From contig JAFGJV010000027.1 of the NCBI GenBank assembly GCA_016928955.1, positions 1 through 64,000 on the forward strand: a stretch of 64,000 nucleotides of DNA, given 5' to 3'. This document shows, in pieces, positions 1 through 64,000 of the stretch; the first letter of the stretch is position 1, and each line of letters opens with the position of its first letter. The notes under the pieces were generated by a model, which was not told the DNA's origin, did not search any database, and saw nothing but the letters and a program-made list of their open reading frames with translations. The DNA comes from Spirochaetales bacterium (GTDB taxonomy: Bacteria > Spirochaetota > Spirochaetia > Treponematales > UBA12059). Made by a program: the position numbers and the translations under genes.

Positions 1-58
1 ACTGAGTGACCATTATCCAGTATGGGCAGAGTTTTATGTGGACAGGGATGAGGAATGA
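1..58 (+). CDS. 3' end of a truncated gene
   Basis: An open frame enters from the left edge and stops with TGA at 56-58, giving 18 residues (LSDHYPVWAEFYVDRDEE). The acidic C-terminus and the following ATG overlapping the stop (55-57) look like the end of a real gene, but nothing identifies the product. It belongs to the AT-rich mobile element. Confidence 0.35.
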   Translation, partial: LSDHYPVWAEFYVDRDEE

Positions 59-126
59 ATCAGCAACATGGAGAATTAAATGTTGATTACTCTGGAAATC
101 AGAATCAACATCCGATTCGGAAGTGA
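55..126 (+). CDS. very small ORF, 23 aa
   Basis: The ATG at 55 overlaps the stop of the preceding truncated frame, and the 23-residue polar peptide (starts MNQQHGELNV) ends at 126. The overlap and an AGGA-like stretch upstream would permit coupled translation. There is no recognisable domain, so it may be chance. Confidence 0.2.
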   Translation: MNQQHGELNVDYSGNQNQHPIRK

Positions 127-131
127 ACTCA

Positions 132-221
132 ATGGAAATTGAGTATATCCAACAGCTTCAAGCTAACAATCCCCAAATTGGCTATAATCGCTTCCCCAAA
201 TACATTGCAAATGAGGAGTGA
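132..221 (+). CDS. very small ORF, 29 aa
   Basis: The ATG at 132 opens a 29-residue frame ending with TGA at 219-221, three bases before the mrr start codon. The peptide (starts MEIEYIQQLQ) has protein-like composition. Its tight spacing to mrr suggests either a leader peptide or the remnant of a gene shortened by rearrangement. No family was recognised. Confidence 0.25.
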   Translation: MEIEYIQQLQANNPQIGYNRFPKYIANEE

Positions 222-224
222 AGA

Positions 225-1136
225 ATGTCCATTCCTGACTATCAGACCTGCATGCTCCCACTACTTAAATTCGCTTCTGATGGTAAAGCTCATAAACTGA
301 CTGATGCTATCGAATCTTTATCATCATTTTTTAATCTCACAACAGATGAGCGAGAAGCTGTTCTCCCTTCTGGTACACAGTTTATCATGGCAAACCGTGT
401 TGGTTGGGCAAGAACTTATCTAAAGAAGGCAGGGCTTATCTGTGACCCCAAGCGCGGACTTTTCCAGATCACCGAACGTGGACAGGCGTTGCTTCGGTCA
501 AATCCTCTGGAAATTAATACTAAATCTCTACAGCAATATGAAGAGTTCAATGACTTCAGAAACAAGACCCGTGCAAAGAGTACCCAAGAAGAGCAAGAGA
601 CTGAACACCCCACTTATTCTACACCACAAGAAGCTCTTGAATTTGGCTACCTAAAACTTACAGAAAATCTTTCAGACGAACTGCTTGAAAAAATAATGAC
701 ATGTTCACCAAACTTCTTTGAGCGTCTCGTAGTCGAGTTGCTCGTGAAAATGGGATATGGTGGATCACTAAAAGAAGCCGCCAGTATCGTAGGAAAATCT
801 GGCGATGCTGGTATCGATGGCATCATCAAAGAGGACAAACTCGGTCTCGATGCGATCTATATCCAAGCAAAACGTTGGGATTCTGTTGTGGGACGCCCTG
901 AGATTCAGAAATTTGTTGGAGCCTTGGATGGGCAGAAGGCAAGGAAAGGTATCTTCATTACAACCAGTAGTTTTACAAAAGAGGCTGTTGAGTATGCAAA
1001 AAATACAACCGTCAAGGTTGTACTGGTTGATGGAGATCGTCTTGCCAATCTAATGATCGAAAATTGCCTTGGGGTTAGCACCACCCAAACCTATGAGATA
1101 AAGAAAGTTGATACAGACTATTTTGAGGAAGATTAA
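225..1136 (+). CDS. mrr: Mrr-like restriction endonuclease
   Basis: This 303-aa protein has the Mrr layout: an N-terminal winged-helix region (about residues 1-100) and a C-terminal restriction-endonuclease-like domain (about 160-280). The PD-(D/E)XK-type core is visible as GDAGIDG near residue 193 and IQAKRW near 213-218, supplying the acidic residue and the Q-A-K motif. Characterised Mrr proteins cut methylated foreign DNA in the cytoplasm. The start is supported by GGAGTGAAG just upstream. An MT-A70 methyltransferase follows 35 bp downstream on the same strand, so the pair may work together, although a methylation-dependent nuclease beside an adenine methylase is an awkward combination. 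The gene lies in the AT-rich element and is probably defence cargo. Confidence 0.85.
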   Translation: MSIPDYQTCMLPLLKFASDGKAHKLTDAIESLSSFFNLTTDEREAVLPSGTQFIMANRVGWARTYLKKAGLICDPKRGLFQITERGQALLRSNPLEINTKSLQQYEEFNDFRNKTRAKSTQEEQETEHPTYSTPQEALEFGYLKLTENLSDELLEKIMTCSPNFFERLVVELLVKMGYGGSLKEAASIVGKSGDAGIDGIIKEDKLGLDAIYIQAKRWDSVVGRPEIQKFVGALDGQKARKGIFITTSSFTKEAVEYAKNTTVKVVLVDGDRLANLMIENCLGVSTTQTYEIKKVDTDYFEED

Positions 1137-1171
1137 CATTTTCAACAAATCACTAAGGTTCGAATGATATT

Positions 1172-2155
1172 ATGAACTACCTCGAAGCATGGGACGGCTT
1201 AAAAACAGCTATTGAACAAGCGCACTCCGTCATAGACCTTCGCAAGATTCGCGATCAAGCAGAAGCCTATCGCTACGCCCTCAAAGTTGCGGGAGAATCT
1301 CGCGAAGTGGTCAGGAAGGCTGAAGAGATCAAACTGAGAGCCGAACGCCGGGCTGGTGAGATACTGCTCAAATCACCTAAACAACGTCCCGGCTCATACC
1401 AGCAAAAGCAACGATCAATGGCAGATACCGTTGATATTCCGCCATCCTACAAAGAGCTTGGACTGTCCAAGGTAGATGCATCGAAGTGGCAGAGGATCGC
1501 ATCCATACCAGCTAAAGACTTTGAAAGATGGCTCAAGACCTCTGATGAAGTTTCCTCCGCAGGAGCACTCCGTCTTGAGGCAACCTTGCGATTTGCAGAG
1601 CGAGAAACACCACCACTGCCTTCTGGCAAGTATGGTGTGATCCTTGCCGATCCGCCGTGGGCCTACGAATATAGCCACAAGAGTTTCAAGCGTGTAGATG
1701 ACCACTACCCCACGATGTCAATTGAGGAAATATGTGACATGGGTGCGGACATCAAGAAGCTCTCGGGAAAAGACTGTACGCTTTTTATGTGGATTCCTTC
1801 TCCCCACCTCGACAAGTTTCCAGCCGTACTTGAAGCATGGGGGTTTCGCTATGCGACCACTTGGGTTTGGTCAAAGGCCGGTTACAGCTATGGTCACTAT
1901 GGCAACATCTCGCACGAACTCATTATTATTGGAGCCAAAGGTCAGGGAACTCCAACCTGCGATCCCAAGATTACCGCGCGGATCAGTTCAGTCCAGAGCA
2001 TTCCCAAGACACTCCACTCTGCCAAGCCGCCTGAATACTATGAGATCATCGAAAGTCTGTATCCAGATCGACGATACCTCGAACTCTTCGCACGGAATAC
2101 GGAGCCCCGGAAGAGATGGACGTTCTGGGGAGATGAGGCAAGTGTGGAAAGATAA
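1172..2155 (+). CDS. MT-A70 family DNA adenine N6-methyltransferase
   Basis: This 327-aa protein has the MT-A70 catalytic motif DPPW at residues 160-163, followed by YSH and a conserved YPTMS segment, and a C-terminal region typical of phage and island MT-A70 enzymes (SAKPPEYYEIIESL, then ELFAR). The N-terminal 150 residues are basic and partly helical (KAEEIKLRAERRAGEIL) and probably bind DNA; this extension is common in prophage members. The reaction would be transfer of a methyl group from S-adenosylmethionine to adenine N6 in DNA. The gene is co-directional with mrr and may protect the element or form a modification partner. The recognition sequence cannot be read from the gene. Confidence 0.85.
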   Translation: MNYLEAWDGLKTAIEQAHSVIDLRKIRDQAEAYRYALKVAGESREVVRKAEEIKLRAERRAGEILLKSPKQRPGSYQQKQRSMADTVDIPPSYKELGLSKVDASKWQRIASIPAKDFERWLKTSDEVSSAGALRLEATLRFAERETPPLPSGKYGVILADPPWAYEYSHKSFKRVDDHYPTMSIEEICDMGADIKKLSGKDCTLFMWIPSPHLDKFPAVLEAWGFRYATTWVWSKAGYSYGHYGNISHELIIIGAKGQGTPTCDPKITARISSVQSIPKTLHSAKPPEYYEIIESLYPDRRYLELFARNTEPRKRWTFWGDEASVER

Positions 2156-2472
2156 GACTGATGATTATGCGGTCATCACATGGATGAAGAATAGCATTGC
2201 ATCTTCCACAGTAGAACCTCTGCCATATTCGCCATTTTCAACCTCATAGACGCCTCGCCCCTCTCAAAACACATACCAAACACCCCGAGAATCGCTTACA
2301 GGAAGCCATGGTGAGACGAGGAAGGGTTCGGACAGGGAATCATACCAAAGAGCGACAGGATGCGTCTGTGAGCTACTATTCGCGATATTGGCGACCTCAG
2401 AAATTCATGCCATCAAGCATATGTATGTGCATTTTCTCCCTCTAAATGCTAAACTAAACGAAGGAGGATCGC
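2156..2472. other. gene-poor stretch between methylase and small ORFs
   Basis: No convincing gene was seen over about 315 bp. A possible 37-aa frame starts at an ATG at 2136 inside the methylase 3' end and stops at 2249, but it lacks a good ribosome site and any recognisable motif. The end of the stretch carries AAGGAGG, the ribosome site for the gene at 2473. Confidence 0.4.
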
Positions 2473-2652
2473 ATGAAAAATGTGGACATGAAGCTTGAAG
2501 GCAATATCCTGACCATCAAGGTGGATATCTCCAAAGAGTATGGAAAATCAACTTCTGGTAAGAGCCTCATCATTGCTTCGACAGAAGGCAACGTCTCGGT
2601 TGAGGGCAAAGAAGAAGTGAAGGTGGGTTTGAATATCTACCGGAAGCCCTGA
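2473..2652 (+). CDS. small conserved-looking protein, 59 aa
   Basis: The ATG is preceded by a perfect AAGGAGG eight bases upstream. The product alternates hydrophobic and polar residues in a beta-rich pattern (NILTIKVDIS near the start, SLIIASTEGNVSV in the middle). From memory, small proteins of this kind with an IASTEGN-like core occur in prophages and islands. I cannot assign a function. The next small gene begins one base after its stop, so the two are probably co-translated. Confidence 0.6.
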   Translation: MKNVDMKLEGNILTIKVDISKEYGKSTSGKSLIIASTEGNVSVEGKEEVKVGLNIYRKP

Positions 2653-2653
2653 C

Positions 2654-2818
2654 ATGAAAGTTAATCTTGAAGGAACACCGCTCCTTGAAAATGAGATTGT
2701 ACTCGATGAGATTTATATCCAGTTCGTAGGCCAGAAGGGAGTAGAGTATCCGCCGAGCGATAAGCTGATCAGAGACATGATCAACTTGTTTAACCAAATG
2801 ATGGTCTCACAAAACTAA
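2654..2818 (+). CDS. small hypothetical protein, 54 aa
   Basis: The ATG at 2654 lies one base after the stop of the preceding 59-aa gene, suggesting translational coupling. The product is acidic at the front and ends in a helical segment with several methionines (DMINLFNQMM). No family was recognised. The arrangement and codon pattern support a real gene of the mobile element. Confidence 0.45.
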   Translation: MKVNLEGTPLLENEIVLDEIYIQFVGQKGVEYPPSDKLIRDMINLFNQMMVSQN

Positions 2819-2954
2819 ACCTTTATAGCTATTAGGGCCGAATTCTCATAGGGTTTTTGAAGACTGATAGGCATTCTGATTGCAGGATGCTTTGGATGTA
2901 CAGGGTTATAGCAAATCGCACTTGGCACTGAGCCATTTACCAAGCGAGGACTTC

Positions 2955-3353
2955 ATGATCCGTTATTACAATTCACTGGAACACATTGACTGTTTTAAGA
3001 TCGAAGGATTTTTCGTTGGATGGAAAAAACCACTCTCTGACGAGCAACTCAAGAATTTACTAATTAATAGTACATACAAGGTACTCGCTGTTGATGATCT
3101 TAATGAAATGGTTGTCGGAATAATTACTGCCTTATCAGACAATACCAACTGGGCTTTCATTCCCTATTTGGAGGTTTTGCCTGATTACCAGAAACAAGGT
3201 ATTGGGAAACAGTTGATGTCTATGATGCTGGCCAACTTGAGCCATATCAACTGCATTGATTTGACTTGCGATCACGAGATGCAACCATTCTATGAACAGT
3301 TTGGAATGCTACGGTCTGAAGGCATGGTCATACGCAGGTATTTATTTGAATAA
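2955..3353 (+). CDS. GNAT family N-acetyltransferase
   Basis: The frame is open from a TTG at 2880, but homologous-looking sequence begins at the ATG at 2955 (MIRYYNSLEH), giving 132 aa. The acetyl-CoA-binding motif A is clear (LPDYQKQGIGKQLM, matching Q/R-x-x-G-x-G/A), preceded by the beta-4 strand and followed by a C-terminal FYEQFGM segment typical of GNAT enzymes. It would transfer an acetyl group from acetyl-CoA to an amine; the substrate is unknown. It stands alone between small ORFs and a hypothetical gene and is probably accessory cargo. Confidence 0.75.
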   Translation: MIRYYNSLEHIDCFKIEGFFVGWKKPLSDEQLKNLLINSTYKVLAVDDLNEMVVGIITALSDNTNWAFIPYLEVLPDYQKQGIGKQLMSMMLANLSHINCIDLTCDHEMQPFYEQFGMLRSEGMVIRRYLFE

Positions 3354-3497
3354 CTTTCAATCTTGGATATAACGAAAGGCAAAAGGAAAGAAATATATAT
3401 TTTTCTTCGTACTTTGCCTGAGATGAATAGAATAATCATTTCCGATTAGCTGATCAGATTAGCGATCAGAGATAGAGACATTAAAAGGCAGGTAGTC

Positions 3498-4229
3498 ATG
3501 GCCCCGAAAGCTCCCATATTTCCTCTCAAGCTGATCCTCTCCCAGATCAAAGACATGCAGGTTTTCCTCTTCCGAAAGACGGACCTGACTGCCTTCTTCA
3601 ATCAACAAGCTGAGGCGAAAACCGAAGCCGAGCTCTCAATCCTCTTTGACGACCTCTTCGCTTTCAATGCCTATCTCGGACGCCTTGAAGGGTATCCATC
3701 CTTCGAGGCGATTCCGTTTTGGGAATACAGCACTTGCCTCGAATGGGTCGAGTCGCATTTCTTGGGTGGGGACTCTTTTGATCTCAACCTCAAGAATGCT
3801 CGCCGCTTCCTCGGGAATGTGCACACCTACTATGAACACCTCATCAGCTTAAGCAAGATGAAGGATATTGCCAATCTGGACAAGGCCATCAAGGAGATTT
3901 GCGGTGGCAAAAAGCTCAAGCTCGTGACCGACATTCCGTTCACTGGAACCGAGACCTACACGGCCATCTATCAGGGTGGCAAGGAAGTCAGGTTTGATGT
4001 AGCCGACTACTGGGTATTGATCCTGCATTCCACTCTGTTTGATGACAATTGGACCAAGTTGCTGGAAGCCGCCTTTGGGGTCTCCGGGGAACGAATTCAA
4101 AAGGTCAAAGAGCTACAGTCGAAGATGGAAGGTCTCGGCAAATCAAAGCTCTGGGACATTGCCTACCATGATGTCACAAAAGCCGAAGCAGACAGAGCAG
4201 AAGCGTGGTTCTTTGATAAAGACAAATAA
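3498..4229 (+). CDS. hypothetical protein, 243 aa
   Basis: The ATG at 3498 follows AAAAGGCAGG, a usable ribosome site. The product is soluble, helical and rich in aromatic residues, with no signal peptide or membrane segment. I do not recognise the family. It converges with the 153-aa zinc-ribbon-like gene on the other strand, leaving a gap of only 20 bp. It belongs to the element by composition and position. Confidence 0.6.
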   Translation: MAPKAPIFPLKLILSQIKDMQVFLFRKTDLTAFFNQQAEAKTEAELSILFDDLFAFNAYLGRLEGYPSFEAIPFWEYSTCLEWVESHFLGGDSFDLNLKNARRFLGNVHTYYEHLISLSKMKDIANLDKAIKEICGGKKLKLVTDIPFTGTETYTAIYQGGKEVRFDVADYWVLILHSTLFDDNWTKLLEAAFGVSGERIQKVKELQSKMEGLGKSKLWDIAYHDVTKAEADRAEAWFFDKDK

Positions 4230-4249
4230 GAACAAGTTCAGCCATCACA

Positions 4250-4711
4250 TCACGCAGAAACCTGCCTCAACTTATCAAGGAACTGGCAGACCTGCATCTC
4301 TTGTTGTGCTCGGAGAGGCCGCCAGATTCTCGTATCCTTCCACAGCGTGTATTGAAAATGATGGCAGTCGCCACAAGCGAGAAAATGATCCTCGGGGTGA
4401 AGGTGGTTGACGCCGAGATTGTTGTATGACGGCCCGTAGATCATCAATTGTTTCTGCTTATGGCAGATCGGACACTCGCCTTCTTTTCGGAAATGCTTGT
4501 CGATGATGAGCCAGTAGGGAGACCGCCTGAATACATTGTTGAAGAACTGGCCTCGAAGATAGCCTATAGTCCCGCGCAGTTCCTTGACCTTGAAGATGGA
4601 AAGGTCGTCGCACATCTCGTCATAGAGGTCGGTCGCAGGGTAAGATCGAGGCAGGATGTAGAGTGCGAGGACTCGCATCTGCTCGTTTGATAGTTTGGTG
4701 ATGTCGTACAT
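4250..4711 (-). CDS. hypothetical protein with a four-cysteine zinc site
   Basis: This 153-aa protein has two Cys-x-x-Cys pairs (CPICHKQ near residue 80 and CGDCHHF near 113) separated by a His-containing loop (NHLHPEDH). The layout suggests a structural zinc ribbon, possibly HNH-like, although a full HNH nuclease motif is not evident. The N-terminal half is helical (LSNEQMRVLALYILP). It is the last gene of the minus-strand module that also encodes the primase-helicase, from which it is separated by a 26-bp inverted repeat. Function unknown; a nucleic-acid role is an inference. Confidence 0.55.
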   Translation of the reverse strand: MYDITKLSNEQMRVLALYILPRSYPATDLYDEMCDDLSIFKVKELRGTIGYLRGQFFNNVFRRSPYWLIIDKHFRKEGECPICHKQKQLMIYGPSYNNLGVNHLHPEDHFLACGDCHHFQYTLWKDTRIWRPLRAQQEMQVCQFLDKLRQVSA

Positions 4712-4751
4712 GTTGACTCCTTTTCCGATAGTGGTGCAAGTGGGTGTTCGT

Positions 4752-4852
4752 GGACAGAAAAGACAGAAATTTCTGTCTTTTCAAAACCTTTTTTATTTTG
4801 AAAATCATATAGAATACTTTATCTAGGACAGAAATTTCTGTCTTTTCTGTCC
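4752..4852. repeat. 26-bp inverted repeat built on GACAGAAATTTCTGTC palindromes
   Basis: The segment 4752-4777 and the reverse complement of 4827-4852 are identical over 26 bp. Each arm contains the 16-bp palindrome GACAGAAATTTCTGTC; the left copy extends to a perfect 24-bp palindrome at 4758-4781. The arms are 49 bp apart in AT-rich DNA between the primase-helicase gene and the downstream 153-aa gene. They could be protein-binding sites, part of a replication origin, or stem-loops ending the primase transcript. The sequence alone does not decide. Confidence 0.7.
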
Positions 4853-4880
4853 ATGACCATATATTGATCCATACACCCAG

Positions 4881-7001
4881 CTATGCTACCTGCCGGGCAA
4901 TATGCCATCCCCTTTTCCCGAAATCCTTGTTGTAATCGATTCGGAAGTTCTTTAGACTTTTCCGCATATTCTTCATACGCCTTGTCAGCGATGAGGCGGT
5001 CGTATTGTAAGATTTATTTTTTTCTCGCCACCTCTCAACCAGATCGGAGATGGCAAAGAATCTGTCATTCATATCACCAAGTACATCGTCGAGAAACTCC
5101 TCGAACATCATTCGGTCATCGGCATACTCTTCGTCTTCAGCAGACAATGAAAAATCAAACTCTTCAATCTCGGGATAGAAGGGTCGGAGCATTTTAGCCA
5201 TCGCAACGGACCAACGTGAAAACTTCGCATGCTTCTTCACAGGGACGTCTCTACTAAAATCCACCTCCGCAAGACAAGCCAGAACATCTGCAACTATGTC
5301 TTTCCACTTCGCCTCAAGTTCTATGAATGCTTCGGATATTTCAGCCTTTCTTTCGAGAGAGACATCTCGGCCATCAGTCATCATGATGGTAACTGTCCGA
5401 TTCAGAACATCAGTATTGATTGATTCCCCAGTGTTGAATGTGCATGCATACGTTTTATTGTTCACTACTCTTGAATGCGAGACATACATGATATGCGACG
5501 GTATAGTGATGTCGGTCACTCTGAGCGTGATATTGAGAAGCTGATCGTTTGTAGCATTCTGTATATTGTCTATCAGGACAAACGGATTCTCGAAGGCAAC
5601 AAGACCAGACATCTGCTTTTCATCACTATCGTTCGCCCTGAACTCAAGAGGATCGCGGCCTGTAATACATCGGCATCCCTTCCTTGTGCTGTAGCTCTTT
5701 CCCGAGTTGACTGACGGTGCGATAATCGCAAAAAGAGGCTTCTCTCCGTCGAAAGTCGAATTCATGAAAGAACTGAGTAGCATACTCGCATAACGATACT
5801 GATCTTTTACCGACTCAAGTGTTGCTGTGTTCACGAGCTTCATGAAGAGCCCGTTTTTTTTAGGCTCGATCTGCGAACCTCTATAAAGCGTATCTCTTTG
5901 CATAGTAGGCTCGGGCAAACAGGTTATCCTTCGGTACGCCTCGCAATGTTCCCTCAGAAATACAAGATACTTTGCTTCGGTTATTTCCTTCCCATAAGTA
6001 AAGTCAAGTACAAAGCCGTTCTTTGCGAGGATGAAGTGAAGGTCTTTGGGGTCTGTTATGAAGTAATCTGCCCCTTCCCGGAGAAACATATATTTCCGGC
6101 CTGAAGCGTCTATGAACGAATAGAAAAGGCTCGAAGGTTCTGCCATCTCTTTGGTGTATTCAAGTTCATGTTCTATTGAGACCTGCGTTCTCGTGTTTCC
6201 ATCTTTATCAGGAATCTGACGCTTTATCTTCCGGTAGTTGCGTATTATTTTCTTAGCATCTTCTGGCTTGTATCGCTTCACTGATCGAAGTATGCTGTCT
6301 ACTTCTTTCAAAGAAAGTGGTTCTTCCAAAAGATCGTTTGCCTGATAGAGCATTGGGCCGACATCTTCAAGAGGGTATATTTCAATCCACTTGCATGCGA
6401 GGCGGAATAGTTCCGCGTTCCGACCTCCTCTCGTTATTGACTCTATGCCTTGTCTCGATGAATCAACAGGCATCTTTAGCGATACAACTGGCTCGGCTAA
6501 TAAATCTGAGATCGACTTACCTTTATTCTCAACAATCACAGCATCTTTATTACCAAAAAATAAGCGAGCAATATCGACCACTTTCGGGTCAAAGAAATTA
6601 AATGTAGATTGGAGCTTCCTGAGAAGGTCGCCAAGCTCAACACCACCGACCTCTCTTCCAAGCGGAAAATAGACATGGAAGCGAGGCCGTGCAGATACTG
6701 TTTTTCTCTCATCTACTTTGTCCTTCATGTGATTACGCGAAGTTACGAGATAGTAGTCATATTCATGGAACAAAGCATTGAACCTGTCTTCAGTAATCCA
6801 TTCCTCCTCATTCTCTGTTTCACCGTTGTCGATGTCGCCATATAAGCAGTCGCACGATATGAAGTTCTCAATGGACCTATTGTTGTTGCGGAAGCGGGCC
6901 ATCACATGATCATGTTTCACAGCCTCAGCAAGATCGTGAGTCTCGAAGGGATAAGTCTTGTTTTTTGGCTGATTGATGCTGTTACTATAGTGCAGGGTCA
7001 T
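4881..7001 (-). CDS. primase-helicase replication protein
   Basis: This 706-aa cytoplasmic protein joins three regions. Residues 1-170 resemble an archaeo-eukaryotic-type primase-polymerase (acidic YGDID motif, then PRFHVYFP with the conserved histidine). Around 190-250 is a PriCT-like segment (RGGRNAELFRLACKW). The second half carries an ATPase core with a Walker A (APSVNSGKS) and Walker B-like FVLIDN, as in helicases of plasmids and phage satellites. It would prime and unwind the element's DNA. The start has an excellent ribosome site, AAGGAGG. A strongly structured 134-bp leader precedes it and an inverted repeat follows it. The presence of a replication protein suggests that the excised element can replicate. 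Confidence 0.8.
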   Translation of the reverse strand: MTLHYSNSINQPKNKTYPFETHDLAEAVKHDHVMARFRNNNRSIENFISCDCLYGDIDNGETENEEEWITEDRFNALFHEYDYYLVTSRNHMKDKVDERKTVSARPRFHVYFPLGREVGGVELGDLLRKLQSTFNFFDPKVVDIARLFFGNKDAVIVENKGKSISDLLAEPVVSLKMPVDSSRQGIESITRGGRNAELFRLACKWIEIYPLEDVGPMLYQANDLLEEPLSLKEVDSILRSVKRYKPEDAKKIIRNYRKIKRQIPDKDGNTRTQVSIEHELEYTKEMAEPSSLFYSFIDASGRKYMFLREGADYFITDPKDLHFILAKNGFVLDFTYGKEITEAKYLVFLREHCEAYRRITCLPEPTMQRDTLYRGSQIEPKKNGLFMKLVNTATLESVKDQYRYASMLLSSFMNSTFDGEKPLFAIIAPSVNSGKSYSTRKGCRCITGRDPLEFRANDSDEKQMSGLVAFENPFVLIDNIQNATNDQLLNITLRVTDITIPSHIMYVSHSRVVNNKTYACTFNTGESINTDVLNRTVTIMMTDGRDVSLERKAEISEAFIELEAKWKDIVADVLACLAEVDFSRDVPVKKHAKFSRWSVAMAKMLRPFYPEIEEFDFSLSAEDEEYADDRMMFEEFLDDVLGDMNDRFFAISDLVERWREKNKSYNTTASSLTRRMKNMRKSLKNFRIDYNKDFGKRGWHIARQVA

Positions 7002-7018
7002 TTTTACCTCCTTATAGA

Positions 7019-7152
7019 AAAGTCCTTCCTGCCGGACATGGTTGAACCTATTGTGGATGAGAACTCGGAATCATCCACGAATATCCATATCCGGCAGGAA
7101 GGACTTTCCTCACCGATCCGAGTTCATGTAGCACAAAGAATGGGGTTCAACC
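7019..7152. repeat. interlocked inverted repeats in the leader of the primase gene
   Basis: Four inverted repeats are interleaved. An 18-bp pair lies at 7019-7036 and 7090-7107. An 8-bp hairpin lies at 7053-7060 and 7071-7078. The loop of that hairpin, 7061-7069 (GAACTCGGA), is complementary to 7117-7125. A 9-bp pair lies at 7040-7048 (GGTTGAACC) and 7144-7152. The first two pairs nest together; the last two nest together but cross the first, so the RNA or single-stranded DNA could form a pseudoknot or switch between two folds. The arm at 7019 lies just upstream of the primase ribosome site. Confidence 0.75.
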
Positions 7153-7173
7153 ACTACAATCAAATATGCTTAT

Positions 7174-7422
7174 TTAGTTGATTGTTCTCGCTCCATTCTC
7201 ATCTTTATTTTCGATTTCCTGTACCAGCAGTTCAGCTATCAGTTGATATAGAAATTTATTTTTCAATGCGGCCTGAATGCGAAGCTGACGAAGCAATGAT
7301 CTTGGAATCTTCATGGTTGTGTATGGATCGGATGTTTTTCTTGTATTCATATTCTTATCTTTACAACTTTTCCTTAATAATGCGATTTTACCATGAAAAA
7401 GTTTTCGCCTTGTTGTTGTCAT
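7174..7422 (-). CDS. small basic protein, possible ribbon-helix-helix DNA-binding protein
   Basis: The 82-aa product is very basic at the front and has a C-terminal segment, from about residue 37, with the pattern of a ribbon-helix-helix repressor: a short strand (TTMKIPRSLL) then two helices (RQLRIQAALKNK and LYQLIAELLVQEIE). The start at 7422 is the longest; internal ATGs at 7350 or 7314 are equally plausible because none has a strong ribosome site. It sits between the iteron-like sites and the structured primase leader. A role as copy-number or transcription regulator of the primase is an inference. Confidence 0.5.
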   Translation of the reverse strand: MTTTRRKLFHGKIALLRKSCKDKNMNTRKTSDPYTTMKIPRSLLRQLRIQAALKNKFLYQLIAELLVQEIENKDENGARTIN

Positions 7423-7464
7423 CTCTTTTAAATTCTATCTGTTAATGTTGTAATCTATGTATCA

Positions 7465-7538
7465 GTTCAATGGTTGAACACCAGAAGCCATATTCATTGA
7501 TTTGCTGTTCAATGGTTGAACGAGGTGTTCAATGGTTG
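7465..7538. repeat. iteron-like sites GTTCAATGGTTGAAC
   Basis: Perfect copies of the near-palindrome GTTCAATGGTTGAAC lie at 7465-7479 and 7507-7521, and a partial copy (GTTCAATGGTTG) at 7527-7538. Their starts are 42 and 20 bp apart, close to whole helical turns, so bound proteins would lie on one face of the DNA. Related GGTTGAACC and GGTTCAACC elements occur in the primase leader. This looks like an operator array or origin iterons upstream of the 82-aa gene and the primase. Confidence 0.65.
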
Positions 7539-7802
7539 TAATGCAAAAAATTTGAACACGAAAAAAGCATACTTAATGATATGAGAATGCAAACCATAAT
7601 CACAATCGTATGCGCCATGCTCGGCCTTGATTACCTCTTCGGCCTCCCGCGCACGGAGGCAGATCGCGCGGAGGGCATCATCGCGATAGTCGTGACGCAG
7701 GGCAGTCTCCTCCTCCATGGCGCGGTATTGGATAAGCCAATCGGGCATCCAGTTGTCGAGAGCGAGGTTGATTCTATCTACTGCGAGTTCAATGGAAGTC
7801 AC
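7509..7802 (-). CDS. hypothetical protein, 97 aa
   Basis: The frame starts with GTG at 7802, with GGTGGG upstream as a weak ribosome site, overlapping the end of a 31-aa ORF. The first 65 residues look like a soluble helical protein (ELAVDRINLALDNW, then EEETALRHDYRDDALRAI); the last 25 are hydrophobic and run through the iteron-like repeats. No family was recognised. It is the third member of a tightly spaced minus-strand series headed by the four-HTH protein. Confidence 0.4.
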   Translation of the reverse strand: MTSIELAVDRINLALDNWMPDWLIQYRAMEEETALRHDYRDDALRAICLRAREAEEVIKAEHGAYDCDYGLHSHIIKYAFFVFKFFALQPLNTSFNH

Positions 7803-7884
7803 TGGCCCACCAGTTGCATTGATTGCATGTATTCACCAACCTCATCGCCCGCGCTTCCATGTAGTGGAAGATGGATTGATACAT
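7789..7884 (-). CDS. small ORF, 31 aa, coupled to the HTH gene
   Basis: The ATG shares its A with the TGA stop of the HTH gene (TGATG), an arrangement typical of coupled translation, and GGCGGAGAGG upstream can serve as ribosome site. The peptide contains CNQCNWW, a Cys-x-x-Cys pair. It is too short to classify and could be chance. Confidence 0.3.
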   Translation of the reverse strand: MYQSIFHYMEARAMRLVNTCNQCNWWASDFH

Positions 7885-8477
7885 CAGTCCTCTCCGCCAA
7901 TATGCCCGTGAAGCAAGTTGCAGATCGTCGCCTCACTTAACGAGAGGAGTTTAGCGATTGCCTTTTGGCTATGCCCGCAACGCTTCAGTCTCCTGATTTC
8001 GGGTAGGAGATGATACAGCTTTGAGAAGAATCTCTTCCCCAAGGGCTGGATATGAAATTTGTGACAGTAATTCAAAACGCAGGTCGAACCAACTCCGAGA
8101 TCAGTTGCGATCTCTGCGTAACTTTTACCCTCCTTCCGCCAGTTTTCTATCGCTACGCGATGCTGGTCGAGAATAGAAGGTTTCTTTTCACTGCTTCGCC
8201 ATTTTAGCTTGGCAAGCTCGCGCGATACATTATTTCGCCCCAAGCGTAGAAAAAGCGAGATTTCGGTTATAGTTTTCCCGCTTCTTAACCAATACAAGAC
8301 TTTTTGCTTATTGGCCAAAAGAACTTCGCGGGTTTGGTTTTTTCGCGGATTAGGCGGTGTATTTGATTCCAACAAGCGAAGTCGCACGGTGCTCGGCGAG
8401 CAACCAACTTTATCAGCGATGGTGTAAATTGATTTCCCGCGTTCATAGAGATTGATAATCCTCTCGCAAGTCTTCAT
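7884..8477 (-). CDS. DNA-binding protein with four helix-turn-helix repeats
   Basis: The 197-aa product consists of four similar helix-turn-helix units, at about residues 8-37, 58-88, 107-138 and 157-189. Each begins with a basic Gly-containing turn (ERGKSIYTIA, RSGKTITEIS, KEGKSYAEIA, RCGHSQKAIA) followed by a recognition-helix pattern. No catalytic or ligand-binding domain is present. The fold resembles resolvase/transposase-type HTH domains repeated in tandem. Heading the minus-strand replication module, it may bind the iteron-like sites downstream and act as initiator or regulator. This role is inferred from position. Confidence 0.6.
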   Translation of the reverse strand: MKTCERIINLYERGKSIYTIADKVGCSPSTVRLRLLESNTPPNPRKNQTREVLLANKQKVLYWLRSGKTITEISLFLRLGRNNVSRELAKLKWRSSEKKPSILDQHRVAIENWRKEGKSYAEIATDLGVGSTCVLNYCHKFHIQPLGKRFFSKLYHLLPEIRRLKRCGHSQKAIAKLLSLSEATICNLLHGHIGGED

Positions 8478-8867
8478 CTCGTTCCTCCCCCAATTGGCTC
8501 AAGTATCTCTAAGCCGCCTTCGTGAAACTAATCTTGCTCATAGCCGAAGCGTGAGATAGGAGTGATTTGGCCATACCGCCCAGAACATATGATCTTCGCC
8601 ATCCGCTACCTCCCCGGTGCCAACGCCTCATGGCGTAACAACGCACCTCATGTGAAGAAGGATAGCAGATCGAGAGACTATGTACATGTTCTATTTTCTT
8701 CCTGTTGTAGTATTTATATGTTTTTTATTACCCAGTTACATACAGCTTTCAACAAACGACCTTTTCCTCTTAGCTTTCCTCCAATCAATGGCTGTGCTAA
8801 TCTTTCAAGCGTCAGACTGACTCATGTAGGGCCTCAATCCCAATCACGAAACAAAGGGAATGTATTC
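8478..8867. other. divergent intergenic region, no clear gene
   Basis: About 390 bp separate the HTH gene (minus) from the recombinase-domain protein (plus). A frame is open through it from 8562, but the translated residues are low quality and contain no resolvase catalytic motif, so the plus-strand gene is placed at the ATG at 8868. The region presumably holds promoters for both directions; none is clear enough to call. Confidence 0.4.
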
Positions 8868-10496
8868 ATGGTGGTACCCAAAAAGCCTCATGCTCTATTC
8901 GGTTATGCACACTACGACGTAGATGGCAAGATAATCACCGAAATAATCGAAGAACAAGCAAGGGTCATTTCCTCGATCTTTCGTTACTTCATCGATGAGC
9001 GCCTGACATTGAATGCTATCGCGACCAAGCTCAATGCTGATCCTGTCTCTTTAACAGCAATGAGTAGCGAGAAAAATGAACATCGCTTCCATGCCACGAC
9101 TATAGAAAAAATACTTAGACGCCCTGAGTATGGCGGGTATCAGAGAGATACAGATGACGACCTCGTTCCTTCGACGATATTCGAAGGTATCATTTCAGTA
9201 GAAGATTGGTACCATGCCCAATACCTTCTCAACAAAAAATCAAGCAAAAACAAGGGAAGCAAGCGACAAGTTGATCATCCATTGACCGGTATCATTAAAT
9301 GCGCTGAGTATAAAAAGAAATACTATATAAAACCAAAGGCCAACATATATTTACATTCACAGCAAGAGATATGTAAATGCAACAGTCAGAAATCAATACC
9401 AGCAAAGCACAGCGACGAACTACTGTTTTCGATCATTCTGGATTATCTAACACGCCCAGAGTTGCTGAAATACAGACTGCGGCATCATCAGATGTCATGG
9501 TACTTCGCCCATCGTGTGGCAAAAATGACTTACACTGAGCCGCTTACCTTCCCTCTTTCGAGCAAAGCAATCAGCCGTGCAGAAAAGTCGCTCTTGGCAT
9601 GGGATTCTACAATAGAAAAGTCTTCTATTGCATTTTCACGCATTGAAAGCAACTTGGTATTCGAGGCAAGAGGAATGCAATCCATACACGAAGCCATATT
9701 GCCAGAGATTAGTAGCTATACCAAGAATGCGATTCAGAAATGGTTCACTCGAATACCGAAATCAGCAAGGCTCGAACTTCTGGACGATTCGATTGAATCA
9801 ATCGAGCTTCAGGGCCGACGACTAATCATGTCCTTCTTTCAAGACTTGAAGATAACCGTAGCCATCGACTACTTCAAGAATCGATCATCACATTGGGCAA
9901 AAAGAAGAGTAGAAAACTCAAAACTCGGAAGTACCAAGTGGAATATCTTTGAAATGCCAAGTTTCATTTCTCAACACGTTAACAAACTTATCAAGCGCCT
10001 CTGTCATGATGAAGAATCTGCTGGATTGATGGCATCTAATGCTATCTGTACAAATTTCTTGAGTCGTGGGCTTATACCCGCAAACAGAAAGTTTTATTTT
10101 TCGATTAGCGACTATGTGTACATGCAAGATACCAGCATTAAAAAGGATAACATATGGTCATTCAGGTACGGCAACCAAGGCACAGTTTTTATTGAAGCAG
10201 ATGGATCACAAGAGACCGAATCACCAATCCATCGCAATGGGGAACTGATCTCGTTCCGTTTAGGCAATCAAGCCTATTTCAATGCCAAGTTCTTGCACAG
10301 CCTTCCTGAATGGTTCTACGGCCACAACTATGAATACTTTCTTGCTGACAAGCAACGAATCTGCTTCATTGAAGATGACAACAAAATTCTCGCCAAGATT
10401 CTTGGAAGAGGGGGGAAGAAGATTGAAATCGAAACGGCAAGGGCTTTCGAGATTATCATGAATAGCGAAAAGCTGAGATACATTGAGATCGATTAG
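8868..10496 (+). CDS. recombinase-domain protein lacking the resolvase catalytic domain
   Basis: The 542-aa protein begins where a large serine recombinase would enter its 'recombinase' DNA-binding domain (about residues 5-130: FGYAHYDVDGKI, EEQARVISSIFRYF, IEKILRRPEYGGY). A zinc-ribbon-like region with degraded cysteines (GIIKCAEYKKKYY, then CKCN) follows, and then a long C-terminal part of unknown type. The N-terminal serine-resolvase domain (about 150 residues with the nucleophile) is absent and is not found upstream in any frame. The start follows AAAGGGA. Either it is a degenerate integrase or a DNA-binding accessory protein; the intact length favours the latter. Confidence 0.6.
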   Translation: MVVPKKPHALFGYAHYDVDGKIITEIIEEQARVISSIFRYFIDERLTLNAIATKLNADPVSLTAMSSEKNEHRFHATTIEKILRRPEYGGYQRDTDDDLVPSTIFEGIISVEDWYHAQYLLNKKSSKNKGSKRQVDHPLTGIIKCAEYKKKYYIKPKANIYLHSQQEICKCNSQKSIPAKHSDELLFSIILDYLTRPELLKYRLRHHQMSWYFAHRVAKMTYTEPLTFPLSSKAISRAEKSLLAWDSTIEKSSIAFSRIESNLVFEARGMQSIHEAILPEISSYTKNAIQKWFTRIPKSARLELLDDSIESIELQGRRLIMSFFQDLKITVAIDYFKNRSSHWAKRRVENSKLGSTKWNIFEMPSFISQHVNKLIKRLCHDEESAGLMASNAICTNFLSRGLIPANRKFYFSISDYVYMQDTSIKKDNIWSFRYGNQGTVFIEADGSQETESPIHRNGELISFRLGNQAYFNAKFLHSLPEWFYGHNYEYFLADKQRICFIEDDNKILAKILGRGGKKIEIETARAFEIIMNSEKLRYIEID

Positions 10497-10572
10497 GGCT
10501 TTGTAGCAGGGAGACTGTCATGTCCCTCATAACGAACCGCAAAGGGTGATGATTGTGGTACCAAGATCATCC

Positions 10573-11001
10573 TTATTGTGGAAGCAGATTCTTACTTTCC
10601 AGCTTCAGTTGCTTCTTTGCCTTACGATAAATTTCAAGTGTTACTATTGGAGTAAGATTCTTCACTCCGACCAGCTTCCCGCGTTGCTCGATATACCCAG
10701 CATAGATTGGCCGAATGAGGGCTGTGATCCGAGCGAAAGAATAGCGATTGTTGCTTGAGTCACGGGCCTTCATCTCGTCGAGCGCGGCCTTAGTCTCGAG
10801 AAGGGTCTTTCCCGCCGCAAGCATCTCGTTGATTGTCTTGATCGCGGGCGCGAAACGCTCGTCCGGTTCGTAATGTCCTCGTACAAGGCGGTAGCCAAAG
10901 AGACGTGACATGAATACGGTCCCGCTGGAATAGTAAGCGCGGACACCGGCCTTACGTTTTTGTTTAGTGATAACATTTTTAAGGGCTTTGATAAATTCCA
11001 T
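10573..11001 (-). CDS. small recombinase-domain-like protein without catalytic domain
   Basis: This 142-aa protein resembles the recombinase domain that follows the catalytic domain in serine recombinases: FGYRLVRGHYEPDE, then APAIKTINEMLAAGKTLLE, then ITALIRPIYAGYIEQRGKLVGV and a C-terminal strand-helix. It is the second protein of this kind in the element and again has no resolvase domain. It lies just downstream of, and in the same direction as, the tyrosine integrase. It may be a recombination directionality or DNA-binding accessory factor, or a remnant. Confidence 0.5.
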   Translation of the reverse strand: MEFIKALKNVITKQKRKAGVRAYYSSGTVFMSRLFGYRLVRGHYEPDERFAPAIKTINEMLAAGKTLLETKAALDEMKARDSSNNRYSFARITALIRPIYAGYIEQRGKLVGVKNLTPIVTLEIYRKAKKQLKLESKNLLPQ

Positions 11002-11049
11002 GTACTTATTCCTCCATGGGTTTATCTTGCGTGAAGGAAGGTAAAAGTT

Positions 11050-11073
11050 AAAAAAGGCACCCTTCAGAGTGCC
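11050..11073 (-). terminator. terminator after the integrase gene
   Basis: Read on the minus strand, a stem GGCAC...GTGCC (11073-11056) is followed at once by a run of six T (11055-11050). It lies 9 bp downstream of the integrase stop codon. This is a standard intrinsic terminator layout. Confidence 0.7.
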
Positions 11074-11081
11074 GAATGAAG

Positions 11082-12356
11082 TTATTCAACTCCTATCAAC
11101 TCTATTTTTTCTTCTGGTCTATAATCAGGATCAGGAGTTGACTTGACCGGATCAGAAGGGCTTTCTTGTCCCAGCTTCTCTTGCCAGATAGCGGCTACTT
11201 GAGAGTCATACTTCATTTTCATGGTTTTGAGAGTAGAAGCATAGTTTGGATGGGAGTATCGGGCTATCATTGAAGCACTCTTATGCCCAGTAAAGGCCAT
11301 CACATCTTCGATTGGCATCTTTTCAGCCAAAGCAGTTGTGAAGGTGTGCCGAAAGCTATGGACTACTAAATTCCTTTTTGGATCGAATCCCTGTTGCTTT
11401 AGAACACGCTTGAAGAAATGCAGGACAGAATCACCTCGGACGTGATCGTCTCCCTTTCTATTGTAGAATAAGTAGTTGTCATCTCCCTTTTTGGGAGTGG
11501 CATCGTACCAGCACTTCAGATGAGCAAGTGTTTGCTTCGGAAGGATAAGAACTCTTGGCGTATCTGTCTTGGTAGCGCCACTTTTTCCAGAATACTTGAT
11601 TGCCTTATCAACTATGATTCCACCATCTTCGAAGCTGATCTTGTGCCATCGGAGTGCTTGAATTTCTCCCGAGCGAAGTCCAGAGGTAAGGAAAAGACTA
11701 TATAGAGCAACTCTCTCATCGCTTTTCCAGATTTTTAGAAGCTCTGCCTTATCTTCGGGAAACAAACGCTTTATATCTTCAGGCTCAAGCGTATCACGAG
11801 GCTTGTAGGTTGATTGCGACATCGGGTCTGTATCTCGAATGACATTGGTTTGGACAATGCCATGCCTCTTTGCAATATCGAGAATTTGGATAAGGGTCCG
11901 TCTAATCCTATTCACCGTGCCATCAGCGACTTTATGCGGATGGAGACCTTTGGTTAGAACCTTTCCAGATTCGATGTCTTCCAGCCAATGATCCCAATGA
12001 ACTGGGGATAAGTCTTTCAGCTTGATGTCACCAAATGCTGGAAGGATGTAGTTTTCCAGTCTGGATCGCTCATCTCCCAGAGTCCTCTCATCGACTGGCT
12101 TTCCTGTCCTGCGGCGGCTGGCGGCATATGGGCACTTATCGATGATATAAAAGTCTTTAGTGTACTCCTTCAGGGACGGGTCACTTTTGCCCTTGTTTTT
12201 AAGCATATCCTCACAATAGAGGATAGCCTCTCGCCTTGTTGTCTTTCCCGTTGACCGTGCCGCTGGTCTTTTCGTGTCGTAGCCCATTCTATAGAGATAA
12301 GGGCCACCTTTTATCTCTGGTTTGATCAGCGTGTACGGTTGCTTCGTTCTTCCCAT
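11082..12356 (-). CDS. int: tyrosine-recombinase integrase
   Basis: The 424-aa integrase has an AP2-like or arm-binding N-terminus (about 1-60), a SAM-like core-binding domain (about 90-190) and a C-terminal catalytic domain. The catalytic residues are visible as SGLRSGEIQ (Arg I), HSFRHTF (His/Arg II), TGHKSASMIARYSHPN (His III and the Tyr nucleophile). It integrates and, with helpers, excises the element by site-specific recombination at the tRNA-Thr gene, whose 3' end lies about 230 bp upstream of its start. The ribosome site AAAGGAGAG precedes the ATG. The position next to the tRNA marks this as the right end of the element. Confidence 0.93.
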   Translation of the reverse strand: MGRTKQPYTLIKPEIKGGPYLYRMGYDTKRPAARSTGKTTRREAILYCEDMLKNKGKSDPSLKEYTKDFYIIDKCPYAASRRRTGKPVDERTLGDERSRLENYILPAFGDIKLKDLSPVHWDHWLEDIESGKVLTKGLHPHKVADGTVNRIRRTLIQILDIAKRHGIVQTNVIRDTDPMSQSTYKPRDTLEPEDIKRLFPEDKAELLKIWKSDERVALYSLFLTSGLRSGEIQALRWHKISFEDGGIIVDKAIKYSGKSGATKTDTPRVLILPKQTLAHLKCWYDATPKKGDDNYLFYNRKGDDHVRGDSVLHFFKRVLKQQGFDPKRNLVVHSFRHTFTTALAEKMPIEDVMAFTGHKSASMIARYSHPNYASTLKTMKMKYDSQVAAIWQEKLGQESPSDPVKSTPDPDYRPEEKIELIGVE

Positions 12357-12588
12357 GGTCTCTCCTTTGCCCAGCCTTTTACTCGGGCGGCATTCCCTTC
12401 GGGTGCCTCACAAGGAACTATGCTTTTTTGAGCAGTAGTTCGGAGATTTGGGTTGGAAAACGGAGAAATCGCTGAAATGGTCGGTTTAGTGGTCGCATTT
12501 GGAACGGAAAACGAAAATGCCGAAGCCATCTTGTTACGATGACTTCGGCATTTCGTTGTAAGAAAAAGAAATACACTAATCAGCTTCG
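12357..12588. other. integrase upstream region and probable attachment-site flank
   Basis: No gene is seen between the integrase start and the tRNA 3' end. The stretch probably contains the attR-side integrase arm sites and the integrase promoter. The attachment core should be the tRNA 3' part itself (about 12589-12625), reconstituted by the element on insertion. The second copy is not present in positions 1-12000 and must lie beyond the left edge. Confidence 0.45.
12515..12553 (-). terminator. terminator downstream of tRNA-Thr
   Basis: A perfect 11-bp inverted repeat (AAATGCCGAAG at 12515-12525 and CTTCGGCATTT at 12543-12553), extended by ACG/CGT with one bulge, is followed on the minus strand by TTTTCGTTTT. 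It lies 36 bp past the tRNA 3' end and can end the tRNA transcript. Confidence 0.6.
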
Positions 12589-12661
12589 AGCCGAGACCGG
12601 GAATCGAACCCGGTACCTGCGCATTACGAGTGCGCCGCTCTGCCAAGTGAGCTATCTCGGC
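12589..12661 (-). tRNA. tRNA-Thr (anticodon CGU)
   Basis: The reverse complement folds as a 73-nt cloverleaf: acceptor GCCGAGA/TCTCGGC, D stem GCTC/GAGC, anticodon stem GCGCA/TGCGC with loop CTCGTAA (anticodon CGT), and T stem CCGGG/CCCGG with TTCGATT loop. The discriminator base is U, and CCA is not encoded. Anticodon CGU reads the threonine codon ACG. It is intact and marks the boundary between the AT-rich element and the GC-rich chromosome. Confidence 0.95.
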
Positions 12662-12672
12662 GATCGGGCGCA

Positions 12673-12702
12673 ACTATAGCAAAAAATCCGGATACAAGGC
12701 AA
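12673..12702 (-). promoter_or_regulatory. promoter of tRNA-Thr
   Basis: On the minus strand TTGCCT (12702-12697) and TATAGT (12678-12673) are separated by 18 bp and lie 12 bp from the tRNA 5' end, a suitable distance for a sigma-70 type start. Confidence 0.55.
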
Positions 12703-12712
12703 GGGGATGCTT

Positions 12713-12726
12713 CCTGCCTTAGCAGG
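12713..12726 (-). terminator. small hairpin after the hydrolase gene
   Basis: CCTGC/GCAGG pairs around a TAAG loop, 4 bp after the hydrolase stop. No T-run follows, so termination efficiency is doubtful; it may end the Liv operon before the tRNA promoter. Confidence 0.3.
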
Positions 12727-12729
12727 CTG

Positions 12730-13497
12730 TTAAATGCCGGCAAGGAAGTCCAGAAGCTCCTTCCTGAAGCGCTCAGCATTCTCGACCATGGGCGAGTGGC
12801 CCGCGTCGTCCCAGATGGATAGCTTTGCGTTTTTGTATGCGGCCGCCGTTTCCCTGGCCATGGCTTCCGTGACGATCACGTCCTTGCGCCCCCACAGTAC
12901 CAGCACGGGGCCCGTAAACGCTCCGGCGCGGCCGGCATAATCAAAGCGCTCCAGGGCCCGGGCGTTCCCGGCGTACGCGTGCGGGGCCATCAGCATGGCG
13001 TCGTCCGCCAGATTATCCAGCAGGCGCTCGTCCTTGAGCGTGGGCGCAACGCCGGAGAGGGCCTTGCGCATGAGGTCGCGGCTGGTGCGGTACAGCTCTA
13101 TCACGGGATAGTGCTCCTCCGGGGTCTTGAGTCCGGATGGCGACGCGGAGTCCACAAGGACTATGCCTGCCGCCAGCTCGGGCTTTCTAGCCGCCAGCGA
13201 CATGACCACGGCCCCGCCCAGGCTGTGCCCTACCACCACTGGCCGCTTGAGGCCGAGGACATCGATGAAGGCCGCCAGACTGTCCGCGTACGCGTCGATA
13301 TCGGCCACATCCAGGGCGTCGGAGCGGCCAAAGTTCGGCAGGTCGGGGGCCACGGTCCTCCAGCCTGGCAGGTCCATCGCGTCACGCCACCACAGGCAGG
13401 AGCCGGTGTTGCCGTGCACCAGCACCACGGGTCGCCCCTCGCCGGCTTCCCGGTAAAACATGTTTTTCCCGGACACCACTACGCTCGAACCGTCCAT
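12730..13497 (-). CDS. alpha/beta hydrolase (internal start within the livM frame)
   Basis: The ATG at 13497 is preceded by GGAGG at ideal spacing, so a separate 255-aa hydrolase can be made from inside the livM frame. The fold is an alpha/beta hydrolase: oxyanion segment VHGNTG near residue 29, nucleophile elbow GHSLGG near 94, acid in GRKD and histidine in GHSPMVE. Size and motifs fit the family of C-C-bond and ester hydrolases such as meta-cleavage hydrolases, but the substrate cannot be read. Its place at the end of the Liv operon, next to reductase and thiolase genes, suggests that it acts on the imported compound or on a CoA ester derived from it. Confidence 0.8.
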   Translation of the reverse strand: MDGSSVVVSGKNMFYREAGEGRPVVLVHGNTGSCLWWRDAMDLPGWRTVAPDLPNFGRSDALDVADIDAYADSLAAFIDVLGLKRPVVVGHSLGGAVVMSLAARKPELAAGIVLVDSASPSGLKTPEEHYPVIELYRTSRDLMRKALSGVAPTLKDERLLDNLADDAMLMAPHAYAGNARALERFDYAGRAGAFTGPVLVLWGRKDVIVTEAMARETAAAYKNAKLSIWDDAGHSPMVENAERFRKELLDFLAGI

Positions 13498-14463
13498 GCT
13501 TGTCCTCCGGCGGCGGATTTTTCTCAGGAGCCATAGGTAGGGTACCTGCAGGCGCTTGTGCCAATTCAGGGTCGCGCCCCAGGCTATGCCCCTGGGGAAA
13601 AATAGGGTAAAGGCCACAAGGAGCCCGCCTATGATGACGGACAGCCAGGGTCCGAATCCCCTGCTGAAGAAGAAGCGCAGTCCGACAATGATGACGGCGC
13701 CCGCAAGACCGCCTTGGTACGAGCCCAGGCCGCCTATCATGATCATGGCCAGGAGGTCCAGCGAGCGTCCCAGGCCAAAGTCGGCCGAGCGGATATACCC
13801 CACCGTATGCGCGTAGAGAGAACCGGCCACGCCGCCGTAAAACGCGCTCAGGGTAAACGCCGACAGCTTGGCCCTGGCCGTGTCCACGCCGAAGGATCGT
13901 GCCGGTGTTTCGCCGTCCCTCACCATGCGCCAGCGGAGGCCCACGGGGCTTTCTGCCACGCGACGCGCGGCCCACAGCAACACCAGGTAGAAGGCCAGGT
14001 TGAACAGGTAGGTCCACAGCTCGCCCGGCAGGAAACTCGGTATGTTGCGTATGCCGTCATGCGCGCCCAGCGCGGGGATCACCGCTATCAATTGCTCCAC
14101 CACCACGCCAAACGCCATGGTCGCTATGGCCAGGTAGAAGCCCTTCATGCGCAAGGCCGGGAGCCCTATCAAAAAGCCAAAGACGGCGGCGGCCAAGCCC
14201 CCCAGAACGGCGGCCAGGGGCACGGGCACGCCCAGCCTGGTCGCCAGCACCACGCTGGCGTACGCGCCTATGGACATGAACGCGGCGTTTCCTATGGACA
14301 CCTGCCCGGCCATGCCCGTAAGCAGGTTCAGTCCCAGGGCCGCGATGGAGAACACGACAATCTGGGACAGGATGACCAGGATAAAGCTCTGCCCGGAAAA
14401 CACGGCCCCGGCCAGGATGCCGACAGCGGCCGTAACGGCCATGTATCGCAGCGTTCCGCGCAT
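12730..14463 (-). CDS. livM: LivM permease in frame with an alpha/beta hydrolase
   Basis: From the ATG at 14463 a single frame runs 577 codons to 12730. The first about 322 residues are a branched-chain amino acid type ABC permease: multiple membrane segments, LGLNLLTGMAGQVSIGNAAFM, the family motif MIMIGGLGSYQGG and a terminal FPRGIAWG. After a basic tail (LLRKIRRRRTS) the frame continues without a stop into a complete alpha/beta hydrolase. Normal LivM ends near this point. The hydrolase has its own start and ribosome site (separate entry), so LivM may be made as a fusion with a cytoplasmic hydrolase, or a stop codon was lost. LivM pairs with LivH in the membrane. The start overlaps the last codons of livH. 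Confidence 0.8.
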   Translation of the reverse strand: MRGTLRYMAVTAAVGILAGAVFSGQSFILVILSQIVVFSIAALGLNLLTGMAGQVSIGNAAFMSIGAYASVVLATRLGVPVPLAAVLGGLAAAVFGFLIGLPALRMKGFYLAIATMAFGVVVEQLIAVIPALGAHDGIRNIPSFLPGELWTYLFNLAFYLVLLWAARRVAESPVGLRWRMVRDGETPARSFGVDTARAKLSAFTLSAFYGGVAGSLYAHTVGYIRSADFGLGRSLDLLAMIMIGGLGSYQGGLAGAVIIVGLRFFFSRGFGPWLSVIIGGLLVAFTLFFPRGIAWGATLNWHKRLQVPYLWLLRKIRRRRTSMDGSSVVVSGKNMFYREAGEGRPVVLVHGNTGSCLWWRDAMDLPGWRTVAPDLPNFGRSDALDVADIDAYADSLAAFIDVLGLKRPVVVGHSLGGAVVMSLAARKPELAAGIVLVDSASPSGLKTPEEHYPVIELYRTSRDLMRKALSGVAPTLKDERLLDNLADDAMLMAPHAYAGNARALERFDYAGRAGAFTGPVLVLWGRKDVIVTEAMARETAAAYKNAKLSIWDDAGHSPMVENAERFRKELLDFLAGI

Positions 14464-14465
14464 GG

Positions 14466-15410
14466 TCACACCTTGCCCTTGAATTTGCTGGCAAAGAGGC
14501 CCGTGGGCCTCGCCGCCAGGGTTACGATGATGATGATGAGCACCACGGACAGCTGGAAGTCCACTGCGTTGACCCCGGCGACGCCGCCTGCCATGAAAGC
14601 CTCGTCCAGGCCAAGCACCACCAGCTTCTCGATCACGCCCAGGGCCAGGCCGCCTATCACGGCGCCCATCATGCTGGAAAAGCCTCCGAACACGGCCGCG
14701 GTAAAGCCGTACAGCTGGAGGTTGACCAGCATGGTCGGCGCCACCGTGGTCTTGGGGGCGATCAGGAAGCCGGCCAGCACGGCGGACGCCACGCCCACGG
14801 ACCAGGCCAGGGTGTCGCTCGCGGCCACGTTTATGCCCACGGCCTTGGCGCCCACTTCGTCCTGGGCACGCGCCCTGGCCGCCAGCCCGGGCTTGGACCA
14901 GCGGAAGAACGCCGCCAGGAGCAAGGCCGAACCCAGGGCCGCAAGGAAGGTGCGGAGGTCGTTGCCGGGTATGATCAGGGGCATGCCCGAAGGATTGAGC
15001 GCGGGCGGCAGGGTCCACAGTATGGGCAGGCCTGAGAACAGGTCCGGAAACAGAAGCGGCTCGGTGCCCCACACGATCAAAGCCAGCCCGTCCAGGATCA
15101 TGAGCACGCCCAGGGTGATGATCAGCATGGATCCGTGTGACAGGCCGCGGACGCGCTTCATGAGCACCCGGTCCATGAAAGCTCCCAAAACTGCGCCGGC
15201 GGCCAGCCCCGCCACTATGCCGGCGGGCAGGCTCTTGGTCAGGACCAGCACGGTCCAGCCCACGAACACGCCCACCATGCCCGCGTTGCCGTGCGCAAAG
15301 TTCATCACGCCGGCCGTGCCGAACACCAGGGACAGGCCAAAGCCCATGAGCCCGTACAGGGCCCCCTGGGGCAGGCCGAAGATTATAGACTGCAGTAGCT
15401 TAACCAGCAT
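14466..15410 (-). CDS. livH: branched-chain amino acid type ABC permease LivH
   Basis: The 314-aa protein has about eight hydrophobic segments and the LivH signatures GLPQGALYGLMGFGLSLVFG at the N-terminus, MNFAHGN, and VFGGFSSMMGAVIGG before the last segments. It forms the inner-membrane channel with LivM. It lies 10 bp after livF and overlaps no gene at its start; livM begins 3 bp past its stop. In the context of CoA-ester enzymes the importer may carry an acid other than Leu, Ile or Val, since Liv-type systems are often recruited for aromatic and other acids. Confidence 0.92.
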   Translation of the reverse strand: MLVKLLQSIIFGLPQGALYGLMGFGLSLVFGTAGVMNFAHGNAGMVGVFVGWTVLVLTKSLPAGIVAGLAAGAVLGAFMDRVLMKRVRGLSHGSMLIITLGVLMILDGLALIVWGTEPLLFPDLFSGLPILWTLPPALNPSGMPLIIPGNDLRTFLAALGSALLLAAFFRWSKPGLAARARAQDEVGAKAVGINVAASDTLAWSVGVASAVLAGFLIAPKTTVAPTMLVNLQLYGFTAAVFGGFSSMMGAVIGGLALGVIEKLVVLGLDEAFMAGGVAGVNAVDFQLSVVLIIIIVTLAARPTGLFASKFKGKV

Positions 15411-15419
15411 GCCCCGCTC

Positions 15420-16112
15420 CTAAATTCCCAGATAGGCCGAGCGAACGCGCCCGTCGTTCAAAAGCTCGCGCGCCCTGCCTTCCATGACCACGCGTCCCGT
15501 TTCCAGGATGTAGGCGCGGTCTGCAAAGCCCAGGGCCTTAACCGCGTTCTGCTCCACCAGGAGCATGGCCATGCCCGTTGCCCTCAGCCTGCCCAGGGCC
15601 TCGAACACCTGGTCCACCAGCACGGGCGCCAGTCCCAAAGACGGCTCGTCCAGCATCAAAAGCTCGGGTTCGGCCATCAGGGCGCGGCCTATGGCCAGCA
15701 TCTGCTGCTCGCCTCCGGACAGGTAGCCGGCCGCCTGGCGCCTGCGCTCGGCCAGGCGCGGGAAGAGTTCATAGGCTTTTTCCAGGCCCTGCCTGGCCCT
15801 GCCCCGTCGGTACGCGCCCAGCCTGAGGTTCTCCTCCACAGGGAGCTCGGGGAACACGTGCCTGCCCTCGGGGCACAGCACCAGTCCATCTTTGACGCGA
15901 CCATGGGACGGCAGGACGCCAAGATCCCGCCCGCGGTACACAGCCGCTCCTCGGGACTCAACGATGCCGGCCAGGCCCAGGAGCAGGGAACTTTTACCGG
16001 CTCCGTTTGCGCCTATCACGGCCACCGCTTCCTTGTCGCCCACCGCTATGGACACGCCCTTCAAGGCCTCGATCTTGCCGTAGGACACGGCAAAGGCCGT
16101 GGTCTCAAGCAC
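15420..16112 (-). CDS. livF: branched-chain amino acid type ABC ATPase LivF
   Basis: The 230-aa ATPase carries Walker A (GANGAGKSS), the ABC signature (YLSGGEQQMLAIGRALM) and Walker B (LLMLDEPSLGL). The ATG at 16112 overlaps the livG stop, and a longer frame from 16145 adds only non-homologous residues. LivF and LivG form the cytoplasmic ATPase pair that powers import through LivHM. Confidence 0.92.
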   Translation of the reverse strand: MLETTAFAVSYGKIEALKGVSIAVGDKEAVAVIGANGAGKSSLLLGLAGIVESRGAAVYRGRDLGVLPSHGRVKDGLVLCPEGRHVFPELPVEENLRLGAYRRGRARQGLEKAYELFPRLAERRRQAAGYLSGGEQQMLAIGRALMAEPELLMLDEPSLGLAPVLVDQVFEALGRLRATGMAMLLVEQNAVKALGFADRAYILETGRVVMEGRARELLNDGRVRSAYLGI

Positions 16113-16866
16113 CATGGTCGTCCCCCAGGTACACCTTGATGACATCCGGATTGGCGGCCACCTCGGCGGGCCGGCCGCCGGCTATCAGGCGGCCGAAATC
16201 CATCACCGTGACGCTGTCCGATATGCGCATCACCAGGCTCATGTCGTGCTCGACCAGCAGGATGGTCAGACCCCGCGCCTTGAGCAGGGACAGGGTCTCG
16301 TCCAGCTCTGCCGTCTCGTCGTTGTTAAGGCCAGCCGCCGGTTCGTCCAGCAGGAGGATAGACGGTTCGGCTGCCAGGGCCCGGGCCAGCTCGACTTTCT
16401 TGAGGATGCCGTAGGGCAGGCCGCCGGCCAGGGAACCCAGCCTGTTCTGTATGCCAAAGAGCTCGGCCGCGGCTCGCGCCTTGTCCTCGGCCTCCTTCTG
16501 GAACGTCCGGTGCGCGCCGGCCATGGCCGCAAATATCCCGCCCTTCCAAAGATGCGTAAGCCCGGCCATGATGTTGTCCCGGACCGTCTGGAAAGGCGAC
16601 AACTGCAGGTTCTGGAAGGTCCTCACCACCCCGCGCCTGATGACGGCGTCAGCGCGCTCGCCGGCCAGGGAGCGGCCGTCCAGGACTATGTCGCCTTCCT
16701 GAATGTCCACAAGGCGCGTGATGGCGTTGAACAGGGTCGTCTTGCCGGCGCCGTTCGGGCCTATCAGCGAATGGATGGTGCCGCGCTCCACGCGCAGGCT
16801 CATGTCCTTGACGGCCGTGAGGCCCCCGAAGCGTACCGTGACGCCCCTGCATTCCAGCATCGTCAT
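16105..16866 (-). CDS. livG: branched-chain amino acid type ABC ATPase LivG
   Basis: The 253-aa ATPase shows Walker A (GPNGAGKTT), a degenerate signature region (LPYGILKKVELARALA in place of LSGGQ), Walker B (ILLLDEPAAGL) and the LivG-type C-terminus (IAGGRPAEVAANPDVIKVYLG). It is the partner of LivF. The degenerate signature (Tyr-Gly instead of Ser-Gly-Gly) is known in this subfamily. The gene overlaps livF by 8 bp. Confidence 0.92.
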   Translation of the reverse strand: MTMLECRGVTVRFGGLTAVKDMSLRVERGTIHSLIGPNGAGKTTLFNAITRLVDIQEGDIVLDGRSLAGERADAVIRRGVVRTFQNLQLSPFQTVRDNIMAGLTHLWKGGIFAAMAGAHRTFQKEAEDKARAAAELFGIQNRLGSLAGGLPYGILKKVELARALAAEPSILLLDEPAAGLNNDETAELDETLSLLKARGLTILLVEHDMSLVMRISDSVTVMDFGRLIAGGRPAEVAANPDVIKVYLGDDHGA

Positions 16867-16959
16867 CCCCCGAGTGTAACGCCCCTAAGAGCTGGGCGCG
16901 AACGATTCAAAACGGCCCGACGGGCTTACACCGCCGGGCCTGTCCTCAACACGGAGAAC

Positions 16960-18147
16960 TCAGAGCTTGATCCAGCCAAAGGCGCGTTCCATGGTTCCGT
17001 CCGCCAGGAAGCGGAGCACGTACATGGTCTTGACGCCCAGCCTGGCCTGGTCGCCCTTGCGGGCTATGGGGCCGTAGCTGATGGCCGGGCCGATCTTGCC
17101 GGTCCAGTTGTCCATGGTCTCAAGGGCCGCCACCAGGCGCTCGCGGGTCAGGTTCTTGCCCGTGCGCCTGAGGGCTTCAGTAAAGGTCTCGGCCGCTATC
17201 ATGCCGGCCACGGCGTACGCGTTGGGGATTTCCCCCGGGAAGGTGGCCTGGTACACCTGGATGAAATGCGCCTTGGGGTCGGTAAAGTCAACGTCCACCC
17301 AGGCCAGGCTCTCCACGCCGGCCGCTATGGCCGGGCCGGCCAGGGCCGCAAAGGTGGGGTCGGCGTTTGAGTAGGTCAGTATGTAATTCTGGCCGGTCAT
17401 GCCCAGCTGCTTGGCCTGCTTCACAAAGTTGGACGACTGCGGCACGAACAGCATGACGATGACCGAGTCGACGCCCGCCTGCATGAGCTTGACCACGTTG
17501 GCGGAAAAGTCGGTTGCAGTGGCCTCCACGGGCACCTCGGCGGCCAGTGTCATGCCCTTGGACGCCAGGTACTTCTTGACGGACGCGTACTCTTCCTTGC
17601 CGTCGTCCAGGTTGCGGTACACGATGCCTATCTTCTTGGCCTTCTTCTGCTCCACCAGGTACTTGGCCGCTATGGCGCCCTCGGTGGTGTAGTTGGGCTG
17701 GACGCCGAACACGTAGCGCCTGGGCGGTATGGTCAGGGAGCCAGCTCCCGCCGCCTGGTACACGTACGGCACCTTCTGCGCCTCCAGGTAATCGACCACG
17801 GCCAGGTTGCCCGGCGCCCCAAGGCCTGCTATCATGGCAAACACCTTGTCGGACTCGACCAGGCGCTTGACCTCAACCACGGTGTTGGACGGGTTAAAGG
17901 CGTCGTCGGCCACGGTCAGGCTGATCTTCCTGCCGTTGACGCCGCCCTGGGCGTTCACCCAGTTGAAGTAGGCGTCCATGCCCTTCTTGACCGGCACGCC
18001 TATGGCAGCCACCGGCCCGGACAGGGCCTGGAACGAGCCCAGCTTGACCTCGCTTGCGCTGACGCCGTTCTGGTCGCCGGGATTGGCCTGGGCGAACGCC
18101 GCGGCAACTGCCGCCAGCATGGCCACGGCCAGCATGATCTTCTTCAT
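16960..18147 (-). CDS. livJ: periplasmic substrate-binding protein of a Liv-type transporter
   Basis: The 395-aa protein starts at the ATG at 18147 (TAAGGAGG upstream), followed by a cleavable signal peptide (MKKIMLAVAMLAAVAAAFAQ). The mature part is a type I periplasmic binding protein: VKLGSFQALSGPVAAIG, GGVNGRKISL, and a C-terminal strand-helix order typical of LivJ/LivK. It captures the substrate for LivHMGF. Substrate identity is open. The gap of 93 bp to livG contains a GC-rich hairpin that could attenuate or process the messenger and keep binding-protein levels above those of the permease. Confidence 0.9.
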   Translation of the reverse strand: MKKIMLAVAMLAAVAAAFAQANPGDQNGVSASEVKLGSFQALSGPVAAIGVPVKKGMDAYFNWVNAQGGVNGRKISLTVADDAFNPSNTVVEVKRLVESDKVFAMIAGLGAPGNLAVVDYLEAQKVPYVYQAAGAGSLTIPPRRYVFGVQPNYTTEGAIAAKYLVEQKKAKKIGIVYRNLDDGKEEYASVKKYLASKGMTLAAEVPVEATATDFSANVVKLMQAGVDSVIVMLFVPQSSNFVKQAKQLGMTGQNYILTYSNADPTFAALAGPAIAAGVESLAWVDVDFTDPKAHFIQVYQATFPGEIPNAYAVAGMIAAETFTEALRRTGKNLTRERLVAALETMDNWTGKIGPAISYGPIARKGDQARLGVKTMYVLRFLADGTMERAFGWIKL

Positions 18148-18259
18148 CGTATGCCTCCTTACAGGACACTGCGGGACGCTTCCCGCCAAGCGATTATTCC
18201 GGTAACGGGCCTCCGGGCCCGGAACCGGACACGCGGCCGCGCCGCGCTTAAGGCCGGAT

Positions 18260-19000
18260 TCAGAGCACCAGGCCGCCGTCCACCCTGAGCGTCTGCCCGG
18301 TGATGAACGCCGCCTCGTCGCTGCACAGAAACAACACGGCGTTGGCTATGTCACGGATTTCCGCCAGGCGCCCCAGGGGCGTCCGCGCGATGATGGGCTC
18401 CAGCACCTTGTCGGGCACGGATTCTATCATCGGGGTGCGGGTATAGCCGGGCGACACCGCGTTGACGCGTACCTTGGCTCCTTTACGCGCGAATTCCTTG
18501 GCCCAGCCCTTGGTCATGGACACCACGCCACCCTTGGTGGCCGCGTAGTTGGACTGGCCTATGTTGCCGTCCAGGCCGACCACGCTGGATATGGACACGA
18601 TGGCGCCCGAGCCGTTTTCCATCATCAGGGGCGCCACGAACTTGGTCATCAGGAACACGCCCTTAAGGTTGACGTTGATGACTGCGTCCCAGTCGTCCTC
18701 GCCCATTTTCTGGATCAGGGCGTCGCGGGTGATGCCGGCGTTGTTCACAAGGACATCCACGCGTCCCGACTCGGAGCGCGCCCTGGCCACAAAAGCCTCC
18801 ACGGCGGCCGCGTCCGTGACGTTCACCACGGCCCCCCTGACCGCCGGAAATTCCTTTTCCAGGGCGGGGAACTCAGCGTCGTTCATGTCCAGGGCCCACA
18901 CCCGCTCGGCGCCTTCGCGCGCCAGCGTTTCCACAATGCCCCTGCCTATGCCACGCGCGCCGCCGGTCACCACGCACACGCGTCCCTTCATTCTGTCCAT
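18260..19000 (-). CDS. short-chain dehydrogenase/reductase (FabG-like)
   Basis: The 246-aa enzyme starts at the ATG at 19000 with AAGGAG upstream; longer frames are not homologous. It has the NAD(P)-binding TGGARGIGRG near residue 10, NNAG near 90, the Ser at SISSV, and the catalytic SNYAATK (Tyr-x-x-x-Lys). Closest by look is 3-oxoacyl-ACP/CoA reductase FabG. In this cluster it would oxidise or reduce a beta-hydroxy/beta-keto CoA ester. It lies between the synthase III homologue and the transporter binding protein in one leftward operon. Confidence 0.85.
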   Translation of the reverse strand: MDRMKGRVCVVTGGARGIGRGIVETLAREGAERVWALDMNDAEFPALEKEFPAVRGAVVNVTDAAAVEAFVARARSESGRVDVLVNNAGITRDALIQKMGEDDWDAVINVNLKGVFLMTKFVAPLMMENGSGAIVSISSVVGLDGNIGQSNYAATKGGVVSMTKGWAKEFARKGAKVRVNAVSPGYTRTPMIESVPDKVLEPIIARTPLGRLAEIRDIANAVLFLCSDEAAFITGQTLRVDGGLVL

Positions 19001-19064
19001 ACCGTCTCCTTGCATGCGGGGCGCCCGTACCGTCCGCGGCTTATCCGGGCGCACACTGATCGCC

Positions 19065-20081
19065 TTATTCCGTATACGGACCCCAGCGCACAACGCTGGC
19101 CGCCCACACAAAGCCCAGGCCGGCTCCTACCATCACCACGTTCATGCCGTCACGCAGGCGGCCGGCGGCCAAGCCCAGTTCCAGGGACAGCACCTGGTCG
19201 TTCTGGCCCAGGTGGCCGTATTGGTCCAGGTAGGTGGTCTGCCCTTCCGAAAGCCCGAGCTCGGCCAGCACTGCGTCATGCGCGCTCCGTTTGAAATGCA
19301 GTATGGCCAGGTAGCCTATATCGCGCCGGGTCAAGCCGCCGGACAAGGCAAGGGCCCGGTCTATCACCGCGTAAAAATTGGGCAGGGTCTTGTCGTTCAG
19401 CTTGGCCTTGAAGGCTGGTTCGTCAGGAACGACGAAATGGGCCTTCCCGAGGTCCGAAGGCTCCGGCGGCCATGCCTTGGAACCCAGCACGGGCACCACG
19501 CAATCCATGCTCAGGGAGCCGTCGCCCCGGAAGGCCGAACCGAGCACCGCGTTCCTGCCCAGGTTCTTGCGCAAAACCACGGCCGATCCACCCGAACCTA
19601 TGTCCATCATGAAACGGGTGCTCGGCTCCGCCAGGTCAATGAGGTCGTTGTTCCGGTAGCCCGACACCAAAAGCACGGTCGCCAGGTCGTCGCGCGCCAG
19701 CATGAGGCTCTTGGCCACGTCCAGCGCGGCCATCATGGAGCCGCACATGGCCTCCATGTCAAAGCTCCACGCGTCCGCCGCACCCAGTTCGTTGGCCACG
19801 TACAGGCCGGCTAGCCAGCAGGGGTGGTCCTTGTGCTGGGCACCGCACCACAGCACCAGGTCCAGCTCGGACGCCTGTATGCCTGCCCTGCCAAGAGCCT
19901 CCCTGGCCGCTTTGACCCCCATGGCCGCCGTGGTGTCCTCCGGACCGGCCACGGGCTTGCGCCTGACGCCAAACTTGACGGCCACCACGTCCGGAGGCAC
20001 GCCGGTGGCCTTGGCCAGGTCAGCCGCGCTCATGGTAGTGGCCGGGATATAGACTCCTGTGCCCGCGATCCCGATATGCAT
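19065..20081 (-). CDS. ketoacyl synthase III-like enzyme (thiolase superfamily)
   Basis: The 338-aa product starts at the ATG at 20081 (AAAGGA upstream). It has a KAS III fold: N-terminal GIAGTGVYIP, the active-site cysteine in MEAMCGSMM near residue 113, a candidate His in LHFKRS and an Asn-like segment YGHLGQND, and the terminal GAGLGF glycine motif. It condenses or cleaves acyl-CoA units. It is the first gene of the leftward operon and has a divergent counterpart at 21464. Involvement in a degradative Claisen-type step is an inference from neighbours (thiolase, CoA-transferase, importer). Confidence 0.75.
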   Translation of the reverse strand: MHIGIAGTGVYIPATTMSAADLAKATGVPPDVVAVKFGVRRKPVAGPEDTTAAMGVKAAREALGRAGIQASELDLVLWCGAQHKDHPCWLAGLYVANELGAADAWSFDMEAMCGSMMAALDVAKSLMLARDDLATVLLVSGYRNNDLIDLAEPSTRFMMDIGSGGSAVVLRKNLGRNAVLGSAFRGDGSLSMDCVVPVLGSKAWPPEPSDLGKAHFVVPDEPAFKAKLNDKTLPNFYAVIDRALALSGGLTRRDIGYLAILHFKRSAHDAVLAELGLSEGQTTYLDQYGHLGQNDQVLSLELGLAAGRLRDGMNVVMVGAGLGFVWAASVVRWGPYTE

Positions 20082-20287
20082 GCTCAATCCTTTACAATGT
20101 GAATCAGCTCTCACCGTAGATATCCGCCACTTTTTCCATTCCGTCAAGAGCAAAAAAGTAAATACTGGGTTTTTCATGCGTATTATAATAGTTTCAAACA
20201 TTTTTTCTTGCCATAAACGGTTTCCAGTTCTATACTGGCGCCTATAAGTGTGAATCATCTCTCATTGATACACATTCAGGGGGACCC
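20082..20287. promoter_or_regulatory. divergent promoter with paired operator repeats
   Basis: The 15-bp sequence GTGAATCAKCTCTCA occurs twice in the same orientation, at 20099-20113 and 20250-20264, one mismatch apart, close to the starts of the two divergent genes. Rightward, TTGCCA (20208-20213) and TATACT (20231-20236) are 17 bp apart and the second repeat lies just downstream. Leftward, TTGACG (minus strand 20147-20142) and a weak GATATC (20124-20119) are also 17 bp apart with the first repeat just downstream. The second copy extends to an imperfect palindrome TGTGAATCA...TTGATACACA. These are likely operators for the TetR protein next door. Confidence 0.6.
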
Positions 20288-21454
20288 GTGGGCACCGTAG
20301 CGACAAGCGCTCGCGACAGCATAGAGGCCAGCGCCATACGACTGTTTTCCGAACGCTGGTATTCATCCGTGTCCGTGGCCGAGATATGCAGGGACGCGGG
20401 CGTGTCCAACGGAATCTTCTATAAGTACTACGACAACAAGGAAAACCTGATCCGGACCATCCTGGATGACGTCATAGCCGCCATAGCGCTTGCCTTGGAG
20501 GGCGTGGACGGCCCGGACCCTGCCGCCCGGCTGTCCAGCATGGCTTCCATCCTGGTGGGCTTCGCGGCCGAGCACCGGGACCTGATCATCGTGTTCCGCG
20601 AGGGTCAGTACCGGTACTTCGAGTACGAGCGTCGCCTGGTGGACCTGTACCGCGCCGTCCTGGGCAAGGCTTTGGGCCGGCCGGTAACCATGGCCGACTA
20701 CCTGTTTGCCCTTGGCGGCATACGCTTTGCCGGCGTGCGCTCTGCTCTCCACGGCACGCCCTTGTCCCTGCCCGCCCTTGGTCACATGCTGGCCCAGGGC
20801 ATCTTTCCGGGCTTGGCCTGGGATTCCAAAGCGGTGTTTGGCATAGCGGCCACGCCGTCGCCCGTGGCCCTGGCGGAAAGCGCCCGGGAACGCATGATCC
20901 ACGCAGGCAAGCGCCTTTTTGGAGAGAACGACTACCACGCCGTGAACATATACCAGATCACTGAAGCCGCCGGCCTGGCCGTGGGCTCGTTCTACAGACA
21001 TTTCAAGAGCAAGGACGAGTTCTTCCGCGCCTTGATAGACGAGGCCGGCCACGAGATTCGTCGCTTCATCAGCACCAACCTGCGGCCGGGCCTCAACCGG
21101 CTGGAACGGGAGCTTCAGGGCATGTACCTGTTTGCCGCGTTCCTGTCCATGGACCGCTGGTGCTACAACATTGTGCGCGAGGGCGAATTCGTGGCCCCGG
21201 ACCGTGTGCGAGCCTATTACGGGGCCTTTGAGAACGGTTACCGCAAGCAGGGCACGGACGGCATGGACGCGCGCCGGGCGGAAAGCGACCCCCTGTGGGA
21301 GGACACAGCCATCCAGTTCATGCTGGGCATATCCCATTACTTTGGCATAGAGCTCCTGTTCGAGGGCCTGGGCAGGGGAGCGCGCGGCGTCATAGAGGGC
21401 GTGGCAAAGCTCCTGTCCCGCGGCCTTGCCGGTGCGGACGGGAAAGCGGACTGA
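20288..21454 (+). CDS. TetR-type regulator with two DNA-binding domains
   Basis: The 388-aa protein starts at GTG 20288 after AGGGGGA. It contains two full TetR units in one chain. The first HTH is at about residues 28-49 (VSVAEICRDAGVSNGIFYKYY), with its own helical ligand domain up to about 185. The second HTH is at about 218-240 (VNIYQITEAAGLAVGSFYRHF), followed by another helical domain. TetR proteins usually have about 200 residues and dimerise; this one looks like a covalent dimer. It probably controls the divergent promoter and responds to the imported acid or its CoA ester. It leads the rightward operon with synthase III, CoA-transferase and thiolase. Confidence 0.85.
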   Translation: MGTVATSARDSIEASAIRLFSERWYSSVSVAEICRDAGVSNGIFYKYYDNKENLIRTILDDVIAAIALALEGVDGPDPAARLSSMASILVGFAAEHRDLIIVFREGQYRYFEYERRLVDLYRAVLGKALGRPVTMADYLFALGGIRFAGVRSALHGTPLSLPALGHMLAQGIFPGLAWDSKAVFGIAATPSPVALAESARERMIHAGKRLFGENDYHAVNIYQITEAAGLAVGSFYRHFKSKDEFFRALIDEAGHEIRRFISTNLRPGLNRLERELQGMYLFAAFLSMDRWCYNIVREGEFVAPDRVRAYYGAFENGYRKQGTDGMDARRAESDPLWEDTAIQFMLGISHYFGIELLFEGLGRGARGVIEGVAKLLSRGLAGADGKAD

Positions 21455-21463
21455 GGAGGAACC

Positions 21464-22474
21464 ATGGCGGGCATACGGATACGCGGCACCGGGGTATACG
21501 CCCCCGGCGAGCCCATAGACAACCAGGAACTGATGCGACTGGCCGGCGTGGAGTTCGACGCCGAGCGCCTTGAGGCCAAGGTGGGCATCAAAGCCCGGCA
21601 CATCGCGCGGCTCCGCGGCATAGACGAAAGCTCGGCCGACTTTGCCGAGAAGGCCGTCCGGGCTGCCCTGGCCGACGCGGACGCCGACCCGGACAGCCTG
21701 GACCTGGTCATTGTGGGCACGGACACGCCGGAGTACGTGAGCCCGGCCACCGCCATCCTGGTCCAGGGCAGGCTACAAGGCGGCCAGCGGGACTGTGCCG
21801 CATTTGACGTGAGCTCGTCCTGCGCCAGTTTTGTCACGGCCCTGGACGCGGCCGCCCGCATGCTGGCCGGCGACAGCACGCGCAAACTGGCCGCCGTGGT
21901 GGGCGTGTACAACATGCCTGCCCATGTCAGGGCGGGCGACGCTTTTGGCTGGTCGATCTTTGCCGACGGGGCGGGGGCCGTCATCCTGGAGCGCGCCGAC
22001 CCGGATTCCGGTTCCGACTATCTGGCCGGCTCCTTTGTGGCCGACGGAACCCAGTGGGACTACATAGGCGTGTACGCGGGCGGCACCAGGAAGCCGGTCA
22101 CGCGCGAGCTCCTGGACGCGGGCACCTATGGCCTGGAACTGCTTCAGCGCCTACCCGGCGACCGCAACGTCAAGCTGTGGCCAAAGGTGGTGCGCGGGCT
22201 CTGCGGCAAGGCCGGCGTCAGCCTTGCGGACGTGGCCGCCTTTGTGTTCACCCAGATCAACCGCAGCGTCATAGAGCAGGTCATGGACGAGCTTGGACGC
22301 CCGCGCGCCCTGGCTCCCATGACCATGGACCGCTACGGGTACACGGGTTCGGCCTGCGTGCCCATGGCCTTCCACCACGCCGTCAAGGAAGGCCGCATAA
22401 GGCGCGGCGACCTGGTGGCGTTCTGCGCGAGCGGCGCCGGCCTGGCCGTGGGCGCCAACCTGTTCCGGTATTGA
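21464..22474 (+). CDS. ketoacyl synthase III homologue with altered active site
   Basis: The 336-aa protein starts at ATG 21464 (GAGGAGG upstream). It resembles FabH in length and landmarks: GTGVYAPGEP, the nucleophile in DVSSSCASF near residue 125, GDGAGAV-like ADGAGAV. The segments that hold the FabH His and Asn (HQANxR and YGNTSA) read TQINRS and YGYTGSA here, so both residues of the decarboxylation site appear replaced. It may therefore transfer or cleave acyl groups without malonyl decarboxylation. It follows the tandem TetR gene by 9 bp. FabH itself is unlikely. Confidence 0.75.
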   Translation: MAGIRIRGTGVYAPGEPIDNQELMRLAGVEFDAERLEAKVGIKARHIARLRGIDESSADFAEKAVRAALADADADPDSLDLVIVGTDTPEYVSPATAILVQGRLQGGQRDCAAFDVSSSCASFVTALDAAARMLAGDSTRKLAAVVGVYNMPAHVRAGDAFGWSIFADGAGAVILERADPDSGSDYLAGSFVADGTQWDYIGVYAGGTRKPVTRELLDAGTYGLELLQRLPGDRNVKLWPKVVRGLCGKAGVSLADVAAFVFTQINRSVIEQVMDELGRPRALAPMTMDRYGYTGSACVPMAFHHAVKEGRIRRGDLVAFCASGAGLAVGANLFRY

Positions 22475-22530
22475 GCGGAGGAACCCATAGAAACCCGATG
22501 GTTCTTAGAGGTTCCCGAAAGGAAGACGAC

Positions 22531-23841
22531 ATGTCCAAATGGGACGACGAATACAAATCAAGGGTGCGCCCGATAGACGAGGCCATCCAGTGCATAGAAA
22601 GCGGCTTTGACGTGGTGGTCGGCCAGTGCGCCAGCGAGCCCCAGGGAACCATGGCCCGCCTCCACACCCTGGCGCCCCGGGTCAGGGACGTGCGCGTGTT
22701 CAGCGTGCTCACGCTCAAGCCCTACGACTTTTACATGAAACCGGAGATGCGCCAGCATTTCGAGCTGGCCAGCTGGTTCCACGCGCCCGGCTCGCGCGAG
22801 GCGCTGAAGGAAGGCACCGGCACGGTGACCTACGTGCCCAACATGCTCCACCGGGCGGCCACCGACCGCATACACGCCAGGCCCCCCGAGGTGTTCATAG
22901 GCACCTGCACCCCACCAGACCGCAACGGCTTTGTGAGCCTGTCGCTGGGCATCACCTACGAGAAGGACATCCTGGAGCACGCCCGCATCGTCATCCTTGA
23001 GGTGAATCCCCGCCTGCCCCGTACCTTTGGCGACACGCACCTCCACGTGAGCCGCGTCACCTACTTTGTCGAGCACGACCAGGAGGTTCCCAGCCTGCCT
23101 GCGCCCCAGCCCACGCCAACCGACCTGCTCATAGGCGAGCACATAGCGTCGCTGGTGGACGACGGTTCCACCCTCCAGCTCGGCATAGGCGGCATACCCA
23201 ACGCGGCAGCCCTGGCGTTACGCGGCAAGAAGGACCTGGGCGTGCACACGGAGATGTTCGTGGACTCCATGATGGAGCTGTACGAGGCCGGCGTGATAAC
23301 CAACGCGCGCAAAGCCCTGAAGAAGGACAAATTCATATGCACCTTTGCCATGGGCAGCCACGCTTTGTACGACTGGCTGGACGACAACGTGGCCGTGGAA
23401 TTCCAGCGCGGCCGCTGGGTCAACGACCCGGCCGTAGTCGCCCAGAACTCGCGCATGGTGTCCGTCAACACCTGCCTGATGGTCGACCTGACCGGGCAGG
23501 TGGCCAGCGAGTCCATAGGCACGCGCCAGTATTCCGGCACGGGCGGCCAGTCCGACACGGCCCAGGGCGCGGTGGCTGGTTTTGACGGCCTGGGGAAATC
23601 CATCATAGCCTGCTACGCCACGGCCAAGGGCGGGTCGGTCAGCACCATAGTCCCCACCCTGCCGGAAGGCAGCGCCGTTACCCTGCACCGGTCCTTTGTG
23701 GACCACGTGGTCACGGAGCACGGCGTGGCCCGCCTCCGCGGCCGCACCGTCAGGGAGCGCGTGGAAGAGCTGATAGGCGTGGCTGCGCCGGAATTCCGCC
23801 AGGAACTCAAGAGCCAGGCCCGGGCCATGGGCTACATCTGA
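22531..23841 (+). CDS. acetyl-CoA hydrolase / CoA-transferase family protein
   Basis: The 436-aa enzyme starts at ATG 22531 with AAAGGAAG upstream. It has the two-domain class I CoA-transferase fold of the Cat1/4-hydroxybutyrate CoA-transferase family: an N-terminal domain with FSVLTLKP, then in the C-terminal half QLGIGGIPNA, EMFVDSMMELYE (candidate catalytic Glu) and GTGGQSDTAQGA. It would move CoA from acetyl- or acyl-CoA to a free acid, activating the imported substrate. It lies between the synthase III homologue and the thiolase in the rightward operon, which fits activation followed by thiolytic cleavage. Confidence 0.85.
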   Translation: MSKWDDEYKSRVRPIDEAIQCIESGFDVVVGQCASEPQGTMARLHTLAPRVRDVRVFSVLTLKPYDFYMKPEMRQHFELASWFHAPGSREALKEGTGTVTYVPNMLHRAATDRIHARPPEVFIGTCTPPDRNGFVSLSLGITYEKDILEHARIVILEVNPRLPRTFGDTHLHVSRVTYFVEHDQEVPSLPAPQPTPTDLLIGEHIASLVDDGSTLQLGIGGIPNAAALALRGKKDLGVHTEMFVDSMMELYEAGVITNARKALKKDKFICTFAMGSHALYDWLDDNVAVEFQRGRWVNDPAVVAQNSRMVSVNTCLMVDLTGQVASESIGTRQYSGTGGQSDTAQGAVAGFDGLGKSIIACYATAKGGSVSTIVPTLPEGSAVTLHRSFVDHVVTEHGVARLRGRTVRERVEELIGVAAPEFRQELKSQARAMGYI

Positions 23842-23895
23842 CAGAACCGGTCCGGAAAGGTCACGGAACCAGTTTTTTTGAAAAAAGGAGAAGAC

Positions 23896-25149
23896 ATGTC
23901 AAAGGTTGCGATCATCGGCGCGTACAACGGCAAGTTCGGGAACTTGGTCAAGCGCGACAAGGAAACGGGCCAGCTTACAGACCTGGCCAGCATATACGAC
24001 CTCATGCTGGAAGCGGGCCGGGGAGCCCTGGCAGACGCCGGGCTGGAAGCCGCCCAGGTGGGCGGCGTGTGGCTCGGCTCCTGCGCCCCTGGCATCTTTG
24101 CCGAGCAGGAACACCTGGCCGCCTTTGCCACCGAGATAGACCCGGAAGGCCTGCGTTTCAAGCGCATGACCCGCTGTGAGGACGCATGCGCGTCTGGCAC
24201 GGTGGCCCTGTACGACGCCCTGTACGCGGTGGAGGCCGGCCGCGTGGATGTGGCCCTGGTCCTGGGCGTGGAAAAAATGAACCTCTTGGACACCAAGGGC
24301 GTCACCCACGCCCTGGCCACCTGCTCCTACTGGCCCGAGGAGGGAGCGTCGGGCATGACCTTCCCGGGCCTGTTCGCCGAATACGCCAAGGGCTACCGCG
24401 ACCATTACGACATCAAGCCCGACGAGTTTGCCAGGATGCTGGCCAGCGCCGCCGCCCTCTGCTACCGCAACGGCATACAAAATCCTCTGGCCCATTTTGG
24501 CCCGGGCGGCCCGTCCGACAGGCTGGGGCTCACCAGTGCCGACGCCATCCTGGCCTTGCCGCCTGAAAAGAACCCCGTGATAGCCGATCCCCTGCGCCTC
24601 CACGACTGCTCCCTTGTCACTGACGGGGCGGCCGCCCTGGTCATCGCGCGCGCCGACCATCCGGCGGCCAAGCGCGGGCGCCCGGTATCCATAGCGGGCA
24701 TCGGGCACGCCAACGAGCGCATGGCCCTTTCCCGCAGGCGCAACCTGCACGAGCTCCAGGCCGCCAAGGAAGCCGCCCGGCAGGCATACGCCGAGGCCGG
24801 CGTGTCCGCGTCCGACCTTGACCTTGCCGAGGTGCACGACTGCTTTACCATCAACCAGCTCTTGTGCACCGAGGCTTTGGGCCTGGCCTCGGACGGGCGG
24901 GCCGGCCACGAATACATGGCAGGCCGCTTTGGCCCGGATGACCGCGTGGCCATCAACCTGTCCGGCGGCCTAAAAGCCAAGGGCCACCCGGTCGGGGCCA
25001 CGGGCGTGTCCATGCACGCCCTGGTGTACAAACAGCTGGTCGGCCAGCCCATAGGCCAGGCGCCCGGCAGGCAGCCGAGCGTGGGCGCCGTACTCAACGT
25101 GGGCGGCAGTTCGGTGACCAACTGCGTCACCGTGCTCCGCCGCGACTGA
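23896..25149 (+). CDS. SCP-x type thiolase / acetyl-CoA acetyltransferase
   Basis: The 417-aa protein starts at ATG 23896 after AAAAAGGAG. Thiolase features are the acylated Cys in TRCEDACASG near residue 97, His in EVHDCF near 322, and the glycine-rich GGLKAKGHPVGATG near 360. The pattern fits the SCP-x/archaeal-like thiolase group rather than the classic FadA type. It would cleave a beta-ketoacyl-CoA or condense acetyl-CoA units. No DUF35 partner is visible, although such thiolases often have one. It ends the rightward CoA-ester operon. Confidence 0.85.
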   Translation: MSKVAIIGAYNGKFGNLVKRDKETGQLTDLASIYDLMLEAGRGALADAGLEAAQVGGVWLGSCAPGIFAEQEHLAAFATEIDPEGLRFKRMTRCEDACASGTVALYDALYAVEAGRVDVALVLGVEKMNLLDTKGVTHALATCSYWPEEGASGMTFPGLFAEYAKGYRDHYDIKPDEFARMLASAAALCYRNGIQNPLAHFGPGGPSDRLGLTSADAILALPPEKNPVIADPLRLHDCSLVTDGAAALVIARADHPAAKRGRPVSIAGIGHANERMALSRRRNLHELQAAKEAARQAYAEAGVSASDLDLAEVHDCFTINQLLCTEALGLASDGRAGHEYMAGRFGPDDRVAINLSGGLKAKGHPVGATGVSMHALVYKQLVGQPIGQAPGRQPSVGAVLNVGGSSVTNCVTVLRRD

Positions 25150-25234
25150 AAAATCGCCCGGCCCTCCCCCGCGCGGCCTTTTGGTGTACAATGTGCCTGG
25201 TGGCGCGGAGTGCGCCGCACGCCGGGGAGGGTGC

Positions 25235-26296
25235 ATGGGGCAGAGCGTCAGCTTTGGAGAACGAGCGGGTCCTATGGGCCTCCCGGCATTGTGCGACCCG
25301 TCCAGGACCTTTTTTCTGGCCGACGAATTCACGCGACGCTTTATCCCAGAAGCTTTCAGCGCCTGCCCGGCGGCCATAGTGCCCCGCGGCGAGGCATGCA
25401 AGACCCTGGCCGTCCTCGATGGCGTGTACGCCGCCCTCCTGGACGCGGGCGCGGGGCGGGACTGGACCCTGGTTGCCGTGGGAGGCGGGTCGGTCAGCGA
25501 CCTTGGAGGCTTTGCTGCGGCCACCTGGAACCGTGGCATGGACCTGGGCCTGGCGCCCACCACCCTGCTGTCCATGGTCGACGCGTCGCTGGGCGGCAAA
25601 AACGGCGTGGACTACCGGGGCTTCAAGAACCTGGTCGGCACCGTCCACCTGCCCCGCTTTACCCTGATGGACATGGCCACCCTGGAAAGCCTGGACGCCC
25701 GCGAGCTGGCATCTGGCCTGGCAGAGATCATCAAGCACGCGGTCATAGACGGCCCTGTACACATGGAGCTGGTGGAGTCAGCCCTGGGCCCAAACGGGCG
25801 ACTCTCGCCGGCCGTGCTCAAACAGCTGGTCCAGGCGTCCGTGGAACTGAAACTCAGGATTACTGAAGCCGATCCTCTGGACCATGGCGAGCGGCTCAAG
25901 CTCAACCTGGGGCACAGCTTTGGCCACGCCCTGGAGGCCGCTACCGGCCTGCCCCACGGCTTGTGCGTTGCCGCCGGCATCATGACGGCGTTCCGTTTCG
26001 CTCTGGCGCGCCCGGCCCAGGACCGCCTGTCCCATACCCAGCGCGACGCCGACCGGACGGCGGCCCTGCTCAAGTCCGCCGGCCTGCCGCTCGGCATAAC
26101 CGAGCTGTGCTCGCTCGCCGGACCCGAGCGCGGAGGCCAGGCCGCCGTCCGCTCCGCGGCAGCCCGTGCCATGCTGTCCGACAAAAAGCGCCGCGGCGAC
26201 CAGCTACGTGCCGTCCTTCCCCTGGGCATAGGCAGCGTGAGCGTGGAGCCGGTGCCGGTCGGTGCCCTGGCCAGCTTCATAGAGGAGGCCCCATGA
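25235..26296 (+). CDS. aroB: 3-dehydroquinate synthase
   Basis: The 353-aa enzyme converts DAHP to 3-dehydroquinate in the shikimate pathway, using NAD and a divalent metal. Landmarks are GGGSVSDLGGFAAATWNRG, TTLLSMVDASLGGKNGVDY, LAEIIKHAVI (metal-binding Glu) and LNLGHSFGHALE (metal-binding His residues). The start at 25235 has GGGGAGG; an earlier in-frame start at 25181 adds non-homologous residues. TACAAT at 25187-25192 may be a -10 element. The stop overlaps the aroC start. Confidence 0.92.
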   Translation: MGQSVSFGERAGPMGLPALCDPSRTFFLADEFTRRFIPEAFSACPAAIVPRGEACKTLAVLDGVYAALLDAGAGRDWTLVAVGGGSVSDLGGFAAATWNRGMDLGLAPTTLLSMVDASLGGKNGVDYRGFKNLVGTVHLPRFTLMDMATLESLDARELASGLAEIIKHAVIDGPVHMELVESALGPNGRLSPAVLKQLVQASVELKLRITEADPLDHGERLKLNLGHSFGHALEAATGLPHGLCVAAGIMTAFRFALARPAQDRLSHTQRDADRTAALLKSAGLPLGITELCSLAGPERGGQAAVRSAAARAMLSDKKRRGDQLRAVLPLGIGSVSVEPVPVGALASFIEEAP

Positions 26297-27291
26297 ACGA
26301 CTTTGGCCGCCTGTTCCGCGTGACCCTGTACGGAGAGAGCCACGGGCCCGCCGTTGGCGTTATCCTGGACGGCGTCCCGCCCGGACTGTCCCTGGCGGAA
26401 GATGATTTCAGCGCCGACCTGGCAAGGCGCAGGGGCGGCCCGGCCGGCACCACGGCGCGCTCAGAGCCCGACCATCCGCGCATACGTTCCGGCCTGTACC
26501 ACGGGCACAGCACGGGCACGCCCCTGGCCATCGAGTTTGAAAACACGGACACCCGGCCAGGCGACTATGCCCAATTCGAGCGCTATCCCCGGCCAGGCCA
26601 CGCGGACCTGGCATCCCGCGCCCGCTACCGCGGCTGGGCCGACCCCCGTGGCTCGGGTCACTTTTCAGGCCGCCTGACGGTAGGCGTGGTGGCCGCCGGC
26701 GTGGTGGCCAAGAAACTCCTGCCAGGCGTATCGTTCCGGACCCTGGTCTTGGAAGCCGGCGGCCGTGCCGACGTGGCCGCGGCCATGCAGGAGGCGCAGG
26801 CGGCCGGCGACTCGGTGGGCTCTCTGGTGGAAATCCACGTGGACGGCCTGTCGTCCGGCCTGGGCGAACCCTACTGGGACGGCCTTGAAAGCCGCCTGGC
26901 CGCCGCCCTGTTCGCGGTGCCCGGCGTGCGTGGCGTGGAATTCGGAGACGGCTTCCGGGTGGCCGCCATGCGCGGCAGCGAGCACAATGATCCCATCCTA
27001 GACGCCGAGGGGCGTACGGAACGGAACGGCGCTGGAGGAATCAACGGGGGCGTCGGCAACGGCAACCAGGTGGTGGTTCGGGTCGCCTTCAAGCCGCCAT
27101 CGTCCATAGCCCTGCCGCAGGACACGGTGGACATGGATACCGGCCAGAGGGCGCGTGTTAGCGCCGCCGGACGGCACGACGCCTGCCTTGGCCCGCGGGG
27201 AGCCGTGGTCCTTGAGGCCGCATGCGCCATAGTCCTGGCCGACCTGGCCCTGGCAGCCCGCTGCCACGCCGCGCCCGAGAGCACGCCGTGA
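26293..27291 (+). CDS. aroC: chorismate synthase
   Basis: The 332-aa enzyme makes chorismate from EPSP using reduced FMN. It shows the family start FGRLFRVTLYGESHGPAVGVILDG, RRRGGP near the substrate site, RPGHADL, GSGHFSGRLT and the C-terminal GGINGGVGNGN. The protein is slightly shorter than the common 350-400 residues, mainly at the C-terminus. The start overlaps aroB (ATGA) and the stop overlaps the next gene (GTGA), so the three are translated together. Confidence 0.92.
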   Translation: MNDFGRLFRVTLYGESHGPAVGVILDGVPPGLSLAEDDFSADLARRRGGPAGTTARSEPDHPRIRSGLYHGHSTGTPLAIEFENTDTRPGDYAQFERYPRPGHADLASRARYRGWADPRGSGHFSGRLTVGVVAAGVVAKKLLPGVSFRTLVLEAGGRADVAAAMQEAQAAGDSVGSLVEIHVDGLSSGLGEPYWDGLESRLAAALFAVPGVRGVEFGDGFRVAAMRGSEHNDPILDAEGRTERNGAGGINGGVGNGNQVVVRVAFKPPSSIALPQDTVDMDTGQRARVSAAGRHDACLGPRGAVVLEAACAIVLADLALAARCHAAPESTP

Positions 27292-27785
27292 ACCTGGACA
27301 GCCTGCGCGCCCGCATAGACGAACTGGACAGCCGCCTCGTCGCCACCCTGGCAGAACGCCAGGCCCTTGCCCTGCTCACCGGCCGTTTCAAAAACGCCGT
27401 GCGGGATCCGGCGCGCGAGCGGGCCGTTTTGGACAGGCTTACAACCTTGGCGGAGGAACCCCTGGACGCCGGTTTCATTGAGGCCCTCTACGCGCTGATC
27501 ATGGGGCACAGCAGGAGCCTGCAGGAAACGGGCCGGGTCTGCGTCGGGTACGTGGGCCCGAGGGACCGGGCGCGCGCCGTCATGGCCGATCTGAGGCCGG
27601 AGGCGGTCCTTATCCCCGTGGCTGACGCGGACGAGGCCCTGGCCGAGCTGGATGAGGGCAAGCTGGACGGCGTCCTTGTGGTGAGTACGGAAGCGACCCT
27701 ATCCGCCCCGGGGACGACACGCGTCCTCCGCGGCCCAGCGGGCGCCTGGTCATTCTACCAGCGCTCGTCTTACGCTCCGGCCTGA
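27288..27785 (+). CDS. AroQ-type chorismate mutase with unknown C-terminal domain
   Basis: The 165-aa protein begins with GTG 27288 overlapping the aroC stop. Residues 1-85 form an all-helical AroQ chorismate mutase (LDSLRARIDELDSRLVATLAERQALA, then GRFKN, ending LYALIMGHSRSLQ). Residues 86-165 start with GYVGPRD, as prephenate dehydratase domains do (GxxGxxG-like), but the rest is too short for a dehydratase or an ACT domain. The last 16 bp overlap the convergent response-regulator gene. It converts chorismate to prephenate for Phe/Tyr; the tail may be a remnant or sensor. Confidence 0.75.
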   Translation: MNLDSLRARIDELDSRLVATLAERQALALLTGRFKNAVRDPARERAVLDRLTTLAEEPLDAGFIEALYALIMGHSRSLQETGRVCVGYVGPRDRARAVMADLRPEAVLIPVADADEALAELDEGKLDGVLVVSTEATLSAPGTTRVLRGPAGAWSFYQRSSYAPA

Positions 27786-28177
27786 CAGCCGTCCGCCACG
27801 GATTGGCGTATCAAAGACAGAAGCTCGGCCGAGCGCCAGGGTTTCCGGACGCAGGCCAGGACGCCGGCTTCCTTCACGACCCGGTCTATGGCTTCGTCGT
27901 CTGCCTGGCCGGTCACCATGATGAGGCCGACCTTGGGGTAGCGCCTGCGGAGGGCGATGAGGAATTCGTCGCCCCGCATGCCCGGCATGAGCCAGTCCGA
28001 CACGGCCACCCTGAGGAACAGACCCTCTCGCTCCAAATCCTCGATGATGGAGAACGCCTCAGCCGCGTTCAGGGCGGTTTCCACACGGACGCCGGGACCA
28101 AGGGCCAGGCGCAATTCCCGGGACAGGGCCAGGAGTATGATGGCTTCGTCGTCCACAAGCAGCACGGCTTCCTTCAC
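27770..28177 (-). CDS. single-domain response regulator
   Basis: The 135-aa receiver domain starts with GTG 28177, overlapping the histidine-kinase stop. It has the acidic pocket (LLVDDEA), the phosphoacceptor Asp in AVSDWLMPG, Thr in MVTGQAD and Lys in CVRKPW. There is no output domain, so it would act through protein contact, like CheY-type or relay receivers. It is co-translated with the kinase and overlaps the chorismate mutase gene tail to tail by 16 bp. Confidence 0.88.
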   Translation of the reverse strand: MKEAVLLVDDEAIILLALSRELRLALGPGVRVETALNAAEAFSIIEDLEREGLFLRVAVSDWLMPGMRGDEFLIALRRRYPKVGLIMVTGQADDEAIDRVVKEAGVLACVRKPWRSAELLSLIRQSVADGCQAGA

Positions 28178-30276
28178 GCTGGCGTTCCGTCCTTTTCCCG
28201 GCCCGAGGGAGCTTCGACAGCGGGCAGGCTGACTATGAAACTGGTCCTGCCGGCAGCGCTGGCGCACTGGATATCGCCACCCAACTCGGATACCAGGTTT
28301 CTGATCAAGGCCAGGGGCACGCTGCCCCGCTCGTATGCCTGAGCCCTGCCCATGGAATCATCCCACAGATTCTGCATTTTGTCGCTGGGCACCGGTGGCC
28401 CTGAGTCCTCTATCCTGACCACCACCCGCTCGCCGGAGCGCCTTGCCGCCAGGCTCAGGCTCCCCCGGTAGGTCATGACCTCAAGGGCGTTGGAAAGGAG
28501 GCTCATCCACACCCTCTGCAAGGCCTCGGGCCTGGCCCTGATCCACAGGTCGCCGGCCACCTTCAGGTCAAAGCTCACGCCTTTCTTGGTCCGTATGTAC
28601 AGAAGCGACACCGCCTCTTCCAGCGACACTGCCAGCTTGAGCGGCTTTTTTGACGACGGGTCCTCCGACAGGGTTTTTATCGACACCACCACAGCGTTGG
28701 CCTTGGCCATGGCCGCCCTGGCAACCTTGCACGACGCCACAATCTCGGCGGCCGACAGGCACGACAGAGCCGCGTCCGCGCCCTCCCCGCTCAAGGCGGC
28801 GCGTATGGTCCGGATAACGGGTTTGTCCGCGCGGCTGTACCCTATGTCGGCCAGCCTTGACGCGATATCGACGGCGGACAGGTCGGGCCTGATTCCCGAC
28901 AGCTCGCGCTCCAGAGCTGCGGTCACGGCCCTGCGTTCGGGTCCGGTGGCGGCCGATTCTGGCTCGTAAGCGTCCACAAGCCCCCGCAAGGCTGCCGCCG
29001 AGCCTGAAGCGTCCTTTGACCAGGGCCAGCCGCGTTCCACAAAGGACAGTATGTCCACGGCCGCCATGGACGCGGCTCCGGCGGCAGAATCGGCGGCGGC
29101 TATGGGGCTGTTGAGCTCGTGGGCCATGACCGACGCCATGGTGCCGCGGACAGCCCTGCGCTCGGATTCTACCAGGGCTTCCTGGGCGCGCTCCAGTTCC
29201 TCCAGGGTGGTGGCCAGCCGGACGTTCAGGGCCTCCAGGCGCTTGTTGTCAGCTTCTTTGGCGCGTATCCGGTTGGCGGCCGCCCGGGCCGCGTTCCGTA
29301 TGGCGGCCGTTTCCTTGAAGTGCATGCGCTGGCCCGGCTCACCGGACCGTTCTATGTCCAGCCCGGCGGCCTTGATATCCAGAAGGAGGAGCCTGCTTGA
29401 ACGCACGGCAAGGGTAAGCGACAGGGCTATGGTCAACGCCGCCACAAGGGACACGGGAGGGAAACTGCGTGCGATGCTGCGTTTCAACAGAGAGGCCGGC
29501 CGTTCCACAATGGCGTACCAGCCGGTCTCGGGTATGCGCACCGCCGTGACCACCACGGCGCCGGGATCCCGCGTAAAGCTGTAGGACGGAGCCTGGGGGT
29601 CTTCCAGACGCCTGGCCAGCAAGCCCTGGTCGGTCACGCGCCTGTCCACCATGTCGCTGTCCCGATGGACTATGTACGCCCCGCCCGAATCCGTCAGGGC
29701 TATGGTCGAGCGGCCGTCTTCCCAGAATTCGCCAAAGGTCTGGCCCACCCTGGCCGCCAGGCGCTCAAAGTCCAGCACGGCAACCACGTACCCATCTCTG
29801 GCGGGCAGGGCCATGGCCAGTTCCCGCCGTCCCTCGTCCAGACCGGCGTACACCGACGACCAGCGCGGCTCGCCGGCCGCCCGCACCTGCCGTATCAGCT
29901 CCAAGTTGGACAGGTCCGTGCCAACAATGGAGCGCGACTCTGGCCGGGCGTATATCACCACGGCGTCGCGGTTCAGGTACCACAGCGATTCCAGGTAGGT
30001 TGAGCTGTCCAGCGCCTGTCCCAGGATGGTCTCAGGCGGCGTGGGGTCGCGCCCCAGCGCGCGGGCCACCGATTCCAGCATGGGCACCGGTTCCCGTAGC
30101 ACGGCCCTGATGGTGGACGCGGCGACGGTGGACAGGGTCTCCGTCTCCTTGAGGGATTCGTCCCGGTCCACGCCGGCCAGGACGCCAAGCGACACCGCGT
30201 ATATGACAAAGCCGCTGGCCACCACGGTGGCCACAAGGGCTGCCATCATGCCGGATAGCGAACGCCGTCGTTTCAT
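28174..30276 (-). CDS. membrane sensor histidine kinase
   Basis: The 700-aa kinase starts at ATG 30276. A membrane segment (about 9-33) leads into an extracytoplasmic sensing domain of about 230 residues resembling Cache domains (SLWYLNRDAVVIYARPE, GYVVAVLDFERLAA, PETGWYAIVERP). A second membrane segment (about 268-292) and a coiled coil (KRLEALNVRLATTLEELERAQEAL) follow. The DHp histidine is in VMAHELNSPIA. The DHp is unusually long, with an insertion of about 140 residues, and ends in an HATPase domain (RVVVRIEDSGPPVPS). It is coupled to a Liv-like binding lipoprotein upstream and a receiver downstream. Confidence 0.85.
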   Translation of the reverse strand: MKRRRSLSGMMAALVATVVASGFVIYAVSLGVLAGVDRDESLKETETLSTVAASTIRAVLREPVPMLESVARALGRDPTPPETILGQALDSSTYLESLWYLNRDAVVIYARPESRSIVGTDLSNLELIRQVRAAGEPRWSSVYAGLDEGRRELAMALPARDGYVVAVLDFERLAARVGQTFGEFWEDGRSTIALTDSGGAYIVHRDSDMVDRRVTDQGLLARRLEDPQAPSYSFTRDPGAVVVTAVRIPETGWYAIVERPASLLKRSIARSFPPVSLVAALTIALSLTLAVRSSRLLLLDIKAAGLDIERSGEPGQRMHFKETAAIRNAARAAANRIRAKEADNKRLEALNVRLATTLEELERAQEALVESERRAVRGTMASVMAHELNSPIAAADSAAGAASMAAVDILSFVERGWPWSKDASGSAAALRGLVDAYEPESAATGPERRAVTAALERELSGIRPDLSAVDIASRLADIGYSRADKPVIRTIRAALSGEGADAALSCLSAAEIVASCKVARAAMAKANAVVVSIKTLSEDPSSKKPLKLAVSLEEAVSLLYIRTKKGVSFDLKVAGDLWIRARPEALQRVWMSLLSNALEVMTYRGSLSLAARRSGERVVVRIEDSGPPVPSDKMQNLWDDSMGRAQAYERGSVPLALIRNLVSELGGDIQCASAAGRTSFIVSLPAVEAPSGREKDGTPA

Positions 30277-30278
30277 GG

Positions 30279-31391
30279 TCAGCGCGCCGCTGAAAAGGAG
30301 CCGTCTTGTATGGTGATTACAAGCGACGACACGGTTGCGTCGCCTTCGGCGTCCAGGGTCACCGTTTCCTGGAGGCCCTTGAAGGAACCCAGGTCCAGGA
30401 GGGCCTTTTTGACGTCCGCGGGACTGTCCGAACGGGAGTGGGCCACGCCCTCGAACAGGAACCTGGCGCATTCGTAGCCGAAACAGCCGTACACGGCCGG
30501 AAGCCGCCCGTACACGGCTTCATAGTCGTACACAAACTTCCGGTACGTGGGCGCCTGGCTGTCGCGGTCAAAGAAGGTGGTCAGGTAAATTCGGTCGGAA
30601 AATGCGCCGGCGTAGGTGAGCAGGTTCTGGTCCTCCGACCAGGGCGACAGCAAGAGCCAGCCGCCGTAGCCCGCGCGTTCCAGGGCCTGCGCCAGCTTGG
30701 CCGCGTCCAGGCCATTGAGTACGGCAAAGCACGCGTCCGCGCCGGATGACGCGACCCACGCCGCCAGTCCGGCATGATCCATGCCCACGTCCACCACGCG
30801 CCTGTCCAAAAAACGTATGGACGGGGCCGCGCCCAAGAAGCCGGCGGCCATTGAGGACGCGTAGGCGGCGTTGCGCCTGTCCTCTATCACGGCAACCGAG
30901 CGCACGCCCAGAGTTTCGGCAAAGAGGCCCAAGGGGGCGCTGAAACGGTCCGACGACGACACAAAACGTATGAACGCGTCGTCACGGTCTTCCCACAGGG
31001 GAGAGCTGACCGTCTGGGACACGACCAAGGCGTTTTCGAGGGTGATCCAGTCCAGCACGCCCTCCGAGGCGCCGCTTGTGGTATTGAGGACGATAATACG
31101 TATGCCACGGGCCAGCAGTTCCTCCACCGCCCGGCGGCTTTCTTCCGGCGTGGCTGCGTCGTCTGCCACCACCGTCTCTATCAGCCTGCCGCCCACGCCC
31201 CCTGCCCGGTTGATTTCCGCCACCGCAAGGCCAAAGCCCTGGTGGCACTCTATGCCAACGGCTGCGGACGGGCCGGTCATGGGCCCAACAAAGCCCACCA
31301 CCAGGGGCGGCTTGGCGCATGACACGAGGGCGCAGGCCGCCATCGCGGCAAGAACCCCGAGAAAAACCTGCGCGGCGGAACGTTTATCCAT
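30279..31391 (-). CDS. Liv-like substrate-binding lipoprotein of a sensor operon
   Basis: The 370-aa protein has a lipoprotein signal peptide (LVSC lipobox at about residues 22-25) and a type I periplasmic binding fold: VVGFVGPMTGPSAAVGIE, INRAGGVGGRLIETV, and a C-terminal AVYGCFGYECARF. Such proteins bind amino acids or small acids. No permease is encoded beside it; instead the next two genes encode a sensor kinase and a receiver with ATGA-type overlap. It therefore probably presents a ligand to the kinase's outer domain rather than to a transporter. Confidence 0.82.
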   Translation of the reverse strand: MDKRSAAQVFLGVLAAMAACALVSCAKPPLVVGFVGPMTGPSAAVGIECHQGFGLAVAEINRAGGVGGRLIETVVADDAATPEESRRAVEELLARGIRIIVLNTTSGASEGVLDWITLENALVVSQTVSSPLWEDRDDAFIRFVSSSDRFSAPLGLFAETLGVRSVAVIEDRRNAAYASSMAAGFLGAAPSIRFLDRRVVDVGMDHAGLAAWVASSGADACFAVLNGLDAAKLAQALERAGYGGWLLLSPWSEDQNLLTYAGAFSDRIYLTTFFDRDSQAPTYRKFVYDYEAVYGRLPAVYGCFGYECARFLFEGVAHSRSDSPADVKKALLDLGSFKGLQETVTLDAEGDATVSSLVITIQDGSFSAAR

Positions 31392-31435
31392 ACCTTCAGT
31401 ACAGTCCCCGTCCCGCCGGAAGCAAGGAAACGGCG

Positions 31436-33451
31436 TCAGCCCTTGACGGCCCTGGTTATGATGTCGTCACGCACCGTGTACGGCAAGGTGATGTGGCCAA
31501 GATCGGCATGGTCTTGGTTGTACTCGACGCCGGTGTCCACGGCATGCTCGTTGCGCGCCCACGCGCGCCTGGCCACGCCGCCCATCACGTCCCAGGGCAT
31601 GGCCATGCGCAATATGGCGTCCACGCGCTCGGATCCGTCCAGCACCATGCCGAAGCCGCCGTTGACGGCCTTGCCTATGCCCACGCCGCCTCCGTTGTGC
31701 AGGGCCACCAGGCTCATGCCCCGAGCCGCGTCGCCCGCGAAATTCTGCACGGCCATGTCGGCCATCACGTTTGAGCCGTCCTTGATGTTGCTGGTTTCCC
31801 GGAAGGGGCTGTCCGTGCCTCCGGTGTCATGGTGGTCGCGCCCCAGCATGATGGGGCCCACATCGCCCTTCCTGACCATGTCGTTGAACTTCAGTGCTAT
31901 GGCCAGGCGGCCCAGGGCGTCCTGGTATAGGATCCGCGCCTTGGTGCCCACCACCAGGCGGTTTTTCTCGGCGTCCCGGATCCACGCCCAGTTGTCCCGG
32001 TCCTGGCCCCGGCGCGTGGGATCTATGCAGTCCATGGCGGCCTTGTCCGTCTTGCGCAGGTCATCGTCCTTGCCGGACAGGCACACCCAGCGGAAGGGAC
32101 CGTAGCCGTAGTCAAAAAGCTCGGGTCCCAGGATGTCCTCAACGTAGCTGGGGAAGACAAAGCCGTCTTTCTCGTCCACGCCGTTCTTGGATACTTCCCG
32201 GACGCCGGCGTCGAACACGGCCTTGAGGAAGCTGTTGCCGTAATCAAAGAAGTAGGTGCCAGCCGCAGACAGTTTCTGTATGCCCCGGAAGTGGCGCTCC
32301 AGGCCCGCGTCCACGCGGCGGCGGAACTCGGCCGGGTCGTCGCGCAGGAGCCTTGTGCGTTCATCAAAACTGGTGCCGACTGGGCAGTACCCGCCCTCGT
32401 AGGCGGCGTGGCAGCTGGTCTGGTCGGACAAAAGATCGACGCTGGTGCCCGTGGCCAGGGCGCGCTCCAGAAGGTCCACTATGTTGCCCTGGAAGGCCAC
32501 GGCCAGAGCCTGCCCCTTCTTCCTGGCTTCCTCGGCCCGCGCCAGGGCCGCGTCCGCGTCGGTTTCCACGCAACTGACCCAGCCCTGCTCGTGGCGGGTT
32601 TTCACGCGGCTGGGATCCACCTCGGCTATGATCGCGGCCGCACCGGCTATGACGGCCGCCTTGCCCTGGGCCCCGGACATGCCGCCCAGGCCGGACGACA
32701 CAAAGAGCTTGCCGGCAAGGTCGCCGTCCTTGGGTACGCCCAGCTTCAGCCGGCCGGCGTTCAGGAGGGTGTTGAAGGTGCCATGGACGATGCCCTGCGG
32801 CCCTATGTACATCCAGCCGCCCGCGGTCATCTGGCCGTAATTGGCCACGCCCAGGGCGGCCGCGTGGTTGAAGTCCTTCAGGTTGTCGAACATGCCTATC
32901 ATGAGGCCGTTGGTTATGACGACGCGCGGCGCCAGACTGTGGCTTTTGAACAGGCCCAGAGGATGGCCGCTCTCCACCACCAGGGTGCTCTCATGGTCCA
33001 GCTTTTCCAGGTAGCGCTTGATGAGGAGGTACTGCATCCAGTTCTGGCACACCTGGCCGGTTTCGCCGTAGGTAACCAGCTCGTAGGGGTACAGGGCAAT
33101 GTCAAAGTCCAGGTTGTTGTCTATCATCACCTGGAAGGCCTTGCCCTCAAGGCAGGCGCCGGCGTAGCTGTCTATGGGTTTGCCCTGTATGGGCCCGGCC
33201 GGGCGGAAACGGTAGCCGTATATCCTCCCGCGCGTGCGCAGCTCGGCCAGGAATTCAGGCACAAGCTCCTCATGGAAGCGCTCAGGAAGGTAGCGCAGGG
33301 CGTTGCGGAGCGCCAGGGCCTCCTGCTCGGCGGATAGCTGGGCCTCGCGGCGGGGCGCCCGGCGGTAGGCCGGATCAAAGGCGGCCGGCGGGGGCAGGGT
33401 GTTAAAATCCAGGCGTATGCGCATGGCCTTCTCAACGTTCGCGTTCATCAT
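31436..33451 (-). CDS. hutU: urocanate hydratase
   Basis: The 671-aa enzyme adds water to urocanate to give imidazolonepropionate in histidine degradation, with tightly bound NAD. Landmarks are GETGQVCQNWMQYLLIKRYLE, the NAD-binding GLGGMSGAQGKA, DQTSCHAAYEGGYCPVG and LGRDHHDTGGTDSP. At 671 residues it is of the long type, against about 555 in Pseudomonas. The ribosome site GGAGGAG precedes the ATG. It lies 106 bp downstream of hutH in the same direction. Confidence 0.95.
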   Translation of the reverse strand: MMNANVEKAMRIRLDFNTLPPPAAFDPAYRRAPRREAQLSAEQEALALRNALRYLPERFHEELVPEFLAELRTRGRIYGYRFRPAGPIQGKPIDSYAGACLEGKAFQVMIDNNLDFDIALYPYELVTYGETGQVCQNWMQYLLIKRYLEKLDHESTLVVESGHPLGLFKSHSLAPRVVITNGLMIGMFDNLKDFNHAAALGVANYGQMTAGGWMYIGPQGIVHGTFNTLLNAGRLKLGVPKDGDLAGKLFVSSGLGGMSGAQGKAAVIAGAAAIIAEVDPSRVKTRHEQGWVSCVETDADAALARAEEARKKGQALAVAFQGNIVDLLERALATGTSVDLLSDQTSCHAAYEGGYCPVGTSFDERTRLLRDDPAEFRRRVDAGLERHFRGIQKLSAAGTYFFDYGNSFLKAVFDAGVREVSKNGVDEKDGFVFPSYVEDILGPELFDYGYGPFRWVCLSGKDDDLRKTDKAAMDCIDPTRRGQDRDNWAWIRDAEKNRLVVGTKARILYQDALGRLAIALKFNDMVRKGDVGPIMLGRDHHDTGGTDSPFRETSNIKDGSNVMADMAVQNFAGDAARGMSLVALHNGGGVGIGKAVNGGFGMVLDGSERVDAILRMAMPWDVMGGVARRAWARNEHAVDTGVEYNQDHADLGHITLPYTVRDDIITRAVKG

Positions 33452-33520
33452 GGCTGGAAGCTCCTCCTTTTTGCTTCTTCCGGGGATACGAGCAGGTCCA
33501 TATCGCGGCGTATATCAGTC

Positions 33521-33539
33521 GGCTGCTAGCACAGCAGCC
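33521..33539 (-). other. hairpin between hutH and hutU
   Basis: GGCTGCT and AGCAGCC form a perfect 7-bp stem with a 5-base loop. There is no T-run, so this may be a processing or pausing element in a hutHU transcript rather than a terminator. Confidence 0.3.
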
Positions 33540-33557
33540 TGCATTGCCAGCGGCCTG

Positions 33558-35111
33558 TTAGTCATTCGAGCCCTGGTCCATGGCTTCTTCTGCGGCCCGT
33601 AGCACGGCCCCATCGGCCATGAGGGCGCTCACCGCTTCCAGGTCAGGATGCAGGATCCTGTCGGCGCTCAGCATGGGCACCACAGACCTGACCACCCGGT
33701 ACGCCGCCAGGGTGGGCGGCGACAGGGCCTGGCTGGCGTCCTGCAGGTCTATGGCCTGACAGGCGGCCAGAAGCTCCATGGCAAGCACGGAGCGCGCGTT
33801 TCCGACTATCTGCCTGGCCTTGCGCGCCGCGATGGTGCCCATGGACACGTGGTCCTCCTGGTTAGCGCTGGACGGAATGGAGTCGACGCTGGCAGGGTGG
33901 GCAAGCACCTTGTTTTCCGACACCAGGGACGCGGCGCTGTACTGCACGATCATGAAGCCCGAGTTGACGCCGCCGTCCTTGACCAAAAAAGCCGGAAGCC
34001 CGTTGGACAGGGCGGGATTGACCATGCGCTCAAGGCGCCGCTCGGACACGTTGGCAAGCTCCGCCGCGGCTATGCCCAGAAAATCCATGGCCAGGGCCAC
34101 GGGTTGGCCGTGGAAATTGCCGCCGGATATGATATCGCCGCCTGAAGGATCGTCCGGGTTGAGGAAAATCAGGGGATTGTCCGTGACCGCGTTGACCTCG
34201 CGGCCGAGCACCTCGTACACGTAACCGAGGGCGTCGCGGGACGCCCCGTGTATCTGGGGCACGCAGCGGAGCGCGTAGGCGTCCTGCACGCGGCGCTCGC
34301 CCTGCCTGGTGGTCAGTCCGGAGCCTTCCAGCAGGGAGCGCAGGTTTGCCGCGCACTCGATCTGGCCCATCTGGCCGCGCGCGTCGTGGACGCGCTCGTC
34401 ATAGGCGTCGGTGATGCCGCCAAGGGCCTGCATGGTCAAGGCGGCGACCACGTCGGCCGCGCGGGTCAGCTTCCAGGCGTCAAAGGCGGCCAGAACGCCC
34501 ACGGCGCTCATGGCCTGGGTGCCGTTGATCAGGGCCAGGCCTTCCTTGGCGGACAGCTCCACGGGTTTCAGCCCGGCCGCGGCCAGCGCGTCCTGGCTTG
34601 GAAGCGTCTTTCCTTTGTACCTGCACGATCCCATACCGCACAGACCGAGCGCCACGTGCGCCAGCGGGGCAAGGTCGCCGGACGCTCCGAGGGATCCTTT
34701 TTCCGGCACCAGGGGGCACACCCCGGCGTTCAGCATGTCCACCAGGGCCTGGACCGTGGACGGGCGGGCTCCCGAGTAGCCAACGGCCAGGGCATTGGCC
34801 CGGAGGAACATCATGGCGCGGACCACCTCGTCCGGGAAATAGTCGCCCACGCCCACCGCATGGCTCATGATCAGGTTTTTCTGCAGGGTAGCGTTGTCCT
34901 TCCTGCTGATAACCACGTCGCAGAATTTGCCAAAGCCGGTGGTTATGCCGTAGCGGACCAGTTCGTCCTCCACGCAGCGCTCGACCACCTCGCGCGACTG
35001 GGCCATGCGGTCCAGGGCGTTTTCCGTCAGTTCGGCCTGAGCGCCATACCTGGCCACCAGGGTCACATCCTTGATGGTCGCGTCCTGACCGCTAATGTAT
35101 ACGGTTTCCAT
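33558..35111 (-). CDS. hutH: histidine ammonia-lyase
   Basis: The 517-aa enzyme removes ammonia from histidine to form urocanate. The self-cyclising Ala-Ser-Gly that makes the MIO group is at residues 143-145 in GSLGASGDLAPLAHV. The residue pair Ser-His at 83-84 (MSHAVGVG) favours histidine over phenylalanine or tyrosine. YGITTGFG and the FLNPDDPSGGDIISGGNFHGQ region are conserved. The ATG at 35111 has AAAGG upstream and a TATACT -10-like box about 60 bp before it. It heads a hutH-hutU unit. Confidence 0.93.
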   Translation of the reverse strand: METVYISGQDATIKDVTLVARYGAQAELTENALDRMAQSREVVERCVEDELVRYGITTGFGKFCDVVISRKDNATLQKNLIMSHAVGVGDYFPDEVVRAMMFLRANALAVGYSGARPSTVQALVDMLNAGVCPLVPEKGSLGASGDLAPLAHVALGLCGMGSCRYKGKTLPSQDALAAAGLKPVELSAKEGLALINGTQAMSAVGVLAAFDAWKLTRAADVVAALTMQALGGITDAYDERVHDARGQMGQIECAANLRSLLEGSGLTTRQGERRVQDAYALRCVPQIHGASRDALGYVYEVLGREVNAVTDNPLIFLNPDDPSGGDIISGGNFHGQPVALAMDFLGIAAAELANVSERRLERMVNPALSNGLPAFLVKDGGVNSGFMIVQYSAASLVSENKVLAHPASVDSIPSSANQEDHVSMGTIAARKARQIVGNARSVLAMELLAACQAIDLQDASQALSPPTLAAYRVVRSVVPMLSADRILHPDLEAVSALMADGAVLRAAEEAMDQGSND

Positions 35112-35243
35112 GTGACAAGCCTTTCAGGGGCCGCCAAAGGGCCCTCCCTTTTTCAGACGGCAAAAGTATACCATGACGGCGAGCGTGGGGTACAAGGCCG
35201 TGCCGCGTTACGCCCGATAGCTGCGAGGGTGCGGCCCCGGGCC

Positions 35244-35822
35244 CTACAGGCCGAGCAGGCTGAGGGCGGCCGTCCAGAACTCGTCGTCGCCCATGCGGCC
35301 TTCCAGCCTGGCTTTGATGAAAGCCCTGAGGGCCGGCGGAAAGCTCTCCCAATAGCGCTCCTGCCAGGACGGCAGGGAATCCCACAGTTCCTTCTGCGCG
35401 GAGGGGACCATGCGCCCAAGACTATAATCGACGAATTCCTCGGCCATTTTGGCCAGGGCTTCGGGAGGAAGGCCGCTGTCCGGCGTGCCCTGGTCCTCCT
35501 CCCCGGCAGACCTGTCGGGTAAATAATGGTCTACCAGGGCGGCCACGTCCCGATCCGTCGCCTCGGGCGCGTTCTCCCGGATCAGGTCCTCCACGAACTG
35601 CCGCACCGTGTCCCGTATGCGGTCCATACTGTCCGCAACGCCCTGGTTGAGCGATTCGGCCATGCGTCCAGCCAGGGCCCCGGGGTTGATGCCCCCAAGA
35701 CCGGCAAAGCGGCCAAGATCGGCGCGCCTGCGCTCGCAGGCCTTGACGATCACCTCAAACTCGGCCTGGCTGGAGCGGTTGAGGATGTAATCCAGGACTT
35801 CGGACAGTTCAGGCACGGCCAT
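35244..35822 (-). CDS. hypothetical protein, 192 aa
   Basis: The start is placed at ATG 35822 (MAVPELSEVLDYIL); a longer frame to 36044 crosses the promoter region of the opposite gene. The product is soluble, acidic and largely helical, with a hydrophobic heptad-like stretch (MDRIRDTVRQFVEDLI) and a Trp-rich C-terminus (ELWDSLPSWQERYWESF). I do not recognise the family. It lies between the hutHU unit and the divergent hutI unit, so a link to histidine use is possible but unproven. Confidence 0.6.
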   Translation of the reverse strand: MAVPELSEVLDYILNRSSQAEFEVIVKACERRRADLGRFAGLGGINPGALAGRMAESLNQGVADSMDRIRDTVRQFVEDLIRENAPEATDRDVAALVDHYLPDRSAGEEDQGTPDSGLPPEALAKMAEEFVDYSLGRMVPSAQKELWDSLPSWQERYWESFPPALRAFIKARLEGRMGDDEFWTAALSLLGL

Positions 35823-36000
35823 GCGCCCATCATACACCCGATCTGCGCGTTGACATAGGCTCGGGCAGGCGTCGCGTACAGGCACCGCGACATGACGCAG
35901 GTAATCGCTCAGGTAACACGCGGCAGGGGACGGAACGCGCTGGAACAAATCCCTGGTTTTTACTACCATGCAAACGTGTTTTGCCATGCGAGGAGGCTCT

Positions 36001-39000
36001 ATGGCCGTCAAACGGGATTTTGGGATTGGGGTCGACCGCCACAAGGCTGACGAACGGGGTCGATTGATCGCCTATATCAACCTGAAGCTGGCGTCCCTCG
36101 GACTGCCGGTGTATTCCAAGGAAGGTGTGGCCTTCCTGGACCTGGCCAGGGACATGCTGGCCAATTACCGAGAAAAATCCAGGCTGCTGGCCGGCTACCT
36201 TCCGCCGGCCGACGCCCGTATCCAGGCTTTCCTGGACGACTATCTGGCCGACCTCCCGCCGGCCGAGCGTCCCCGCCTGCCGGACCGCACCGTGGTCCTG
36301 GACCGCTACGGCATGGCCCGCGAACTGTCCCTGCCCCCGGACGCCCATGAATACAGCTCGCCCACGCTGGCCAGTTACCGGGTGCGGAACGGCATACTCC
36401 ACAACCCGGCCAATGACCGCCGCACCACGGAGGGCGTGTTCCATGTGGCCGACGGCGGCCTGCCCGTGCCCCCGGACAAGAAAGAAGTGCCAAGGCTGGC
36501 CTTTGCGCGCCTCTTGGCCGCCGCCCTGAACCCGCCGGACGAACTTTTGACCATACCCTTCACCGCCGGCGAGACAGAGCCGGCGCGGGCCATCCTGTCC
36601 CTGCTCCAGAGGCCCCTGGTCCGGCCCGGGGTGCCCGGCGTCCTTCCCGAACTCTATATGGAGACCCGCTTTTTTGCCCCGGGGACCCTGGCAGCCAACT
36701 GCGACTTTGCGGAGAGCATCTTTGGCAACTCAGGCGACCCCTACGTGGCCGAGAACGACGCTGCCCTGGATCCCCTGCACTGGACCGGGCACACCGGCTG
36801 CATCATCCTGGCCACGCACCTGGTGGGCATGCCCAAAAAGAACCTGGGCCTGCCCGCCTGGGCCGACGCCACAGAGCGCCAGCGCAAGGACGGCATGGCG
36901 TGGAAGGAGCCAGACGAGCCGTACAACGGCGGCAAGCCCTTCAAGATATGCGCGCGCGACGAGCGCGGCGTCATCGTCACCATTATCGCGGACAACTACT
37001 TTGGCTACACCAAGAAGGAAATCAAGACGCAGATTTCCTACTCGTCCAACCTGCTCGGCCTGTCCGAGGAGGAGCACTCGGGCGGGGCCCTGGTGACGCC
37101 AAGCTACAACCTGGGCACGCGCTTCCTGCCCGACACCAACCTGCACTCGCGCGGCCAGACCTTTGACGACGTGGTGCGCGTGCTCGGCAACCACATAGAG
37201 ATACGGCCGGAGGGCTACGCAATAGACCGAGTGTTCCCCAAGGTGATCTACCTGCCGGAGGACGCCATCATCAGCCTGGAGGACCAGAAGGCCCACTGGA
37301 CACAGGACGGCCTGGCCCAGGAACTGCGCGTCCTGCCCGACGAAGTATACGTCCACCCCACCGGCTACCGCGTCACCATGTACCAGCATCCCAAGACGGG
37401 TTCATGGCGCCTGGTCGGCACCGCGGCCGACGGTCTCCTCTGCCACAAACCGTGCACGGTGTCCGGCGGCGGCAAGTCGGAAATATCCAAGTCCATACGC
37501 GACGCCATGAGCGACGCTCCCATCGTGGTGGGCGACTTTGCTGCGGATATGGCTGCCGCCAGGGAACTCATCGAGAAATCCTACGGACAGCGCTTCAAGG
37601 ACCCGGCTGAGAACCACGGCGACGCCAGCCGCTCCATCCTGTCCGCCAAGCGCTCCCTGGGCTCGGTCATCAAGCTCCTGTCGCCGTCTCCCCTGTACAG
37701 CGACGAGTACAACGCCTGGCTCCTGTCCATACCCGAGCGCGTCAAAGCCCTGGTGTTCCTGGTCAAGCGCTTCTACCGGCCCGAGTGGGGCGACAATTGG
37801 GCGTCGCACTTTGACGCGGACGTGGTCAACGGCGCGCGCGGCAACGTGGTCAACTACGACGGCCGGCCGGTCATGGGTTCCTACCTGCGCGTTGGCTTCA
37901 CGCCGGACGGCGCGCGCTCCATGCACAAGCTCAGGCAGGACTTCATGCCGGCGGCCAAGGTACAGTGGGAAGACGACATCACGGCGTCCGTGGTGGTGCC
38001 AACGCGCGGCCTTACGGGCCTTCCCACCTGGTTTACCGCCAAGGGCGCAAAATTCGCCAAAAACTGCGAGGCCCGCTTCTTCCAGCGGCCGGACGACGCC
38101 GTCCACCGCGGTTACGACAAGCAGGCCGAGGAGGACATGGCCCGGCCGGACAACTTCATATCCAATTTCGAGCCCCTGAGCCGCTCCAAGGCCAGGGACA
38201 TGGCCGAGCACACGGTCCAGCTGACCGAGTACACCGAGCCCATGCGCCGCATGATAGAGGAGGCCGAGCGCGACGACGACTTCCGGTGGTTCGTGGTGTC
38301 GTCCATGCCCCGCCTGGTCAACGGCAAGCCGTCCAAGAACCCGCGCTACCTCCAGCCCGACCAGAGCTACGTGCGGCCCCTGGAACGCTACCTGGCCGAA
38401 GTGGGAGCCCGCTTGTACCGCGGCATAGCGGCGGACCAGCCCGTGCTCCAGCCCGTGGGAGCCGTCCTGCCCGGCAGGCGCAACAATCCCGCCGATCCGG
38501 AAGCCGGCATACGTCCCCTGGCCGTGTACGGTCCCATCCATTACCAGGAACTGCCCGAACTGTTCATGGACTTTGCCTGCTCCCTGACGGGCAAGAGCCC
38601 GTCCACCACGGGAGCCGGTTCCGAGGGCGCCCTGACCAAGGGACCCTTCAACGCCCTGTCGCCCACGGCCGACCTCAACGCGGCCCTCCTGGGCTTCATC
38701 CTGGGCGGCTACTCGGGCTACAGCACGGCCGCCGGGCACATAGGCCACACGTACCGTGTAGAGCACGACATATCGCTTCTGGTGCCTGAGCTGTGGTCGC
38801 GCATGGAGGCGGACGAGCGAGAGCCGGCCTACCTGATCAAGCACGGCTACCTGGAACGCGTGTCGGACTTTGAGCACGGCGGGTCAACCGTGCCCGCCAG
38901 CCGCCTGGGCTGGCGCATCACGCCGCTGTTCGTGTCGCACTTCCTGGGCCGCATCTTTGACGCGCCGTCCGCGGTGTTCCCTGAGGAAATGCTCAGGCCG

Positions 39001-39483
39001 GAACTGCAGAGCCTAGACCACTTCGCGGACGGCGTTCGCAACATTGCGGATGCCCAGCAGAAGGTGGCGCGCGACTATTTCGAGTCGGGCGCCATAGAAC
39101 ACGCCATACCGCCCCTGGCCGCCATCCTGTCCGTCATGGCCTACGGCAGCTGGGAAGGCAAGGGCCTGGACCATCCGGAGCTCAGAAGGCTGTTCGACCG
39201 CGACTACGTGTCGGCGTCCGACTGGTACCGCGAGCGACTTGAACGCGCCGCGTTCGTGGAGCGCAAGCGCCTGGAGGATGGCGTCGCCAGCCTGGAGTCC
39301 TTCCTGGCCAAGACGGCCGGACGGGAACCCGGCATGGTGGCCGCGGCGCGCCGCGAGCTTGCCGGCGTGAAAGAGCGCCTGGCCTTGTGCTCGGCCCCGG
39401 GCTACGCGGAAACCCTGCGCTGCACCATAGGCGCCGACACGCAGTTTGCTCCAAGGCCAGCGCGGAAAGGTGCAACGTCATGA
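36001..39483 (+). CDS. probable pyrophosphate-type PEP carboxykinase
   Basis: The 1160-aa cytoplasmic protein starts at ATG 36001 after GAGGAGG. Length and several segments recall the diphosphate-dependent phosphoenolpyruvate carboxykinases of Entamoeba and Propionibacterium (about 1100-1170 residues). These include a phosphate-binding type loop CTVSGGGKSEISKS near residues 484-497, YSSNLLGLSEEEHSGGAL, and the C-terminal FILGGYSGYSTAAGH. Those enzymes interconvert PEP, CO2 and phosphate with oxaloacetate and pyrophosphate. I recall the family but cannot run a search, and many members are listed as hypothetical. Its stop overlaps the hutI start (ATGA), so it is co-translated with a histidine-degradation gene. 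Confidence 0.55.
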   Translation: MAVKRDFGIGVDRHKADERGRLIAYINLKLASLGLPVYSKEGVAFLDLARDMLANYREKSRLLAGYLPPADARIQAFLDDYLADLPPAERPRLPDRTVVLDRYGMARELSLPPDAHEYSSPTLASYRVRNGILHNPANDRRTTEGVFHVADGGLPVPPDKKEVPRLAFARLLAAALNPPDELLTIPFTAGETEPARAILSLLQRPLVRPGVPGVLPELYMETRFFAPGTLAANCDFAESIFGNSGDPYVAENDAALDPLHWTGHTGCIILATHLVGMPKKNLGLPAWADATERQRKDGMAWKEPDEPYNGGKPFKICARDERGVIVTIIADNYFGYTKKEIKTQISYSSNLLGLSEEEHSGGALVTPSYNLGTRFLPDTNLHSRGQTFDDVVRVLGNHIEIRPEGYAIDRVFPKVIYLPEDAIISLEDQKAHWTQDGLAQELRVLPDEVYVHPTGYRVTMYQHPKTGSWRLVGTAADGLLCHKPCTVSGGGKSEISKSIRDAMSDAPIVVGDFAADMAAARELIEKSYGQRFKDPAENHGDASRSILSAKRSLGSVIKLLSPSPLYSDEYNAWLLSIPERVKALVFLVKRFYRPEWGDNWASHFDADVVNGARGNVVNYDGRPVMGSYLRVGFTPDGARSMHKLRQDFMPAAKVQWEDDITASVVVPTRGLTGLPTWFTAKGAKFAKNCEARFFQRPDDAVHRGYDKQAEEDMARPDNFISNFEPLSRSKARDMAEHTVQLTEYTEPMRRMIEEAERDDDFRWFVVSSMPRLVNGKPSKNPRYLQPDQSYVRPLERYLAEVGARLYRGIAADQPVLQPVGAVLPGRRNNPADPEAGIRPLAVYGPIHYQELPELFMDFACSLTGKSPSTTGAGSEGALTKGPFNALSPTADLNAALLGFILGGYSGYSTAAGHIGHTYRVEHDISLLVPELWSRMEADEREPAYLIKHGYLERVSDFEHGGSTVPASRLGWRITPLFVSHFLGRIFDAPSAVFPEEMLRPELQSLDHFADGVRNIADAQQKVARDYFESGAIEHAIPPLAAILSVMAYGSWEGKGLDHPELRRLFDRDYVSASDWYRERLERAAFVERKRLEDGVASLESFLAKTAGREPGMVAAARRELAGVKERLALCSAPGYAETLRCTIGADTQFAPRPARKGATS

Positions 39484-40730
39484 AAGCGACGCTCGTCGTC
39501 AGGAACATAGGCCAACTGGCCACGCCGCTGGGGTCCCGGGCGGTCAGGGGCAAAAAAATGGACCACGTGTCGGTCACGCAGAACGCGGCCGTGGCCGTGA
39601 ACGTGGACACCATCGTGTGGGCCGGCCCCGAAACCGGCCTGCCGGCCTTTGACGGCCCCCAGCCGGAGATCCTGGACGCCAGGGGCCGGGCCGTGGTGCC
39701 CGGCTTTGTCGATTCCCACACCCACGTGGTGTTTGCCGGCTTTCGCGACGAGGAGTTCCTCTGGCGCGCTTCCGGCGTGCCCTACATGGAGATCCACAAG
39801 CGCGGCGGCGGCATAGCCACCAGCGTGCGCGCAACCAGGCAGGCCGGCACGGCGGAGCTCATGAGCCAGGCCAGCCCCCGGCTGGAGCGCATGCTTGAGC
39901 TGGGCGTTACCACGGTTGAGGGCAAGTCCGGCTACGGCCTTGACCTGGACACCGAGCTTAGGCAGCTGGACGCCATGAAGCGCCTGGACGTGCTCCAGCC
40001 GGTGGACATCGTCCCCACCTACATGGGCGCACACTCGGTGCCCGAAGAGTGGAAGGGCCAGCCTTCCGCCTACGTGGACTGGATGATACAAAACGCCCTG
40101 CCGGCGGTACGGGACCAGGGCGTGGCCCGCTTTTGCGACGTGTTCTGCGAGCGGGGCGTGTTCGAGCTGGACGATTCCCGACGCTACCTGGAGGCTGCCC
40201 GGGCGGCCGGTTTCGGGCTCAAGCTGCACGCCGACGAGATCGTGCGGCTCGGAGGAGCCGGCCTGGCCGCCGAGCTTGGAGCGACCAGCGCCGACCACCT
40301 CCTGAAGGCCGATCCCGCCGACCTGGGCAGGATGGCCGAGGCCGGCGTTGTGGCCACCTGCCTGCCCCTGACCGCCTTTGTGCTCAGGGAGCCGTACGCG
40401 GACGCCCGCGCCATGATGGAGGCGGGTTGCGCCGTGGCCCTGGCCAGCGACCTCAATCCCGGTTCGTGCTACAGCCAGTCCATACCCCTGGTCATAGCCC
40501 TGGCCGTTCTGTACATGGGCATGTCCCTGGAGGCCGCGCTGACCGCGCTGACCCTGAATGGGGCCGCCGCGTTGGGACTGTCGGCCGACCGGGGCTCAAT
40601 AGAAGCGGGCAAGCTGGCGGATTTCCTGATCCTGGACGCGCCGTCGTACCGGCACCTGGCCTACCACACGGCCATGAACATCGTGGACACGGTGGTCAAG
40701 CGCGGTAAAATAGTCTGCGTTCGATCCTGA
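39480..40730 (+). CDS. hutI: imidazolonepropionase
   Basis: The 416-aa amidohydrolase opens imidazolonepropionate to formiminoglutamate, the third step of histidine degradation. It has the metal motif DSHTHVVFAG, the substrate segment YMEIHKRGGGI, GKSGYGLD, a second metal His in KLHADEI, and ASDLNPGS with the catalytic Asp. The start at 39480 overlaps the stop of the 1160-aa gene; an earlier frame start at 39387 lies inside that gene. No hutF/hutG or formiminotransferase gene is seen in the window, so the last step is encoded elsewhere. Confidence 0.93.
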   Translation: MKATLVVRNIGQLATPLGSRAVRGKKMDHVSVTQNAAVAVNVDTIVWAGPETGLPAFDGPQPEILDARGRAVVPGFVDSHTHVVFAGFRDEEFLWRASGVPYMEIHKRGGGIATSVRATRQAGTAELMSQASPRLERMLELGVTTVEGKSGYGLDLDTELRQLDAMKRLDVLQPVDIVPTYMGAHSVPEEWKGQPSAYVDWMIQNALPAVRDQGVARFCDVFCERGVFELDDSRRYLEAARAAGFGLKLHADEIVRLGGAGLAAELGATSADHLLKADPADLGRMAEAGVVATCLPLTAFVLREPYADARAMMEAGCAVALASDLNPGSCYSQSIPLVIALAVLYMGMSLEAALTALTLNGAAALGLSADRGSIEAGKLADFLILDAPSYRHLAYHTAMNIVDTVVKRGKIVCVRS

Positions 40731-40801
40731 AACCGTTAGCGCGTTTGGGGCTCGATGGGCGGCCAGGGGCCGTTCCACCGGCCTGATAAGGGAGGCGCGG
40801 C

Positions 40802-40960
40802 ATGAGCTTCCGGCCACCCATGTTTGCGGCCGCCGTCGCGCTGTGCGCCATCGTGGTTTCGTGCGCGTCCTATGATCCGCGCGCCGACTACCTGGGCGTA
40901 CTCCGAGACGGCAGCGTTTACGTCACCCACGACCCGGCATACTTCTGGAGCGCGTCCTAA
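40802..40960 (+). CDS. small lipoprotein, 52 aa
   Basis: The ATG has GGGAGGCG upstream. A short hydrophobic signal ends in the lipobox VVSC with the acylated Cys at residue 21, leaving a mature peptide of 32 residues with several Tyr and Asp (SYDPRADYLGVL). It lies 71 bp after hutI and converges on the subtilase gene. Entericidin-like size, but no family was recognised. Confidence 0.55.
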   Translation: MSFRPPMFAAAVALCAIVVSCASYDPRADYLGVLRDGSVYVTHDPAYFWSAS

Positions 40961-40978
40961 AACCCCGGGAGCCAAAAA

Positions 40979-41002
40979 CGGCCGGCCCCTCCGGGCCGGC
41001 CG
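40979..41002 (-). terminator. terminator after the subtilase gene
   Basis: A perfect 10-bp GC stem (CGGCCGGCCC/GGGCCGGCCG) with a 4-base loop is followed on the minus strand by TTTTT (40978-40974). It lies 28 bp beyond the subtilase stop and 18 bp beyond the small lipoprotein stop, so it may serve both converging genes. Confidence 0.8.
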
Positions 41003-41030
41003 CGTGATTCCTAAATTATTTTCCCGTCGC

Positions 41031-42944
41031 TCAGTACACGCTGAACGCGGTCGTGGCCGTGCTTCCTGTAAAGCCGGTCATGCTGGTGGTAGCCCTGACC
41101 GAGTACGTGCCCACGGGGGTGTAGTAGCTGGTGCTCAGCGTCCAGGTGACCACGCCGCTCGAGTTGGTTGTCTTGGTGGTGCTCATGGTGGTGCCGTTGG
41201 GCTTGGTCAGCGTGATGTTGACCGTGGCGCCGTACAGCAGGGCGTTGGTGTCGGTGCGGCGTACCGTCGCGGTGATGTACACGTAGGATCCGCGGGAGTA
41301 GGACGTCCGGTTGGTGGTAACCACGGTGCTGGTGCCCACGGTGCCGGTGGCCTGGATCTTGAAGCTGGTGCTGGCGGTGGAACCGTCGTAGCCGCTCATG
41401 GTTGTGGACGCTGTCAGGCCGTAGGTGCCCACCGCCGTGCTCGTGGTGGTGGTATAGGTCAGCGTGGCCACGCCGGATGTGTTGGTGGTTGCGCTGCCTG
41501 AGGCCGTGCTGCCCGAGGGCGTGGTCAGGGTGACCGCTACCGTGGCGCCGGACAGGGCGTAGCCGTCCTGGTCCTTGACCGTGGCCGTGATGGTCACTAC
41601 CTCGCCGGGCGCGTAGATGGCCTTGTTGGTGTTGAGCGTGGTGGTGGTGTAGTAGTCATCGGGCGGGGGCTCGGTGCCGCCGCCAAGGGCCGCCTGGACG
41701 GCTGCGTACGCGTTGACAATGCCGGAACCGTAATACGTGGCGCTGCCCGCGTAGGTGGCGGTGTCCATGAGTATGCTGGTCACCTCGGCCACGCTGATGG
41801 ACGGGTTGGCCGAGCGTATCAGGCCCACGACGCCTGCCACGTGCGGGGTGGCCATGGACGTGCCGGACATGGTGGTGTACGAGTCGCCGGGCTTGCAGCT
41901 GTAGATGTTGGAACCGGGCGCCATGACGTCAAGGCCGGTGCCGTAGTTGGAGTAGTAGGCCCTGGCTCCGGTGGAGTCCACCGCGCCGACCGCGATGACG
42001 CCCGGGTAGGCCGCGGGGTAGGAAATGGTGCTGGCGTTGTCGTTGCCGGACGCAGCCACCACCACGGTGCCCTCGGATACCGCGAAGGAGCACGCGTCGG
42101 CCATGGCGCTGTTGTAGCCGCCGCCGCCGAGGGACATGTTGATCACGTCAGCGCCGATTTCCGCGGCGTAGATGATGGCCGCGGTGATGTCGTCGGTTGA
42201 GCCGGAACCTTCGTCGGTCAGTACCTTGACTGGGACCAGCTTGCCTATCTGCATGACGCCGGAAACCACACCGTAGCTGGCTATGGTGCCCGCCACGTGG
42301 GTGCCGTGGCCATGGCCGTCCATGAAGGTGGTGCCGGTGTAGCTCTTGCCCAGGCCGGTGTCCACATAGTTCTGCAGGGCGTCATGGGTGTAGTCGATGC
42401 CGGTATCCAGCACGGCCACGATGGTGGATGACGAGCCGCCTTCCACGGTCCAGGCCTCGGGGGCATGGATCATCTCGTAGTGCCATTCCTGGCTGGGGTG
42501 CATGGTGGTGGCGTACAGGGTATCGTTGGGCTCCACGTAGCGCACCGCGAGTCCTTCGGCTTCCAGCACGGCCTTCAAGGCCCGTACGGCCTCGGCCTGG
42601 TCCGGGAAGTCCTTCTTGGAATACTCGTAGGTGTACACGTGTCCCATTCTGGCGACGACGCGGGCGGTGAAATCAGGATCCGCAGACACTGCCGAGCGGC
42701 TGAGCGCGCCGTCGGTCAGGGCGTTAACGATCCTGAACTGGCCGCCAGACTCCGTTGAGCGGGCACGGGCGGTGACAGAGGCTTCCGGCGCCTCGGCTAT
42801 GTCGTTCTCGAGGGACACGATCAGCTGGCCAGCGTCAGCGGCGGGTACGCCGGAGACAGGGGCATTGGCGACGGTTCCGAAGGGGTCGCCGCATCCGGCC
42901 AGAAGCACGGCCAGACAGGCAACACACATGAACAAACGTTTCAT
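41031..42944 (-). CDS. subtilisin-like serine protease lipoprotein
   Basis: The 637-aa protein starts at ATG 42944 (AGGAG upstream) with a lipoprotein signal (LLAGC, Cys at about 18). A propeptide-like region to about residue 150 precedes the S8 catalytic domain with the triad in VLDTGID, GHGTHVAG and GTSMATPHVAG, plus the oxyanion Asn in ASGNDN. Two immunoglobulin-like repeats of about 95 residues, rich in Thr and Ser (both containing SGATVAVTL or YGATVNITL and ending VGTYxxxATTSMxG), make up the C-terminus. It is probably anchored at the cell envelope and cuts peptides outside the cytoplasm. Confidence 0.92.
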   Translation of the reverse strand: MKRLFMCVACLAVLLAGCGDPFGTVANAPVSGVPAADAGQLIVSLENDIAEAPEASVTARARSTESGGQFRIVNALTDGALSRSAVSADPDFTARVVARMGHVYTYEYSKKDFPDQAEAVRALKAVLEAEGLAVRYVEPNDTLYATTMHPSQEWHYEMIHAPEAWTVEGGSSSTIVAVLDTGIDYTHDALQNYVDTGLGKSYTGTTFMDGHGHGTHVAGTIASYGVVSGVMQIGKLVPVKVLTDEGSGSTDDITAAIIYAAEIGADVINMSLGGGGYNSAMADACSFAVSEGTVVVAASGNDNASTISYPAAYPGVIAVGAVDSTGARAYYSNYGTGLDVMAPGSNIYSCKPGDSYTTMSGTSMATPHVAGVVGLIRSANPSISVAEVTSILMDTATYAGSATYYGSGIVNAYAAVQAALGGGTEPPPDDYYTTTTLNTNKAIYAPGEVVTITATVKDQDGYALSGATVAVTLTTPSGSTASGSATTNTSGVATLTYTTTTSTAVGTYGLTASTTMSGYDGSTASTSFKIQATGTVGTSTVVTTNRTSYSRGSYVYITATVRRTDTNALLYGATVNITLTKPNGTTMSTTKTTNSSGVVTWTLSTSYYTPVGTYSVRATTSMTGFTGSTATTAFSVY

Positions 42945-43001
42945 GAGAACTCCTAACTTTGTCAAAGAATCTGCCGCCGGCGGGCCCGCGCTGTCGGACA
43001 A

Positions 43002-43121
43002 GGGGCATCGTCAACCCAAATTAGTAACATGTCAAGTTATTTTTGAATCGCTATTCTTCTAGAAAAATTCGGAGATGACGATTTTGTTCGCCGGTCGCCG
43101 CCAGGAGAGCCCATAAAAAAA
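43002..43121. other. intergenic region upstream of the subtilase gene
   Basis: No gene. On the minus strand a TTGACA hexamer lies about 95 bp before the subtilase start, but no good -10 follows at 16-18 bp. The right end holds the T-run of the microcompartment operon terminator. Confidence 0.35.
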
Positions 43122-43144
43122 CGTCCGGCCGCAGTGGCCGGACG
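43115..43144 (-). terminator. terminator of the microcompartment operon
   Basis: CGTCCGGCC/GGCCGGACG forms a perfect 9-bp stem (43144-43136 with 43130-43122) around GCAGT-complement loop and is followed on the minus strand by seven T (43121-43115). It lies 30 bp after the deoC stop. Confidence 0.85.
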
Positions 43145-43174
43145 CATGCAAGCGGAACCACAAACCCGCGTTTT

Positions 43175-43966
43175 TCAGTACGCCGAACTGCCCGCCTGGC
43201 CGCTCACAATGGCCACTCCCGAGCTGGTGCCCAGTCGGTTGGCCCCCGCGCGTATCATGGCAACGGCGTCCTCAAAACTGCGTACGCCTCCGGAAGCCTT
43301 GACGCCCATGTTCGGCCCCACGGTCCTTCTCATCAGGGTGATATCGGCAACGGTCGCCCCGCCCTTGGAAAAGCCGGTGGATGTTTTCACAAAATCCGCG
43401 CCTATGTCCTTGGCCAGCTGGCAGGAAAGCACCTTCTCCTCCTCGGACAAAAGGCAGGTTTCCAGGATCACCTTGAGCACAACGCCGGGCCTGCACGCGC
43501 GTCGCACGGCCAGCATGTCCTCCCGCACGGCCTTGATGTTCTTGGCCTTCATGGCGCCTATGTTCATCACCATGTCTATCTCGTTGGCGCCGTTGGCTAT
43601 GGCGTTGCGCGCCTCCAGGCCCTTGGTCCGGCTATCCATGGCTCCCAGCGGGAAACCGACCACGGCGCACACCTTGACGCCGCTGCCGCCCAGGCGCCTC
43701 GCGCAGTGTTCCACCCATTGAGAATTGACGCACACGGAATAGAAGTGGTGCTTGGCCGCCTCGTCGCACAGGGTATCTATCTGCTCCACGGTGGCCTCGG
43801 GCTTGAGGAGGGTGTGGTCTATGTATTTGGGCAGGTCGGACGGGAGTATGGCGTCTGCCGACGACTGCTGGGCCACTGACGCGTTGGGTGCGGCGGCCGG
43901 AGCCTGGGTCGTCATCCGGCTCATCACTTCCTCTACGATTTTCTGTATGATCTGGTTCTGGTCCAT
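43175..43966 (-). CDS. deoC: microcompartment-targeted deoxyribose-phosphate aldolase
   Basis: The 263-aa enzyme has an N-terminal amphipathic helix ([14 protein letters not shown], residues 5-18) and an Ala/Gln-rich linker before the aldolase barrel, the usual form of an encapsulation peptide. The DeoC core shows DHTLLKP, the Schiff-base Lys in FVKTSTGFS and the second Lys in VKASGGVR. It splits 2-deoxyribose 5-phosphate into glyceraldehyde 3-phosphate and acetaldehyde. The acetaldehyde would be oxidised inside the shell by the operon's aldehyde dehydrogenase. Last gene of the operon; its ATG shares a base with the rpiB stop. Confidence 0.92.
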
Positions 43967-44457
43967 CAGTCGCTCGCGCCTCCACGCTCCAAAGCCATTA
44001 TCTTGTTGATGCGGACGATGTGCCTGCCGCCCTCAAAGCGGGTGGCCAGCCACACGCGCGCCAGCTCGGCCAGCACGTCCGGACTGTGTAGGGGGCCGCC
44101 CAGGGTCAGCACGTTGGCGTTGTTGTGCTCCCGGCTGTTGACCACGGTCTTGAGGTCGTAGCACAGGGCCGCCCTGATGCCGCGCATCTTGTTGGCCGCC
44201 ATGCACGAGCCTATTCCCGCGCCGTCCAGGATGATGCCGCGCTCGCAGTCGCCGCTCTTCACCTTGCGGCACACGGCCGCCGCTATGTCCGGGTAATCCA
44301 CCTTGTCCGTGCCAAAGGTGCCCACGTCAACCACGCGGTAGCCCAGGATCTCTAGATACCTGGCCAACATGTCCTTCTGCCCAACGGCGCCATGGTCGGC
44401 GCCTATGGCCACGCTCCGAACCGTGTCCTCGGGCGCGCCCGCGGCCGTGTCGCTCAT
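43966..44457 (-). CDS. rpiB: ribose-5-phosphate isomerase B family protein
   Basis: The 163-aa protein has the RpiB landmarks: [11 protein letters not shown] near residue 18, the loop [20 protein letters not shown] with the catalytic-type Cys, and [14 protein letters not shown]. It interconverts aldose and ketose pentose 5-phosphates. A short N-terminal extension (about 12 residues) is not clearly an encapsulation helix. It overlaps the preceding BMC-P gene (ATGA) and deoC. With deoC it defines the sugar-phosphate class of microcompartment loci. Confidence 0.9.
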
Positions 44458-44735
44458 TCCTTCACCTCGATGTCTATGCGGTCTATGATGCCGCAGATGG
44501 CGGTGCGCACGGTCACGGCGCCTTCGTCGCCGATCACGGCGCGCGCGGAGCCGCCTTCGTCCACCACCAGCACCAGGTCGCCTACGCCGGCCTGGACCCC
44601 GTCCACGGCCAGCACGGGCTTGCCCCTGGGCGAGCCGGCGGCGTCCACGGGCTGGACCATGAGGAGTTTGCGACCCAGGTAGTGCGGATGCTTCTCCGTT
44701 GCCACCACGCTGGCCGTCACGCGTCCGGCCGTCAT
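44454..44735 (-). CDS. BMC-P shell vertex protein (EutN/CcmL family), copy 4
   Basis: The 93-aa protein follows the EutN/CcmL pattern: N-terminal GRVTASVVATEKH, LLMVQPVD, LAVDGVQAGVGDLVLVV and the terminal AICGIIDRID. Pentamers of this family cap the vertices of microcompartment shells. It overlaps both neighbours by ATGA, so it is co-translated. It differs clearly from the other three copies. Confidence 0.88.
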   Translation of the reverse strand: MTAGRVTASVVATEKHPHYLGRKLLMVQPVDAAGSPRGKPVLAVDGVQAGVGDLVLVVDEGGSARAVIGDEGAVTVRTAICGIIDRIDIEVKE

Positions 44736-45010
44736 TCCCGGCCTCCCGCGTTCACCGCGTCAACCACGCCCAGGATGGCGGCGTCACCGGGGTTGAACCA
44801 GCCGTTTGGATTGGCCTGCGCCGCTTCCTTGCCCGACTCGTATATCACCGTGTCGCCTTCCCCTGCCCGGGCCGTATCCCAGGCAACCAGAGCGGGGCCA
44901 CAGTCCTTGCCCGCCTCGTCCACCGGCTGGACAAGCAAAAGCTTGAGTCCGTCAAAGCAGGCCAGTTTGTGCGTGCTGACCACGCGGCCTATCACCTTGC
45001 CCAGTTTCAT
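44732..45010 (-). CDS. BMC-P shell vertex protein (EutN/CcmL family), copy 3
   Basis: The 92-aa protein has the family pattern (GKVIGRVVSTHKL, LLLVQPVD, GDTVIYESGKEAA, AILGVVDAVN). It lies 10 bp after the aldehyde dehydrogenase gene and overlaps the next vertex gene. The region around the fifth strand (NPNGWFNPGD) is specific to this copy. Confidence 0.88.
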   Translation of the reverse strand: MKLGKVIGRVVSTHKLACFDGLKLLLVQPVDEAGKDCGPALVAWDTARAGEGDTVIYESGKEAAQANPNGWFNPGDAAILGVVDAVNAGGRE

Positions 45011-45020
45011 GCCGCCGCCC

Positions 45021-46526
45021 TCACACGATCCGGAACGCGTCCACTAGGGTACAACGGCGCTCGCGCGTAAACGTGCGCGGACGCGTGATGCCGTCACCGG
45101 TGGGGCTGGCTATGGTGAAGGACGTGTGCCCGGCGCCGCCGTAGCCCAGGCCCGCCACGCAGGGTCCGTTCTTGACGAACAGCGAGCAGTCCATGGCTCT
45201 GGCCATGCGCGACAATTTCTCAACGTCGTGGGAGTGCATCATGGCCGTGTGGCGGTAGCCGTGCTCGACAACCACCGCAAAGTCTATGGCCTCGTCCACG
45301 TTCTTCATGCGGACCAAGGGCAGGACGGGCATCAGCTGCTCGGTCCACACCAGGGGATGGTCCCTGCCAACTTCCATAAGGAGTATTTTGGCGCCGTCCG
45401 GCACCTGCACGCCCGCGGCCCTGGCTATATCGGCGGGCGCCTTGCCCACCCAGGCCTTGTTGGGCGCCCCGTCCTTGCCCGGTCCGCCCGGCTCGGCTAT
45501 GACCAGCCGGGTCACGGCGTCAATCTGGGCGCCCGTGAGCTCGAAGGCGCCATTTTTCTTCATTTCATCCTTGAGCCGGTCGGCTATGCTTTCCACGGCC
45601 AGGACTTCCTTCTCGCATATGCACACAATGCCATGGTCAAAGCCGGCGCCGGCAACAATGTCCCTGCCGGCCTTCACGAGGTCGGCCGTCTGGTCGACCA
45701 CGCAGGGCGGATTGCCCGGACCTGCGCATATGGACTTGCGCCCGCTGCCCATGGCAGCCCTGACCACGGCCGGGCCGCCGGTGACCACCAGGAGCTGTAT
45801 GCCGGGATGCTTCATCAGTTGGCCGGCCGTTTCCAGCGTGGGCTCGGCCACGGCGCACAGGAGGTCGCGCGGGCCACCCTCTGCCATGATGGCCTCGTTG
45901 AGCATGCCGATCAGCCGGTTGGATATGCCCTTGGCGTTGGGATGCACGTTGAACACCACAGTGTTGCCCGCGGCTATCATGCCTATGGCGTTGGACACGA
46001 TGGTTGCTATGGGATTGGTCATGGGCGTTATGGTGCCTATGACGCCCCAGGGCGCAAGCTCTGTGAGCGTGAGCCCGTGCTCGTCCGTGCGCACCCAGGG
46101 TTCCACGTCCTCCACGCCCGGCGTCTTTTCAGCCGCCAGCGTGTTTTTGGCCATTTTGTCCGTCACGTTCCCCAGGCCCGTCTCGGCCACGGCCTGGGTG
46201 GACAGGTCGCGGTTGTTCCACGCTATGACGCGGCGCATGGCGTCCAGGCAGGCCTTGCGCTTGCCAAGGGGCAGGGCCACAAGCTCGCGCTGGGCCACCG
46301 CCGCCGCCGCCACGGCCGCGTCAACGCTCCCGTATATGCCGGGCCGCGAGCCGGCCGGGGCGGCCTGAACCGCGGGAGCCAGCGCAGGGGCTGGCTGGGC
46401 CGGGGCGGCCTGCGTCTGGGCGGCCGGAGCCGCCTCTGATCCGGACTGCGCCAACAGCGCACGGATATCCGGACTCTGGAGAACCTGCTCGGCTATCTTT
46501 CGTATCTCGTCAGCCAAATCAGCCAT
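45021..46526 (-). CDS. CoA-acylating aldehyde dehydrogenase of the microcompartment
   Basis: The 501-aa enzyme is placed at ATG 46526 (GGGAG upstream); an ATG at 46553 overlaps the preceding gene. Residues 1-22 form a probable encapsulation helix (DEIRKIAEQVLQSPDIRALLAQ), then a Pro/Ala-rich linker of about 40 residues, then the PduP/EutE-type domain: TPMTNPIATIVSNAIG, SICAGPGNPP and the catalytic Cys in GIVCICEKEV. It oxidises an aldehyde, here probably acetaldehyde from DeoC, with NAD and CoA to acyl-CoA. Confidence 0.93.
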   Translation of the reverse strand: MADLADEIRKIAEQVLQSPDIRALLAQSGSEAAPAAQTQAAPAQPAPALAPAVQAAPAGSRPGIYGSVDAAVAAAAVAQRELVALPLGKRKACLDAMRRVIAWNNRDLSTQAVAETGLGNVTDKMAKNTLAAEKTPGVEDVEPWVRTDEHGLTLTELAPWGVIGTITPMTNPIATIVSNAIGMIAAGNTVVFNVHPNAKGISNRLIGMLNEAIMAEGGPRDLLCAVAEPTLETAGQLMKHPGIQLLVVTGGPAVVRAAMGSGRKSICAGPGNPPCVVDQTADLVKAGRDIVAGAGFDHGIVCICEKEVLAVESIADRLKDEMKKNGAFELTGAQIDAVTRLVIAEPGGPGKDGAPNKAWVGKAPADIARAAGVQVPDGAKILLMEVGRDHPLVWTEQLMPVLPLVRMKNVDEAIDFAVVVEHGYRHTAMMHSHDVEKLSRMARAMDCSLFVKNGPCVAGLGYGGAGHTSFTIASPTGDGITRPRTFTRERRCTLVDAFRIV

Positions 46527-46537
46527 GCTTGCTCCCG

Positions 46538-46828
46538 TCACACCTGTTTCCACACGTAGCGGCCGCCCTGGTCTATGGCGTCAACGATGGCTACCACCAG
46601 CGTGTCCATGGGCCGGTCTGCGGTGCCGTCCGTCCAGCGGCAGGAACTGCCTTGGGTAAGCAGGACCAGCTGGTCCCGCGCCGCGCCGACCAGGTCCAGG
46701 GCCACGAGGAATTCCCCGCGGCCCTTGCCCGCCTGGTCGCAGTCCTCCACTAGGAGGTAGCGCGCGTCCTTTAGGCCGTCCGCCCGGACGGTGCCCACCA
46801 CGGTGCCGCTCACCCGCGCCAGGGTCAT
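46538..46828 (-). CDS. BMC-P shell vertex protein (EutN/CcmL family), copy 2
   Basis: The 96-aa product has LARVSGTVVGT, LLVEDCD, FLVALDLVGAARDQLVLL and the terminal VVAIVDAID. It overlaps the upstream copy by 4 bp. The SSCRWTDGTADRP segment carries the pore-side loop and differs from its neighbour. Confidence 0.88.
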   Translation of the reverse strand: MTLARVSGTVVGTVRADGLKDARYLLVEDCDQAGKGRGEFLVALDLVGAARDQLVLLTQGSSCRWTDGTADRPMDTLVVAIVDAIDQGGRYVWKQV

Positions 46829-47127
46829 GCTTCCTGGCCTTTCGAGTAGGTCAGCGTGCCGTCCTTCTCTATCTGGTCGACTATGGCGATGATCGTGGCG
46901 TCGGACGGCTTGCCCTTGGTGGCCTCGGTCATGCGCGCGCTTGAGCCGGTCACGTAGAACACGATCTCGCCCGAGTTGGCGCCCACGGCGTCCACGGCCA
47001 CCACAAAGTCTCCCTTGCCCGCAAGCCCGGCCGGCTCGATCCTCTCCAGGAGGAGGAGGCGCTGGCCTTCCATGGACGGGCTTTTGTGCGTGGACACCAC
47101 CGTGCCCTTGACGCGCGCCAGTTGCAT
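46825..47127 (-). CDS. BMC-P shell vertex protein (EutN/CcmL family), copy 1
   Basis: The 100-aa product is the most typical of the four: LARVKGTVVSTHKSPSMEG, LLLLERIEP, VAVDAVGANSGEIVFYVTGSSAR and the terminal IIAIVDQIE. It follows the BMC-H gene by 12 bp and is co-translated with copy 2. Confidence 0.9.
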   Translation of the reverse strand: MQLARVKGTVVSTHKSPSMEGQRLLLLERIEPAGLAGKGDFVVAVDAVGANSGEIVFYVTGSSARMTEATKGKPSDATIIAIVDQIEKDGTLTYSKGQEA

Positions 47128-47139
47128 GCTCGGTATCCC

Positions 47140-47445
47140 TTATTTCTTGGCCGGAGCCGGCTTCCTGCCCAGGGGCAGGGCCGCGTCCACGGCCTCGTGC
47201 GGCCTGGGTATCACGTGGGTGGACACCACCTCGCCCACCTTCTCGGCGGCGCGGGCGCCAGCGTCCACGGCAGCCCTGCAGGCCGCCACGTCGCCGCGCA
47301 CGATGGCGGTCACGTAACCGCCGCCGGTGCGCTCGTGGCCCACCAGGTCCACCTTGGCGGCCTTGACCATAGCGTCGGCCGCCTCGACCATGGCGGCAAA
47401 GCCGCGGGTTTCTATCATCCCAAGAGCGTCGTTCATCTCTGCCAT
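47140..47445 (-). CDS. BMC-H hexameric shell protein, copy 2
   Basis: The 101-aa protein is a single BMC domain ([30 protein letters not shown], then [23 protein letters not shown], ending [11 protein letters not shown]-like [11 protein letters not shown]). Hexamers tile the facets of the shell. It is nearly identical to the 97-aa copy at 48146 but has a Lys/Pro tail (PAPAKK), a recent duplication with a specialised end. Confidence 0.93.
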
Positions 47446-47500
47446 ATTCCTGTCTCCCCTGTTTTATGCCGGCGGATCCGATGCGCCCCGCCGGGCCGCC

Positions 47501-48142
47501 TCAGATGCGGCCGCCCTTGGCCTCTACCACGCGGCCGGATATGTCGCCGAGCCGCGCCTCTACCACCTTGCGGGCCTCTATGACCTCGGCCTCGTCGCCC
47601 GCTATGTACACCCGCCCAAAGGCGCCGAAACCGACCACCTCGATGATGTTCACGTCCGACGTCTTTTCAGCCTCGTTGGCCGCGTAGTACGCGTAACCGG
47701 CCGGCTCAACCTCGAGCACGTACAGCGTGTCGCCGCGGAGCACCATGTTGCCGTGGCGCACCTTGTTGATCAGCTGGGCGTGATGGTCGGACACGTTCTT
47801 GATCAGCTGGCTGGTCAGGATGCGCGGCTTAAGCCGGTTGTCCTCGGTCATGCCCAGCTCGCGCAGGACGGCCTCGCCCGCCATCCGGGCGTCGCCCTGG
47901 TTGTCCGAGTGGACCTCCAGGAGCCCGTACGCGCGCTCCACGATCTGGAGGCCGGGCGTCACGTTGGTGGCCTTGAGAGCCACGTCGGTCAGGCGGTTGA
48001 TCTCGATGCCGGGCGCTATCTCGATGATGCAGCAGGCCTGCATGCCCACCGGGTAGTAGCCCTTGGAAATGGTGGCAATGAAGGACGCGTTCTGGAGCTG
48101 GAGGGAGTCCAGGAACACGTAGGTGCGAAGGTCTATGGCCAT
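47501..48142 (-). CDS. BMC-T trimeric shell protein (tandem, permuted BMC domains)
   Basis: The 213-aa protein holds two BMC-like domains. The first (LRTYVFLDSLQLQNASFIAT, NRLTDVALKATNVTPG, VERAYGLLEVHS) appears circularly permuted. The second runs through ILTSQLIKNVSDHHAQLINK to VGFGAFGRVYIAGDEAEV. Such trimers form pseudohexagonal tiles, some with gated pores for larger molecules such as cofactors. It lies between the two BMC-H genes, 3 bp after the first. Confidence 0.85.
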   Translation of the reverse strand: MAIDLRTYVFLDSLQLQNASFIATISKGYYPVGMQACCIIEIAPGIEINRLTDVALKATNVTPGLQIVERAYGLLEVHSDNQGDARMAGEAVLRELGMTEDNRLKPRILTSQLIKNVSDHHAQLINKVRHGNMVLRGDTLYVLEVEPAGYAYYAANEAEKTSDVNIIEVVGFGAFGRVYIAGDEAEVIEARKVVEARLGDISGRVVEAKGGRI

Positions 48143-48145
48143 GGC

Positions 48146-48439
48146 TTACGCGTCCTTCCTGCCCAGCGGCAGGGCGGCGTCCACGGCGTTGTGCGGCCGC
48201 GGAATCACGTGCGTCGATACCACCTCGCCCACCTTCTCGGCCGAGCGTACGCCCGCGTCCACGGCGGCGCGGCAGGCTGCCACGTCTCCCCGGATGATGG
48301 CCGTTACGTAGCCGCCGCCGGTCTTCTCGTACCCCACCAGGTCCACCTTGGCGGCTTTGACCATGGCGTCAGCGGCTTCCACCATGGCGGCAAAACCCTT
48401 CGTCTCGATCATACCGAGAGCGTCCATACTCTCCGACAT
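48146..48439 (-). CDS. BMC-H hexameric shell protein, copy 1
   Basis: The first gene of the operon encodes a 97-aa single BMC domain ([37 protein letters not shown], then [13 protein letters not shown]). It has an ideal ribosome site (GAGGAGG) and, as the main facet protein, is probably the most abundant product. It differs from copy 2 in only a few positions over the shared part. Confidence 0.94.
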
Positions 48440-48498
48440 GTTTCCTCCTCATGGTACCCGCTGCCTGGGGCCGCGGCCATCTTTCAGCGTTATAGGGT

Positions 48499-48527
48499 AT
48501 TGTAGGTACAGCGATGTTATATGTCAA
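48499..48527 (-). promoter_or_regulatory. promoter of the microcompartment operon
   Basis: On the minus strand TTGACA (48527-48522) and TACAAT (48504-48499) are exactly 17 bp apart, a near-consensus sigma-70 type promoter, about 55 bp upstream of the first shell gene. Confidence 0.75.
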
Positions 48528-48567
48528 GCATTTTGGCGCTTATTTGTTATTATTTTAACATCCATGC

Positions 48568-48596
48568 TTGTCAAAGCTGTGGTTCTCTTATACGAT
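48568..48596 (+). promoter_or_regulatory. promoter of the deoR-type regulator gene
   Basis: TTGTCA (48568-48573) and TACGAT (48591-48596) are 17 bp apart, 50 bp upstream of the regulator start codon. The -35 hexamer lies within the right arm of the operator-like inverted repeat. Confidence 0.6.
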
Positions 48597-48646
48597 GTTT
48601 CCGTGAAAACCATAACGCCGGCGGCCGCCCTCTACAAGAGGGCGGT

Positions 48647-49429
48647 ATGACCCGGACCGAGCGCCTGGCTCGCATACTTGCCATCCTCGAGGAACACAAG
48701 GCATCCACCGTGCCCGAGCTGGCCGGGGAACTGGACGTGTCGCACATGACCGTGCGCCGCGACCTGGTGAGCCTGGTGGACGACGAACGGGTCAAGATAC
48801 TCCACGGCAGCGTCATCCTCCACCCCAAGAGCGACTCGCGGAGCGTGGACAGCTACTATTCGCTGATAGCGGCGGGATCCCTGCACCGCAAGCAGAAACG
48901 GGCCATAGGCGCCCTGGCGGCCAGCCTGGTCGAGCCTGACGACGCGCTGATCATAGACTCGGGGTCCACCACCGAGTACCTGGCCAAGGAACTGCCGTCG
49001 GACCGGCCCTACTCCGCCCTCAGCTACTCGCTGAACGTCCTGTCGGAAACCGTCAGGCGGAAAAACTGCCGGACCCTGTTCGCCGGCGGCGTGTTCCACG
49101 ACAACACCCTGATGTTCGAAGGCCCGGAAGCCCTGGACATGATCAGGCGCTACCGGGCCAGCAAGGCCTTCATATCGTCGGCCGGCCTGTCAGCGCAGTT
49201 CGGCGTCACCTGCATGAACCCCTACGAGCGCGAGACCAAGCTGGCCGTCATGCAGTCTTCGTTAAGGAAAATACTCCTGGTCGACTCGTCCAAATTCGGC
49301 GTGGTGCGTTCCGAGTGGTTCGCAAACCTGTCCGACTTTGACGAGCTGGTCACCGATTCCAGCCTGGGTGACGATGACGAGACCATCATCCGGGGCATGG
49401 GCATCCGCCTGCACATAGCCCGGGTGTAG
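48647..49429 (+). CDS. DeoR-family transcriptional regulator
   Basis: The 260-aa protein starts at ATG 48647. It has an N-terminal DeoR winged helix (ERLARILAILEEHKASTVPELAGELDVSHMTVRRDL) and the DeoR C-terminal sugar-phosphate sensor (ALIIDSGSTTEYLAKEL, ETKLAVMQSS, LLVDSSKFG). Members sense phosphorylated sugars. Being divergent from an operon with deoC and rpiB, it probably represses the microcompartment until deoxyribose 5-phosphate or a related sugar phosphate appears. Confidence 0.9.
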   Translation: MTRTERLARILAILEEHKASTVPELAGELDVSHMTVRRDLVSLVDDERVKILHGSVILHPKSDSRSVDSYYSLIAAGSLHRKQKRAIGALAASLVEPDDALIIDSGSTTEYLAKELPSDRPYSALSYSLNVLSETVRRKNCRTLFAGGVFHDNTLMFEGPEALDMIRRYRASKAFISSAGLSAQFGVTCMNPYERETKLAVMQSSLRKILLVDSSKFGVVRSEWFANLSDFDELVTDSSLGDDDETIIRGMGIRLHIARV

Positions 49430-49441
49430 CGCCGGGCGACG

Positions 49442-50020
49442 CTAGCGCGCGGAGCCGCCTTGCAGCGCGTCCTCGGCCCTGCGGGCCAGGGCTATCAGGT
49501 GGGCGGCCACGTCGGGTGGCCAGCCGGCTGCCTGCTGGCGGAAACGGTCAAACTGGCCGGCGTACAAGGCGCGCGACGCTTCCTCGCAGCCGGCCTGGTT
49601 CCCGGCCAGCACCCACAGTTCACGGTCCGCTGCCTCAACCATGCCGCGGGCCACGGCCTCCGCGGGCTCGGCCTTTATGGCCTGGTTAATCAGGCGCCTG
49701 AGCGCCGCGGACGCGCTGTTCGGCTGGCGGGCAAGCCAGTCCCAGTGCCGGGGCAACAGCGACACCTCGGCGCTCGTCACGCCCAGGCTCGGCCGGCCGC
49801 GCCCTGGTCGTTTGCGCTCCGGGATATTCCGTTCCAAAACCTCGTCCAGCGAGCCTCGAAGGTCAAAGTCCAGCTGGCGGCCGCTGGAGTCGTCAAAAAC
49901 CAGGACTCCATGGCCGCCCGAGCTGTCCATGTCGGCCTTCAGCGCTTTCAGAACCGCTTCAAGGCCGCCGTGTGCCAGAAGCCGCTGGGCCTTGAAGGCC
50001 GTGTAGCTTGTGTTATCCAT
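49442..50020 (-). CDS. DUF2239 family protein
   Basis: The 192-aa protein matches the DUF2239 layout: N-terminal SYTAFKAQRLLAHGGL, LVFDDSSGRQLDFDLRGS, then GRGRPSLGVTSAEVSLLPRHWDWLARQP and SAALRRLINQA. The family function is unknown; the GRP segment and helical core suggest nucleic-acid or regulator-like contacts. There is no ribosome site before the ATG, and the -10 box ends only 8 bp away, so the transcript may be leaderless. Confidence 0.8.
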   Translation of the reverse strand: MDNTSYTAFKAQRLLAHGGLEAVLKALKADMDSSGGHGVLVFDDSSGRQLDFDLRGSLDEVLERNIPERKRPGRGRPSLGVTSAEVSLLPRHWDWLARQPNSASAALRRLINQAIKAEPAEAVARGMVEAADRELWVLAGNQAGCEEASRALYAGQFDRFRQQAAGWPPDVAAHLIALARRAEDALQGGSAR

Positions 50021-50076
50021 GCCGGTATTTTTACCCTGGTATTAATCCTGTGTCAATAGTACCCGGGTATTAATAC
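50021..50076 (-). promoter_or_regulatory. promoter with paired TACCCKGGTATTAAT repeats
   Basis: The direct repeats 50032-50046 and 50060-50074 match in 14 of 15 bases, 28 bp apart; the second contains the palindrome TACCCGGGTA. On the minus strand TTGACA (50056-50051) lies between them and TAAAAA (50033-50028) follows after 17 bp, so one repeat overlaps the promoter core. This is a likely operator for control of the DUF2239 gene. Confidence 0.55.
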
Positions 50077-51270
50077 TCAGCGGATGCTTGCCGCAAAGCG
50101 CTTTCCGTACTCGTAGGCCGCTTCCAGGGCCGCCGGGTCCGGGTTCCATAAAGCCTTGAAGCCATCATCCACCAGTTCAAAACCGGCGTCCTTAAGACGG
50201 GTACCCAGCACGGCCACCGATTCCCCAGACCAGCCATAGGTTCCAAAGGCCGCCGCCTTCTTGCCGGTGAACTTGAGGCCCTTCATTTCCTCCATGACCA
50301 TGGCCACCGCGCTTAGGATGCCTTTGTTCACCGTGGGCGAACCCATAAGCACGGCCTTGGAGCGGAACACGTCGGTCAGGGCGTCGTTCTTGTCGAACTT
50401 GGACAGGGAATGGGCGACTACGGTGGTTGATGGCGACGCGTCGCTTATGCCGCGGGCCAGGGCCTCGGCCAGGGTCCGGGTGCCGTTCCACATGCTGTCG
50501 TACAGGATGGCCACGCGGTCTTCCTGGTACGACTGGCTCCAGTCCAGGTACTTCTTGACGATCTGCGTGGGGTCGTCTCTCCAAATGACTCCGTGGCTGG
50601 TGGCTATCATGGATACCGGCAGGCCCAGGGCAAGCACCTGGTCTATTTTGGCCTTCACCAACGGGGAGAAGGGCGTCAGGATGTTGGCGTAGTATTTGAT
50701 GCACTCTTCCTCAAGCTCGGCCTGGTCCACCTGGTCGTTGAACAGGCGCTCGGTGGCCAGATGCTGTCCAAAGGCGTCATTGGAGAACAGGATGGCGTCG
50801 CCGGTCATGTAGCTGAACATGCTGTCCGGCCAGTGGAGCATGGGCGCTTCCACGAACACCAGCTTCTTGCCGTTGCCCAGGTCAAACTCGTCGCCGGTCT
50901 TGACCGGGTGGAAATCCCAGTCCTGGTGGTAATGGCCCTTGAGCGACTTGATGCCGTTTGCAGAGCAGTACACGGGCAGATCAGGCCTTCTCCTCATGAG
51001 CTCTGGCATGGCGCCCGAATGGTCCACCTCCGCGTGCTGGGCTATCACGGCGTCCAGCTTGGAAAGAAGCCCCTCCGCTTCCAGGTTGTCCACGAATTCC
51101 TTGGCAAAAGGGGCCCATACCGTGTCTATGAGGACGGTTTTGCCCTCCTCTATCACGTAGCTGTTGTAGGTGGAACCCCTGTGCGTGGAAAACTCGTCGC
51201 CGTGAAAGGTTTCAAGTTCCCAGTCCACCTTGCCCACCCAGGACACGTTGCCCGCTACCAGCTTCTTCAC
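50077..51270 (-). CDS. flavodiiron protein (A-type flavoprotein)
   Basis: The 397-aa protein is placed at GTG 51270, which has GAGGAGG upstream; the earlier ATG at 51309 lacks one. Residues 1-245 form a metallo-beta-lactamase-like diiron domain with HAEVDHSG (H-x-E-x-D-H) and the later ligands in LHWPDSM, SNDAFGQH and TSHGVIW. Residues 250-397 are a flavodoxin domain (ILYDSMWNGTRTLAEAL). Such enzymes reduce O2 to water or NO to N2O in anaerobes, with electrons from rubredoxin or a similar donor. No rubredoxin gene is adjacent. Confidence 0.93.
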   Translation of the reverse strand: MKKLVAGNVSWVGKVDWELETFHGDEFSTHRGSTYNSYVIEEGKTVLIDTVWAPFAKEFVDNLEAEGLLSKLDAVIAQHAEVDHSGAMPELMRRRPDLPVYCSANGIKSLKGHYHQDWDFHPVKTGDEFDLGNGKKLVFVEAPMLHWPDSMFSYMTGDAILFSNDAFGQHLATERLFNDQVDQAELEEECIKYYANILTPFSPLVKAKIDQVLALGLPVSMIATSHGVIWRDDPTQIVKKYLDWSQSYQEDRVAILYDSMWNGTRTLAEALARGISDASPSTTVVAHSLSKFDKNDALTDVFRSKAVLMGSPTVNKGILSAVAMVMEEMKGLKFTGKKAAAFGTYGWSGESVAVLGTRLKDAGFELVDDGFKALWNPDPAALEAAYEYGKRFAASIR

Positions 51271-51315
51271 CGTTCCCTCCTCGAGTGCGTCTGGCGCTAC
51301 CCAGCGCACCCGGAA

Positions 51316-51344
51316 ATAATACTAGTACATTCCTTTTTTGTCAA
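51316..51344 (-). promoter_or_regulatory. promoter of the flavodiiron gene
   Basis: On the minus strand TTGACA (51344-51339) and TATTAT (51321-51316) are 17 bp apart, a near-consensus promoter, about 45 bp upstream of the GTG start. A TACTAGTA palindrome sits at the -10 and could bind a regulator. Confidence 0.75.
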
Positions 51345-51476
51345 TTTGGTACTCTTTTACCTTTTATAGTCGAACAAGATATTTACAAATGACCCAAAAC
51401 CGTATGCTTCCGCGCGGACTGCCTTTTATGCGGCTCGAAGCTTTGATGCCCGGCCACCGCCGCTGCCGCCGGGCGC

Positions 51477-51503
51477 AAAAAAACCCGCGCGCCGCGCGGG
51501 TTT
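51477..51503 (-). terminator. terminator after the RecA/KaiC-like gene
   Basis: AAACCCGCGC/GCGCGGGTTT forms a perfect 10-bp stem with a 3-base loop (51481-51503), followed on the minus strand by more T (complement of AAAA at 51477-51480). It lies 22 bp past the stop codon. Confidence 0.85.
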
Positions 51504-51525
51504 CTGTACGCTCATTGGCGGGGCG

Positions 51526-52230
51526 TCAAGCCTCGGCTATCAGCAGGGTCTTGGCATCCAGCTTGATCCGGAGGTCCTCAGGATTCATGCGCCCGTGATC
51601 CTTGACCACGGTAAAGTGTATGTATTCGGTCTTGGGTTCCAGGAGTATCAGCACCGATATGTCCTTGATGTACTCGCGCAGGAGGACCGGCACGTTGTGC
51701 TTATCCACCAGGGGCTCCTCGCCCACCATGGTGCACGAGTACCAGAACTCAAGGCCCATGGACGACGCGAACTCGCGGACAGCCGCAAAGTGGGCGGCGT
51801 CCGCCCGGCTGAAGTCAAAGCCGTCCGTGATGATGGCGTCGGCCTTGAAGCCGCCCTCCACGATCAGGGCCGACAGCGACTTGAGTATCTGCTCGGTAGT
51901 GACGCCTTCCTGGTTGAAATTCATGATGACGCGGTTCTTGACCAGCTCGTCGTGCACGTCGTGGAAGTTTTCCAGATTCTTGCGCTTGGCCACCTCGGTG
52001 AATATGTTCTCGTACCAGGAGATGACGTAGCTGGTGTGCGTGGTGAAGGACACATGGATGACCTTCTTGCCCTGCATGAGCTTGTCCAGGGCCAGCTGCA
52101 CGAGGACGCTCGTCTTGCCTATGCCCTTGCGGCTGGCTATGACGCCAATGTTGCCCGCCTTGAGTCCGCCCTCGATACCTTTCTCGAGGATGCGGACCGG
52201 GCTTTTCTTGATAAGCTCCTCTTTCAGCAT
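51526..52230 (-). CDS. RecA/KaiC-like ATPase of unknown role
   Basis: The 234-aa protein has a P-loop (IASRKGIGKTS near residue 31) and a Walker B-like segment (DAIITDGFD near 135), with the strand order of the RecA/KaiC/DnaB ATPase core. Membrane segments and a signal peptide are absent. The start has AAGGAG. It is a single gene between its terminator and EF-G, and probably conserved in the lineage since it has no mobile features. Its partner and process cannot be read from the sequence. Confidence 0.65.
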   Translation of the reverse strand: MLKEELIKKSPVRILEKGIEGGLKAGNIGVIASRKGIGKTSVLVQLALDKLMQGKKVIHVSFTTHTSYVISWYENIFTEVAKRKNLENFHDVHDELVKNRVIMNFNQEGVTTEQILKSLSALIVEGGFKADAIITDGFDFSRADAAHFAAVREFASSMGLEFWYSCTMVGEEPLVDKHNVPVLLREYIKDISVLILLEPKTEYIHFTVVKDHGRMNPEDLRIKLDAKTLLIAEA

Positions 52231-52333
52231 GGGAACTCCTTGTCGACGTGGTTTTGTTCGGGGAAGGGGCTACTGAGTCTAAAAACGCTGGCGCTTCTGG
52301 CCGTTCTTTCCATCGTCACCCCTTGAGTATACG

Positions 52334-52377
52334 TTCCGTCCGGCCGCTTGGCAAACGCCATGGCGTGCCGGACGGAA
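52334..52377 (-). other. long hairpin between EF-G and the ATPase gene
   Basis: TTCCGTCCGGC and GCCGGACGGAA form a perfect 11-bp stem with a 22-base loop that itself contains the palindrome ACGCCATGGCGT. It begins 8 bp after the EF-G stop. No T-run follows, so it may be a factor-assisted terminator or messenger-stabilising structure. Confidence 0.5.
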
Positions 52378-52384
52378 GCCCAGG

Positions 52385-54475
52385 CTACCGGCCCTGCTCG
52401 GCCTTCCTCTTGTCCAGGTACTCCTTGCGGAGCTGCTCGGACACGCTGGACGGCACCTTGCCGTATTTCATGAACTCCATGGTGAACTCCGCCTTGCCCT
52501 GGGTCAGGGAGCGCAGGACCGTGGAGAAGCCGAACATCTCCGACAGGGGCACCTCGGCCTCAACGCGGCTGAAGGCGCCTTCCTCCGTGCTGGACGTGAT
52601 GACGCCCCGGCGCTGGTTGATGGTGGCAAACATGTTGCCCTGGAACTCTGTGGGACCCTCCAAGGCCACCTTCATGATGGGCTCAAGGATCACGGGCTTG
52701 GCCTTCTCGTACGCGTCGCGGAAGGCGCCGATGGCGGCCAGCTGGAAGGCTATGTCGGACGAGTCCACGGGGTGGCTCTGGCCGTCGTTGATGGCGCAGC
52801 GAATATTGACCACGGGGAAGCCGATCAGGCTGCCCTTCTTGATGGCCTCGCGGAAGCCCTTGTCGCAGGACGGAATGAACTCGTTGGGTATGGCGCCGCC
52901 CTTGATCTGGTCGGAGAACTCGTATACCTGCTCCTCAACGGGTTCCATGTAGCCGGCCACGCGGCCGTACTGGCCGGAGCCGCCGGTCTGCTTCTTGTGG
53001 GTGTAGTTGAAATCGGAGCGCTGGGTGATGGTCTCGCGGTAGGCCACCTGGGGCATGCCGGTTTCCACCTCGCACTTGTACTCGCGCTTCATGCGCTCTA
53101 TGTACACGTCCAGGTGCAGTTCGCCCATGCCCTGGATGATGGTCTGATTGGACTCGGGATCCACATAGGTGCGGAAGGTGGGATCTTCCTTGGTAAAGCG
53201 GTTGAGCGCCTTGGACATCTGGTCGGCGCTCTTCTTGTCCTTGGGGTTGATGGCCAGGGATATGACCGGCTCGGGCACGAACATGCTGGTCATGGCGTAA
53301 TTGATGGACGGATCGCAGAAAGTGTCGCCGGACGCGCACTCGATGCCGAACAGGGCCACGATGTCGCCCGGGTTGCCCTCGTTGATGTCTTCCATAGACG
53401 CCGAATGCATGCGCACCAGGCGGCCCACCTTGAAGCGCTTGCGGGCGCGGGTGTTAAGAAGCTCGGTGCCTTTCTTGATGGAGCCCTGGTATATGCGCAC
53501 GTAGGTGAGCTGGCCGTACTGCCCGTCCTCCAGCTTGAAGGCCAAGGCCACGGTGGGCAGGCCGTCGCGGGACTGCACCTCCATGGGAGTCTCGTTCTTG
53601 TCCAGGTCCAGGGCCACGTTCTTGACCTCGTCGGGGGCCGGCAGGAAGCTGGCCACGCCGTCCAGGAGGAGCTGCACGCCCTTGTTCTTGTATGCCGAGC
53701 CCACAAAGATGGGCACGAACTGCAGGGCTATGGTGCCCTTGCGCACGGCCGCGCGGATCATGTCCGGCGTCTCGGTACCCTCAAGATAGGCCTCCGCCAG
53801 CTCGTCGGAGAACATGGACGCGCTGTCCAGGAGCTCCTCGCGGTGCTTGCGGGCGTCGTCCAGCATGTGGGCGGGTATCTCGGCGTAGCGCAGGTCCACG
53901 CCGCCCTCGCCGTCAAAGTAGACGGCCTTCATCTCGATCAGGTCTATGATGCCTTCCAGCTTGTCTTCCAGGCCTATGGGCAGGGTGACAAAGGCGGCGT
54001 TCAGGCCGAGTTTTTCCACGATCTGGTTGCGGACGCGGTAGGGGTTGGCGCCCGTGCGGTCGCACTTGTTGATGAAAACCAGGCGGGGCACGTTGTAGCG
54101 CTTGAGCTGGCGGTCCACCGTCAGGGTCTGGGACTGCACGCCGCCCACGGAGCAGAGCACCAGTACGGCCCCGTCCAGCACGCGGAGGGCGCGTTCCACC
54201 TCGATGGTAAAGTCCACGTGGCCGGGTGTGTCGATCAGGTTGACCGTGTAATCCTTCCACTGCACGTTGGTGGCCGCTGACTGTATGGTGATGCCGCGCT
54301 CGCGCTCAAGGTCCATGGAGTCCATGGTAGCGCCAACGCCGTCCTTGCCGCGCACCTCGTGGATGGCGTGGATCTTGCGGCAGTAGAACAGGATGCGCTC
54401 GGACAGGGTGGTCTTGCCCGAATCGATGTGGGCGCTGATGCCGATATTGCGCATCTTGGAAATGTCGAAAGCCAT
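52385..54475 (-). CDS. fusA: translation elongation factor G
   Basis: The 696-aa GTPase moves tRNAs and mRNA through the ribosome. It has G1 AHIDSGKTT, the effector region [10 protein letters not shown]3 DTPGH, G4 NKCD and the five-domain EF-G order to the C-terminus. The [27 protein letters not shown] block resembles mitochondrial EF-G1 and the spd-type EF-G of spirochaetes, planctomycetes and deltaproteobacteria, more than canonical FusA. It is not in a ribosomal operon. The start at 54475 has AGAGGA; the longer frame to 54736 is not homologous. Confidence 0.93.
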
Positions 54476-54639
54476 GCTCGTTCCTCTGTTCACAACTAAG
54501 GTAGGGTTCAAGGCGCGCTCATGGGGCGCCGCCCCCGAGGTACGTTGTTCTGTTGGTGATTGACTTTCCGTAAGCGCCAGGCTTGCCAAGCCAGACCATC
54601 CAGAAAGCGCTTTAGTATGAAAAAACGTACTCAGCGCGG

Positions 54640-54668
54640 AGTATAGTGAAAAACGCCAGTATATGCAA
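54640..54668 (-). promoter_or_regulatory. promoter of the EF-G gene
   Basis: On the minus strand TTGCAT (54668-54663) and TATACT (54645-54640) are 17 bp apart. The leader would be about 160 nt, which leaves room for regulation in the untranslated region 54476-54635, where no gene is seen. Confidence 0.65.
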
Positions 54669-54736
54669 TAGGTCCGGACACAAGCCGCAAAAGCGTCGTG
54701 CCCCGAATGCAGGGCCAGAACCCCGGCGCGGCCCAC

Positions 54737-54764
54737 TTGACGGTGTCAAGAAAATTCGTACAAT
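54737..54764 (+). promoter_or_regulatory. promoter of the lytic transglycosylase gene
   Basis: TTGACG (54737-54742) and TACAAT (54759-54764) are 16 bp apart, about 115 bp upstream of the gene at 54880. It is divergent from the EF-G promoter, separated by about 70 bp. Confidence 0.55.
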
Positions 54765-54879
54765 TGGCCGCAATCCAAAAAATAGCTAAATTATCTCCAT
54801 TGGTGGCGACGCCTCTGGACCGGAACACTGGTAGCCGGCCCAGGCGAGCCTCCAAAACCGAACAGGGAGAATTCGCAGG

Positions 54880-55638
54880 ATGCTGAAAGATACCGTACTC
54901 AGGGTTGCCAAGCCCGTATTTGCCACCGCGCTCCTTGCGGCCGCGTCGTTTTTGGGCGGCGCCTGCTCCAAGGACGACGAACTGTCCTACGTACCCAGCG
55001 GTTTTGCCGCCATGAGCGACATACCCAGTGAAGGGTACGCAGCGGCCATGAAGAGCCTCGAGAGGGCCGACCATATCAGCCAGCTGTATATGAAACCGAC
55101 GGGCAGGGACCTAACCTTGGCCTTTTTCTCGGCGCTGACCGGTTCCCAGCAGGTGGCCAAGGCCATCCTGGACGCGGCCGTGGACCAGAACGTCCCGCCG
55201 GCCCTGGCCTTTGCCTTGGCGTACGAGGAGAGCCACTACAAAACAGCCGCCGTGGGCCACAACGCGGATTCCGTGGACCGGGGCCTGTTCCAGCTCAACT
55301 CGAAATCCTTCCCCAGCCTCAGCTCCAAGGACTTTTTCGATCCGGTCACCAACGCCGAGCACGGCGTCAGCCACCTGGCCTACTGCCTCAAGGCCGGCGG
55401 CAACGAAGTGGCGGCCCTGGCCATGTACAACGCCGGCCAGACCCGCGTGTCCAGGGGCGGCACGCCGCGCAAGACCCTGGACTATATCTTCCGCATAACC
55501 AATTACCGCGCCAACCTGGAAGCCCTCTTTGAGGCCCAGGTCGTGGCCAAGATGGAAGTGCCGGAGGGCATGCCCCTCCTGGCCTTGGCAGACCGCCCCG
55601 AGCGCGCCCCAAACAACGACGAGAATATACGGTTTTAA
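54880..55638 (+). CDS. lytic transglycosylase lipoprotein
   Basis: The 252-aa protein has a lipoprotein signal ending in GGAC (Cys at about 29). The C-terminal half is an SLT-type lysozyme-like domain: the catalytic Glu in LAYEESHYKTAAVG, DRGLFQLNS, AEHGVSHLAYCL and ALAMYNAGQTRV. It would cleave peptidoglycan glycan strands at the envelope with formation of 1,6-anhydro ends. The gene stands alone and converges on lplA. Confidence 0.85.
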   Translation: MLKDTVLRVAKPVFATALLAAASFLGGACSKDDELSYVPSGFAAMSDIPSEGYAAAMKSLERADHISQLYMKPTGRDLTLAFFSALTGSQQVAKAILDAAVDQNVPPALAFALAYEESHYKTAAVGHNADSVDRGLFQLNSKSFPSLSSKDFFDPVTNAEHGVSHLAYCLKAGGNEVAALAMYNAGQTRVSRGGTPRKTLDYIFRITNYRANLEALFEAQVVAKMEVPEGMPLLALADRPERAPNNDENIRF

Positions 55639-55671
55639 GTGCGTACGGGGGCTGGCTCGTCTGCCCTGATA

Positions 55672-56430
55672 TCAGCGCTTGGCCGTCCAGGCCAGGGTAC
55701 CGAATTTTTCCGCGGCCAGGCGTTCGGCACCGGCCTGCTCGGCTTCCGTGGGCTGGCCAGGCGCCAACTCGGCGCCAAAGGCGGACGCAAAGGCCGGGCG
55801 GAAGGTTGCCACCGCCTCGTCGTAGCCAAAGGGGCGCCCCAGCATGGCGCTCACCGAGCTGACCCTGGCTTTTACGTCCGCTATCAGCTTTCCCTTGAGC
55901 TTCTCGTTGGGCACCTTGAGCAGGGCGAACATCTGGTCCACGTCCACGTCCAGGAGCACGGTCCCGTGCTGCAGAAGACAGCCCTTCTTGCGCGTCTGCG
56001 CGTTGCCGGACAGCTTCTTGCCGCCCGCAACCACGTCGTTGAGGGGAGCGAACTCAGCGGGTATGCCCAGCGACGACAGCCCGAGGACCAGGCCGCCACA
56101 GATGGACCGGTAGCTGTCCAGGATGCTGCCGGCGGCCAGCGGATGCGACTCGGGCACCACGATGCTGTAGGTCAGCTCGGCCGCGTGGAACACGGCGCCG
56201 CCCCCCGTGACCCTGCGCACCACGTCCACGCCGCTGGCCGAGCAGGCTTCCCTGTCCACCTCGTCATTGAGGCCCTGAAAGTACCCGAGCGACACGGCCC
56301 AGGGTTTCCATGCGTACAGACGCAGGGTAGGCTGGCTGCGGCCTGCTGCCACCTCGTCCAGAACGGCCTCGTCCAGGCCCATGTTGAAGGCGGCCGGGCG
56401 GGCGCCCGTTTCCAGATATCGTAGCTGCAT
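55672..56430 (-). CDS. lplA: lipoate-protein ligase A, catalytic subunit
   Basis: The 252-aa protein belongs to the biotin/lipoyl ligase fold: LRLYAWKPWAVSLGYFQ, RRVTGGGAVFHAAELTYS and GGKKLSGNAQTRKKG with the adenylate-binding Lys. It attaches lipoate (or octanoate) to lipoyl domains. The usual C-terminal accessory domain is missing and appears as a separate gene just upstream. The start at 56430 has AAGGATA upstream. A LipM-type octanoyltransferase is the main alternative. Confidence 0.85.
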   Translation of the reverse strand: MQLRYLETGARPAAFNMGLDEAVLDEVAAGRSQPTLRLYAWKPWAVSLGYFQGLNDEVDREACSASGVDVVRRVTGGGAVFHAAELTYSIVVPESHPLAAGSILDSYRSICGGLVLGLSSLGIPAEFAPLNDVVAGGKKLSGNAQTRKKGCLLQHGTVLLDVDVDQMFALLKVPNEKLKGKLIADVKARVSSVSAMLGRPFGYDEAVATFRPAFASAFGAELAPGQPTEAEQAGAERLAAEKFGTLAWTAKR

Positions 56431-56434
56431 GCGC

Positions 56435-56725
56435 CTATCCTTGCTTGATGGCTGAGGACACGATCGACTCCACGGCGTCGTCCAGGTCCGAGGGCAACAG
56501 CCCAAAGAGGGTAACGCCCCTGGCTTCAAGCTGGCGGCCGAACACCTGGCCAAGTTCGGTCAGGGGCACACCGGCCAGGCCGTCCTCGGCTGCGTCAAAA
56601 CCGTCCTCCGGATGCGCAAAAAAGTCGCCGCGGATGCTGACGCGCTCGGCCCTGCCGTCCTGCCAGTAGAGATCCACCCTAAGGAGCTTCCCGCCCCTGC
56701 CCTTGCCCACGTATGACCCGGTCAC
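56435..56725 (-). CDS. lipoate-ligase accessory subunit (LplB-like)
   Basis: The 96-aa protein resembles the C-terminal lipoate-ligase domain: GKLLRVDLYWQDGRAERVSIRGDFFAHPED, then LAGVPLTELG. In some archaea and bacteria this domain is a separate subunit needed for lipoate adenylation. It overlaps the lipA stop by ATGA and lies 4 bp before lplA, so all three are translated together. Confidence 0.8.
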   Translation of the reverse strand: MTGSYVGKGRGGKLLRVDLYWQDGRAERVSIRGDFFAHPEDGFDAAEDGLAGVPLTELGQVFGRQLEARGVTLFGLLPSDLDDAVESIVSSAIKQG

Positions 56726-57609
56726 CGGCGTTCCTTTCCGGACAGGGCTTCATGGCCCTCGCGCGCGTGGTAGCTGGTACGGGCCAGTGGGCTGGACACC
56801 ACGGACGAAAAGCCTTTGTCCCTGGCTAGCTCGGCGTAACGGTCAAACTGTTCTGGGCTCACATACTCGACCACGGGCACCTGCTTGTGCGTGGGCTGGA
56901 GATACTGCCCCAGTACCAGGATGTCGCAATCCACGGCCCGTAGTTCGTCCATGGCGGACAGGACCTCGGCCTCGGTCTCGCCCAGGCCCAGGAGCATGCT
57001 GGACTTGGTTGGCGTGCCTGATTTGCTCTTGGTCTCGGCCAGGGTTCGGATGGACAGGTCAAAGGTGGCACGAGCGTCGCGCACGCCCTGCAGGCGGCGG
57101 ACGGTCTCTATGTTGTGGGCCACCACGTCAGGGCCGGCCGCAAGGAGCGTGTCCAGTTCGTCGCCGCGGAAATCCGGTATCAGGGTCTCTACCAGGACGC
57201 CCGGGTTGTCCCGCTTGATGGCGCTCACGCAGGCCGCAAAGTGGCCCGCGCCGCGGTCCGCAAGGTCGTCGCGGTCCACGCTGGTCAGCACCACGTAGCG
57301 GAGACCCAGCTCGGCGGTGGCCCCGGCAAGCTCCTCTGGCTCCCTTTGGTTCACCGGAGAGCCGACCCGGCCCGTGGCAACGGCGCAGAAGCGGCAGTTA
57401 CGCGTGCACGTGTCGCCCAGCACCATGAAGGTGGCCGTGCCGCAGGCCCAGCACTCCGCCTTGTTCGGGCAGGCGGCCTCGTCGCACACGGTGTGGAGGC
57501 CCCTGCGCGCTATCATGTCGCTGAGAGAGCGCCAGCGCTGGCCGTGGGGTATGCCAACCTTGAGCCAGGAAGGCTTTCTGGTCGGCAGCGGGGAATTGTC
57601 GTTATCCAT
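56722..57609 (-). CDS. lipA: lipoyl synthase
   Basis: The 295-aa radical-SAM enzyme inserts two sulfurs into octanoyl groups. It has both iron-sulfur sites: CDEAACPNKAEC (auxiliary cluster) and CTRNCRFC (radical-SAM cluster, C-x3-C-x2-C), plus the terminal SSPLARTSYHA-like Ser ligand region. It heads the lipA-lplB-lplA unit, giving both synthesis and attachment of lipoate for 2-oxoacid dehydrogenases or glycine cleavage. Confidence 0.95.
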   Translation of the reverse strand: MDNDNSPLPTRKPSWLKVGIPHGQRWRSLSDMIARRGLHTVCDEAACPNKAECWACGTATFMVLGDTCTRNCRFCAVATGRVGSPVNQREPEELAGATAELGLRYVVLTSVDRDDLADRGAGHFAACVSAIKRDNPGVLVETLIPDFRGDELDTLLAAGPDVVAHNIETVRRLQGVRDARATFDLSIRTLAETKSKSGTPTKSSMLLGLGETEAEVLSAMDELRAVDCDILVLGQYLQPTHKQVPVVEYVSPEQFDRYAELARDKGFSSVVSSPLARTSYHAREGHEALSGKERR

Positions 57610-57613
57610 GATA

Positions 57614-58207
57614 TCAAACCTTAAGTCGGCCTATGAACAGCCGCACTGACGTTTCCAGGTCCTCAAGAGATTCCTTGTCCAGCATGGTGACGCGGAACGC
57701 CGCCGACTCGGCCATGGCGTACAACAGGTCGGTAACCGGCCGTACCGGAACCCGGGCAAGCTCGCCCTGTTTCTGCCCGTTGATGATGATGCCGGCTATG
57801 ATGTGACGCATGCGTATGGTCCTGCGCCGCACGCGCTCCGACGTGTCGCCCCCGGATCGCTTCATGTACGTGAGGTAGGCCATGATGACGGACAGCAGCC
57901 TGGCGTTCTGGGCGCAGGAGTCGATCACCATCACCATCACCCGCTCCAGCCGCTCCGCCGCTCCCAGCGCCTCGTCCGCGGCCACGCCTTTTATGGACTC
58001 TTCCAGCTTTTCCATGAAGCGCTTGATGCTGAACGAGAAAATCTCGCGCTTGTTCTTGAAGTACAGGTACAGGATGGTGCGGGTGATGCCGCAGCGGTCG
58101 GCTATTTTCTGGAAGGTGGTATCCGCGTAGCCCTCCTCAACGAACACGTCCAGGGCCTTTTCGAGGATTTCCTTTTTCCGTTTTTCATGTTCGACGATCG
58201 CGGACAC
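57614..58207 (-). CDS. TetR-family regulator
   Basis: The 197-aa protein is placed at GTG 58207 (GGAGGC upstream); the longer frame from 58414 runs into the divergent promoter. It has a typical TetR HTH (FQKIADRCGITRTILYLYFKNK, about residues 33-55) and a helical ligand domain. It lies 4 bp upstream of lipA in the same direction, so it may be co-transcribed with the lipoate genes, or may control the divergent kinase gene. Ligand unknown. Confidence 0.82.
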   Translation of the reverse strand: MSAIVEHEKRKKEILEKALDVFVEEGYADTTFQKIADRCGITRTILYLYFKNKREIFSFSIKRFMEKLEESIKGVAADEALGAAERLERVMVMVIDSCAQNARLLSVIMAYLTYMKRSGGDTSERVRRRTIRMRHIIAGIIINGQKQGELARVPVRPVTDLLYAMAESAAFRVTMLDKESLEDLETSVRLFIGRLKV

Positions 58208-58385
58208 GGCTGCCTCCGCGCGCGCTTTGAAGGTATACGCCCGGATGGCGGTACGCGGCGCGCTTGATTCTACCTTGACGAAATTCTCCTTTAACGTCAA
58301 GTATCTAGTATTGGAAGCGCCCTCAAGCCATCCAAGGTTTGGCGGAAGCTCCGAAACACAGCGGGCGCGGCGTGGAGGGGGCAGC

Positions 58386-59528
58386 ATGACAGTGACCATC
58401 GATCCGGACGCCATGGAAACCGATTTCCTTCCGGCACCCCGCTACCATCAGGCTGATCTGGACAGGCAGCGCTCAGTGCTTGAGAGCGTCCCCTTTGTGG
58501 CCGCCGCCCGGTACCTGCCCATTTTGATTTTTGTCCTCAACGACAGGCGCCAGATCGTGTGGCTTAACGACCAGGCCCTGGCCCTGGTAGGCCAGGCGAC
58601 CGGCGCCCGCCCCGGCGAGGCACTGGGCTGCATCCACTCGTGCGAGAAACCCGGCGGCTGCGGCACCACCTCGTTCTGCGCCTATTGCGCGGCCCCGTCG
58701 GCCATCATGAAGGCCCTGGAAGGCGCCGAGGACCGGGAGGAATGCGCCATACAGCTGGACCCCGGCCACTCGCCGGACGCCCTGGACCTGCTCCTGTGGA
58801 GCCGGCCCCTGGACGCGGGAGACCAGCGCTACGTGGTGTTCGTGGCGCGGGACATATCCAAGGAAAAGCGCAGGGAGGCCCTGGAGCGCATTTTCTACCA
58901 TGATATAGGCAATACCGTGACCGGCATGCGCTCCATGCTGGAACTGGTGGAAGCCGCGCGCGACGCCTCAGGCACGGACTACCTGGATTATTTCAAGTCG
59001 GCCACCGACCAGCTGATCGAGGAAATAGAGGGACAGCGGGCCCTGCGCGACGCGGAGAGCGGTACCCTGGAGTCCGTCCGCGAACCCGTAGACCTTAGAG
59101 CCGTCCTGACCCAGGCCGTGACCCTGTACCGCTACGCGTCCATGAGCAGGGACGTGGGCGTGACCCTGGACCCGGACGGGCCCTCTCCCCTGGTCATGGG
59201 CGACCCGGTACTGGTGCGGCGCGTGGCCGTCAACATGCTCAAGAACGCCTTTGAGGCATCGGCCAGGGGCCAGACCGTCAGGGCGGGCTGTTTCCAGACC
59301 GGGGAGGACGCGGGCCTCTGGGTATGGAACGACGCCGTTATGGACTCAGAGACCAGACGGCGCGTGTTCCAGCGCTCGTTCTCCACCAAAGGCCGAGGCA
59401 GGGGCTTGGGCACCTACGGCATGAAGGTTCTGGCCGAGCGCTATCTGGGCGGCGTTGTGTCCTTCGAGTCTGCCGACGGAGCGGGAACCACCTTCAGGCT
59501 GACCCTGCCCCTGGAAGGGAAGCGCTGA
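58386..59528 (+). CDS. cytoplasmic PAS histidine kinase with a cysteine cluster
   Basis: The 380-aa protein has no membrane segment. Residues 35-160 form a PAS domain (PILIFVLNDRRQIVWLNDQAL) containing the cluster CIHSCEKPGGCG and CAYC, five cysteines in 21 residues, which may bind a metal or sense redox state. The DHp histidine is in FYHDIGNTVTG, and the HATPase domain has NMLKNAFEA and GRGLGTYG. No receiver is encoded next to it. It overlaps the acyltransferase gene (TGATG). Confidence 0.85.
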   Translation: MTVTIDPDAMETDFLPAPRYHQADLDRQRSVLESVPFVAAARYLPILIFVLNDRRQIVWLNDQALALVGQATGARPGEALGCIHSCEKPGGCGTTSFCAYCAAPSAIMKALEGAEDREECAIQLDPGHSPDALDLLLWSRPLDAGDQRYVVFVARDISKEKRREALERIFYHDIGNTVTGMRSMLELVEAARDASGTDYLDYFKSATDQLIEEIEGQRALRDAESGTLESVREPVDLRAVLTQAVTLYRYASMSRDVGVTLDPDGPSPLVMGDPVLVRRVAVNMLKNAFEASARGQTVRAGCFQTGEDAGLWVWNDAVMDSETRRRVFQRSFSTKGRGRGLGTYGMKVLAERYLGGVVSFESADGAGTTFRLTLPLEGKR

Positions 59529-60286
59529 TGGCCGACCAAGCCCCTCCCGCGTCCGCCACAGAACCGCGCCGCCGCTCGCAGACCCTGGACATCATAAGAG
59601 GCGCCCTGGTCGTCCTCATGGTCGTGTTCCACGCGGCGTACATAGCGTCCATGTACGGACTTGCGACCGTAGACCTGGGCAGCGGCTTCTGGTGGATATT
59701 CCCCCGGGGCATAGCCGCCGGTTTTGTTGCCGTGTCGGGTTGGAGCCTGGCTTCCAAGCGCGAGCGGGGTGGCCGCCTTGGCGACTATGTCCGCCGGGCC
59801 GCCCGGCTGGCCATCCCTGCCCTGGCCGTCAGCCTGGTCAGTTTTGTGGCACTGGGCCGGAACTTTGTCTTCTTCGGCGTCCTTCACCTTCTGGCCGTGT
59901 CGTCCGTCCTGGCCTGGCCCCTCCTGGGCAGACCAGCCCTGGCCCTGGCCGCCGGCATCCTGGTATTCGCCGCCGGCCTGGTCCTGGGACCCGTACGCTT
60001 TGACTGGCCCTGGCTGGCCTGGCTGGGATTCAGGCCGAGCGGCCTCTACCCCGCCGACTACTTGCCGCTCCTGCCCTGGTTTGCCTGGGTGGCCTTTGGC
60101 TCGGCTGCAAGGGACCTGGCAAGCGCCTGGCTGTCCCGCCGGCCGCGCCCAGACCAGGCGCCCTGGTCTCCCCCACGGGCCCTGCGACCCCTGGCCTTCC
60201 TGGGCCGCCATTCGCTGTGGGCCTACCTCATCCACCTTCCCTTGCTGTACGGCCTTGGTTGGCTTGTCGCCATGGTGGTGAGCTGA
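59528..60286 (+). CDS. membrane acyltransferase-like protein (DUF1624 type)
   Basis: The 252-aa protein has about seven membrane segments. The first bears the RSQTLDIIRGALVVLMVVFHA motif of heparan-alpha-glucosaminide acetyltransferase-like proteins, with the conserved His. A GWSLASKRER loop follows, and the last segment carries LGRHSLWAYLIHLPLLYG. It may move acyl groups across or onto envelope sugars. It is translationally coupled to the PAS kinase, an unusual partner. Confidence 0.75.
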   Translation: MADQAPPASATEPRRRSQTLDIIRGALVVLMVVFHAAYIASMYGLATVDLGSGFWWIFPRGIAAGFVAVSGWSLASKRERGGRLGDYVRRAARLAIPALAVSLVSFVALGRNFVFFGVLHLLAVSSVLAWPLLGRPALALAAGILVFAAGLVLGPVRFDWPWLAWLGFRPSGLYPADYLPLLPWFAWVAFGSAARDLASAWLSRRPRPDQAPWSPPRALRPLAFLGRHSLWAYLIHLPLLYGLGWLVAMVVS

Positions 60287-60288
60287 AA

Positions 60289-60444
60289 GCCGCGTACTCT
60301 ACTCGTGTGGGCGAGGCGATCACCATCCTCAAGACCGGCGAGATGGCAACCATGGGCGGCGTCACCGCGCCCTGGTACCGCATCAGGAAAGCTGACGGAC
60401 TCATTGGCTGGGCGTTCGGGGGCTTCATCACGGTAGCGGACTAG
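60289..60444 (+). pseudogene. remnant of an SH3b-domain protein
   Basis: Just after the acyltransferase, an open frame encodes about 45 residues of a bacterial SH3 repeat (ITILKTGEMATMGG, WYRIRKADGLIGWAFGGF) and stops at 60444. There is no start codon with a ribosome site and no signal peptide. It looks like the 3' end of an envelope SH3 protein left by deletion. Confidence 0.45.
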
Positions 60445-60573
60445 CCTCACAAAACATACCTTGTATTGTCCCCCGGCGGATGTTCGGCTATCATCAGGGG
60501 AGCGCGCGCCGGGCGCGGCCGGGACGCATGGGGCGGCCGCCGGCCGGGGGCGTCCGCGGGATGGGGTAACGCC

Positions 60574-63500
60574 ATGCACCGATACAGCCACACCGTCCTT
60601 GAAGTCATCTTCAGCTCCTTTCCGGCCCGGCCGGCCACACGCGCCATGCCCAGGCTAGAATTCCACGTGCGCGCGGACGCGCGTACGGCCTACGGGCTGG
60701 ATCCGGGCGCCTTCTCGGTAAGCGGCAACCTGGTGTTCGCGGATTTCTACGCCGCCCGCGCTTTTGCCGCCCGCCTGAACGAGCGCGTCAACCCGGCAGC
60801 CCATCCCGAGCGCGTGGTCAAGGCGGGCAGCGTCAACGCCATGGCCCTGATCGACGAGTTCACGCACGCCGTGCTGGACCTGTACCGCCAGACCGTGCGC
60901 CCGGACGCGCTGACTGTCGGCCTGGCCGCGGCCCAGGCGGCCATCGGCTCGGAACAGACGGACACGGCGCTGCTTGCCTTCCTGCGCGCCTTCCCGCCGG
61001 CCGCCGTCCAGGCCGGCTCGGCCACAGCCGAATCATGGCTGGACGGGCGCTCGGAAGGCGTGCCCAACCGGGAACTGGCGCTGGAGGAGCTGGTCCTTCT
61101 CCGCCTGGCCAACGAGAACCCAGCCTTCAAACCCTACGGCTTTTTGTTCGACGACGCGGACCTGAAGGCCGCCGCCCCCGTGGAGCCCGTCCTGGACGCC
61201 GCCGAGGCCGCTTTCAAACTCCTCCCGCGCTTCGGTCCGGACGACCAGGACCTGCCCACCCTCCTCCGCGCGCCCATGAAGGCCAGCCCCGACTCGCTGG
61301 CCGGCCAACTGGACTTCATGCGCCGCCGCTGGGGTCTCCTTTTGGGCGAGCGCATGCGCAAATTGCTCGGCGGCGTGGACATGCTGGCCGAGGAGAGCAA
61401 ACCTCATTTCCCGGGCCCTGGCCCCGCGCGCGTCCTGTCCTACGAGAGCCTGGAAAAGGAATACGAGCGCTTCAGCGAGGACCGCGACTGGATGCCGCGC
61501 GTCGTCATGATAGCCAAGAGCACCCTGGTATGGCTGGACCAGCTGTCGCGCTGGTACGGACGCGACATACGGACCCTGGACGCCATACCGGACGAGGAAC
61601 TGGACGCCCTGGCGTCCAGGGGCTTCAACGCCCTGTGGCTGATAGGCCTGTGGGAACGCAGCCAGGCATCCAGGCTTATCAAGGAGCTGTGCGGCAACCC
61701 TGAGGCCGCGCCCAGCGCCTATTCTCTGTACGACTACGAGATAGCCGGCGAGCTGGGCGGTTGGCCGGCCCTGGACAACCTGCGCCGCCGCGCCGAGTGG
61801 CGGGGCATACGCCTGGCCGCCGACATGGTCCCCAACCACACGGGCATGGACTCGGCGTGGGTCAGGGAGCGCCCGGACCTGTTCATACAGAGCGACCGCC
61901 CGCCCTTTCCCGGCTACTCCTTCAACGGCCGCAACCTGTCCGGCGACCCGTCCATAGGCCTGTGGCTGGAAGACCACTATTACGACCGCACCGACGCGGC
62001 CGTGGTGTTCAAGCGCGTGGATTTCCGGACGGGCGACACGCGCTACATATACCACGGCAACGACGGCACCAGCATGCCCTGGAACGACACGGCCCAGCTG
62101 GACTTCCTCAAGCCCGACGCCCGCGAGGCGGTGACCGAGCGCATCCTCCACGTGGCCCGGGCCTTTCCCATCATCCGCTTTGACGCGGCCATGATCATGG
62201 CGCGCAAGCATTTCCGGCGCCTGTGGTACCCGGAGCCGGGCCACGGCGGCGACATAGCCAGCCGCGGCGAGTCGTCATTGCCGCCGGATGTCTTTGACCG
62301 CCATATGCCGGGCGAGTTCTGGCGCGACGTGGTGGACCGCTGCGCGGCGGAGGCCCCGGACACCCTCCTCCTGGCCGAGGCGTTCTGGATGATGGAAGGC
62401 TACTTTGTCCGCACCCTGGGCATGCACCGCGTGTACAACTCGGCCTTCATGAACATGCTCAAGAACCAGGAGAACAAAAAGTACCGCGACACCATCAAGA
62501 ACACGCAGGAGTTCGACAAGGATATCCTCAAGCGCTTTGTCAACTTCATGAACAATCCCGACGAGGAGACGGCCGTGGCCCAGTTCGGCCGCGACGACCG
62601 CTACTTTGGCGTATGCACCCTGATGGCCACCCTGCCTGGCCTGCCCATGTTCGGGCACGGCCAGGTGGAAGGCTTCACCGAGAAATACGGCATGGAATAC
62701 CGCCGCGCCTACCTGGACGAGCGCCCGGACCAGGGGCTCATAGCCAGGCACGAGCGAGAAATCTTCCCGCTCCTCAAGCGCCGCTACCTGTTCTCCGGCG
62801 TCGACCAGTTCCTCCTGTACGACCTGTACCGCCCGGACGGCTCGGTGGACGAGAACGTGTTCGCGTACTCAAACGGCGCGGGCGGCGAACGCGCCCTGGT
62901 GCTGTACAACAACGCCTACGAGCGCGCGGCAGGCACCCTGCACCGCAGCTGCCCCTTTGCGCGCAAGGAGCCGGACGGCCGGAAAACGCGCGTCGTCATG
63001 GACCTTGCTTCCGGCCTGGGCCTGTCCGGCCTGCCCGGCCGCTTCCTGGCCATGCGGGAACAGCGCTCGGGCCTGTGGTTCCTCCGCCGCTCCGCCGACG
63101 TTGCCGAGCGCGGCATGGTCGTCATGCTGGACGGTTTCCAGAGCCAGGCCTTCCTGGACATCCACGAGTTGGCCGACGACGAGCTGGGGGCGTGGGCCAA
63201 GCTGTGCGACCAGCTGGGCGGTTCCGGCGTGCCGGACCTTTCGGCCGCCCTGCAGGACGTGGTATTGGACAGGCTGTACGCCTCATGGAACGCGGCCTTT
63301 GGGCCCGCCTACCTGCGCACGGTCCTGGACGCCTTTGCCCCGCCGGACGCGGCGCCAAAAACCTCGGCCGCTGGCAAAGCCGGCAAGAAGGCCGTTACCC
63401 CGGACCTGGACGCCGTGAGCGCCTTTGCCCGCGACTCGGGGGCCTTTATGGCAGAGCTGGCCGGACGCTCGGCCACCGATGCCGGCCGCGCAGAGCGCGC

Positions 63501-64000
63501 GCTGGAGCTGGCCGCGGGCGCGTCGGCCACGCTGGCCGGACTCGCGTCGGCTGGCACAAGTAAGCCAGGCTCCTTGTTGGCCGCTCGCCTGCGTTCAGGC
63601 GCGGCCCCGGCCGCCGCCGCCCTGGGCGCCCTGTCCATACTGCCCGGCCTCCTGTCAGAGGACGCCGACTGGACGGACGCCCGCGCCCTGGCCGACGCCT
63701 GGGGCCTGGACCGCAAGCTCAGGGAAGCCATGCAGGCCGCCGGCGTGCCTGGCGACCACGCCTGGCTGTGCTCCGCCCTGGCCACAGCCGCCTTGGGCGC
63801 CTTGGGCTCGCTAGAAGGACTCAAAGCGACCGGCCTTGCCGGCCTTGCGGAAGCAGTCCTGTCCCAAGAGGAAGCGAGCCGCCTCCTTGGCGTCAATATC
63901 TGGGACGGCTCCCGGTGGTTCAACGCCGAGCGCTTTGCCCTGGCCGCTCCCGTTGCGCTGGCGGCGGCCATACTGGCCGGCAGGCTCAGCCCGAAACAGG
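60574..64000 (+). CDS. GH13 alpha-amylase-like glycosidase (incomplete at right edge)
   Basis: From ATG 60574 the frame is open to the window end, at least 1142 residues. A helical N-terminal region of about 300 residues precedes a GH13 barrel: ADMVPNHTG (region I), IIRFDAAMI (region II with the nucleophile Asp), LLLAEAFW (region III with the acid Glu) and NFMNNPDEE (region IV with the stabilising Asp). The C-terminal part after about residue 930 is Ala-rich and helical and belongs to no family I recognise. There is no signal peptide, so it probably acts on alpha-glucans in the cytoplasm. Confidence 0.85.
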   Translation, partial: MHRYSHTVLEVIFSSFPARPATRAMPRLEFHVRADARTAYGLDPGAFSVSGNLVFADFYAARAFAARLNERVNPAAHPERVVKAGSVNAMALIDEFTHAVLDLYRQTVRPDALTVGLAAAQAAIGSEQTDTALLAFLRAFPPAAVQAGSATAESWLDGRSEGVPNRELALEELVLLRLANENPAFKPYGFLFDDADLKAAAPVEPVLDAAEAAFKLLPRFGPDDQDLPTLLRAPMKASPDSLAGQLDFMRRRWGLLLGERMRKLLGGVDMLAEESKPHFPGPGPARVLSYESLEKEYERFSEDRDWMPRVVMIAKSTLVWLDQLSRWYGRDIRTLDAIPDEELDALASRGFNALWLIGLWERSQASRLIKELCGNPEAAPSAYSLYDYEIAGELGGWPALDNLRRRAEWRGIRLAADMVPNHTGMDSAWVRERPDLFIQSDRPPFPGYSFNGRNLSGDPSIGLWLEDHYYDRTDAAVVFKRVDFRTGDTRYIYHGNDGTSMPWNDTAQLDFLKPDAREAVTERILHVARAFPIIRFDAAMIMARKHFRRLWYPEPGHGGDIASRGESSLPPDVFDRHMPGEFWRDVVDRCAAEAPDTLLLAEAFWMMEGYFVRTLGMHRVYNSAFMNMLKNQENKKYRDTIKNTQEFDKDILKRFVNFMNNPDEETAVAQFGRDDRYFGVCTLMATLPGLPMFGHGQVEGFTEKYGMEYRRAYLDERPDQGLIARHEREIFPLLKRRYLFSGVDQFLLYDLYRPDGSVDENVFAYSNGAGGERALVLYNNAYERAAGTLHRSCPFARKEPDGRKTRVVMDLASGLGLSGLPGRFLAMREQRSGLWFLRRSADVAERGMVVMLDGFQSQAFLDIHELADDELGAWAKLCDQLGGSGVPDLSAALQDVVLDRLYASWNAAFGPAYLRTVLDAFAPPDAAPKTSAAGKAGKKAVTPDLDAVSAFARDSGAFMAELAGRSATDAGRAERALELAAGASATLAGLASAGTSKPGSLLAARLRSGAAPAAAALGALSILPGLLSEDADWTDARALADAWGLDRKLREAMQAAGVPGDHAWLCSALATAALGALGSLEGLKATGLAGLAEAVLSQEEASRLLGVNIWDGSRWFNAERFALAAPVALAAAILAGRLSPKQ

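What the first reader, a model, noticed from the sequence alone, without database searches (positions are those of the whole stretch)
7019..7152. Interlocked inverted repeats that can form a pseudoknot or a two-state switch
The order of complementary segments is A-B-C-D-C'-A'-D'-B', with 18-, 9-, 8- and 9-bp pairs. The hairpin loop D pairs with a downstream segment, and B and D pairs cross the A stem. It lies in the leader of the primase-helicase gene, one arm ending just before the ribosome site. Candidates are a riboregulator of primase synthesis, a replication origin, or a transfer origin.
Basis: seen in the sequence. Interest (0 to 1): 0.65.

Follow-up and report, generated by a model that had tools for sequence, protein, structure and literature searches.

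The report
Bistable RNA leader of integrated-element primase
The stretch just before the replication (primase-helicase) gene of an integrated mobile element can fold into two alternative long RNA hairpins that form one after the other during transcription; this looks like an RNA switch on replication, possibly one that also makes a small self-targeting RNA, but no related copy was found to confirm it.

Summary
In detail: four perfect inverted repeats (18, 10, 8 and 9 bp) interlock in 7019-7153; none of 3000 shuffles had even three of them. They fill the gap between a small upstream gene and the primase-helicase gene of an element integrated in tRNA-Thr. The RNA reading is favoured. In the primase-sense transcript an early hairpin (B-E-D, -45 kcal/mol, z -4.4) forms first and is overtaken by the A+C hairpin (-62, z -6.6) once the last arm is made, about 21-27 nt before the start codon. 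On the other strand A forms first and there is no switch. If the A hairpin were cut out, its D loop would be exposed and complementary to the upstream leader, the logic of phage P4 CI / C4 RNA; but it does not match the C4 family. A replication origin here is less likely: this primase family has a covarying inverted-repeat element just after the primase gene (54 of 88 relatives; shuffles 0.37), and the window has its own at 4745-4859. An oriT has no support. No relative carries the leader element, so covariation is untested. B shares 9 nt with upstream operator-like palindromes, so part may be protein-binding DNA.

The parts
7019..7036 (-). arm a (3' arm of helix A in primase-sense RNA); with 7016-7018 and 7037-7041 part of the extended 26-nt arm; ends 3 nt before the SD
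7090..7107 (-). arm a' (5' arm of helix A)
7039..7048 (-). segment b (GGUUCAACCA in RNA), pairs with b'; 7 of 10 nt unpaired in the isolated A hairpin; contains the 9-mer shared with operator-like palindromes
7144..7153 (-). segment b' (UGGUUGAACC), upstream partner of b
7053..7060 (-). arm c of inner hairpin C (partner 7071-7078)
7071..7078 (-). arm c' of inner hairpin C
7061..7069 (-). segment d (UCCGAGUUC), 9 of the 10 loop nt of hairpin C, 96-100% unpaired in the isolated hairpin, pairs with d'
7117..7125 (-). segment d' (GAACUCGGA), upstream partner of d
7051..7055 (-). segment e (CACAA), pairs with e' 7132-7136 (UUGUG) in the early B-E-D hairpin; overlaps arm c
7006..7013 (-). Shine-Dalgarno sequence AAGGAGGU of the primase gene
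   Evidence: read from sequence
4881..7001 (-). primase-helicase gene, 706 aa: N-terminal primase with PriCT-1 (phrog_1883-like), C-terminal helicase
   Evidence: C-terminal relative L205 at 32%
7174..7422 (-). 82-aa protein upstream of the leader, ribbon-helix-helix-like by eye only; candidate autorepressor
   Evidence: no family hit; single-sequence model uninformative, pTM 0.28
7465..7541 (.). three operator-like repeats GTTCAATGGTTGAAC (7465-7479, 7507-7521, 7527-7541 at 87%) in front of the 82-aa gene
4745..4859 (-). inverted-repeat element just after the primase gene: arms 4745-4777/4827-4859, six GACAGAAA units; counterpart of the conserved origin-like element of the family

Best explanation
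It is an RNA-level control leader of the primase-helicase gene. Shown by computation: in the primase-sense transcript the segments can form an early B-E-D hairpin and then, when the last arm is transcribed just before the ribosome site, the more stable A+C hairpin; the two share only a few nucleotides, so a pseudoknot of both is possible. Inferred: this sequential folding limits primase synthesis, and so replication of the element. The most likely form is that helix A is cut out of the leader as a roughly 95-nt RNA whose exposed D loop and B segment pair with b' and d' of other leader transcripts, giving copy-dependent repression like P4 CI / P1 C4 RNA. A purely cis-acting switch is the alternative form. 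About 0.3 of the total is for the trans-acting form and 0.28 for cis only.
For: Four interlocked perfect pairs far beyond chance. Both alternative states fold better than shuffles in the minus-strand RNA: 7037-7153 -45.1, z -4.4, 0/500; 7016-7153 -62.3, z -6.6; isolated hairpin 7016-7110 -57.8, z -10.6. The switch of the minimum-energy fold falls between 7028 and 7022, right before the SD, and on the plus strand there is no such order of events. Both imperfect positions of helix A are G.U in the primase-sense RNA. d is 96-100% and b 7/10 unpaired in the isolated hairpin, and d' is mostly unpaired in the upstream leader. The origin role appears to be taken by a different, family-wide element downstream. 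Position and logic resemble the P4 leader, where Rfam finds C4 and isrK RNAs ahead of the alpha primase gene and CI RNA pairs with an upstream target (PMC4825925).
Against: No relative carries the leader, so there is no covariation support. No transcript data; no promoter was identified with confidence. b shares a 9-mer with the operator-like DNA palindromes, so B/B' may exist for protein binding. The wobble next to stem C favours the plus strand. The leader does not match Rfam C4 or any family. The U run after arm a is largely inside helix A, so a plain intrinsic terminator is not indicated.
Confidence: 0.58

Rival explanations
1. DNA-level site: the inverted repeats are protein-binding or strand-folding sites (secondary replication site for the primase-helicase, or operator half-sites of the 82-aa protein); RNA pairing is a by-product.
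For: TGGTTGAAC occurs four times in 64 kb, all at 7039-7521: in B, in B' and in both upstream palindromes; 9 of the 26 TTGAAC sites lie in 7042-7557. P4 has both an origin and a second cis-required region for replication.
Against: D has no other exact copy in the window that would mark it as an iteron. The family's origin-like element lies downstream and its GACAGAAA units are absent from the leader. The arms sit exactly between the upstream stop codon and the SD.
Confidence: 0.24
2. Intrinsic or Rho-linked transcription attenuator acting only in cis, helix A being the terminator-like state.
For: A very stable late hairpin followed by UUUUCU, just ahead of the gene; an early competing fold.
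Against: The loop is 43 nt, the U run is mostly paired, and the terminator scan found nothing (which allows only loops up to 8). The early fold uses few bases of A, so it is a weak antiterminator.
Confidence: 0.12
3. Relic of repeated inversion or duplication, or of a small inserted palindromic element, without present function.
For: No conservation anywhere; large perfect arms look young.
Against: Three further pairs besides A, in a fixed nested and crossed order, are not explained by one duplication; no other copy in the genome.
Confidence: 0.06

Closest known systems
Phage P4 CI RNA / C4 antisense RNA (Rfam RF01695)
   Same: Structured RNA in the untranslated leader ahead of a satellite-type primase gene; hairpin with an exposed segment complementary to an upstream leader segment; C4 RNAs also use two complementary blocks (the latter from general knowledge).
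   Different: No sequence or model match; complementary segments are perfect and the enclosing helix is 26 nt long; it lies directly before the primase ribosome site rather than far upstream in the operon; no transcript evidence.
copG-repB leader and RNAII of plasmid pMV158
   Same: Order small (possibly ribbon-helix-helix) repressor gene - structured intergenic leader - replication gene, with palindromic operator-like repeats before the repressor gene.
   Different: RNAII is a counter-transcript from the opposite strand (PMC4485353); here the complementarity is within one strand.
Replication-gene leader pseudoknots of IncB/IncI plasmids (general knowledge)
   Same: A hairpin loop pairs with a distant segment of the same leader to control a replication gene.
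   Different: There the loop pairing is short and activates translation with a leader peptide; not tested here and no sequence relation.
Origin-like inverted repeat after the primase gene in phages of this primase family
   Same: Adjacent to the primase-helicase gene; long inverted arms with a loop of 60-90 nt.
   Different: Downstream, built from 10-nt direct and inverted units, mostly without crossing pairs; the window has its own copy at 4745-4859.

Membership tests
C4 antisense RNA / P4 CI (RF01695) | Match to the covariance model | tested here: not met
   No C4 hit in 6950-7250 at E up to 10; the same library finds it in P4 at 74.9 bits.
C4 antisense RNA / P4 CI (RF01695) | Unpaired segments complementary to a target in the same operon's leader | tested here: met
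   d and b exposed in the 7016-7110 hairpin, complementary to d' and b'; predicted structure only.
C4 antisense RNA / P4 CI (RF01695) | Small RNA processed from the leader transcript and acting in trans | not testable with these tools
   Needs Northern blot or RNA-seq.
pMV158-type copG-antisense-rep control | Small ribbon-helix-helix repressor gene with operator before the rep gene | tested here: inconclusive
   82-aa gene with palindromes upstream; no family hit, model uninformative.
pMV158-type copG-antisense-rep control | Counter-transcribed antisense RNA in the intergenic region | tested here: inconclusive
   No sigma-70-like promoter on the plus strand in 6900-8600; consensus scan only.
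Replication origin of the phrog_1883/PriCT-1 primase family | Inverted iteron arms just after the primase stop codon | tested here: not met
   The leader is upstream and has no GACAGAAA unit; the feature is met by 4745-4859 instead.
Transfer origin (oriT) | Cognate relaxase gene in the element | tested here: not met
   None among the main ORFs of the 12.6 kb of the element seen in the window; the rest of the element is missing, and mobilisation in trans cannot be excluded.
Any known structured RNA family | Rfam match above gathering score | tested here: not met
   Only a tRNA in the window; sub-threshold hits are generic hairpins, microRNA models.

The most novel reading that the evidence does not exclude
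A new sequence class of CI/C4-like RNA immunity in an integrated element unrelated to P4: one leader that switches co-transcriptionally and also yields a small RNA with a two-block antisense surface against its own leader, giving copy-number or superinfection control of primase synthesis.
Probability: 0.28. Interest if true: 0.65.

Novelty: new variant of a known kind. Interest (0 to 1): 0.45.

Why it matters
If right, it extends RNA-based control of replication genes, known from P4, P1 and a few plasmids, to an integrated element with its own unrelated sequence. It is also a compact natural example of a leader whose topology (pseudoknot or switch) is set by the order of transcription and can be tested with simple reporters.

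Tried and rejected
Rfam at gathering and permissive thresholds: no family. Protein relatives for covariation: genome contigs and viral-contig scans with the whole protein, the helicase part and its Walker region, the 82-aa and HTH proteins, genomes of the same family, order, class and phylum: only distant relatives (N-domain about 33%, L205 helicase 32%, L209 24%), none with the leader element. The GTTCAATGGTTGAAC palindrome in viral contigs gave 92 single matches, consistent with chance. blastn of the leader against phages and plasmids: nothing of use. C4 family in 394 genomes of the order: no hit, but the control genomes also gave none, so uninformative. Structure model of the 82-aa protein: uninformative. 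Transfer origin rejected for lack of a relaxase. Plain intrinsic terminator judged unlikely.

Full report
What is there. Of 3000 dinucleotide shuffles of the stretch none had three inverted repeats of 8 bp or more and none an 18-bp one. In the whole 64-kb window no other stem of 12 bp or more is crossed by another pair of 8 bp or more. Observation confirmed.

Setting. The stretch fills the gap between a small 82-aa gene (7174-7422, minus strand) and the 706-aa primase-helicase gene (4881-7001, minus), ending 3 nt before a strong ribosome site. The element it belongs to is integrated in tRNA-Thr(CGT) (12588-12661): an integrase gene lies next to the tRNA, and a 44-bp copy of the tRNA 3' part marks the other end on contig C42:641-684. 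The window begins at the contig start, so part of the element is missing. It also carries an Mrr-type restriction gene, an MT-A70 methylase gene and degenerate-looking serine recombinase genes. No phage structural or relaxase gene turned up among the ORFs scanned.

Which strand. Both strands can form the hairpin (-69.1 kcal/mol minus, z -5.6; -62.2 plus, z -5.2). The two imperfect positions of the extended helix A (7016-7041/7085-7110) are G.U in the minus RNA and A.C in the plus; one next to stem C goes the other way. Growing-transcript folding differs by strand. In the minus RNA the early B-E-D hairpin (B 10 bp, E 7132-7136/7051-7055, D 9 bp) is the best fold until the transcript passes about 7028 (-45.1, z -4.4, 0 of 500 shuffles). 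From 7022 on, A+C is best (-62.3, z -6.6). In the plus direction A forms first and stays. These are minimum-energy predictions without pseudoknots or kinetics. A and B-E-D share only three nucleotides, so a pseudoknot containing both is possible; C and E overlap by three.

Relatives. No close relative of the protein or the leader was found. The N-terminal primase domain (residues 1-245) is about 31-42% identical to that of phage primases, mostly of Streptococcus and Clostridia phages. The helicase part has one clear relative, L205, 32% over 464 aa. None has the leader element. Covariation of the leader is therefore untested.

Origin or not. The relatives gave an unexpected control. Just after the primase stop codon 54 of 88 loci have inverted arms of 10 bp or more, against a mean of 0.37 in shuffles (68 of 88 with looser limits). 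The arm sequences differ between phages but stay complementary: 16 of 16 pairs show compensatory changes. Many arms are built from 10-nt units and flank an A+T-rich, partly conserved core. This looks like an iteron-type origin. The window has its own at 4745-4859, with arms of 33 nt at 94% and all six GACAGAAA sites of the 64 kb. The leader has none of these units. This lowers, without excluding, an origin role for the leader; P4 has two cis sites for replication.

Protein-site component. The 9-mer TGGTTGAAC is found four times in 64 kb: in B, in B' and in two palindromes GTTCAATGGTTGAAC before the 82-aa gene. Nine of the 26 TTGAAC sites lie in 7042-7557. So B/B' may be, at least in part, DNA half-sites of a repressor, perhaps the 82-aa protein, which looks ribbon-helix-helix-like by eye but matched no library.

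Most likely working. Sequential folding of the leader RNA sets primase synthesis. In the hairpin 7016-7110 taken alone, d is 96-100% unpaired and b is exposed at 7 of 10 positions, both complementary to the upstream leader. This is the geometry of P4 CI / C4 RNA, which is processed from its own leader and pairs with an upstream target (PMC4825925). P4 itself shows C4 and isrK matches in that leader, whereas the window leader does not match C4 even at E = 10. It may work like C4; it is not shown to be a member. Processing, trans action and the effect on translation or termination are inference.

Verdict. Real, non-random, probably an RNA control leader (0.58), with a DNA-site rival at 0.24. Interest is moderate because it stands alone in the databases searched.

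Noticed in passing
window 4745-4859; L015-L022 and L115-L194 just after the primase gene: Conserved, covarying inverted-repeat element (10-nt units, loop 60-90 nt, A+T-rich core AAAGTTTCTTAGG..CCTAAGAAAAGTTT) directly after the primase-helicase gene: 54 of 88 relatives versus 0.37 in shuffles, 16/16 pairs with compensatory changes, no Rfam match in 14 loci scanned. Probably the family's replication origin.
   Followed up: partly
window 12588-12661 and G000 C42:641-684 (L014): Attachment site pair of the element in tRNA-Thr(CGT), 44-bp core; small ORF at C42:98-424, possibly an excisionase by position.
   Followed up: partly
window 7465-7541: Two exact and one degenerate copy of GTTCAATGGTTGAAC, operator-like, before the 82-aa gene.
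   Followed up: partly
window 225-2155: Mrr-type restriction gene next to an MT-A70 methyltransferase gene, a likely defence cargo.
   Followed up: no
window 7884-8477: 197-aa protein made of helix-turn-helix repeats, weakly like the CRISPR repeat-binding protein Cbp1 (56 bits, below its cut-off of 140).
   Followed up: no
window 8562-11001: Two serine-recombinase-like reading frames (8562-10496 plus, 10573-11001 minus) matching only the Recombinase domain in Pfam; they look degenerate.
   Followed up: no
window 7114-7155, minus strand: A 14-codon frame (GTG..TGA) spans b' and d' without a clear ribosome site; could be a leader peptide or chance.
   Followed up: no
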